Assembly: GCA_002238765.1 (NCBI GenBank)
Contig: MPMZ01000029.1
Span: 1 to 35,193, forward strand
Direction of reading: 5' to 3'
Source: Nitrospira sp. bin75
GTDB taxonomy: Bacteria; Nitrospirota; Nitrospiria; Nitrospirales; UBA8639
DNA length: 35,193 nt
Part shown: positions 1-35,193 of the stretch, piece by piece
Layout: every line of letters begins with the position of its first letter
Position numbering within the stretch: position 1 is the stretch's first letter
The notes under the pieces: generated by a model
What the model was told of the DNA's origin: nothing
Databases searched by the model: none
What the model saw: the letters and a program-made list of their open reading frames with translations, nothing else
Position numbers and translations under genes: made by a program

Positions 1-40
1 AGCGAAGCCGAAGGGTGCCGTCCCACGTCTTCGCGTAAAA

Positions 41-195
41 AGCAAAGACACTGGATCCCATAAATCGCCTGGATCCCCGATCGAGTCGGGGACAAGCGTC
101 GAGAATGACAGAAAGGGGAGGAAAGCAAGAACCACTGGACCCCCGATCAAAGCCTGTCCTTGACGTTTGTAATCGAGGATCGAGAATGACAGATG
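41..195. repeat. dispersed GGATCC-type intergenic repeats, two copies
   Basis: Two adjacent degenerate copies of a short chromosomal repeat: a 'ctggatcc(c)cgat' box, a spacer, and 'gaatgacag' or similar. Related copies occur near 832-935, 10010-10065, 17390-17460, 17826-17890 and 30061-30130. No gene is evident in bases 1-206, which otherwise hold only this repeat. Confidence 0.7.
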
Positions 196-206
196 AGACA
201 GCGTCG

Positions 207-677
207 CTATTTCTCCTGCGTTCTGAAGTGCAGTCTGACCGTCAATTCTCCATCGACGGGATCGTCCCCGCTCATTTGAGGATCGAACGTCCATTGTTTG
301 AGTGCTTGAACTCCCGCCAGATTGATGAGGCGACTTTTCGCGGGTACCAGAACCACGAGCGTGGTCTCCGCCGTCTTGCTGACGAGAATGCGGGCTTTCA
401 TCCACTCATCGACTGCCTGTCCTTGTAACGCCGGCGGCATGGTCGGCCACGGAGTGTGCTTGGGGACCGGACCGAGCTGTTGGTCCTTGTTCAACTTGAG
501 TCCATGCACGTGCACGGTGTCCAGGACCGCCACCTGTTCGTCCTCCGAATGATCCAACTCATGGGTGGGATCGTCGACATGGCCATGGGTGGAATCACCG
601 ACTTGGCTCCATACAAACGGGGGACTCATGACCAGCAAGGCGCCGGCCATCACGAGAACCATCCGGACGTGCTTCAT
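207..677 (-). CDS. exported TonB C-terminal-like domain protein
   Basis: A 156-residue protein with a signal peptide (about residues 1-25, hydrophobic core MVLVMAGALLVM). A His- and acid-rich linker follows (His at about 31, 33, 39, 43, 56, 58). Residues about 85-152 match the pattern of the TonB C-terminal fold, with 'ALKQWTFDP' then 'PVDGELTVRLHF'. It lacks the long Pro-rich spacer of true TonB, so it is probably a free periplasmic protein using this fold rather than the energy transducer. The start is supported by a strong AGGAGG site 7-8 bases upstream. It lies downstream of the LytTR/kinase pair on the same strand but is separated by a repeat-filled gap. Metal binding by the His-rich part is a guess. 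Confidence 0.6.
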   Translation of the reverse strand: MKHVRMVLVMAGALLVMSPPFVWSQVGDSTHGHVDDPTHELDHSEDEQVAVLDTVHVHGLKLNKDQQLGPVPKHTPWPTMPPALQGQAVDEWMKARILVSKTAETTLVVLVPAKSRLINLAGVQALKQWTFDPQMSGDDPVDGELTVRLHFRTQEK

Positions 678-713
678 CTTGCAAACCTCCTTTATGTTTC
701 TTCTTTCACGCGT

Positions 714-1036
714 GGGTAGGTTGGATTAGCCAGGAATGTCGGGGTACGCCTTCGGCTAACTCGACCTACGTGACCGTCATCCCCTGACCGCTGGGCATAG
801 ATACGAAAATAATAATCAACGACAAACCGAATTGTCATTCCTGCGCAGGCAGGAATCCAGCGTCTTTCTACTCATCGACGAAAAATCAAAGACACTGGAT
901 CCCCGATTACTAATGTCGGGGATGACAGAAAAAGACAAAACAACTAGCAAAAACCCACCCTCACCTTTATCTTCTCCCATCAAGGGAGAGGAAATTTCAG
1001 CCACTCCCTCGCCCCTGACGGGAGAAGGAGGAAGAA
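714..1036. repeat. cluster of dispersed intergenic repeats
   Basis: The 365-base gap 678-1042 has no gene. It holds a 'taggttggattag...ctcgacctac' palindromic repeat (about 714-770), a GGATCC-type repeat (about 832-935), and a 'ccctcacctttat...ctcccatcaagggagag' repeat (about 958-1035). All three types recur elsewhere in the window. Two short ORFs crossing it are repeat translations. Confidence 0.7.
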
Positions 1037-1042
1037 CACGTA

Positions 1043-1825
1043 TTACACTTGCAGGAGATGGCCACGGAGCACGCGAGATTGACTGCGGCTCACTCGTAAT
1101 TGTTGCGTATTCATCAAGGTCACAAGATAGGAGCCTCCCGGCATGGGAGTGATCTTCCTGATGGCCTCGACGTTGACCAGGGCCCCGCGACCGACTCGAA
1201 GAAACCGCTTGGGGTCCAGCTTGGATTCCAATGTTTTCAAGCGATAGTTCATCGTATATCGTTCCTTGCCAACCGTGGTGACGTGCATCAACTCCCCTTC
1301 CGAGACCACCGAGGCGATATGGTGAACGGGTAACAGATATATATCGTCCTGTTTTCGAATGGGAAATCGATCGATATACTGCCCCGCCGGTGCCGGCCCG
1401 TCACGATCAGCGGGTCCGGGCTGCCTGTCACTTTCCTGCTCAGCCAAGGCATCCCGTTCGAGTCGTTCATGGGCACGATCGATCGTTTTGCGGAGGCGGT
1501 CCCGATCAACGGGTTTGAGCAGGTAATCCAACGCTTCAATTTCAAAGGCACTGACGGCGTGCTCATCGAACGCCGTCACAAAAGCCACCAGCGGGATTCG
1601 CCCGTGGCGCAATGAACGGACGATGGACAGGCCATCCATTTCCGGCATTTGCAAGTCGAGGAGGGCCAGGTCGGGTTGCGTGTGCTCAATCAATCGCATG
1701 GTTTCATTGCCGCTTTTGGCTTCCCCGACAAGATCGACGTCGTCAAATGAGCGGAGCATGGTTACAAGAAATTGCCTTGCCGGACGTTCATCATCAGCCA
1801 CGATCACGCGTAACGTCATGGTCAT
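1043..1825 (-). CDS. LytTR-family response regulator
   Basis: A 260-residue two-domain regulator. The receiver domain spans about residues 5-120: acidic pocket DDE at 11-13, phospho-acceptor Asp57 in LLDLQMPEMDG, and Lys104 in DYLLKPVD. A Pro/Asp-rich linker leads to a LytTR DNA-binding domain (about 152-258) with 'FPIRKQDDIYLLPVHHI', 'FLRVGRGALVN' and 'QLRVSRSQSRVLRG'. It is expected to receive phosphate from the upstream kinase and bind direct-repeat DNA. Its ATG overlaps the kinase stop in an ATGA arrangement, which implies translational coupling. The target is unknown; the upstream direct repeat at 3832-3932 is one candidate. Confidence 0.93.
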   Translation of the reverse strand: MTMTLRVIVADDERPARQFLVTMLRSFDDVDLVGEAKSGNETMRLIEHTQPDLALLDLQMPEMDGLSIVRSLRHGRIPLVAFVTAFDEHAVSAFEIEALDYLLKPVDRDRLRKTIDRAHERLERDALAEQESDRQPGPADRDGPAPAGQYIDRFPIRKQDDIYLLPVHHIASVVSEGELMHVTTVGKERYTMNYRLKTLESKLDPKRFLRVGRGALVNVEAIRKITPMPGGSYLVTLMNTQQLRVSRSQSRVLRGHLLQV

Positions 1826-3807
1826 GCCACTCCGTGCCCTTGTGGGAGTGATGTGGCGTGCGTCACCTCATGACCGTCAAGAGGGATCAGGATGTTCACC
1901 GCCGTTCCCTGCTCCGCACTGCTTTTGACATCCATGGTTGCTCGCTCGCTGTAGTGCAGCGCCAACCGTTGTCTGATACTGGACAGACCCAGCCCGGTTC
2001 CTCGACCATCCTCGTTGGGGGCTGATCCTCTTTCGCCTCCCGTGTTCCATACTTGAAAGTGCAGCCGGGACGGGATGCTCTGTTCCCGGCAATCGCACGC
2101 TTCTTCAATCCATGCCGTAATCCGCACGTGTCCACCGGATGCCGAAGGCTGAATGCCGTGCTTGACGGCGTTTTCCACCAATGGTTGGACGATCAACGCG
2201 GGGATCAGCACGTCGCGAACCGACTTCGGCACGTCGATATGGACCGTCAACCGATCCTCGAAACGCATCCGTTCGATTTCCAGGTAGGCCCGTATCAAAT
2301 CCATTTCATGCCCGACGGTCGTCAATTCTTTGTCCAACCGCATCAACACGCTTCGTAAAAGATCGGTCAATTGCATGAGCGTGTCAACGGCCTTCGCCGG
2401 AGACGTCTGAATCAAATAGCCGATGGTGGTGAGGGCATTGAAGAGGAAATGGGGATTCAATTGCGCGCGCAACGCCCGCAGTTCCGATTCGGTTGCCAAT
2501 TTCTGTATTTCCTGTTCCCTGAAGACTTGCACGCAACGTTCGTGCGTCACCCGTACCGCGGTAATGCGACGGGAAACCAGATGCGCCAGTGATTCCAGAT
2601 GATACAAATCATCGGATAAGAGTCGCCGCCCGTGCGGGAGTGGCCCGATCTTTATGTCATACCAGGGAGGATCGACCGTGGGAATATCCACAACGACGTC
2701 GGGAGCGTCACGGGTCACAATCGGCTTCCTCGACGCGGAACGCCCTGGCCGATCGTCGGCCTCCTGTTCCCGCGTGGAAGCCCATTCGATCTCTTCCGTG
2801 AAAAGCACGGATTTCAACATCGCACAACAGTGATCCAAAATGGCTTCCGGCGTGTCCCTTCTCATGATTTCCTGCGCCACGGCGTCGTGAAATTTTTCGT
2901 AATTCGGCCGACGCAAGACCACCGTATCGACGACCCACGACACCCCTCGAGACAAATAGGGATAGAGCAACGCAGTCCCGATCCATAACCCGATCAGGGC
3001 TCCGTCCATGAACGGACCCGGCTCCTCCGAACGCAACCCCTCCAACCCCACGTACAGCCCCGTCGCCATGCCGACCAAGCCAATGAGTGAAAGCGCGCGT
3101 TTCAAAAAGATGTCTCCGAAGGCAAAACGAAAGTCCTGATACAGAATGGCCAAGGCCAAGGGCAATGAGGCATGGTGCCCGATCAACTCCACCCACCATA
3201 CGTATTCGCCGGATTGATGGTGGCTGAATGGTATGGCAGCCGCGGCCAGCGCGGCCAGCGTCACCACCCCGGCGTGGTGGTCCCACCCCTGCCGCCGGAC
3301 GGTCTCGGACAGCACGACCACCAGCAACAGGACAAAGCCCACGGCCGGCAACAGCACCGCCTCGACCGCGATGACAATTGTCCCCGGCATGACGGCCAGC
3401 ACGTTGAACACGGCTGCTCCGGCGCTCAAGGCATAGGCTCCCGCGAGCAGGACGTGCCGGTTCCACCTGACCCCTTGATGCATTCCGGATTGCAGGAAGG
3501 AATGGACCACCACGGCCGGCAGAAACCCCAGGGCAGACAACGCCGTCACTTGAAGCACGCGATTCAGCCAGTCAGGCGCGACGGCCGGAAGGAGAAACGA
3601 GGCCAGCCCGCCCACGTTCCATAACAACCCCAGGATGGCGGTCCACAGCGACAATCGCCTTAATGGCGTAACCTGCCCCCCTTCCACGTTTCGCGGGACG
3701 GACGTCCGGGGCGTTTGCAACACCAGGACCAAAATCATGGCATAGAGAATCGCCCCGGTGATGAATCCTATAGGGTGCGCAATCAGGCTTACGGCTGTAT
3801 CCGTCAT
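1822..3807 (-). CDS. LytS-like sensor histidine kinase (multi-pass membrane)
   Basis: A 661-residue kinase. About residues 1-280 are a run of hydrophobic helices (seven or eight predicted by eye), similar in layout to 7TM or MASE-type sensing regions. A cytoplasmic linker follows, then a HisKA_7TM/His_kinase (PF06580 type) module. The phospho-acceptor His is in NPHFLFNAL near residue 452. The ATPase N-box is 'QPLVENAVKHGIQP' near 542, and the G-box 'GTGLGLSSIRQRL' near 605. It pairs with the overlapping LytTR regulator as one operon. The sensed signal cannot be read from sequence. The ATG at 3807 begins MTDTAVSLIAHPIGF, just before the first membrane segment. Confidence 0.92.
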   Translation of the reverse strand: MTDTAVSLIAHPIGFITGAILYAMILVLVLQTPRTSVPRNVEGGQVTPLRRLSLWTAILGLLWNVGGLASFLLPAVAPDWLNRVLQVTALSALGFLPAVVVHSFLQSGMHQGVRWNRHVLLAGAYALSAGAAVFNVLAVMPGTIVIAVEAVLLPAVGFVLLLVVVLSETVRRQGWDHHAGVVTLAALAAAAIPFSHHQSGEYVWWVELIGHHASLPLALAILYQDFRFAFGDIFLKRALSLIGLVGMATGLYVGLEGLRSEEPGPFMDGALIGLWIGTALLYPYLSRGVSWVVDTVVLRRPNYEKFHDAVAQEIMRRDTPEAILDHCCAMLKSVLFTEEIEWASTREQEADDRPGRSASRKPIVTRDAPDVVVDIPTVDPPWYDIKIGPLPHGRRLLSDDLYHLESLAHLVSRRITAVRVTHERCVQVFREQEIQKLATESELRALRAQLNPHFLFNALTTIGYLIQTSPAKAVDTLMQLTDLLRSVLMRLDKELTTVGHEMDLIRAYLEIERMRFEDRLTVHIDVPKSVRDVLIPALIVQPLVENAVKHGIQPSASGGHVRITAWIEEACDCREQSIPSRLHFQVWNTGGERGSAPNEDGRGTGLGLSSIRQRLALHYSERATMDVKSSAEQGTAVNILIPLDGHEVTHATSLPQGHGVA

Positions 3808-3831
3808 GTTTTCCGTTTTCCAAAAACAGAG

Positions 3832-3932
3832 TTATGGCCAGTATAGGCGGCGGGAACGGTCATGGTGGATTTTTGATTGTGGATTTTGGATTGGAAGTTT
3901 ATGGCCAGTATAGGGGACGGGAATGGTCACGG
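3832..3932. promoter_or_regulatory. pair of 34-base direct repeats upstream of the kinase operon
   Basis: Two copies at 3832-3865 and 3899-3932, differing at 4 of 34 positions and 67 bases apart start to start. They begin 'ttatggccagtatagg'. They lie in the 259-base gap just upstream of the minus-strand kinase start. LytTR regulators bind direct repeats, so an operator role is possible, but a local duplication is equally possible. Confidence 0.45.
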
Positions 3933-4066
3933 CAATGCATTCCCCATGAACGGGCTTTTTATTCAGATGAACAGTCGGTTTGTTCCCATCACCAGTGATC
4001 CATCGCAGAAGGCCATCGACGCAACGGACGTGCGTTCACTCCGGGAGGGGATTCGTCAACACGAGG

Positions 4067-4474
4067 TCAGGGTTCCAGGCAGCCGCTGATCCTGGCAGCC
4101 AGCGCAGCCCCTTCGTCCAGAGACTTGGCGTTCCACCCGATGCCCAGGCCTGATCCATCGCCTTCTTTCGGAATGATGTGGAAGTGCACGTGATTCACGG
4201 CCTGGTGGGCCGGGGCGCCGTTGTTTTGCAGGACGTTGAAATGTTCGATCCCCGTGGCCATGCGCACCGCACGGCACAGACGCGGCAACACTCGACCGAT
4301 GGCGGCGGCGGATTCATCCGACAGTTGATCCAACGTTTCAGCCGGTTCTTTCGGGATAACCAGCGTGTGACCGTGGGATAAGGGATAGAGATCCAGGAAG
4401 GCCAGCACGTGCTCGTCTTCATAGACGCGGTGACACGGAATCTCGCCGTCCAGGATTTTTTGAAAGATCGTCAT
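4067..4474 (-). CDS. HIT-family nucleotide hydrolase/transferase
   Basis: A 135-residue protein, the full length of single-domain HIT proteins. It starts with the typical 'IFQKILDGEIPCHRVYED' and 'AFLDLYPLSHGHTLVIPK'. The HIT motif is His95-Val-His97-Phe-His99 (HVHFHII), and the middle His is the catalytic nucleophile in the family. 'NNGAPAHQAVNH' is the usual segment before it. Family members hydrolyse nucleoside phosphoramidates or dinucleoside polyphosphates; the exact substrate is not predictable. It is read divergently from the cysteine-cluster gene at 4577 and upstream of the sensor kinase. Confidence 0.93.
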   Translation of the reverse strand: MTIFQKILDGEIPCHRVYEDEHVLAFLDLYPLSHGHTLVIPKEPAETLDQLSDESAAAIGRVLPRLCRAVRMATGIEHFNVLQNNGAPAHQAVNHVHFHIIPKEGDGSGLGIGWNAKSLDEGAALAARISGCLEP

Positions 4475-4517
4475 CGCGCACAGAATAAGCCATGCCCATG
4501 AACCGTGGCAAGCGGCC

Positions 4518-4547
4518 TTGTGCCCTGCCGGAACATCGCGCTATAGT
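4518..4547 (+). promoter_or_regulatory. predicted sigma-70 promoter for the cysteine-cluster gene
   Basis: TTGTGC at 4518-4523 and TATAGT at 4542-4547, separated by 18 bases, 29 bases before the ATG at 4577. It sits in the divergent gap between the HIT gene and the YkgJ-type gene. Read by eye only. Confidence 0.4.
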
Positions 4548-4576
4548 GAAAAACCGACTATCCGTGGGGACAACCC

Positions 4577-5365
4577 ATGCCGAAACAACCGAGTTCGTCG
4601 AACCCTCTCGACACGTTCCGCCTTTCTCTCCCCACGCCTGCCGGCGACCTCCAGGCCGAGATTTCCGTGCCGACAAGTTTTATTCCGGTGTCCGACATTG
4701 TCCCCTTGATGCGTTCCTTGGGGGAAGAAGCCGTCAGCCTCGAAGAAACGAAAGTCCAACGGGCCGGGCAAACCATTTCCTGCCAAAAAGGGTGTGGGGC
4801 CTGTTGCCGCGTGATGGTCCCGGTTTCTCCCCCGGAAGCCTTTGTTCTCAAGCAACGATTCGAGCAATTGCCCGCACCTCATCGCGACCGCGTTCTGCAT
4901 CGTCTTTCTGCGGTTAAGGACGCCTTAAACGAGGCAGGACTCCTTGGCCGGCTCGTGCAATTATCCGAAACCCGCACCCAGTTGTCGGACGAGGATATGG
5001 AGCCCGTCAACCAGGCCTATTACGCCCAGCGCCTGCCATGTGTCTTTCTCGAAGATGAATCGTGCAGCATTTATGAATTCCGCCCCGCGGCATGCCGGGA
5101 ATACCTTGTGACATCCCCGGCTGCATTGTGCCAGGACATGACGCAACCTGCCGTCAAACCTATCCCCGTGCCGTTTCGCATCGCCACGGTCTTGAGTCTG
5201 ATGTGGGCAAAGCTGACCGGAGGCCCGGCGCGCTTGATTCCCCTCCCTGTTGCCCTGGATTGGGCGGACCGGCATGCCGACGAAAACACGTCGTCTGAAA
5301 CCGGGGGAACCTTGCTTGAAATGGGGCTGGAAAAAATCTGGGGATTTCTGCGTCAACGTTCCTAA
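4577..5365 (+). CDS. YkgJ-type cysteine-cluster protein
   Basis: A 262-residue cytoplasmic protein with the CxxxCxxCC cluster of the YkgJ/UPF0153 family (Cys69, 73, 76, 77 in 'CQKGCGACC'). A second set lies at about 155-173 ('CVFLEDESCSIYEFRPAAC'). These Cys sets are thought to bind zinc or an Fe-S cluster. The biochemical role of most members is unknown. An N-terminal extension of about 60 residues precedes the first cluster. The gene is divergent from the HIT gene and seems to be expressed alone. Confidence 0.85.
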   Translation: MPKQPSSSNPLDTFRLSLPTPAGDLQAEISVPTSFIPVSDIVPLMRSLGEEAVSLEETKVQRAGQTISCQKGCGACCRVMVPVSPPEAFVLKQRFEQLPAPHRDRVLHRLSAVKDALNEAGLLGRLVQLSETRTQLSDEDMEPVNQAYYAQRLPCVFLEDESCSIYEFRPAACREYLVTSPAALCQDMTQPAVKPIPVPFRIATVLSLMWAKLTGGPARLIPLPVALDWADRHADENTSSETGGTLLEMGLEKIWGFLRQRS

Positions 5366-5447
5366 CCCCCAGCCCTCAGGCATTCAACTGCCGATCAATC
5401 CCGTCTGTTCTATCGCCATCAGGCAGGCGGCCCACTCAAGCACAATG

Positions 5448-5473
5448 TTGACAAACGAACGCGCTGGTATGAT
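5448..5473 (+). promoter_or_regulatory. possible promoter for the GGCT-like gene
   Basis: TTGACA at 5448-5453 and an extended -10 'tggTATGAT' at 5465-5473. The spacing to TATGAT is only 14 bases, so the extended -10, or GATAGA slightly downstream with a 17-base spacer, would have to be used. A purine-rich ribosome site precedes the ATG at 5519. Confidence 0.4.
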
Positions 5474-5518
5474 AGAAAGACGTGTTTGTCATCATGATCA
5501 AAGAGAGGCTGATTACGC

Positions 5519-5965
5519 ATGCGAGTCTTTATATACGCCGACAGTCTTCACCCGAACCAGTTGAAAAGACGGGCCCCTGAACACAAGTTTTTATTCAAGG
5601 CCTATCTCCCGGACCACACCATTCACTTTCCGCGCTTTTCCTCACAGTGGCGATGCGGCTTGGCCAGCGTCACCCCGTCACCGGGAGAACGCGTGTGGGG
5701 TGCGGTCTTTGAACTCACCGACGAAGATTTGAAGATCCTGGATGCCTATGACGGGGAAGTCCCGGAAGGGGCGTTCCGGCACCTGGAAGTGACCGTCATG
5801 ACGGAGGACGAGCAGAAAGAATTGGTGACCACCCACGCGGCCAATCCCATCGGCAAATTTCGCGTCAAGGACGACTACCTGGATTTCGTCAGGAAAGGCG
5901 TCACGCACTGGGGCTTGCCTGAAGAATGTCTCGACATGTGGGAACTGTTTCGACCGCGGAAATAA
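5519..5965 (+). CDS. gamma-glutamylcyclotransferase-like (AIG2/GGCT fold) protein
   Basis: A 148-residue protein of the GGCT-like fold. It has an N-terminal 'FIYADSLHP' where the family usually has FxYGSNL, 'VWGAVFELTDEDLKILDAYDG' as in the family's 'vxGxlyxl...LDxxEG', and then 'EGAFRHLEVTV'. Family enzymes cyclise gamma-glutamyl amino acids to 5-oxoproline. The catalytic acid position appears to be Asp78 instead of the usual Glu, and the GSN loop is changed, so activity or substrate may differ. It stands alone with its own promoter region. Confidence 0.7.
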   Translation: MRVFIYADSLHPNQLKRRAPEHKFLFKAYLPDHTIHFPRFSSQWRCGLASVTPSPGERVWGAVFELTDEDLKILDAYDGEVPEGAFRHLEVTVMTEDEQKELVTTHAANPIGKFRVKDDYLDFVRKGVTHWGLPEECLDMWELFRPRK

Positions 5966-6117
5966 CCCCACCATGGCTTCGTTCACTCTGTTCAGCTCTG
6001 CTGTCGGGTTACGCTACGCTAACCAGACCTACGGTCTCCTCTTTTCCTCCCCTTTTTGTCAGGGGAGGGTAGGTGGGGTAGAGTTGAACGCCCATAGAGC
6101 ACGGGGGGGCGTCATCC

Positions 6118-6283
6118 TTGTAGGTGTTCAGTCATTCGTTGACAGAATGAGGAACTGCCCACAAAGTGGGAACCAGAAAGAAGGGCTTTCTTTTCCCTCC
6201 CCTTGCCCCTCCTTACAAAGGAGGGGCACTGAGGCACAGAAGGAGACAGCGGAAAGTGTCAATGAATGACTGAACATTTACAA
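6118..6283. mobile_element. MITE-like element with 27-base terminal inverted repeats
   Basis: Inverted repeats at 6118-6144 and 6257-6283 match at 24 of 27 bases; the inner 20 match at 19. The core reads 'tgttcagtcatt'. The 112-base interior contains no gene, only a pyrimidine-rich 'cccctcctt' hairpin. The size and structure suit a small non-autonomous element. The 411-base gap 5966-6376 otherwise holds a 'gggttacgctacgctaacc' repeat. Confidence 0.5.
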
Positions 6284-6332
6284 TCCTAGCCGCAGGGTCT
6301 ACCTCCCCTGCCCCCTCCTTACAAAGGAGGGG
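6206..6332. repeat. two copies of a 9-bp-stem hairpin repeat
   Basis: The hairpin cccctcctt-aca-aaggagggg occurs at 6206-6226 and again at 6312-6332. Both are perfect. The second copy is 45 bases before the ferredoxin gene. They resemble dispersed REP-like units rather than terminators, since no T-run follows. Confidence 0.7.
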
Positions 6333-6376
6333 AACCAAGAGGTTATTTTCGTATCACTCTATCGAAAGGAGTCGTC

Positions 6377-6703
6377 ATGCCCAAGCCCAAATATCATATC
6401 GTCGTGTGCACCAACACCAGGCCGCCCGGTCACCCGAAACCTTCGTGTGGCGGAGCGGGTTCTCAAAATATACTGATGAATCTCAACATGGGTTTGATGG
6501 AACGCGGGATTCAACCGGGAGAAGTGCTCGTGACCGGAAGCACCTGCCTCGGTCCCTGTGAGCAAGGCCCCACCGTGGTCGTGTACCCGGACGGCATCTG
6601 GTACTCCCAGGTCAAAGAAGAACACGTGCCCTTGATCCTGGATGAACACATCAAGAAAGGCACACCGGTGGCTGAATGCAATCCCGATTCCATTTGGACT
6701 TAG
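6377..6703 (+). CDS. thioredoxin-like [2Fe-2S] ferredoxin
   Basis: A 108-residue protein of the thioredoxin-like [2Fe-2S] ferredoxin family. It starts 'KYHIVVCTNTRPPGHPKPSCG' and continues with 'GSTCLGPCEQGPTVVVYPDG'. The cluster ligands are Cys11, Cys24, Cys57 and Cys61, with the usual CxxxC pair after the central strand. Members carry electrons in the cytoplasm; the partner is unknown. A GAAAGGAG ribosome site is 10 bases upstream. The stop codon TAG is the first three bases of the left arm of the long palindrome that follows. MoaB lies downstream in the same direction, but the palindrome separates them. Confidence 0.9.
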   Translation: MPKPKYHIVVCTNTRPPGHPKPSCGGAGSQNILMNLNMGLMERGIQPGEVLVTGSTCLGPCEQGPTVVVYPDGIWYSQVKEEHVPLILDEHIKKGTPVAECNPDSIWT

Positions 6704-6882
6704 CCTGGACTTCTCACCAGCCTCCTGCTACGGGCGCCGGTCCCCTCGCTGTGCCGGGACGTACTCCCGTAAGCCACTTTGACATAGTGTCAACTATGCC
6801 TTCAGCGTCTTCCAGTCCGTGCGCCCCGGCACAGCGGCGTCTCAACACCCTCGCGACGGAGCCTGGTGAGAAGTCCAGGCTA
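6701..6882. repeat. 182-base concentric palindrome
   Basis: Three nested inverted repeats share one centre near 6791. The outer arms are 20 bases (6701-6720 and 6863-6882, perfect, beginning tagcctggacttctc). The middle arms are 12 bases (6747-6758 and 6825-6836, cgctgtgccggg). The inner arms are 6 bases (6783-6788 and 6793-6798). The RNA would form a long cruciform-like hairpin. It may be a MITE or a structured RNA element between the ferredoxin and moaB genes. Confidence 0.8.
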
Positions 6883-6902
6883 GGGATGCTTTAACCTCCA
6901 TC

Positions 6903-7451
6903 ATGTCTGCATCTCACACCCCTCACGTGCATGAACCAGGGCATCAGTCCCCTCCTGCCGAACACAAGGCCCGCGGGCCCATTTCCATTGAGTGCGGCAT
7001 TATCACGTGCAGTGATACGCGGACCCCGGAAACCGATAAAAGCGGGCAACTCATTCGAGAGTTACTCACGCAAGAAGGCCATCGCATCGGCGCCTATCAC
7101 GTGGTGAAGGACGAGCCGGTCGAAGTTCGGAAACTCGTTCAACAATGGGGAGCACAGCCGGGACTCGAAGCCTTGATCATCAATGGCGGCACCGGCATTT
7201 CCCGTCGCGACTCCACGTTTGAAGCCGTTGACGGCCTCCTGGAAAAACGATTGACGGGGTTTGGCGAACTCTTTCGTTACCTGTCCTACAAGGATATCGG
7301 CTCGTCCGCGATGCTGAGCCGTGCCACGGCCGGCCTGTATCAGGGGATCGTGCTGTTCTCGATTCCCGGTTCGAGCGGAGCGGTGCGCCTGGCCATGGAG
7401 GCCCTGATCCTTCCTGAACTTCCGCACATTGTCGGGGAAATGCGGAAATAA
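6903..7451 (+). CDS. moaB: molybdenum cofactor biosynthesis protein MoaB/MogA family
   Basis: A 182-residue MoaB/MogA-type protein that adenylylates molybdopterin in molybdenum cofactor synthesis. Residues about 27-182 form the MoCF-binding fold. Motifs are 'GIITCSDTR', 'LIINGGTGISRRDSTFEAV' (GGTG loop at about 95-98) and 'FSIPGSSGAVRLAMEALILPELPHI'. The 'FRYLSYKDIGSSAMLSRATAG' segment is standard for the family. A His/Pro-rich N-terminal tail of about 25 residues is unusual. The ribosome site is weak. The closeness to MoaB rather than MogA is judged from motif style, so the symbol is likely but not certain. Confidence 0.88.
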   Translation: MSASHTPHVHEPGHQSPPAEHKARGPISIECGIITCSDTRTPETDKSGQLIRELLTQEGHRIGAYHVVKDEPVEVRKLVQQWGAQPGLEALIINGGTGISRRDSTFEAVDGLLEKRLTGFGELFRYLSYKDIGSSAMLSRATAGLYQGIVLFSIPGSSGAVRLAMEALILPELPHIVGEMRK

Positions 7452-7554
7452 CGTTTCCTCCACCTCTGTGTTCCTCACAGGCACTTGTCTCACTTGTCTA
7501 TTTACACTTTTGTATCTTTTGGGATACCATTAGGTAATGCTTGAGTGTTTGTAG

Positions 7555-7637
7555 GTCAGGTTAGCGAAGCGTAACCTGACAGCCTCGTGGTACGACAAAG
7601 CCAGCCCGTGTCGGATTACGCACCGCCAATCCGACCT
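7555..7637. repeat. two adjacent palindromic repeats
   Basis: GTCAGGTTA-(8)-TAACCTGAC at 7555-7580, and GTCGGATT-(10)-AATCCGAC at about 7610-7635. These are copies of the 'gtaggtcggatta' palindrome found at several other sites in the window. They fill the gap between moaB and the nuclease-like gene. Confidence 0.75.
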
Positions 7638-7662
7638 ACTCACTACTAACACGAAGGCATAC

Positions 7663-8490
7663 ATGAGATACAAGAAAATCGAATGTCTTATCAAGACTAG
7701 ACGCAGCTTAATCGGTTGCACTGATGCAAATCTGGAAAAATTGAAAAAAGGAATAGATAAGTGTGAGACGAAACTGAACGATGAGACTGTTTGGACATTT
7801 TTGGCTGTCTTGCCTTATCTGAGCGTGACCGATGGATTGAACAACCTGTTCAAGGTATTAACCGGTAGCGGAGCATCGACGACGATAGAGAAACTCTGGT
7901 TGGAGGCATTGCCTTACCCTCCCAGGGAAAGCGAGAGCAATACACACCTCGACCTTGCTCTTGGGGGAATAACGGACAGGAACGGCACGAAGAATGGTAT
8001 AAAGTATTGTCCCAATTTCGGGAAGCAGGTGTGTTTCTGCGAGATGAAATGGGAATCTGACATTAGCACGAGTGTGGCCAACAATTTGCACCGCAACCAG
8101 ATCGCCCGTGTCATCGACAACCTGATCAGTTTCCAGGATGATGGTCAAAACAGACCAGAAAAATTCTATTTCACCCTCGTCACTCCAAGCGTATTTGTAC
8201 AGGGAAAAGGTCCATACTCCCGCTTGTATGGTTATAAGATTAAAGAGTACTCGAATCAGAATACCGGGCTCCAGTCTTTGCAAAGCGATCTCAGTAGCAA
8301 TCTGAAAGTTAGAGGGACGGCTGACTGGAAATACCCTGACCAATATACGAGAAATGCCATATTGAAGAAACTGGTGGTAAAGCATGTGAGTTACGAAGCA
8401 ATCATTAATAATGCACCGGACAGCGATGCAAAGCAGGAGGCATATGGTCTGCTAAATAGGGGGTTTCAAGAGATAAAAAGGAAATCGTAA
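7663..8490 (+). CDS. PD-(D/E)XK nuclease-like protein, unnamed family
   Basis: I do not recognise a named family. The 275-residue protein has a helical N-terminus (1-80). A stretch with the spacing of a PD-(D/E)XK core follows: Asp97 in 'THLDLALGG' and Glu127-x-Lys129 in 'CFCEMKW', followed by 'NNLHRNQIARVIDNL'. Cys116, 124 and 126 lie close to the active-site strand. The later 'KFYFTLVTPSVF' suits another core strand. Its base composition is more AT-rich than its neighbours, suggesting transfer. It is 20 bases upstream of a HigA-type antitoxin gene and probably co-transcribed with it. A stand-alone defence nuclease or toxin is the likely role, by inference. Confidence 0.55.
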   Translation: MRYKKIECLIKTRRSLIGCTDANLEKLKKGIDKCETKLNDETVWTFLAVLPYLSVTDGLNNLFKVLTGSGASTTIEKLWLEALPYPPRESESNTHLDLALGGITDRNGTKNGIKYCPNFGKQVCFCEMKWESDISTSVANNLHRNQIARVIDNLISFQDDGQNRPEKFYFTLVTPSVFVQGKGPYSRLYGYKIKEYSNQNTGLQSLQSDLSSNLKVRGTADWKYPDQYTRNAILKKLVVKHVSYEAIINNAPDSDAKQEAYGLLNRGFQEIKRKS

Positions 8491-8510
8491 AAATTCTCTA
8501 GGAGGCAGCA

Positions 8511-8804
8511 ATGGCAAAGATACAGACCCGGCCGTGGGACGCGGCGGATGACCTGGAGACTGAGGAGGACATCGTTCTCTACCTTGAAGCGGCTTTTGAA
8601 GACGGCGATCCTGGACTGATAGCGGCTGCGTTGGGCGACGTTGCAAGAGCCAAGGGGATGACGACGGTCGCTGCCGAAGCCGGTTTGGGTAGGGAGAGCC
8701 TGTACAAGGCACTGTCACCAGACGGCAACCCGGAGTTCGCCACCGTGCTCAAGGTTCTGCGTGCCCTGGGCCTCAGGCTTCATGCGTCCGCTTCGAGTGC
8801 CTGA
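8511..8804 (+). CDS. HigA-type addiction-module antidote protein
   Basis: A 97-residue protein of the putative addiction-module antidote family (HigA-like, TIGR02684 type). 'LYLEAAFEDGDPGLIAAALGDVARAKG' at about 25-50 is followed by an HTH, 'TTVAAEAGLGRESLYKALS', and then 'GNPEFATVLKVLRALGLRL'. It normally represses its own operon and neutralises a RelE/HigB-like toxin encoded just upstream. Here no such toxin is present; the upstream partner is the PD-(D/E)XK-like gene. A good AGGAGG site is present about 7 bases before the ATG. The toxin may have been lost, or the nuclease-like protein may be the partner. Confidence 0.85.
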   Translation: MAKIQTRPWDAADDLETEEDIVLYLEAAFEDGDPGLIAAALGDVARAKGMTTVAAEAGLGRESLYKALSPDGNPEFATVLKVLRALGLRLHASASSA

Positions 8805-8855
8805 TCACCCTCACCTTTATCCTCTCCCATCAAGGGAGAGGAAATTTTCTGTGCC

Positions 8856-8898
8856 CCCTCTCCCGATTTCCCGCATGAAACGGGAAATCGGGAGAGGG
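8856..8898. repeat. perfect 18-bp inverted repeat between convergent genes
   Basis: Arms 8856-8873 and 8881-8898 (ccctctcccgatttcccg and its complement) with a 7-base loop. It lies between the convergent antidote and alcohol dehydrogenase genes. There is no T-run, so termination is uncertain. It sits inside a 'ccctcacctttat' repeat region starting near 8808. Confidence 0.8.
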
Positions 8899-8913
8899 CC
8901 GGGGTGAGGGGGC

Positions 8914-9945
8914 TTAAGGAACGAGGATGATTTTTCCGAACATCTTGCGGGCGAGCATTCGTTCCTGTGCCTGGCGGGCTTCGGATAACGGGAAGACCGA
9001 ATCCACGACCGGCTTGACGGTCCCGGCCTCGATGAACCGGCCGGCTTCCAGGAGTTCGGCGCGAGTGCCCATGTAGGATCCCCTGATCGTCAATTGCCGG
9101 GAATAGACGTATCGCGCATCCAGGAGATTCTCAGGTCCGGACGTTGCGCCGCAGGTGACCAAGCGTCCCCCGCGCGTCAACGATCGCAAACACTGGTCCC
9201 AGACCACCTGACCGATATGCTCGATGACCACGTCCACGCCGCGGCCGTCGGTGAACGCGTGGACGCGTTGGGTCACGTCCTCCCTGGCATGATTGATCAC
9301 CAGTGCCGCACCGATGGCTTGGGCTTTTTCGATTTTGTCGTCAGTGCCGACCGTACTGATCACCCGTGCCTCAAGCCGGCGGGCGAGTTGGATCGCCATG
9401 CTGCCAACGCCGCTCCCGGCGCCCATCACCAGCACGGTTTCCCCGGGTTGAACGTCCGCCAGGGTTTTCACCATGTGCCAGGCCGTGACCGACACCAGGG
9501 GGTAGGCTGCGGCTTGTTCAAAGGTCAAGCCGGGAGGCATCGGCAGGAGGTTTCTTGCCGGGACCTTGACGTATTCCGCATAGCCCCCGTGAACCCCGGC
9601 ACCCAGTAAATGGTACGTCGGGCAGAAATTATCCTTCCCGGCCAGGCAGGACTCGCACTGCCAACAACTGATGCCCGGGGAAACGACAACGGGTTGTCCA
9701 ACCGGATAAGGCGCGTCTGTGCCATCCCCGATCCGTTCCACCACGCCACTCACGTCGCAGCCGGAAATATGCGGAAGCGGGATCGGGTAATTGGGTATCC
9801 CCTGGCGGATCCAAATGTCCAAATGATTGAGCGCACAGGCTTTGACCCGGACCAGAGCTTCCCCGGCCTCGGGAGCAGGGAGCGGAACGTCCTCAAGCGT
9901 GAGCTGTTCCGGACCGCCGTGTTGATGAAAGGTAACGGCTTTCAT
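8914..9945 (-). CDS. zinc-dependent alcohol dehydrogenase-family oxidoreductase
   Basis: A 343-residue medium-chain dehydrogenase/reductase. The GroES-like domain (about 1-150) carries Cys37, 'GCDVSGVVE' at 62-70, and the four structural-zinc cysteines 94, 97, 100 and 108 ('CWQCESC...FC'). The NAD(P)-binding Rossmann fold follows with 'VMGAGSGVGSMAIQLARRL'. The catalytic-site His-Glu seen in classical ADHs is Cys-Asp here. The C-terminus 'RMLARKMFGKIILVP' is that of quinone reductase-like members. It probably acts on an alcohol, aldehyde or enone with NAD(P)H; the substrate is unknown. It appears monocistronic. Confidence 0.88.
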   Translation of the reverse strand: MKAVTFHQHGGPEQLTLEDVPLPAPEAGEALVRVKACALNHLDIWIRQGIPNYPIPLPHISGCDVSGVVERIGDGTDAPYPVGQPVVVSPGISCWQCESCLAGKDNFCPTYHLLGAGVHGGYAEYVKVPARNLLPMPPGLTFEQAAAYPLVSVTAWHMVKTLADVQPGETVLVMGAGSGVGSMAIQLARRLEARVISTVGTDDKIEKAQAIGAALVINHAREDVTQRVHAFTDGRGVDVVIEHIGQVVWDQCLRSLTRGGRLVTCGATSGPENLLDARYVYSRQLTIRGSYMGTRAELLEAGRFIEAGTVKPVVDSVFPLSEARQAQERMLARKMFGKIILVP

Positions 9946-9956
9946 GGGCGAGATGT

Positions 9957-10165
9957 TAGGTCACACTTCGCTAATCTGACTTACACTCCTATAAAAAACC
10001 AGGACATGTAAAGACGCTGGATCCTCGATTAAAGATGTCGAGGATGACGGAAAGAGACAAAAACGATCTACCCCACCCGCATTCCCTCTTCGGAAATGCG
10101 CCCACTTACAAAGGGGAGGGAATAACAGTGAGTAGGTCGGATTCGTACAGCGTCATCTGACAATT
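9957..10165. repeat. intergenic repeat cluster
   Basis: A partial 'ggtcacacttcgctaatctgac' repeat is followed by a GGATCC-type repeat (about 10010-10065), a 'cttacaaaggggaggg' unit, and a 'gtaggtcggatt' unit (about 10132-10145). The gap between the dehydrogenase and the PhzF gene has no coding evidence. Confidence 0.6.
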
Positions 10166-10170
10166 TCTGG

Positions 10171-11103
10171 CTAGAACAGGAGCTTGCCTTCGGCCACCAT
10201 GACGGCTTGCCCCCCTACCTTGACCTCTTGAATGGCGTCGTCATCGGAAAACACCTGGACCGTGATCCGTGAGGGCCGATCGATTTCATACCCCTGTTCC
10301 ATGAACATTTCGGTGGTCGGGCCGACGTCCACGACTCCGTTCTTGACGAGATACGCGCCAAGTGCGCCGCTGGCGCTGCCCGTGGCCGGATCTTCCCATA
10401 TGCCGATGGGGGCCGCGAACATGCGCGTATGCACGTGCGCCCATTCTTCCACGGTCACCGTCGTAAAGACCATGATCCCGTTGGCGCCGAGTTTATCGCA
10501 GACGTCCTTGGTGGCCGTCGGGTCGGCTCGTATCGATTTCACCGCGGTGAGGGTCCTCACCGGGACGATGGCGACCGGCAAGCCGGTTGACACCACTTCG
10601 ATGGGCAGATGGGTTTCCGCTATGGCGGTCTTGTTCATCCCCAGGGCCCGGCTGATTTCGTAGAGGTCCTGGATGCCATCGACCGTTCCCAGGAATTGCG
10701 GATGCGGCTGGGACATCACGACGCTCTCCACTTGCCCGTCCACCACGTGCAACTCGACGGGAAAGAGTCCGAGGTTGCATTCGAAGAGGTACCGCGTCAG
10801 CGGTTTCGACAAGGGAAATCTCTGTAACGAACCGAGTACGAAAAAGGTGCCGATCACCGGATGGCCGGCAAAAGGAATTTCCTGGGTAGGGGTGAAGATG
10901 CGGAGTTTGGCAATCGCAGCCGGGTCCGTCGGCGGAACCACAAAGACGGTCTCGGAAAGATTCATTTCACGGGCAATCTGCTGGAACTCCCGCTCGGTCA
11001 AATCCGTCCCATCGGGAATCACGGCGACGGGATTGCCACCGAACGGCTCTTCCGCAAAGACGTCCGCCTTGTAAAACTGGAGAGATCGGGTGGGAGTCGT
11101 CAT
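10171..11103 (-). CDS. PhzF-family isomerase-like protein
   Basis: A 310-residue protein, the family's usual length, with the two-lobed PhzF/diaminopimelate epimerase-like fold. N-terminal 'YKADVFAEEPFGGNPVAVIPD' and 'REMNLSETVFV' carry the catalytic Glu51. 'RIFTPTQEIPFAGHPVIGT' and the C-terminal lobe motif 'WEDPATGSASGALGAYLV' (about 235-250) are diagnostic. PhzF in phenazine producers isomerises trans-2,3-dihydro-3-hydroxyanthranilate; no other phenazine genes are present here, so the true substrate is unknown. It is downstream of, and 60 bases from, the radical SAM gene on the same strand, so co-transcription is plausible. Confidence 0.93.
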   Translation of the reverse strand: MTTPTRSLQFYKADVFAEEPFGGNPVAVIPDGTDLTEREFQQIAREMNLSETVFVVPPTDPAAIAKLRIFTPTQEIPFAGHPVIGTFFVLGSLQRFPLSKPLTRYLFECNLGLFPVELHVVDGQVESVVMSQPHPQFLGTVDGIQDLYEISRALGMNKTAIAETHLPIEVVSTGLPVAIVPVRTLTAVKSIRADPTATKDVCDKLGANGIMVFTTVTVEEWAHVHTRMFAAPIGIWEDPATGSASGALGAYLVKNGVVDVGPTTEMFMEQGYEIDRPSRITVQVFSDDDAIQEVKVGGQAVMVAEGKLLF

Positions 11104-11163
11104 ACGGAGGGACCCGGAAGCGACGTCTCTTGCCGCACGATGGCGCCGGAGGGTCTCACCACG

Positions 11164-12402
11164 TTACGCGCTGCATGGGAGGGCTTCATATTCGGCAGCC
11201 CAGGGATTCCGGACGTAATCTTCTACGAAATTTTGCAGGGTCCCATTTCGGTAGAGTCGGGAATTGGCGAATTTGGTGTCGATTTTATGGAGGACCTTGA
11301 CCGTCACTCCGGTCTTGTTCTTGAATTCGTCCAGGGTCACTCCCTTGATATCCATATTCGTCCCGCGTCCCGATTCCATGATGCATTTGGGGATATGAAG
11401 TCGTTTCTGACCGGTCAGCCGTTCACGAATGTCGTCAAACGTCAGCAGCACGGTACAATCGGAATCTCCGCCGAGCGTCGCATTCGGCACGAACAGGTAT
11501 CGAGCGCGGTTCTTTCGATACATGTTCAGGATCTTGTGCACGCTCCCGGCCATCACGACCGTATCTTTTTTCTCCAGTTCCAGGGAATCGAACGCAGTCA
11601 CGATACGCTTTCGATTCAGAAACGCCGTCACGTAGGCTTCGGTGTGAATCGTGGTCAGATTCGGCAACCCGGCGTCATAAATCCGTTCGGCTTCAACACC
11701 CAGTGCCTTCCGCCCCTGACGCATGAGATTGGCCGTGTCTTCCTTGAGGCCGCCCACGGGCGTAAGACACCCCATCCACAACACGCATTTTTGATTGATT
11801 TTCGAAATCTCCTGCGCGTCCTTGGACATGGTATGTTCGTCGAACGCGTAAAAATTTGCCGATGACACCGAAGGGCCGTCCAGCACTTTCATCAGGTGTC
11901 GCACGGACGGCGCATGCGGCATCATCTGTTGCCGGTATTGGCTCAGGGTAATGACCGACAATTCAAAATTGATCCGCCCGGGATACTGTGCCGCCAACTG
12001 ATGTATCTTCGGCACGTGGACGAACCCCACCGTGAAAAACTGAATGTTCTTGTCGGTATGTTTCAGAAAATCTTCCACCCATTCCATGGCCTTGGGGTGG
12101 AGGAACAGGTCGGTCCATTCCATGTATTCATTCCCCCCCAAACACCAGAATTGCATGGGGTCCGTGGGCTTGGCATTGATATAATTGAGGATAAATTCCC
12201 AATCATCCTGCGTGGTCTTTGGCGGGTCCTGGGTTTCGCGATAGGAATGGTCGAGTTCGTAGCAAAAGGTGCATTCGACCGGGCACTTCTTCCCCAGGCT
12301 CAGGGGGATTTTTCCCGCGTCCATTTCGCGGATCAACACTTCCCGATACCCCTTGCCTTGCAGCACCAGCGTCGGCTCCAAGACCGGCAGATCCCGTCCC
12401 AT
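11164..12402 (-). CDS. radical SAM protein with DUF512-like C-terminus
   Basis: A 412-residue protein. The [4Fe-4S] motif is canonical CX3CX2C at Cys40, 44 and 47 ('KKCPVECTFCYE'). 'QFWCLGGNEYMEW' takes the place of the usual GGE motif region. The C-terminal part ('LFVPNATLGGDSDCTVLL', 'DDIRERL', 'LHIPKCIMESG', 'GVTLDEF') follows the order of the DUF512 domain that ends a family of Fe-S oxidoreductases ('vpN.ffG..vtVtGLL..D'). It lacks the N-terminal PDZ domain of typical DUF512 proteins. The reaction is unknown. It is flanked by PhzF and, beyond a J-like gene, two more radical SAM genes. Confidence 0.75.
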   Translation of the reverse strand: MGRDLPVLEPTLVLQGKGYREVLIREMDAGKIPLSLGKKCPVECTFCYELDHSYRETQDPPKTTQDDWEFILNYINAKPTDPMQFWCLGGNEYMEWTDLFLHPKAMEWVEDFLKHTDKNIQFFTVGFVHVPKIHQLAAQYPGRINFELSVITLSQYRQQMMPHAPSVRHLMKVLDGPSVSSANFYAFDEHTMSKDAQEISKINQKCVLWMGCLTPVGGLKEDTANLMRQGRKALGVEAERIYDAGLPNLTTIHTEAYVTAFLNRKRIVTAFDSLELEKKDTVVMAGSVHKILNMYRKNRARYLFVPNATLGGDSDCTVLLTFDDIRERLTGQKRLHIPKCIMESGRGTNMDIKGVTLDEFKNKTGVTVKVLHKIDTKFANSRLYRNGTLQNFVEDYVRNPWAAEYEALPCSA

Positions 12403-12449
12403 TGCTAGCCCCGTCCCCCTTGTCTGTGTTTACTCATCGGTTGACCATT

Positions 12450-12512
12450 CCCCCTCACCCTATGCCTTCGGCACCCTCACCCCAACCCTCTCCCAGAGGG
12501 AGAGGGAGTCAA
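12450..12512. repeat. 'ccctcaccct' dispersed repeat
   Basis: Contains 'cccctcaccctatgccttcgg' followed by 'ccctctcccagagggagaggg'-like dyad DNA. The same type is seen at about 958, 8808 and 29428. It lies between the divergent radical SAM and J-like genes. Confidence 0.6.
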
Positions 12513-12598
12513 AGGGGTGGCCCTATACGGCTTATTGACACCGCCACGGCACGTTTGCCACACTTCGATGCACTTGAGCCCCGTTCACGAAATCCTTT

Positions 12599-12880
12599 AT
12601 GCCTTCACCACCTGCACACCAAGACCCTGCATCGGAAGAGCCTGTTACCCAGGCCCTTGAACTCTTCAACCTGTCCCTGCCGCTGCACGCCACGACCCTG
12701 CACCAACGGTATCAGGAACTCCTGGTCACCTGGCATCCGCACCGGTACGCCAACCTGACCAACAATCCCACCAAGTATATGCAAATGTACAAGAAGGCGG
12801 AGGCGATGACCAAGGAAGTGCAGGCCGCGTATACACTGCTGAAGGAGTATCTGGAAAACCACGGTCACGCGCCTTCTTGA
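12599..12880 (+). CDS. small degenerate J-domain-like protein
   Basis: A 93-residue protein whose residues about 18-85 fit a J domain: 'ALELFNLSLPLHATTLHQRY' (helix I), 'YQELLVTWHPHRYAN' (helix II and loop), and 'YKKAEAMTKEVQAAYTLLKEYL' (helix III). The diagnostic HPD tripeptide, which activates Hsp70 ATPase, is His46-Pro47-His48 here. It therefore may not stimulate DnaK in the normal way. The ATG has no clear ribosome site. It is the only plus-strand gene among the three radical SAM genes and sits between them, which hints at a shared role. Confidence 0.6.
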   Translation: MPSPPAHQDPASEEPVTQALELFNLSLPLHATTLHQRYQELLVTWHPHRYANLTNNPTKYMQMYKKAEAMTKEVQAAYTLLKEYLENHGHAPS

Positions 12881-12883
12881 CCC

Positions 12884-12990
12884 TTCGATTACGCTCAGGA
12901 CAGGCCCTTCGGCTCCGCTTCGCTCCACTTCCTTCGACTACGCTTCCTTCGACTACACTCCGTTACGCTCAGGACAGGCAGGGCAGGCGG
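12884..12990. repeat. 'ttcgactacgctcaggacagg' dispersed repeat array
   Basis: Several partial copies in tandem: 'ccttcgattacgctcagg', 'ccttcgactacgcttcc', 'ttcgactacactccgttacg', then 'ctcaggacaggcagggcagg'. An inverted related copy interrupts another repeat at about 17684-17735. Confidence 0.7.
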
Positions 12991-13011
12991 CGGGCTGGGC
13001 GGGCCACGTCT

Positions 13012-14970
13012 CTACGTGGTCGAATGGCTGACCACCCGCGTCATCCCCGGTTCCCCCTCTTTTCCGCCTTCGGGGTCCACTTTGGCCACCGGCCACGTGA
13101 TCAACCCCGCCACGGTATCGGGCGCGGCGTCGGCCGGACTGTGCCGGGTGGCGTAAATCTGCGACAACCGGTTCGTGCCGAACCGTGAAATGTAGAGGAA
13201 GATCTGTTCGCGGGCGTTGATCCGCACGGCCCAGGGTTCAAAATCGTTCTGATAAAACTCCTCGCACAACTGCATGGCATCCAGGCAACTCAGAGTCCCC
13301 GGTTCGTTCAGCGTGTAATAATAATCCAGGGGCATATCGTATTCATCCTGCTTCTGAATCGTGATGCCGAATTTTTCAGGATTCCTGACCATCGGGGTAT
13401 GACGATAGGCCACGAAGTAAAACAGCTCGACCGAATGGATCTCGGATTTATTGTCGATCAGGAACTGCCGCGTGTCCTCGGCTTCTTCCCTGGTCTCGCC
13501 AGGAAATCCGTAAAACGCCATGACGTGATTCCAGATCCCCGCCTTCGCGGCTTCCCGTAAATTGTTTTCGATCACGCTCTTCCGCGCATGCTTGTCCATG
13601 AGTTCCAGGACGCGCTCGTTGGCCGACTCCATCCCATAGTACAGGGTCTTACAGCCGGACTCCGCGGCGAGCCGCCAGGTTTCAGGGTCCTGGAGCGTCT
13701 CCTCGAAACGGATCAACGTGGTCCACTTGATGTCCACCTGCTCTTCCACCAGCAGTTGAGACACCTTTTTGAACAGCGCGGGCGGATACGATTCATCGGC
13801 AAAGAGAAAATGGTCGGCCTGATAGAGGTCCTTGAGGGCCTTGACTTCCCGGACCACGTCCTGGGCCGGCTTGCCGCGATACTGGTCGAAGTACCCTTGC
13901 CCGTGATCACAGAACGTACACTTCCCCCAGTAACAGCCCCGGGTCGCCAAATACGGCAGGATACGCGTGGGCACGAAATACGAATCCAAAGGCAAGCCTT
14001 GAAAATCCGGCAACGGGAGCGCCGTGGTCTTTTCCGTATAAATCTCCGAATTGATCCGCACGTGCCCGTGTTCCCGGTACATCAGGTTGGGCAGCGATTG
14101 CCATGCCCGATCACCCACCAGGGCTTCCAATAACCACAACAGGGCATGCTCGCCTTCGTACATGATGGCCGAATCGAACACGGACGAGAAGAACGGCTCC
14201 TGTTTCGCCAAATCTTCCTGAAGCCGCGTGATCACGTTCCCCCCGACCGTGACGTGGATTTCCGGGAACGCTTCCTTGATCATCTTGCAGAAGGTGAATC
14301 CCGCGATCATTTGCATCTTCGTCCCGATGGACACGCCGACCACGTCGGGCCGCTCTTTGGCGATCGCGGACAACACCAATTGCCGGCACACGTCCCGATA
14401 CACGTTGACCTGCTCGTCGTCCAAACACTCCAGGACTTCCTTCGAGACGCCGGGCCGGTAGCCCAAATTACTCTCCATGGGGTAATACACGAGCGAGGCG
14501 GGAAAATACGCCGCGGAGATGTACCGCATGACGTCACGAAACACATTCAACGCCCATTCGAGTTTATCGGCTTCGTAGAAATCGTCGCTCCGGTTGATAC
14601 GTTTCGCTTCCTCGGCATTTGCGGCCAGGTCCATCACGTCGAAGGCCAGGGCTTCCTCCAAACAGGCTTTCTGGTCAATCTCCTTGTCACTCAACCCCGC
14701 GCCCTTGGCTTCGAGTGCCTTGTGTTGTTGGACCATGCGCGCATTGACCCAGATCAGGAACATGTCACTGAAGAACAACTCGTACATTTCGATGTTGATG
14801 TCCCGCTGCACGACCTCATGCCCGTTTTCCCGAAGCACGGCCGTGAGACTCGGCAATGCCAGATACGGAGCCGTGGGCACCCACTCCGGCGGGAAGAGCA
14901 GCAGGGTCTTCAACTTCCGGCCGCTCTTTGCCTGCGGCGCCGCGTTATCGATGGTGATGAGGGAAGACAT
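13012..14970 (-). CDS. cobalamin-binding-type radical SAM protein (paralog B)
   Basis: A 652-residue protein. The N-terminal half resembles a B12-binding Rossmann domain ('LLLFPPEWVPTAPYLALPSL', later 'DVVGVSIGTKMQMIAGFTF', 'FPEIHVTVGGNVITRL'). The radical SAM domain has Cys346, Cys351 and Cys354 ('RGCYWGKCTFCDHG'), a CX4CX2C spacing instead of CX3CX2C. 'FADESYPPALFKK' and 'LYYGMESANERVLELMDK' are core radical SAM strands. There is no DxHxxG motif. The reaction is unknown. Its ATG overlaps the stop of the upstream paralog by one base (TGATG), so the two are co-translated. A CCACGT/ACGTGG hairpin spans its stop codon (13004-13019). Confidence 0.85.
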   Translation of the reverse strand: MSSLITIDNAAPQAKSGRKLKTLLLFPPEWVPTAPYLALPSLTAVLRENGHEVVQRDINIEMYELFFSDMFLIWVNARMVQQHKALEAKGAGLSDKEIDQKACLEEALAFDVMDLAANAEEAKRINRSDDFYEADKLEWALNVFRDVMRYISAAYFPASLVYYPMESNLGYRPGVSKEVLECLDDEQVNVYRDVCRQLVLSAIAKERPDVVGVSIGTKMQMIAGFTFCKMIKEAFPEIHVTVGGNVITRLQEDLAKQEPFFSSVFDSAIMYEGEHALLWLLEALVGDRAWQSLPNLMYREHGHVRINSEIYTEKTTALPLPDFQGLPLDSYFVPTRILPYLATRGCYWGKCTFCDHGQGYFDQYRGKPAQDVVREVKALKDLYQADHFLFADESYPPALFKKVSQLLVEEQVDIKWTTLIRFEETLQDPETWRLAAESGCKTLYYGMESANERVLELMDKHARKSVIENNLREAAKAGIWNHVMAFYGFPGETREEAEDTRQFLIDNKSEIHSVELFYFVAYRHTPMVRNPEKFGITIQKQDEYDMPLDYYYTLNEPGTLSCLDAMQLCEEFYQNDFEPWAVRINAREQIFLYISRFGTNRLSQIYATRHSPADAAPDTVAGLITWPVAKVDPEGGKEGEPGMTRVVSHSTT

Positions 14971-16865
14971 CAGACGTTCGCCAATTCTTCGGAACTCTCC
15001 TCAGGCGCAATGCGGAATTGCAGGGCCGGCAGTTTGTTGGTGCCGAAATGGGCCACGTAGAGAAAGACGTATTCACGGATGTAGATCTTCAAATCCCAGC
15101 CGGCGTAATGATTCTGCTCGAACTCTTCAAACACGCGTTCGGCGTCCTCGACACCCAGCCCCTCCTTCACGGTGAAGTAATAATCCAGAGCCAGGTCCCA
15201 TTCGGGGTTTTTGTAGAACGTAATGCCCCACCGCTCCGGGTCCTTGGCTACCGGGGTATGCTTGCTGAGATCGAACGTGCCGAAACCGATGGAATGCACG
15301 TGCTTTTTGTTGTCTTCCAGGAATTGCATGGAAAACTTCGCGTCTTCATACCGCTCGCCCGGGAACCCGAAAAATCCCATAATGTGATTCCAGACCCCGT
15401 GCTTCGAGGAGAGTTCCAGGCTCCGTTCAATCACGTCGGTGGTCGTGGCCTTATCCATGAGTTTCAGGACCCGCTCGCTGCCGGATTCATAACCCATGTG
15501 CAGGAACTTGCACCCTGAATCCTCGGCATCCTGCCACACCTCGTCATCCAACAGGCTCTTCTCGAAGCGGATGTGCGTGGTCCACGCAATGCCCAACTGG
15601 TGTTCCTTGAGTTGCCGGGTCAGTTTACGGAAGAGGGCCGGCGGATAGGATTCATCGGTGAAGTGAAAATGCCGCGTCTGATATTTGTCGCGGAGGAATC
15701 GAACCTCCTCGATAATTTCCTGGATCTTCTTGGTCCGGTAGCCGGCCGTGTACCCCTCGCCATGATCGCAAAACTCGCACCGTCCCCAATAGCACCCGCG
15801 CGTGGCGAGATAGGGTAGAACGGGTTCCGGCACGAAGTACCGGTCCATCGGCAGCCCGTCGAAATCCGGAGGCGGCAGGTCCGCCATGTTCTCGGAGGAG
15901 GTCACCGGCGACGTATGAATCCCAGAATCATCCTGCCACAGGAGGTTCGGAATTTCGTTGAAATCCCGATCGGTACCGATGGCTTCCACCAATTGCAGAA
16001 ACGCCGTTTCACCTTCGTACACCACCGCACTGTCGAACAGCGCAAACAGCTTGGGCGTCGTGGGCAGCACGTCGCGCAACCGGGTCACGGTATTGCCGCC
16101 GATGGTCACGTGGATCTCGGGAAACTGCTCCTTGATCATGGCGCAGAAGGTCATGGTCGAAAACAGTTGCTGCCGCAACACGATCGAGATGCCGATGACG
16201 TCCGGCTGTTCTTCAACAATGGCCGGCTTCACGATGTGGTCGAATACGTCGCGATAGACGTTGACCTGCGTATCTTCGACCGCGGCCAGGACCTCCGAGG
16301 ACATGAAGAGCTTGTACGACAGGTCCGTTTCCATCGGGGGCATGCAAATGCGCGCGGGCGCGTAGACCAGCGAAATGGTCGAGGTCACGTCCCGAAACAC
16401 GTTCATGGCCCATTCGAGTTTCGCCGCGTCGTAGAAATCCGGTGAACGGATGATCGCCTTGGCGCGCTCCGCCTGTTCGATCAAATCCGCCATCCGGGAA
16501 CGGGTGCATTCGCACAAGGCCAATTGCAACTGGGTTTCTTCCTCCGAGAGGCCCCGGTCCCGGGCCAGTCGTTTCAAACGATCCAGTTGCTGGGGCACGC
16601 GTTTCAACACGCGCTTGAGAAAATCCGCGCTGAAATACCAGTCGTACATCTCGAGGTTGACGTCCTTCTGCACCACGTCATGCCCCGCACGACGCAGGAA
16701 CGCCGTCAACGTCGGGAGACTCAGATAGGGCTCGGAGGGATACCAATCCGGGGGGAACAGCAGCATGACCTTCTTCTTAGGCCCGCCATTTTCCTCGGAT
16801 TCCGTGCGCCGCCGCTTCAGGAGTTCCGGGCTGATCAGCCCGCCTTTGTCATAATCAATTCTCAT
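14970..16865 (-). CDS. cobalamin-binding-type radical SAM protein (paralog A)
   Basis: About 631 residues from the ATG at 16865, which has a GGAG site 8 bases upstream. A longer reading frame from a TTG at 16919 exists but is less likely. The architecture is the same as the downstream gene: 'MLLFPPDWYPSEPYLSLPTL', 'DVIGISIVLRQQLFSTMTF', 'FPEIHVTIGGNTVTRL'. The cluster motif is Cys358, 363 and 366 ('RGCYWGRCEFCDHG'), also CX4CX2C. 'FTDESYPPALFRK' and 'LHMGYESGSERVLKLMDK' follow. The two paralogs share many motifs along their length and probably arose by tandem duplication. They may act as a heterodimer or on related substrates; this is inference. Confidence 0.85.
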   Translation of the reverse strand: MRIDYDKGGLISPELLKRRRTESEENGGPKKKVMLLFPPDWYPSEPYLSLPTLTAFLRRAGHDVVQKDVNLEMYDWYFSADFLKRVLKRVPQQLDRLKRLARDRGLSEEETQLQLALCECTRSRMADLIEQAERAKAIIRSPDFYDAAKLEWAMNVFRDVTSTISLVYAPARICMPPMETDLSYKLFMSSEVLAAVEDTQVNVYRDVFDHIVKPAIVEEQPDVIGISIVLRQQLFSTMTFCAMIKEQFPEIHVTIGGNTVTRLRDVLPTTPKLFALFDSAVVYEGETAFLQLVEAIGTDRDFNEIPNLLWQDDSGIHTSPVTSSENMADLPPPDFDGLPMDRYFVPEPVLPYLATRGCYWGRCEFCDHGEGYTAGYRTKKIQEIIEEVRFLRDKYQTRHFHFTDESYPPALFRKLTRQLKEHQLGIAWTTHIRFEKSLLDDEVWQDAEDSGCKFLHMGYESGSERVLKLMDKATTTDVIERSLELSSKHGVWNHIMGFFGFPGERYEDAKFSMQFLEDNKKHVHSIGFGTFDLSKHTPVAKDPERWGITFYKNPEWDLALDYYFTVKEGLGVEDAERVFEEFEQNHYAGWDLKIYIREYVFLYVAHFGTNKLPALQFRIAPEESSEELANV

Positions 16866-17041
16866 GCTCGTCACTCCACGGGGCCGAATCCGGACGAAAG
16901 AAAAGACTGGTCCGGACAAGAGCCCCCTTGATGTCGGGTATTCTATTCTTTAGGGAAAAAGCGGTCAAGGATGACCACGTTGGTACTTTGTGCTATGATG
17001 TGCCGTGTAAATCAACCGATCGACATTGTGAAGGATGGCAG

Positions 17042-17248
17042 ATGAAACACGTTCCTGCTCACTACGATGGTACAAAAGTCGTCTTGGACGAACCCGTCAC
17101 GCTTCCCGTCAACACACCCCTTGAGGTAGTGGTTCCTGATTCCCCCGAAGAGAGTACCCAACTCCGGGAAGAAAGTTTTCTCGCGTCCCTGCCGGTCTTG
17201 ACCAGGATCTGGACAAACTCGGCCGATGCCGAATATGACAAGCGATGA
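17042..17248 (+). CDS. AF2212/DUF104-type antitoxin
   Basis: A 68-residue protein starting 'MKHVPAHYDGTKVVLDEPV' and continuing 'TLPVNTPLEVVVPD', the beta-strand layout of the AF2212-like (UPF0165/DUF104) antitoxins. A C-terminal helix ends 'WTNSADAEYDKR', like the toxin-contacting tails of such antitoxins. An AAGGA site lies about 8 bases upstream of the ATG at 17042; a longer upstream frame reading is not credible. Its stop overlaps the ATG of a decayed MazF-like toxin (ATGA), so it seems to be an orphaned antitoxin. It marks the left edge of the defence island. Confidence 0.8.
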   Translation: MKHVPAHYDGTKVVLDEPVTLPVNTPLEVVVPDSPEESTQLREESFLASLPVLTRIWTNSADAEYDKR

Positions 17249-17349
17249 GCAGGGAGACGTCGTTCTTGCCGCCTTTTGGCCGGGTGGCCTCTTCCGATCT
17301 GCTCAAACTTGAGCAAGCACTCCGCCTGTGGTTCGGCCTTTCCGGTTAG
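17245..17349 (+). pseudogene. remnant of a MazF/PemK-like toxin gene
   Basis: The ATG at 17245 overlaps the antitoxin stop, but the frame runs only 34 codons. It reads 'PPFGRVASSDLLKLEQAL', while a neighbouring frame from 17253 reads GDVVLAAF, the typical start of a MazF/PemK strand 1. Together they look like a toxin N-terminus ('GDVVLAxFPFGRVASSD...') broken by small indels. The body of the toxin (about 70 residues) is missing. A repeat follows immediately. The call rests on this short match. Confidence 0.4.
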
Positions 17350-17572
17350 ACTCATACACGACCCATACCCTCTTCTGTCATTCTCGACACTTGTCCCCGA
17401 CATCCTTAATCGGGGATCCAGGCGATTCATAAGAATCCAGCGTCTTTGTCGTTGGTCTTTGTAGCCGCGCCATCTCATGGCGCTTTCTTCCAGGCGCCTC
17501 TCCGAGCGGCATGAGGGGCCGCTTAAGTCCTGTACGTAACACTAATCATAAAATGACGAACGGCACGCAAAG

Positions 17573-17643
17573 TGTACAAAATGTACGATTTTGTACATTG
17601 TGTACAAAATGTAACATTCGTAATGTTTTGTACACAATGTACA
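17573..17643. promoter_or_regulatory. nested GTAC-based inverted repeats
   Basis: A perfect 18-bp inverted repeat has arms 17592-17609 (tgtacattgtgtacaaaa) and 17626-17643 with a 16-base loop. An overlapping 9-bp one (tgtacaaaa/ttttgtaca) has arms 17573-17581 and 17589-17597. At least five TGTAC boxes lie between 17531 and 17643. It is far more AT-rich than the flanks. It could be a multi-site operator, an origin-like iteron set, or a decayed mobile element. Confidence 0.65.
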
Positions 17644-17674
17644 GTTTGCAAACAATGAAACCATTTGGCAGCGT

Positions 17675-17748
17675 GTCGGATTACGCTACGCCTGTCCCGC
17701 CTGTCCTGAACGAAGTCGAAGGAAGCATAGTCGAAGGGCTAATCCGAC
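17675..17748. repeat. composite repeat: one dispersed repeat inserted in another
   Basis: GTCGGATTA at 17675-17683 and TAATCCGAC at 17740-17748 are the arms of the common palindrome. Between them lies a 'tgtcctgaacgaagtcgaagg' type repeat, the inverse of that at 12884. This looks like a nested insertion. Confidence 0.6.
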
Positions 17749-17945
17749 CTATTCGCTGACATTATTGAGAAGACAGCCAACACAGCTACCATTTCGAGCG
17801 AAGCGAGCAATCTGCTTCTTCTTATTCTGTCATTCTCGACATCTTTAATCGAGAATCCAGCGTCTTTGTCGTTGGTCTTTGTCGACCGCGCCATTCTTGC
17901 TCGGAGTCAGAGACATATCTCAAGCTGACTCCCTGGGCAGAATCT

Positions 17946-17975
17946 TTGATATGCATCAGTAATATCAACTATTAT
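17946..17975 (+). promoter_or_regulatory. promoter with overlapping operator-like palindrome for the DUF262 operon
   Basis: TTGATA (17946-17951) and TATTAT (17970-17975) are spaced by 18 bases. TTGATAT at 17946-17952 and ATATCAA at 17962-17968 form a perfect inverted repeat with a 9-base spacer covering the -35 and the spacer. A GGAG-rich ribosome site and the ATG at 18009 follow. A regulator binding here would block the polymerase. Confidence 0.55.
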
Positions 17976-18008
17976 AGGGGCACTCTAAAAGGAGAGGGGG
18001 GAATCGAA

Positions 18009-19232
18009 ATGGACCTGGATTCTGACGTTGTTGAAATGACGGAACTTACCAAAGAACCCTTGGAAGATATTGAGCAAGGAGGCGTTGAGCAGGAGAACGT
18101 TGAAGGACCAGATCCTCCAGGCTCTTCTCTTCCAATCAAAGAGCCATTCGATCCCACGAACATCAACATCGTCACTAAAAATCCCGTCGTTGATCTGATA
18201 ATAAAAAGAATCGTCCGTCATGAAATAGACCTGAATCCCGACTTTCAACGTCACCCAGACGTCTGGGACAGAAAAAGAAAAAGCAGGCTCATCGAGTCAC
18301 TCCTGTTGTGCATTCCCATACCGGTGTTCTACATGGCGGCGGACGAAGAAGACACATGGCAGGTCGTCGATGGCCTGCAACGGCTGGACACCTTAAAACT
18401 TTTCATTCTCGACAAGAAACTTCGTTTGCGCGGGCTGGAATACCTGAATCAATTTGAAAACCATTCTTATGACGATCTCCCTCGTCCCATGCAGAGACGC
18501 CTCAACGAGACAGAGCTTTTCTGTCACGTCATTCAGCCTGGCACACCCCGAGAAGTCATGTTCAACGTTTTCAAACGCATCAATACCGGCGGCAAACCTC
18601 TGTCGCTACAGGAAATTCGACATGCCTTAAACCCCGGAAGAGCAAGGGACCGCATCAACGAATTAGCAACGGACCAAACGTTTTTGGAGGCAACCACCAA
18701 TAGCGTGAGTACGAAACGCATGGCTGACCGTGAATGCGTACTGCGATTCATCGCATTTCACTTACAGCCATTAAATGCTTACAAGGGTGATCTGGACGCC
18801 TTTCTCGTAAAGGCTATGGAATCCTTGAATAAAGACGTGAGCGAAGAACAATGGGCTTTACTGAGCGCTGATTTCCGTCGTGCGATGAGATTGGCCACTG
18901 CTCTGTTTGGTACCGAGGCCTTCCGCAAGCCACCCAAGAAACGCAGGAGTAGGCATAGGGATGCGTTGGCCGACGAACTGAGCCTCGTCGACGAACGCAG
19001 AAGTCCCATCAACAAGCCCCTGTTTGAAAGCTGGTCTGTCAATTTGGCGCGCTTGGACGAATCTCAAGGTCAACGCCTCATAAAGCAACGAGAAACCGTT
19101 CAAAACCGTTTCCTCTCTCTGATAAGACAAGATAAATTCGTGGAAAGTATAAGCATAGGGACTCAATGGGATGAGCAAGTCCGTACTCGCTTTGAAGAGA
19201 TCGAAACACTCCTCCGGGAGGTGTTGGAATGA
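18009..19232 (+). CDS. DUF262 (GmrS-like, ParB-related) protein
   Basis: About 407 residues from the ATG at 18009; a TTG frame start at 17946 lies inside the predicted -35 and is rejected. An acidic N-terminal stretch leads to the DUF262 domain, with 'IDLNPDFQRHPDVWDRKRKSRLIESLL', 'WQVVDGLQRLDTL' (DGLQR at about 121-125 where family members usually have DGQQR) and 'FKRINTGGKPLSLQEIRHAL' (about 186-205). DUF262 proteins, such as the GmrS half of type IV GmrSD, are ParB-like NTPases in phage defence. There is no DUF1524 HNH nuclease here. It overlaps the AAA gene by 4 bases (ATGA), so it is the first gene of a coupled operon. Confidence 0.88.
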   Translation: MDLDSDVVEMTELTKEPLEDIEQGGVEQENVEGPDPPGSSLPIKEPFDPTNINIVTKNPVVDLIIKRIVRHEIDLNPDFQRHPDVWDRKRKSRLIESLLLCIPIPVFYMAADEEDTWQVVDGLQRLDTLKLFILDKKLRLRGLEYLNQFENHSYDDLPRPMQRRLNETELFCHVIQPGTPREVMFNVFKRINTGGKPLSLQEIRHALNPGRARDRINELATDQTFLEATTNSVSTKRMADRECVLRFIAFHLQPLNAYKGDLDAFLVKAMESLNKDVSEEQWALLSADFRRAMRLATALFGTEAFRKPPKKRRSRHRDALADELSLVDERRSPINKPLFESWSVNLARLDESQGQRLIKQRETVQNRFLSLIRQDKFVESISIGTQWDEQVRTRFEEIETLLREVLE

Positions 19233-20341
19233 TTACTCGAATACGAATGAGAAATTTTAAATGTTTCAAGGAGTCAGAGTTGCCACTCGATGGGCTGACG
19301 GTTCTGGCCGGCTTGAACGGCACAGGGAAAAGCAGCGTCATACAGGCACTCTTGCTGCTCCGTCAATCTGGTCTTGACGAAAAAGGTTTCCCTGGAGTTT
19401 TACGCTGGCAAGGCAAGCTGGTCGACACAGGCTCGTTTAGCGACGTCCTCTACGAAGGTGCCGAGCAAGACGTCATTGAACTGGAGGCCGAATTCGACAA
19501 GATTAAACGCATCAAGATAAGTGTGACGATAGACGATTTTCAAACGCCTTCTGCGAGGATCACGAATTCCGAAAGCGTTGAAGACACCTCACTGTATAGA
19601 CGATCCATGTACTATCTGAGTGCCGATCGTTTGGGGCCACAAAAGACACTGCCATTTTTTGAGCAAGGGCATGAATCAAATACGCCCTTGGGCAAGAATG
19701 GAGAACATGTGCTCTGGTTTTTGGAAAAATACGACGGAAAGATAATCCCGGAGAATCTTAGACATGCAGACGCAGATCAAACAACTCTGCTTTCACAGAC
19801 CAATGCGTGGCTCAAGGTCATCAGTCCGGGGGCCAAACTCAATATCACTACCATGCCGAAAGCGGATGTCGCCTTGGCAGGTTTTGCCTTCTCCAGACAG
19901 CGGGACGTTATGACAAAACCCTTTCGGGCAACTAACGTCGGATTCGGATTGAGTTATGCTCTGCCTCTGATTGTCGCGTTGCTGGCTGCTCAGAATGACG
20001 ACTTGGTGATCATCGAGAATCCTGAAGCCCATCTTCATCCTGGCGGACAGACTCGATTGGCGGAACTCGCGGCAAGGGCTACTTCAGCAGGGACGCAAGT
20101 TATCCTGGAAACTCACAGCGACCATATTCTGGACGGGCTGCGTCTGGCAGTTCGTCGTGCCATCATCAGACCGGAAGAGGTTGCTCTGCATTACTTTCAG
20201 CGAAAAGGTTTGGATACCGAAGTCACCACGCCTGTCATAAGGCCGGATGGCCGATTGGACATCTGGCCAGAGGGTTTCTTCGATCAGCACGAGAAGAATC
20301 TGTCATCACTCATAGCACACCAACAGGATACCGGGGGTTGA
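19229..20341 (+). CDS. AAA-family SMC/RecF-like ATPase with DUF3696-type tail
   Basis: A 370-residue ABC/SMC-type ATPase. It opens 'ITRIRMRNFKCFKESELPL' and has Walker A 'GLNGTGKSS' (residues 28-36). The signature-like 'NVGFGLSYALPLI' is near 237, and Walker B 'DLVIIENPEAHLHP' near 259-272 includes the Glu. 'LETHSDHILDGLR' follows. The C-terminus 'PDGRLDIWPEGFFDQHEKNL' is the DUF3696 hallmark. Such ATPases are recurrent in anti-phage systems, usually with an effector encoded beside them. Its ATG overlaps the DUF262 stop, and the next gene starts one base after its own stop. ATP-driven sensing for the partner proteins is inferred. Confidence 0.88.
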   Translation: MITRIRMRNFKCFKESELPLDGLTVLAGLNGTGKSSVIQALLLLRQSGLDEKGFPGVLRWQGKLVDTGSFSDVLYEGAEQDVIELEAEFDKIKRIKISVTIDDFQTPSARITNSESVEDTSLYRRSMYYLSADRLGPQKTLPFFEQGHESNTPLGKNGEHVLWFLEKYDGKIIPENLRHADADQTTLLSQTNAWLKVISPGAKLNITTMPKADVALAGFAFSRQRDVMTKPFRATNVGFGLSYALPLIVALLAAQNDDLVIIENPEAHLHPGGQTRLAELAARATSAGTQVILETHSDHILDGLRLAVRRAIIRPEEVALHYFQRKGLDTEVTTPVIRPDGRLDIWPEGFFDQHEKNLSSLIAHQQDTGG

Positions 20342-20342
20342 A

Positions 20343-21281
20343 GTGATCCTGGTATTCAACGAGCTTTCCGCTCACAATGTCGCACCATCTCGTCATCAAG
20401 CAAGAGAACGAACAACGAATTTGATCCGGGCCGTGGCGGCGTTGGCGAGCGGCCAATCCACGACACTCGTTTCGATTGATGACACGATATACCAGACTCC
20501 ATTAGCGGAGGGTTATACAGTGTCTCAGTGGTCATACGATGAACGAGTCGATCACGATTTGAGAAATTTCTTTTTGAAGATTTCAACAAAGATAAGTTTC
20601 GAGCAGGACGTATCCGAGGCCGTCAAGGAACAGTTCTCCCTTTCGGAATTCCATTTCCAGCAACAAGAAGCAGGCGGCTTGGGGCTTGCATGGCTACTGA
20701 AAACGACTGCTGCAAGTCTACCTTCCGAAGAATACTGGCTGCGAACCCACATCCCAGTACATCGTAAATGGCTTGAGAGCACAGGAACGGAACGGGAAAA
20801 AGATGTAAGGGTGCTCAACCTTTCGGAAATGACTCACGTTCCAGTTGTTTTCGACGAATTGACTGGAAAAGCTCAAGGAGTTCTGAGAGACGAGCCGGTG
20901 AAATTGGCGGAAAGAAAAGCCGATTGTTTTCCACACCTGACGTTCGGACTGGACGTGAATACTCAAATAGCTGCACTTTCTGTTGAAATTTTACGTATGG
21001 CAATAGCCAAGTTGATTGTCCTGGATACAGCGGTACGAAATTGGCGACGTGAAGGGACAGATGAACCGGTATTGCCGAAGGTCAACCCAGAGAGTGAAGC
21101 AACCATGCAGCAATATGGAAGAGAACGGGAATTCCAATGCGCCAGCGGCGAGAAAAAAGTCTTCAATCTGCACGCCATGATTGGCAGCGGACATCGCATC
21201 CATTTACGAATCGACAAACAAATCAAGTCACTGGAGATTGGTTATATTGGGGAACATCTTCCTACGGCAAGATTTCATTAG
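20343..21281 (+). CDS. unrecognised third protein of the DUF262-AAA operon
   Basis: A 312-residue protein from a GTG start one base after the ATPase stop; the purine run 'gggggttgaa' is the only ribosome site. I do not recognise a family. It opens 'ILVFNELSAHNVAPSRHQA', with helical stretches in the middle and no membrane segment. The C-terminal 60 residues ('REREFQCASGEKKVFNLHAM', 'GHRIHLRID', 'EIGYIGEHLPTARF') look beta-rich and basic with several His, as in an effector or nucleic-acid-binding domain. The strict linkage points to it being the effector of the system. That role is inferred from context only. Confidence 0.6.
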   Translation: MILVFNELSAHNVAPSRHQARERTTNLIRAVAALASGQSTTLVSIDDTIYQTPLAEGYTVSQWSYDERVDHDLRNFFLKISTKISFEQDVSEAVKEQFSLSEFHFQQQEAGGLGLAWLLKTTAASLPSEEYWLRTHIPVHRKWLESTGTEREKDVRVLNLSEMTHVPVVFDELTGKAQGVLRDEPVKLAERKADCFPHLTFGLDVNTQIAALSVEILRMAIAKLIVLDTAVRNWRREGTDEPVLPKVNPESEATMQQYGREREFQCASGEKKVFNLHAMIGSGHRIHLRIDKQIKSLEIGYIGEHLPTARFH

Positions 21282-21330
21282 AGCCTCTTTTCATTCACAC
21301 CCGAGGTTGTGTGTAAATTTGTGAATCTGT

Positions 21331-22968
21331 ATGCCGACCCTTGATTTCAAAGGCAAACAACTCGTTTACGCTCACCACCTGACCGTCCCTTCACGGACAC
21401 TTGAGCCGGATGCCCGAAAGTCCCTTCCACTGAAAGGCAGCAAGCCTTCCCTCGACGACAATTTGATCATTCATGGCGACAACCTGCACGCGCTCAAGGC
21501 TCTGATGCCGCGCTATGCCGGACGAGTAAACTGCATCTATATCGACCCACCCTACAACACCGGCAACGAAGGCTGGATCTACAACGACAACGTAAACAGC
21601 CCGATGATGCAGGAGTGGCTGAAAGGCAAAAGCCCGGTGGACGGCGAAGACCTGGAGAGACACGATAAATGGCTCTGCATGATGTGGCCTCGGCTGCACC
21701 TGTTGCGCGAACTGCTGGCCGAAGACGGGGTGCTTTTTATTTCCATCGACGACAATGAACAGCACCGCTTGCGGATGATGATGGATGAGATTTTCAGTGG
21801 AGAGAACTTCGTCGCGACAATCATTTGGGAAAAAGTTTACTCACCGAAGAGCAGTGCGAAGCATTTCTCGGAAAATCATGATTTCATTGTCGCATACGCC
21901 AGAAACAAGGAAGAGTTCAAACTCGGACTGCTCCCACGAACTGAAGAAGCCGACTCGCGCTACGCCAATCCCGACAATGACCCGCGTGGAATGTGGAAAC
22001 CCAGCGATCTTTCAGCGCGCAATCCCTACAGTAAGGGAACATATTCCATAAAATGCCCACGTGGCCGTGTGATAAAGAGTCCTCCACCTGGCAATTTTTG
22101 GCGTTACTCGGAGGAGAAATTTTGGGAATTGGACAGGGACAATCGAATTTGGTGGGGTGAAGACCGGAACCAAGTACCAGCCATCAAACGATTTCTCTCC
22201 GAAGTAAAACAAGGCTTGGTGCCGGAGACAATCTGGACATACAAGGAGGTTGGTCATACCCAAGACGCAAAGAAAACACTCCTTCAGATTTTTCCCAAAG
22301 ACTTTCCAGACTTTACGACAACCAAGCCCGTGGAATTGCTGACCAGGATCATTCGTCTCTCGACAGATAAAGACTCCATCATCCTCGACTCCTTTGCCGG
22401 TTCTGGCACGACCGCCCACGCCGTACTCGCCTTGAACAAGGAAGACGGCGGCAACCGCAAGTTCATCCTGGCGGAATGTGAAGACTATGCCGACACAATC
22501 ACCGCCGAGCGGGTCCGCCGCGTCATCAAAGGCCTACCGAAGGCCAAAGACGAAAACCTGAAAAACGGGTTAGGCGGCAGCTTCACGTATTGCACGCTGG
22601 GTGATGAAATCAGCCCTGAGAAAATGCTCACCGGAGAGAACCTGCCGGACTACGAAACCCTGGCCCGCCACCTCGTGTACACCGCAACCGGCCAGGCACC
22701 GGACAAACTCCGCAAGGATCACGACAAAGACGGTTTCTTCTACGAAACAAGCGACAAACTGTTTTATCTGATATACGAACCAAATCTCGCCTTCCTGCGT
22801 AGCGCCGACTCCGCCTTGAACAGCGACCGCGCCGAACGTATCGCCAAGCAGACCAAGAAAAAGAAGAAAACCACCGTCGTCTTCGCCACCCACAAATTCA
22901 TGGGCCAGAAGGAATTGACCCAGATGAGCATCACGTTCTGCGGATTGCCGTATGGCGTCTCTGTCTAG
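21331..22968 (+). CDS. type III-like adenine-specific DNA methyltransferase (Mod)
   Basis: A 545-residue beta-class N6-adenine (or N4-cytosine) methyltransferase. Motif IV DPPYNTG (about 72-78) precedes motif I FAGSGTTAHAV (about 355-365), the beta-class order. 'LLAEDGVLFISIDDNEQHRLR' and 'DFIVAYARN' are standard Mod segments. About 160-330 would hold the target-recognition part. The tail 'KFMGQKELTQMSITFCGLPYG' recurs in type III Mod proteins. It provides protection and recognition to the Res subunit at 26061, but 3 kb of other genes separates them, which is unusual. There is no clear ribosome site before the ATG, and it starts 49 bases after the DUF262 operon. Confidence 0.9.
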   Translation: MPTLDFKGKQLVYAHHLTVPSRTLEPDARKSLPLKGSKPSLDDNLIIHGDNLHALKALMPRYAGRVNCIYIDPPYNTGNEGWIYNDNVNSPMMQEWLKGKSPVDGEDLERHDKWLCMMWPRLHLLRELLAEDGVLFISIDDNEQHRLRMMMDEIFSGENFVATIIWEKVYSPKSSAKHFSENHDFIVAYARNKEEFKLGLLPRTEEADSRYANPDNDPRGMWKPSDLSARNPYSKGTYSIKCPRGRVIKSPPPGNFWRYSEEKFWELDRDNRIWWGEDRNQVPAIKRFLSEVKQGLVPETIWTYKEVGHTQDAKKTLLQIFPKDFPDFTTTKPVELLTRIIRLSTDKDSIILDSFAGSGTTAHAVLALNKEDGGNRKFILAECEDYADTITAERVRRVIKGLPKAKDENLKNGLGGSFTYCTLGDEISPEKMLTGENLPDYETLARHLVYTATGQAPDKLRKDHDKDGFFYETSDKLFYLIYEPNLAFLRSADSALNSDRAERIAKQTKKKKKTTVVFATHKFMGQKELTQMSITFCGLPYGVSV

Positions 22969-23173
22969 AAATGCGTTAAGATTGGTCGCGTTTTTATCAA
23001 GAATTGTTTCCTCGCCGATGAACAAAGACGGGCTTTGCTTGATGAACCTAAACGGATTGAATGCTCTGCAATGTCCCTCTTGCGGAATATATGAAGCAAG
23101 GATGTCAATGGTCTTGAACTCACGGCACGTTTATGCATAGTCCGATACACTTACTCACAAAGAGAGAACGCAT

Positions 23174-23419
23174 ATGAAATCAATTGACAAAAATATAGTT
23201 ATAGCCTCGGACGGTAAACTCCCGCCGGCCTTCCGCGAGGCATTTGGCCGAAAGGCCCGTGTAATTGTTCATCTGCAAGAAGACGATCACAGGAAAACGC
23301 AGGGCATAAGCCACCCGATGGATCTCGCCGGCAAGATTCAGGCATTCCGAGACGTTGATGACCCCGTCGCCTGGCAACGTGCCCTTCGAGATTCGTGGAA
23401 ACGCGGCTTGGACAAATGA
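23174..23419 (+). CDS. VapB-like antitoxin
   Basis: An 81-residue protein: 'MKSIDKNIVIASDGKLPPAF' and 'REAFGRKARVIVHLQEDD' form an AbrB/MazE-like strand-rich N-terminus, and 'MDLAGKIQAFRDVDDPVAWQ' begins a helical tail that would occupy the toxin. It ends in an ATGA overlap with the PIN-domain gene, the usual antitoxin-toxin coupling. An AGAGAG ribosome site lies upstream. The pair is placed in the 3-kb gap between mod and res, where it may stabilise the island. Confidence 0.8.
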   Translation: MKSIDKNIVIASDGKLPPAFREAFGRKARVIVHLQEDDHRKTQGISHPMDLAGKIQAFRDVDDPVAWQRALRDSWKRGLDK

Positions 23420-23784
23420 ACTCCGAGCGTTTTTTAATCGATACCAACATTTTCATTTTGCTGTTCAACAATCGTCTGACAGATCCCCTCCCCGATGGAA
23501 AAATCGCGTGCTCAGTTATTACTGAAATGGAATTGCTGTCTTCTCCGGCAATGACTTCACCGGAAGAAGTGTTGATTCGTGAGATGCTTGCCGACATTAC
23601 TATCTATAGCATCGATCAGGATGTGAAAGAAAAAGCTATTCGTGTGCGACGAAAATCAAGGCTCAAGCTGCCGGACGCAATTATTGCCGCTACTGCTATA
23701 TGTCACCATGCCGTTCTGGTGACAAACGACAATGCGTTGCAAAACGTGCCGGATCTGAAAAGCCGGCGGTTAGCGGTCAGATAA
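23416..23784 (+). CDS. VapC-like PIN-domain toxin
   Basis: A 122-residue PIN-domain ribonuclease from the ATG at 23416, whose ATGA overlaps the antitoxin stop; a longer frame start is unlikely. The acidic residues are in place: Asp9 in 'FLIDTNIFILLF', Glu37 in 'VITEMELL', Asp87 in 'LKLPDAIIAATA' and Asp105 in 'LVTNDNAL'. All four suit Mg-dependent RNA cleavage, so it seems intact. Family members cut tRNA or rRNA; the target here is unknown. Confidence 0.9.
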   Translation: MNSERFLIDTNIFILLFNNRLTDPLPDGKIACSVITEMELLSSPAMTSPEEVLIREMLADITIYSIDQDVKEKAIRVRRKSRLKLPDAIIAATAICHHAVLVTNDNALQNVPDLKSRRLAVR

Positions 23785-23798
23785 TAGCCCTCAAGCCA

Positions 23799-23818
23799 TA
23801 CATCGTAAAGACGATGTA
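23799..23818 (+). terminator. weak hairpin after the PIN-domain gene
   Basis: TACATCGT-aaag-ACGATGTA: perfect 8-bp stem with a 4-base loop, 15 bases after the vapC stop. No T-run follows, so it may be only a weak or factor-assisted terminator. Confidence 0.35.
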
Positions 23819-23888
23819 GACGGTCTTACCATAACGTCCTGTGACATACCCGGAACAGGCCCTACACTGTTTTAATTAATCACGGCTC

Positions 23889-24038
23889 GTGCAACGCAAA
23901 ACCCGCCAACAAGACGCCCCGCTGCTGACCCATGAACAAAGAGTTGAACTCGACCGACGTTTGGATGCATACGAAACAGACAATATTAAAGGCCGTGAAG
24001 TCTCCGACGTGGTGAAGACCTTAAAAAAGCAGTTATGA
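23889..24038 (+). pseudogene. truncated addiction-module protein gene
   Basis: A 49-codon frame from a GTG, too short to be a full gene, reads 'PLLTHEQRVELDRRLDAYE' and 'VSDVVKTLKKQL'. This matches the C-terminal half of the addiction-module (TIGR02574-type) antitoxins, 'pLt..q..ELdrRl..ye.dp...W.evr.rl'. The N-terminal half is missing and no toxin frame follows. A further open stretch after it (to about 24120, 'VYPDWQDSLERLGPWIGAF') is unassigned. Confidence 0.5.
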
Positions 24039-24144
24039 AGTCTATCCCGACTGGCAAGATTCCCTTGAACGGTTAGGCCCTTGGATTGGGGCATTCAGGG
24101 AAGCGCGGCTCAGAATATAAATAGCAACTGGAGATTTCTGGACA

Positions 24145-26058
24145 ATGAGATTTAACGTAACGGTTGATCGAGATGAAGACGGGGTATGGATTGTTGAATG
24201 CCCTGCAATCCCAGGTTGTGTGAGTCAAGGCAAAACAAAGAGTGAGGCTCTCGACAACATCAAGGAAGCTATTGCGCTGTGCCTAGAAGTACGTGCCGAA
24301 AGAGGGATGCCCCTGACCATCGAGACTCTTCAAATAAACGTTGTAGTGGACAAAGATATAGAAAAAGAATACCTGAAACAAAAAGCAGAACAACTTGACA
24401 GCGATGGGAGTTGGGACGAACTGATCCCTTTGTGTACAAAAATAATTGATCTGGAACAAGAACCTCATGAAAAAGCGTCGGCATACTTTAAACGCGGTAT
24501 TGCCTACCGCCACAAAGGCGAACTTGACTTGGCAATAGCGGATTTTACCCAGGCCCTAAGGCTAAACCCAGCTCATGCAAACGCATACATTAGGCGCGGT
24601 ATCGCATACGACAAGAAAGGCGATCATGACCTAACCATAGCAGACTACACCAAGGTCCTAGAGTTAGACCCTGATAATATGTTCGCGTACCACAATCGTG
24701 GCAGGGCATACATCAACAAAAACGACCATGACAAAGCCATAGAGGACTTCAACAAAATACTTGAGCAAGACCCCGCTAATGCGGAGATATATCTCTATCG
24801 CGTTCTCGCATACAGCCTCAAAGGCGATTATGATAAAGCGATAGCAGACTGCACCAAGACCCTAGAGTTCAAACCCAATTATGCAAATGCGCACCTTTGT
24901 CGCGGTTTCGCATATATCGACCAAGGCGACCAAGAAAAATTTCTCGATGCCTTTAAGGATTTTGTGAAGGCTAATGAATACGATCAAGCCCTGAAAACCG
25001 AAGTGCCCGCAATATATGTCGCAGGTCAGATTGCTGACATCTATAAAGACCGTGCCGAAGAAGAGGGAGCCAAAGCCTTTGAACTATATTTCAGGCTATC
25101 AGAGGCAATCTCCAATATACAAAACGAACGGTTCTATAGGCCCGGAAATGGCAAAGAAGTTGCTCATTACACTTCCCTTCATGCACTCAAAACGCTAGCC
25201 ACAAATGAGCATTTCCGGCTTTACAATGCCGATTATATGAACGACCCGGAAGAAGGCCGTGTGTTTTTTGAAATCATGAAAAAATTCGGGATAGAAGACG
25301 CAGAGAAGGTTTTTTACAAAAAGAAAGACAAGTCTTATCCATCCCCAGCCTATATCGGCAGTTTTGTCAAGGTGGATGCAAAAGACCCGAAGCAAAAAGA
25401 CGAACTATTTCTGTGGCGTACTTATGGGAAACACGATGGGCAGGAAGCGGCCGGGGCCTGTCTGATCTTCAAGCACGAATGGACTGTTTTTGGAGAAAAA
25501 TGTAGCGAACAAATAGGAGCCATGCAACAATTACAAGCGAAACTGCCTATGTTAAAAGGCGATCGTAAGAATCCAGGGGAAAGACAACCGCCAAAACCAG
25601 ACCTTTATGAAATCGTTTACAGGGACAAGGAAAGCAATCAAGAACTCTCCGAAGAACTGAATGAACTGGCAGAAGCCCTGAAACAAATCAAAGGGCATAT
25701 AGAAGAAAAAGACGATAACAGCCAAAAGAAACTAAGAGAACTTGTCCGCGATCTGCTTGACGCTATCCGCTTTCTGTTCAAGGCGCGTCACTACCGGGAA
25801 GAAAAAGAGGTTCGCGTAGTCCAAGTCCGTTATTATGACAAGACAAAGACGGCACAAGAGCCAGATGACATCCAGGTTGACACGGAACAAATCCCACCGC
25901 GTTTTTACCTCGAGACGGACGAAAATTTCCACTTCAGCGAGGTCATCCTCGGCCCCCAAGCGCGTGGAGAGGCTGAATGGAAGCGTTGGCTCAAGAAACG
26001 AGACGAAAAACTAATGGTCTATAAATCAGAAATTCCATACGGAAAGCCATACTCTTAA
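24145..26058 (+). CDS. HicB-TPR-DUF2971 fusion protein
   Basis: A 637-residue three-part protein. Residues 1-60 are a HicB-type domain ('MRFNVTVDRDEDGVWIVECP', 'PGCVSQGKTKSEALDNIKEA'). Five TPR repeats follow at about 110-143, 144-177, 178-211, 212-245 and 246-279 (for example 'AYIRRGIAYDKKGDHDL'). Residues about 335-625 match DUF2971: 'VAHYTSLHALKTLA', 'YNADYMNDPEEG', 'AGACLIFKHEW' and the closing 'RHYREEKEVRVVQV'. HicB normally pairs with HicA, but no hicA is adjacent. It ends 2 bases before res and sits between mod and res, so it is probably part of the defence locus. The gene is clearly AT-richer than the left region. DUF2971 activity is unknown. Confidence 0.85.
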   Translation: MRFNVTVDRDEDGVWIVECPAIPGCVSQGKTKSEALDNIKEAIALCLEVRAERGMPLTIETLQINVVVDKDIEKEYLKQKAEQLDSDGSWDELIPLCTKIIDLEQEPHEKASAYFKRGIAYRHKGELDLAIADFTQALRLNPAHANAYIRRGIAYDKKGDHDLTIADYTKVLELDPDNMFAYHNRGRAYINKNDHDKAIEDFNKILEQDPANAEIYLYRVLAYSLKGDYDKAIADCTKTLEFKPNYANAHLCRGFAYIDQGDQEKFLDAFKDFVKANEYDQALKTEVPAIYVAGQIADIYKDRAEEEGAKAFELYFRLSEAISNIQNERFYRPGNGKEVAHYTSLHALKTLATNEHFRLYNADYMNDPEEGRVFFEIMKKFGIEDAEKVFYKKKDKSYPSPAYIGSFVKVDAKDPKQKDELFLWRTYGKHDGQEAAGACLIFKHEWTVFGEKCSEQIGAMQQLQAKLPMLKGDRKNPGERQPPKPDLYEIVYRDKESNQELSEELNELAEALKQIKGHIEEKDDNSQKKLRELVRDLLDAIRFLFKARHYREEKEVRVVQVRYYDKTKTAQEPDDIQVDTEQIPPRFYLETDENFHFSEVILGPQARGEAEWKRWLKKRDEKLMVYKSEIPYGKPYS

Positions 26059-26060
26059 CC

Positions 26061-28579
26061 ATGCAACTCAAAAGCTACCAACAAAACGCCCTTGAGCAGT
26101 TGGATCGTTGGCTTGCGGCGCTCAAAGAGGCTCATAAAGACGCGGCGGACGGTGAAGAGTTTTACGCGAAAAAGAAAAGACCTGTTCCCGATGAATTGAA
26201 AAACTATCCTCGGGCAGCATGGCAGAGCCTTAAGGATACAAACATTCTCCCCGGCATTTCAGACAACGGAACTCTTAACATCCCCGATTACATATCTCGA
26301 ACCGGCACGTCCGGAGAGCCTATTCCGCACGTCTGTCTGAAGGTGCCGACCGGCGGCGGCAAGACTCTTTTGGGGGTTGCCGCGCTTGAGCGTATCAAGC
26401 AGGACACGGGCTTCGTGTTGTGGATCGTACCCACGAGCAGACGCTCAAGGCCTTCAGGACCCGCGAGCATCCGTACAGGCAGATGCTTGAGAGGATTTCC
26501 GGCGGCAAGGTCAAACTGTTGCAGAAAGACAACCGCTTTACCCGGCAGGACGTCGAAAGCCGGCTCTGCATCATGATGCTGATGTTGCCGTCCGCCAACA
26601 GGCAAAAAGGAAAGGATTTTCTCAAGATATTCCGGGACAGCGGTGGGTACACCTCGTTTTTTCCCGAACAGGACGATTCAACCGCCAACCACGCACTTTC
26701 GGAACGACACCCCGACCTGGAAAGAAACAGCACCGCCGATTGGGTGAAGCACAGCCTAATCAACGTGCTGAAATTGATTCGCCCTACCGTGATTCTAGAC
26801 GAAGCGCACAAGGCGTATGGGCCGAATGACATGAACAACCGTGAGTTCGTCAAGTCCGTCAATCAACTCAATCCCCGCTTTGTGCTGGAACTGTCCGCCA
26901 CGCCCAAAATCGGTATCAGCAACATCCTGGTCAACATCTCGGGAACCGAGCTTCAAGCCGAGGAGATGATCAAGCTGCCGATAGAGATTCACAGCTTCGA
27001 CAATTCCGACTGGAAACACACGCTTGCCGAAACACAGAAAAAATTGCAGGAACTGGAAACCGAAGCGCAGAAACTGCAAACACGGGAAAACCGCTATATC
27101 CGTCCCATTGCCCTGGTCAGGGTACAGCGGACGGGCGAAGAACAACGAGGGAAAGGGACCATCCATTCGGAGGACGTGCGGGAGCATCTGGTCCAACATC
27201 TTGCCGTGCCACAAAACCGGATCAGAGTGCAATCGTCGGAACAGAAGGAACTCGCCGACGAAGACTTGCTTAGCGAAACAAGTCCCGTCCGCTGGATCAT
27301 CACTAAGGATGCCCTCAAGGAGGGGTGGGATTGCTCGTTCGCTTACATCCTGGCTCTATTGGATAACACCACGGCGACCACGGCCATGACCCAGATGACC
27401 GGACGTATCATGCGACAGCCGCACGCACGCAGAATTGCGCAAAGCGATGCCCTGAACCGGTGCTATATTTATTGTTACAACACAGACGTGGGAAAGGCCG
27501 TCGACAAGGTTAAGGCCGGGCTGGAAAACGAGGGCCTTACGGGGCTTGGCGATGCCATCAGAGGCGAGGGCGAAGGTGACGCACCACAACCGCAAACCGT
27601 CAAGCGACGCCCAAAGTATAAAAAACATCAGATCTTTCTCCCGCAGGTTCTGCACAAAGACGGTTATAGGTGGCGTCCGATTGATTACGACCGCGACATA
27701 TTGGGCGCGATCGACTGGAGCGGAATCGACGCGGGTGGGGCGGTGAGTCTGGACGACAAGGACACGATTCGGGAGATCATTGCTACAGTTGACGTTCAGG
27801 GTGATAAACGTGTCTTCGATGAGGCTTTTGAAACCGGCGAACGGTTACACCTTGACTATTTCGTCCGTCGCCTGACGGACGTGGTGCCCAACCCGTGGCA
27901 GGCTGCGCGCATGGCAGCGAACTTCTTGCAAAAGCACACGAAATACAACGATTCAGCACTGCTGAACAACCGGATTTACCTCTCAGAGGTTTTGCGTCGG
28001 AATATCAAGAAAAATTTGGACAAGAAAGCCGAGTCGGTTTTCCGCGATAAGATCAAACGTGATGCCATCAGGTTTCACCTCGAAACCGACGAGGGGTTGG
28101 ATTATGAACTGGAGAAATCGCTTGAGGTCTTCGTGTCCAGCAGGGAAAGAGCGCTTCAGGGTGAACACGGCCGGCCGATACAACAGAGTCTTTTTGAGCC
28201 CGTGTATGAAAGCAACTTCAATGTACTCGAAAAAGATTTCGCGCTGTATCTGGACAAAAGCGATTCCATCTCCTGGTGGCACAGGATCGCCGCAAAACAG
28301 CAGTATCACCTTCAGGGGTGGAGACGCCAGAACGTCTATCCCGATTTCGTCGCCTGTCGACAAGATGACGGCACACTTCTGATCCTGGAAACAAAAGGCG
28401 TTCACCTGAAGGGAAACGAGGATACGGGCTACAAGCAGAAACTCCTTGAAACCCTCGAAGCAGCGTACAACAAGGCCATTGACCGAGGCGAAATGCGAGT
28501 CTGCGAGCCTCCTGCTGTTTTCAGGATGATGTTTGAAGATCGATGGAAAGAACAAGTCCGTGAACTTGTTGCGGAATAG
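26061..28579 (+). pseudogene. type III restriction enzyme Res subunit, frameshifted
   Basis: Reads as an SF2 helicase-nuclease of about 839 residues if one frameshift is repaired. Frame 1 (from 26061) has Walker A 'VPTGGGKT' at about 95-102 and ends its meaningful part at 'VLWIVPT'. The next frame continues 'EQTLKAFRTREHPYRQMLE' from about 26436. The DEAH box 'ILDEAHKAYG', motif V 'KDALKEGWDCSFAYI' and motif VI 'QMTGRIMRQ' follow. A C-terminal PD-(D/E)XK nuclease is present: 'YPDFVACRQ' then 'LLILETKG'. The missing base is near 26435. Unless it is a sequencing error, the enzyme is dead. It starts 2 bases after the DUF2971 fusion gene. Confidence 0.85.
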
Positions 28580-28616
28580 CGAAACTCTGACTTGTAGGAG
28601 TCTCGATCATAAACTC

Positions 28617-29378
28617 ATGAGACGCGGATGGAATTCTTTTGCCGGGCCTATTGGAATAGGGTTGTGTCTTGTCCTGCTTGCCGGAACCCTTCAGGCGGAA
28701 TCGCCGGACACCATTCACGTGGGAGCCTTTTCCCACGCGCAAGCGGGGGGACCCTATCCTGATTCCTGGAAGCCCCTCACGTTCCATAAGATCGACGAGC
28801 ATACCGAATATTCGTTGGTGGAAGACGAGGGGACCGTGGTTGTCAAAGCCGTGAGCCGCGGCTCTTCCTCGGGGTTGACCAGAGAGGTGACCATCGACCC
28901 CAAGGTCTATCCCATTGTCGAATGGCGCTGGAAGATCGAGAACGTGTTGCAGAAAGGTGACGTCACCAGCAAGCAGGGCGACGACTACCCCGCCCGGTTG
29001 TATATCACCTTCGCGTATGACGAGAGCAAAATCGACTTTTTGGATCAAATACAATATGAATTGGTCCGGGCGCTCCACGGGAAGTATCCCCCGACCGGAG
29101 CCATCACGTACATTTGGGAGAGTCAAAGCCCGATCGGGACCATGGTCCCCAATCCGTACACGGATCGCGCGAAAATGATCGTCATAGAAAGTGGGGAGAC
29201 AAAAGCCGGGCAGTGGGTGACCGAGTCGCGCAACCTGTACAAGGATTATCAAAAAGCGTTCGGCGACGACCCGCCTGCGGTCTCCGGGGTGGCCGTGATG
29301 ACGGACACGGACAACACGCAGGAATCCGCCGTGGCCTATTATGGGGACATCGTGTTTAAGAAAGCGGCGGGTGACTAG
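28617..29378 (+). CDS. exported DUF3047 protein
   Basis: About 253 residues from the ATG at 28617, which begins a clear signal peptide (MRRGWNSFAGPIGIGLCLVL, ending near 'LQAES'); an upstream in-frame ATG at 28533 would overlap res and bury the signal. The mature part follows the DUF3047 pattern: 'YPIVEWRWKIENVLQKGDV', 'DDYPARLYITFAYD', 'AITYIWESQSPIG', and the closing 'VSGVAVMTDTDNTQESAVAYYGDI'. The function is unknown; it is likely periplasmic. It lies just right of the defence island, at 38 bases from the res stop, so it marks the island boundary. Confidence 0.85.
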   Translation: MRRGWNSFAGPIGIGLCLVLLAGTLQAESPDTIHVGAFSHAQAGGPYPDSWKPLTFHKIDEHTEYSLVEDEGTVVVKAVSRGSSSGLTREVTIDPKVYPIVEWRWKIENVLQKGDVTSKQGDDYPARLYITFAYDESKIDFLDQIQYELVRALHGKYPPTGAITYIWESQSPIGTMVPNPYTDRAKMIVIESGETKAGQWVTESRNLYKDYQKAFGDDPPAVSGVAVMTDTDNTQESAVAYYGDIVFKKAAGD

Positions 29379-29548
29379 CGAAGGTGGCGGATTGCACTAC
29401 ACTCTTGACCTACTGCGGCTACGCCCCCTCACCCTACCCTCTCCCACAGTGGGGAGAGGGTTCTATGAGTCTATTTTCGCATCAATGACAGATTCGCTGT
29501 CTGGTTATGTTACGCTAAACCGACCTGCGGGAATTACCAGTCATCATC
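29379..29548. repeat. intergenic repeat block
   Basis: Holds a 'ccctcaccctaccctctcccacagtggggagaggg'-type repeat (about 29428-29462) and a 'gttatgttacgctaaaccgacctg' unit (29503-29526). No gene is visible. Confidence 0.55.
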
Positions 29549-29564
29549 AAGGAGGGTATGAACC

Positions 29565-30041
29565 ATGTTGTGGCGAACCGTGAAACAAAACACTGTCGAT
29601 CATCCAACACCGCCCAGTAATCATCGATCGCGAAGCATCCTCATGATTGTCCAGGCTGTCCTGGTGGGGACGTTGTGTCTTGGCGGATTCCCCGGCGTTC
29701 TTGCGCAATCAGAGCAACAAATCGTTGTGACCATTCGAAACTATACGTTCGAAACGACTCAAATGCCTCTTCAATTGCACCTGCCAACCGTCATCCACCT
29801 GCGAAATACGGATGATGTCCGGCACGATTTCAGTTCAGAAGTGTTTGATGGGAGTCATACCCGCGTTGAGGCGCTGAATGCGATTTCTTATGGCAGAGGA
29901 ATTCGAGGAGTCTATATTGAACCCGGAGGCGACATCGCCATTCGCTTTACCATTGAGAAACCCGGACGGTACCAATTCAAATGCTCGATCCATGAAGGCA
30001 TGAAAGGAGAAATCCTTTTGATGTCGGCAGGTTCCGCGTAG
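29565..30041 (+). CDS. exported cupredoxin-like copper protein
   Basis: A 158-residue protein. A 24-residue polar N-terminus is followed by a hydrophobic signal-anchor or signal peptide (about 25-47). The cupredoxin domain (about 50-156) has likely copper ligands His87 ('VRHDFSSEVF'), Cys140, His143 and Met146 ('FKCSIHEGMKGEI'), the type-1 layout. It would carry electrons in the periplasm or protect against copper. The start at 29565 has an AAGGAGG site 9 bases upstream. No obvious partner gene is beside it. Confidence 0.9.
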   Translation: MLWRTVKQNTVDHPTPPSNHRSRSILMIVQAVLVGTLCLGGFPGVLAQSEQQIVVTIRNYTFETTQMPLQLHLPTVIHLRNTDDVRHDFSSEVFDGSHTRVEALNAISYGRGIRGVYIEPGGDIAIRFTIEKPGRYQFKCSIHEGMKGEILLMSAGSA

Positions 30042-30060
30042 GCTCGTCGTCAGACCGGAG

Positions 30061-30130
30061 GAAAAGGCCAAAGACACTGGATTCCCGATCAGAGCCGGTC
30101 CTCGACGTTTGTCATCGTGGACCGGGAAGG
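30061..30130. repeat. GGATCC-type dispersed repeat
   Basis: The copy reads 'aaagacactggattcccgat' then 'cagagccggtcc' and 'ccgggaaggacgg', between the convergent cupredoxin and metH genes. Confidence 0.6.
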
Positions 30131-30180
30131 ACGGAAAGAAGAGCATAGGAGGGGGATAGGAGGAAAGGAAATAGACCCCC

Positions 30181-33100
30181 TTACAGCAGATTCGGGGAGA
30201 GCCAGCGTTCCACGGTGGCAACGTCCATTTGCTTGCGCGCGGCGTAGTCTTTCACCTGATCATGGTCAATCTTCCCCACGGCGAAGTATTTGGCTTGGGG
30301 ATGGGCAAAATACAGGCCGCTGACCGACGCGGCCGGAGCCATGGCAAAGGTTTCCGTCAAGTGAATGCCGGTGACCTTTTCGGCCTCCAGCAAGTCGAAC
30401 AGGATCCGTTTTTCAGTGTGGTCCGGGCACGCGGGATAACCCGGAGCCGGACGGATTCCCCGATAGCGCTCCCGGATCAGGTCCTCGGCCGACAGGTGTT
30501 CTTCTTTGCCGTACCCCCATGCCTTGCGGACTTCCCGGTGCAGCCATTCGGCAAACGCTTCCGCAAGCCTGTCGGCCAACGCTTTTGCCATGATGGAGTT
30601 GTAATCGTCATGATCTTTTTCGAATCGCTCACACAGGGCCTCGACCCCGATTCCCGTGGTCACCGCAAACCCGCCCAGGTAATCCGCAAGCCCCGTTGAC
30701 TTGGGCGCGATAAAATCCGCCATGGCGTAATTGGCATCGCCTTCCGGTTTTTCGAGTTGTTGGCGAAGGGTGTGGAAGGTTGCCAGGACTTCCGAGCGCG
30801 ATTCATCCGTATAGACTTCGATATCATCGCCCTCGCTGTTGGCCGGAAACAATCCATACACCGCCCTGGCCGTGAGTAATCGCTTTTCGAGAATTTCCTT
30901 GAGTAATACCTGAGCGTCGTCAAACAACTCTTTGGCCCTGCTCCCGACGATCGGATCTTCGAAGATTTGGGGGTATCTCCCTTTCAACTCCCAGGTATGG
31001 AAAAAGGGCGACCAGTCGATCACCGGCACCAGGTCGCTTAACGGCTGATCGTCGATCACCCGCGTTCCCAGGAAACTCGGCGTCACTCTCTCCGACGTGT
31101 GCCAATCAACCGGGGTCCGCCGTTGCCGGGCCTCTTCCAGCGGCAACAGTTTTTTCTGTGTTTTCTTGCCTTCATAGGCTTCACGCGACTGCCCCTGTTG
31201 TTGGCGAACCTTTTCCACAAAGCCGGGCTTTTCTTCTTTGCTCAACAGTTGCCGGACGACGTTCACGGCCAACGAGGCATCCGTCACGTGGACGACGGGC
31301 TCGGGGTAGCCCGGGGCGATCTTGACGGCCGTGTGGGCTTTGCTCGTCGTGGCACCGCCGATGAGCAGTGGCACGTCGAAGCCCTGGCGGGCCATTTCTT
31401 TCGCGTTGTACGCCATCTCCTCCAACGACGGGGTAATCAGGCCGCTCAGGCCGATCATATCGACCTGCTCCTCCTTGGCTTTGGTCAAAATCTTTTCGCA
31501 GGGCACCATCACCCCGAGATCGATCACCTCGTAGTTGTTGCACCCCAACACCACACCGACGATATTCTTGCCGATGTCGTGCACGTCGCCCTTGACCGTG
31601 GCCAGCAGCACCTTCCCTTGCGCCCTACTTCCCGACGCTTCCTTTTCCTGATCCATGAACGGCAGCAAATACGCCACGGCTTTTTTCATCACCCGCGCGC
31701 TCTTGACCACCTGCGGCAAAAACATTTTTCCGGCACCGAAGAGTTCCCCCACGACGTTCATGCCGTCCATCAACGGACCTTCGATGATCTTGAGCGGTTT
31801 GTCATATTGTTGCCTGGCTTCTTCCACGTCTTCGTCGATGTAGTCCACGATCCCTTTGACCAGCGCATGCGAGAGCCGTGCCTCCACGGTGTCTTCCCGC
31901 CAGGCATCGGCTTTGACGACCGCCTTGCCTTGCTGTTGCACGGTTTCGGCGAAGTCGACCAACCGCTCGGTCGCGTCGGGCCTTCGATTCAGCAGAACGT
32001 CCTCGACCAAGTCCAGCAAGTCCTTGGGGATCTCCTCATAGACTCCCAACTGGCCGGCGTTGACGATGGCCATATCCAGACCGGCTTTAATCGCGTGATA
32101 CAGAAACGCCGAGTGCATAGCCTCACGCACGACGTTGTTCCCGCGGAACGAGAAGGAAATATTGCTGACACCGCCGCTGGTCTTACAGTGCGGTAACGTG
32201 GCTTTGATTTGTCGAACGGCTTCGATGAAATTGACCGCATAGTTATTGTGCTCTTCGATGCCCGTGGCAACCGTCAGGATGTTCGGGTCGAAGATAATGT
32301 CCTGCGGAGGAAACGCCATGTCTTCCGTCAGGATCTTGTATGCCCTGGTGCAAATCTCCACCTTCCGGTCGATGGTATCGGCTTGCCCCGTTTCATCAAA
32401 TGCCATCACCACCACGGCTGCGCCGTACCGCTTGACCAACCGGGCCTGTTCCTTGAATTTTTCCTCGCCTTCTTTCAGGCTGATGGAATTGACCACCCCC
32501 TTGCCCTGCACGCATTGCAGCCCGGCCTCAATCACCGACCACTTCGAGCTGTCGACCATGAGAGGAACGCGGCAAATATCGGGTTCCGATGCGATCAGGT
32601 TCAGGAACCGCACCATGGCGTTCTCTGAATCCAGCATGGCTTCATCCATGTTGACGTCAATTAACTGCGCGCCGCCCTCCACCTGCTGCCGGGCTACCGC
32701 CAGGGCTTCCTCGAACTGATCCTCGCGAATCAACCGGGAAAATTTCGGTGAGCCCGTGACGTTCGTGCGCTCTCCGATGTTCACGAAGTTCAACTCGGGC
32801 CGGATCGTCAACGGTTCCAACCCGCTCAACCGCGTGTCATGATCGGGTTCGACCACCGCATGGGGAGGCAGATCGCACACCGCCTCGGCAATCGCGGCAA
32901 TGTGCTCCGGCGTACTCCCGCAACATCCGCCCACGATGTTCAACCACCCGTTCCCGGCAAATTCCCGCAAGTCCTCCGCCATCCGTTCCGGTGTTTCGTC
33001 AAACCCCCCGAAGGCATTCGGGAGCCCCGCATTAGGATGGCAAGTGATGTACACCGGGGCCCGTTTCGAGAGTTCCTCGATATAGGGACGCATTTGCTTG

Positions 33101-33858
33101 GCCCCCAGGGCGCAGTTGATCCCGACACTGAAGGGATCCGCATCGGCAATCGAATGCCAAAAGGCTTCGATCGTCTGCCCGGAGAGCGTTCGCCCGCTTT
33201 GATCGGTAATGGTCACGGAGACCATGACCGGAATAGGCACTCCCTGTTCCTGACGATATTGGTCGATGGCAAAAAAAGCGGCCTTCGCATTGAGCGTATC
33301 GAAAATCGTTTCCACGAGAAGCAGATCGCTTCCGCCCTCTACCAGGCCCCGCACCTGTTCGGCGTACGCCTGCCGCAACTGTTCAAACGTCACCGCGCGA
33401 AACGCCGGGTCATTCACGTCCGGCGACATGGATGCCGTCCGGTTGGTGGGCCCCAGCACCCCGGCCACGAATCTGGGCCGCGACGGGTCCTGTTTCATCA
33501 CCGCATCCGCCGCCTTCCTCGCCACCGCGGCCCCGGCCACGTTCAACTCATACGCCAAACGCTCCATTTGATAATCGGCCATGGAGATCGCCGTGGAGTT
33601 GAACGTATTCGTTTCGATCATGTCCGCGCCGGCTTCCAGATATTCCCGGTGGAGCGAGCCGATGAGTTCCGGTTGGGTCAGCACCAACAGGTCGTTGTTC
33701 CCTTTCACGTCACAGGGATGCGCGGCAAACCGCGTCCCTCGAAAGTCCGCCTCCGAGAGGTTTCGTTTCTGGATCATCGTGCCCATGGCGCCATCCAGCA
33801 CGAGGATCCGCCGGTGAAGCCGGTCTTTCAATTCCTCAATGCGGGCTGTCGGACTCAT
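30181..33858 (-). CDS. metH: cobalamin-dependent methionine synthase
   Basis: 1,225 residues, the full length of MetH, which transfers a methyl group from 5-methyltetrahydrofolate to homocysteine via cobalamin. The homocysteine domain (1-330) has zinc ligands near Cys247 and Cys311-312 ('GINCALG', 'GGCCGS'). The pterin domain starts with '[16 protein letters not shown]'. The cobalamin domain carries '[19 protein letters not shown]' with the axial His. The C-terminal AdoMet activation domain ends '[12 protein letters not shown]' and '[17 protein letters not shown]'. No frameshift is seen. No cobalamin riboswitch is visible in the 110 bases before the ATG. It is monocistronic. Confidence 0.97.
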
Positions 33859-33969
33859 TGCGTGATTCTCATAAAATCAGAACAACACGTCATCCAAATA
33901 ATGAATGCAGACTTCTACCTTTGATTCTTTGATCACGCGCACAGGGATCTGTTGAAGGACTAAAAAAGA

Positions 33970-34518
33970 TTAGTTGCCTTGTGCCGGCCTTTCCACCACG
34001 TAGCGATGGGTCGGCAAGACGTTGGGGATAGGTCTCTGCGTTATGACGAACAAGCTGGGGGTTTCTTCGGTCTCGTTTTTAGTCTGTTGGTTCAGTTTAG
34101 ATGGTTCAGAAGATGAGCAGATATCTTCCACAGTGTAACTCCTTGAGCGACCTATAAAGATGAGGCCAGCAGGGTCCGTAAGCTTTCGAGTTTTAGATAC
34201 GGCATTATCTCTATCCCAAACGAAGGCAGCCATCCCGACATTGTTATTGGAAGACGATAAACACGTATCCTGAATATCGGAGCGCCGATAGCCGTAAAGT
34301 GAAACCGTGGGCTGAAGATGTTTTGGGTACAAATACCACTGTGCAACCCATATCCCCCTAGTCATCAAGTCCACGTCTTCGACCTGGTTACTCTCAAATG
34401 TGGGGGGCCTTTCTGAGGGTATAGTTGGCGATTGGCTTTGTGCGTCGCCAATCACAGCAAGGGACAAAAAGCCTAGGCACACGAACATGGCCGGTAAGAG
34501 TCGGCTAAATGTTTTCAT
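33970..34518 (-). CDS. exported protein of unknown function
   Basis: About 182 residues from the ATG at 34518, which begins a signal peptide 'MKTFSRLLPAMFVCLGFLSL' ending near 'GDAQ'. An ATG at 34527 is an alternative; the frame is open further upstream but reads as tail sequence. I do not recognise a family. The mature part has 'IWVAQWYLYPKHLQPTVSLY' and 'DTCLSSSNNNVGMAAFVWDR', and two Cys that might pair. It follows the membrane protein gene by 44 bases on the same strand, so they may share an operon. Confidence 0.6.
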   Translation of the reverse strand: MKTFSRLLPAMFVCLGFLSLAVIGDAQSQSPTIPSERPPTFESNQVEDVDLMTRGIWVAQWYLYPKHLQPTVSLYGYRRSDIQDTCLSSSNNNVGMAAFVWDRDNAVSKTRKLTDPAGLIFIGRSRSYTVEDICSSSEPSKLNQQTKNETEETPSLFVITQRPIPNVLPTHRYVVERPAQGN

Positions 34519-34561
34519 TTCCAACATAGGTTTATGTCTTCTTGTCTTTGATGTGTGTTCA

Positions 34562-34984
34562 CTACGGGGAGATTCCTGTTTTTTCGGACACACTCAGAAC
34601 CTCTTTCACTATCAGTGCTACTATCGCGGGTGGGGTTAAACCCGAAAAGTAGAGTCTCATTGGGGAATATCCACCATCCTTCCAACTTCCGAGCCATGCG
34701 AAGAGTAGGGAAAGATGAAAGACGACCGACGGCAATATGATGGGCTCGGTCACTACGAACAGAGGGAGGTTTTCTTTTAGAGCAGGAATGACGATCACGA
34801 AGAAAGTCACGGAACCCGCAAGCGCCATCAAAAACCGCTTTCCCTGTCCCCAGCCTGAGTTGACAGGCTCCATCCATTGTGCTCGTAGAAGTTTCACCCA
34901 TTCGGCCAACTCGCTGCTAAGTGAAATCGCTCGGGTCTCTTCGTTAGATGACGGTTCGGGATTAACTTCCTGATTTTGAGTCAT
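34562..34984 (-). CDS. small membrane protein of unknown function
   Basis: A 140-residue protein with a polar N-terminal region (1-50, 'SELAEWVKLLRAQWMEP') and about three membrane segments: 'FLMALAGSVTFFVIVIPAL', 'LPSVVFHLSLLFAWLG' and 'LTPPAIVALIVKEVL'. No family recognised. It is the first gene of a probable two-gene minus-strand operon with the exported protein downstream. It begins 58 bases from the IS-like repeats at the window edge. Confidence 0.55.
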   Translation of the reverse strand: MTQNQEVNPEPSSNEETRAISLSSELAEWVKLLRAQWMEPVNSGWGQGKRFLMALAGSVTFFVIVIPALKENLPLFVVTEPIILPSVVFHLSLLFAWLGSWKDGGYSPMRLYFSGLTPPAIVALIVKEVLSVSEKTGISP

Positions 34985-35042
34985 AATTTATGTTATCGCT
35001 TTCCTCCAATCAACGCAAACCCGTTTCTCCAGAAGTGTAGAG

Positions 35043-35193
35043 AGCACATAATCTGTCCGGTCTTGTAGCACATAATCTGTCCGGTTTTCATTGGATGCAG
35101 GAGGAGGCATCGAATGAGACGGACAGCATGGTTACAGGAGACACGCATGGCACGATTTGAGGAGGCGTATGGGGGCGGGACGGAGAGGCGGCT
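35043..35193 (+). mobile_element. left end of an insertion sequence (truncated by window edge)
   Basis: Two direct copies of a 19-base sequence beginning 'agcacataatctgtcc' lie at 35043-35061 and 35067-35085, 24 bases apart, and precede a transposase-like start codon. They look like terminal repeats of an insertion sequence. The rest lies outside the window. Confidence 0.6.
35114..35193 (+). CDS. transposase N-terminus, ISNCY-like (partial)
   Basis: The first 26 or so residues, 'MRRTAWLQETRMARFEEAY' and 'GGGTERR', recall the start of ISNCY-family transposases (typical: 'MRRTeWLQe.Rm.rFEEaY...rLTQEEAA'). An AGGAGG site lies just upstream. The gene runs out of the window, so its integrity cannot be judged. 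Confidence 0.6.
   Translation, partial: MRRTAWLQETRMARFEEAYGGGTERR

Follow-up and report, generated by a model that had tools for sequence, protein, structure and literature searches.

Why does a gene for a nuclease-like protein stand directly in front of an antitoxin gene, at the place where a toxin gene would be expected? This question is raised by a locus of Nitrospira sp. bin75 in contig MPMZ01000029.1, of which the whole stretch analysed (35,193 nucleotides) is called the window hereafter. An earlier note on this DNA had described an ORF of 275 residues lying 20 bases before a HigA antidote, with Asp97 and Glu127-x-Lys129 in nuclease-like order and a foreign base composition, and had proposed that the two genes form a new toxin-antitoxin or self-limited nuclease pair. 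The arrangement itself is as described, since both ORFs are open, lie on the + strand and are separated by a spacer of 20 bases:

7663-8490, + strand: PD-(D/E)XK nuclease-like gene with an ATG start, 275 aa; D97, E127 and K129, with E81 also invariant in alignment A3
8511-8804, + strand: orphan antitoxin of the dnstrm_HI1420 family (TIGR02684, PF21716), 97 aa

The two genes are flanked by one gene at 6903-7451 and, on the opposite strand, another at 8914-9945. From the look of their proteins, we take these to be a moaB-like gene and a zinc-type oxidoreductase gene, respectively.

The antitoxin scores well over the curated cut-offs of both families (126.3 bits for TIGR02684, cut-off 53.7; 105.7 bits for PF21716, cut-off 27). 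HigA is a fair name in the loose sense of HigA-like, and the family proper is dnstrm_HI1420. Its members normally pair with an HI1419 (RelE/Gp49-like) toxin, and in the window no such toxin directly precedes the antitoxin, three toxin codons being left. The window antitoxin is 87-96% identical to those of three congeneric genomes (G005, G010 and G009) that have a full-length HI1419 toxin at the same site. The toxin of G009 scores 26.6 bits on Gp49 (PF05973, cut-off 23.9), which we assume to be a RelE-like family. An HI1419 toxin acting in trans was considered and rejected: the sole match in the genome is 45% identical and precedes an antitoxin of its own. At the same site in G009, the HI1420 antitoxin has a HicB-like antitoxin gene behind it (L003:2051-2482; 27.0 bits, at the cut-off). 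We take the HI1419/HI1420 module to be probably the COG3657/COG3636 pair of Makarova 2009 (PMC2701414). Solo antitoxins are generally common according to that paper, and the window antitoxin is likewise orphaned; it differs from them in having a foreign nuclease gene before it.

The history of the site can be read from its relatives. With the moaB-like gene as anchor, 13 other members of the genus were searched downstream of it for the toxin, the nuclease and the antitoxin. G005 and G010 have a full-length HI1419-type toxin followed by the antitoxin, and G001 has the same order with an internal deletion in the toxin. In G009, a full-length toxin is followed by a nuclease remnant and then the antitoxin; the remnant comprises residues 81-127, 91% identical to the window protein, and a C-terminal stub. 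In the window, the nuclease and the antitoxin are present and the toxin is reduced to three codons, so that the window and G009 have lost complementary parts of the same set of genes. Six genomes (G003, G004, G006, G011, G012 and G013) have the moaB-like and oxidoreductase genes in one stretch with toxin, nuclease and antitoxin all absent. None of the three genes was found in the stretch examined in G002, G007 and G008, which does not include the oxidoreductase gene. The earlier note had stated that such an antidote normally follows a RelE/HigB toxin; at this locus the toxin appears to have been deleted, and the deletion explains why no RelE/HigB toxin stands before the antitoxin. The locus resembles the congeneric module in its antitoxin, the ribosome-binding site of that gene, the promoter region and the chromosomal site, and differs in that the toxin gene is deleted and a nuclease gene lies in its place. 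Between the window and G009, the moaB-like gene has a synonymous distance of 1.32, the antitoxin one of 0.20 and the nuclease remnant one of 0.33, the last value being rough because it comes from 47 codons only. These high and low values are most simply read as a move of the block between the two lineages later than their split.

The borders of the nuclease segment can be placed on both sides, and the elements around it are as follows:

7501-7530, + strand: retained promoter region, and putative operator, of the former HI1419/HI1420 module, with promoter-like TTTACA-18-TACCAT
7511-7528, + strand: imperfect palindrome TGTATC-TTTTGG-GATACC, overlapped by the promoter-like site
7537-7545, + strand: remnant of the HI1419 toxin gene, a start codon and two codons, followed by unrelated sequence
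7551-7641, no strand assigned: dispersed palindromic repeat (REP/MITE-like), a double palindrome at the point of the missing toxin
8485-8497, + strand: right edge of the inserted nuclease segment, TCGTAAAAATTCT, common to G009 and with one change in Binatia locus L004
8498-8510, + strand: ribosome-binding region of the antitoxin from the parent module, GGAGGC, also in G010, G005, G001 and G009

On the left side, the window retains TGTATCTTTTGGGATAC, which precedes the toxin start in loci L003, L010 and L017; L009 has one base different. The alignment of the window with G010, G005, G001 and G009 stops at 7545, and no 12-mer of the G010 toxin gene was found in window positions 7400-8560. The repeat that lies at this point has 18 matches in its own genome, itself included, and folds better than 199 of 200 shuffles (z -3.2); a 90% copy of it lies downstream of the antitoxin in G010. 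On the right side, the window, G009 and Binatia L004 share TCGT(A/G)AAAATTCT around or after the end of the nuclease gene, and after this shared edge the antitoxin's own ribosome site resumes in the window and G009. The right-edge sequence is absent from L005, where a deletion lies. DNA similarity between the window and the Binatia copy (80% over 828 columns) extends over the nuclease gene and some 4 bases in front of it, with hardly any flank. From the junctions in the window and G009, the nuclease gene thus entered between the stop codon of the toxin and the ribosome site of the antitoxin.

The nuclease gene stands out from its surroundings. Its G+C content is 44.7%, against 58.6% for the moaB-like gene upstream and 61.9% for the antitoxin, which agrees with the foreign composition claimed before. 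Only 23 of 1375 segments of 825 bases within the window are as low, one overlapping the nuclease gene and 22 lying at 24.3-25.1 kb, so the low value is unusual in the window and not unique. In alignment A3 (nine rows, the window and 8 relatives; alignment A4 has 11 rows), D97, E127 and K129, the latter two forming the motif E127-M-K129, are invariant in 9/9 rows, as are E81, R144, N145 and Q146. The dN/dS of the nuclease is 0.31 between the window and L004, 0.34 between the window and L005, 0.18 between L004 and L005, and 0.11 between L006 and L007, where dS is saturated at 2.45; it is below 1 in all homologue comparisons made.

The protein is predicted to have a PD-(D/E)XK fold. An AlphaFold2 model from 11 sequences is fair (pLDDT 80.2, pTM 0.86), and an earlier one from 5 sequences (pLDDT 46) was left out of the fold searches. 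The predicted order is helix 58-67, strands 78-83, 96-101 and 122-128, helix 142-156 and strand 167-174, which is the alpha-beta-beta-beta-alpha-beta core of the superfamily; residues 133-144, directly after the motif, are poorly modelled. The model places D97 on strand 96-101, E127 on strand 122-128 and K129 just past it, i.e., an acidic residue on core strand 2 and (D/E)xK on the adjacent core strand 3. The structure prediction that the earlier note had suggested as a check thus came out in favor of its PD-(D/E)XK-like label and of the order of residues on which this was based, and conservation in the alignment points the same way. In VIA-align, the 31 best of 50 rows have Z of 4.6-6.6 and, like the 50 as a whole, are mostly what we take to be PD-(D/E)XK nucleases; by the tool's own warning, Z below 8 may reflect no more than a common arrangement. 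Can2, N.BspD6I, the P. abyssi repair endonuclease, LmuA, FokI, EcoT38I and SgrAI are among the matches that we take to be PD-(D/E)XK proteins; chains outside the superfamily, such as an RNA polymerase subunit, are also in the list. Foldseek against the PDB gave no row with E <=0.001 among 393, and against viral models likewise none at this level. The predicted fold is therefore based on topology, on the motif and on the composition of the structural match list, and no structural match to the model is strong enough to name the nearest family.

Sequence libraries do not name the family either. The 275-aa protein has no match in NCBIfam, PADLOC or PDB sequences and no more than weak Pfam rows. 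With the nuclease or its relatives as queries, Pfam, NCBIfam, PHROGs, PADLOC and PDB sequences yielded nothing beyond weak rows. DUF6711, MobC and Allantoicase were rejected as the family of the nuclease and its relatives with scores below cut-offs, and a DUF7662 row appears for two of five members (best E 0.0061). In the plasmid and phage collections, nothing matched apart from one chance-like row (E 0.6). The top four Foldseek rows in the PDB are LmuA of the Lamassu system (PDB 9nxx and 9hr5; E 0.017-0.061; in VIA-align, Z 5.5 and 5.2 over 155 and 153 residues), but identity is 11-14%, these E values are not significant, the window protein has no PADLOC hit, and the direct neighbours of its gene do not read as Lamassu-like, so this likeness is resemblance only. 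Free-standing restriction endonucleases such as FokI, EcoT38I and SgrAI share the motif and the predicted strand order, and one relative, in genome G943, lies behind a DNA methyltransferase gene; the window gene differs in having none directly beside it. Its neighbours are the moaB-like gene, the antitoxin and the oxidoreductase gene, i.e., the adjoining methyltransferase of a Type II restriction-modification system was not found, and the closest DNA methylase seen in the window (21331-22968) lies some 12.8 kb from the nuclease gene. As for REase-ARP (PF22558), the distant relative L036, which came up with the family profile, scores E 4.9e-5 and 23.5 bits, below the cut-off of 27. The nuclease family is joined to that of L036 by hhalign over 81 columns including the motif (E 3.4e-5, probability 72%), and to L049 by profile comparison over 160 columns (probability 63%). 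However, L033, a relative of L036, reaches only E 0.11 on PF22558, and the window protein has no row for it at E up to 1. REase-ARP was not found mentioned in the literature searched.

A separate part of the window, 17946-28579, is likely a defence island. It contains a GmrSD_N protein, an AAA/DUF3696 ATPase, a 312-aa gene with no Pfam row and a DNA methylase (N6_N4_Mtase). A further gene, helicase/restriction-like, lies in the overlapping frames 26061-26576 and 26420-28579 and looks as if it had suffered a frameshift; at E 1e-5, both frames are without a Pfam row. The methylase and this helicase-like gene are presumably Type III Mod and Res. Between them, a 637-aa protein (24145-26058) carries an N-terminal HicB-like antitoxin domain and TPR repeats.

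The relatives of the nuclease were drawn from a genome-contig scan, viral scans and samples from three phyla and two classes, and the family may therefore have more members than are seen here. There are 14 beyond the window, of which L035 and L048 are fragments, the copy in G009 is the remnant described above, and L036, L033/L037 and L049 are distant relatives; for L047, the N-terminus is in doubt. Two relatives are from Binatia (72% identity) and two from Dehalococcoidia (36 and 33%). The class of L006 has two long relatives and a truncated one, and one further relative is a C-terminal fragment at a contig end. In the phylum of the window, a search of 395 genomes found the nuclease in two, that of the window itself and G009. 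L004 and L006 belong to phyla other than that of the window, since the rows listed for their phyla do not overlap with those for the window's phylum. The family is small, sporadic, free-standing and unnamed in the libraries searched, and it spreads horizontally, across phyla.

The surroundings of the relatives are diverse. In G943, the relative starts 512 bases after the DNA methyltransferase gene (PADLOC MTase_II, 2.4e-53), an AAA_23-type ATPase gene lies further upstream of both, and the place looks like a defence island; a short second match lies at the end of the G943 contig. One relative is on a viral contig of IMG/VR, where the genes around it are, in our reading, tail genes. On this contig, at L045:4043-5750, the nuclease homologue lies together with a 267-aa gene that has no Pfam row; both are on the other strand from the tail-type genes around them and resemble a cargo cassette. 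In L046, a 223-aa gene (L046:6883-7554) lies just before the nuclease homologue; its protein has an E-x-K motif of its own (LIEVKYAL), with a weak Pfam row only (DUF5824, E 0.11), and may be a second nuclease-like protein. Read by eye, the copies in L004, L006 and L007 lie between genes of housekeeping type, with no methyltransferase seen among the ORFs beside the nuclease there (ORFs of L005 were not listed). The upstream genes in L034, L045, L046, L047 and L048 also differ by eye, and no constant partner gene was seen beside the relatives.

If the nuclease were a toxin silenced by binding of the HI1420 protein, the pair should recur, as conservation of neighbours across genomes is the mark of a type II toxin-antitoxin system. 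By tblastn with the antitoxin and the toxin, no HI1420 gene was found beside 10 relatives and 3 distant relatives outside the genus, 13 loci of 3.5-10.8 kb in all; the sole match, in L006, is at chance level (E 0.15), and in L047, where the contig ends 448 bases downstream, the absence covers close range only. The nuclease and an HI1420 gene occur together in two genomes of one genus, the window and G009, and one insertion event explains both. So far, then, the nuclease gene is not linked to HigA-like genes elsewhere, which the earlier note itself had regarded as refuting its proposal, and a new toxin-antitoxin or self-limited nuclease pair is not supported. In its favor, the two genes are on the same strand 20 bp apart and both open, and the former toxin is gone from the locus, with its one relative in the genome already provided with an antitoxin. 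Against this stand the 13 loci, the close identity of the antitoxin to those still sharing this site with a full-length HI1419 toxin, and the copies that lie between housekeeping-type genes. We therefore regard such a pair as very unlikely.

The antitoxin could also have kept a use without binding the nuclease. As an HTH protein, it would repress the retained promoter and thus hold the nuclease under its control, with no protein-protein neutralisation needed, in a manner like that of the controller proteins of restriction-modification systems. The palindrome and promoter-like site are kept upstream, both genes follow downstream on the same strand, and the antitoxin has dN/dS of 0.05 against G010 and 0.11 against G001; that its gene stays open after loss of the toxin could indicate some use. 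However, dN/dS is 0.30 against G009, and the low values may stem from other branches. The palindromic repeat lies between the promoter and the nuclease, and the window differs from G010 and G001, with TACCAT for TACAAT and GATACC for GATACA (G009 and G005 also differ there). Moreover, the promoter-like site (a 9/12 match, with three such matches in the region against 1.8 expected) hardly exceeds chance. Capture of this kind appears unlikely, and it is quite unlikely that the nuclease displaced the toxin and took over its autoregulated promoter with the orphan antitoxin as a transcriptional brake. If true, such promoter takeover would be a route from a toxin-antitoxin module to a controlled defence nuclease. 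The nuclease could instead be selfish, a homing-type endonuclease that owes its spread to cleavage of alleles without the insert, e.g., the toxin-antitoxin junction. The point of insertion in two genomes, after the toxin stop and ahead of the antitoxin ribosome site, the sporadic transfer of little beyond the gene and the viral-contig copy among tail-type genes would suit it, but the other copies lie by eye at seemingly unrelated sites with no common target seen, and a single insertion accounts for both genomes. This origin we consider hardly probable at all.

We consider it quite probable that a mobile, free-standing PD-(D/E)XK nuclease gene, probably for defence, was inserted between the toxin and antitoxin genes and that the toxin was deleted later. 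In this history, an ancestral HI1419/HI1420 module would have lain between the moaB-like gene and the zinc-type oxidoreductase gene, and the nuclease gene would have been inserted between its two genes in an ancestor. In the line of G009, the nuclease would then have decayed and the toxin-antitoxin pair stayed; in the line of the window, the toxin would have been deleted at a break where the dispersed repeat now lies, leaving the nuclease and the orphan antitoxin. The antitoxin is then most simply a leftover and probably not the partner of the nuclease. D97 and E127 would hold a metal ion with K129 assisting, and the protein would most likely cut invading DNA. We infer DNA as the substrate and defence as the role, and also that the antitoxin does not bind the nuclease. 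The G943 setting, with its methyltransferase and AAA-type ATPase, and the viral copy fit a nuclease against invading DNA. In contrast, at least three copies (L004, L006 and L007) stand alone by reading, and the lack of an adjoining methyltransferase there counts against a defence nuclease, which would need host DNA to be protected. Dependence on modified DNA is one simple answer to how self-cutting would be avoided.

Taken as a whole, the locus presents an ordinary kind of genome history plus an unnamed nuclease-like family. In the titles and abstract openings among the literature matches listed, such an arrangement of a nuclease and a toxin-antitoxin module is not named, and it may still be in print. 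For the annotation of toxin-antitoxin systems, the case is a caution that adjacency alone is insufficient for calling pairs: one genus preserves the pair, the pair with a nuclease remnant, and the nuclease with an orphan antitoxin, and thereby the origin of a false pair. The PD-(D/E)XK-like family itself, of which a viral contig carries one copy and an apparent defence island another, may be a mobile defence nuclease.
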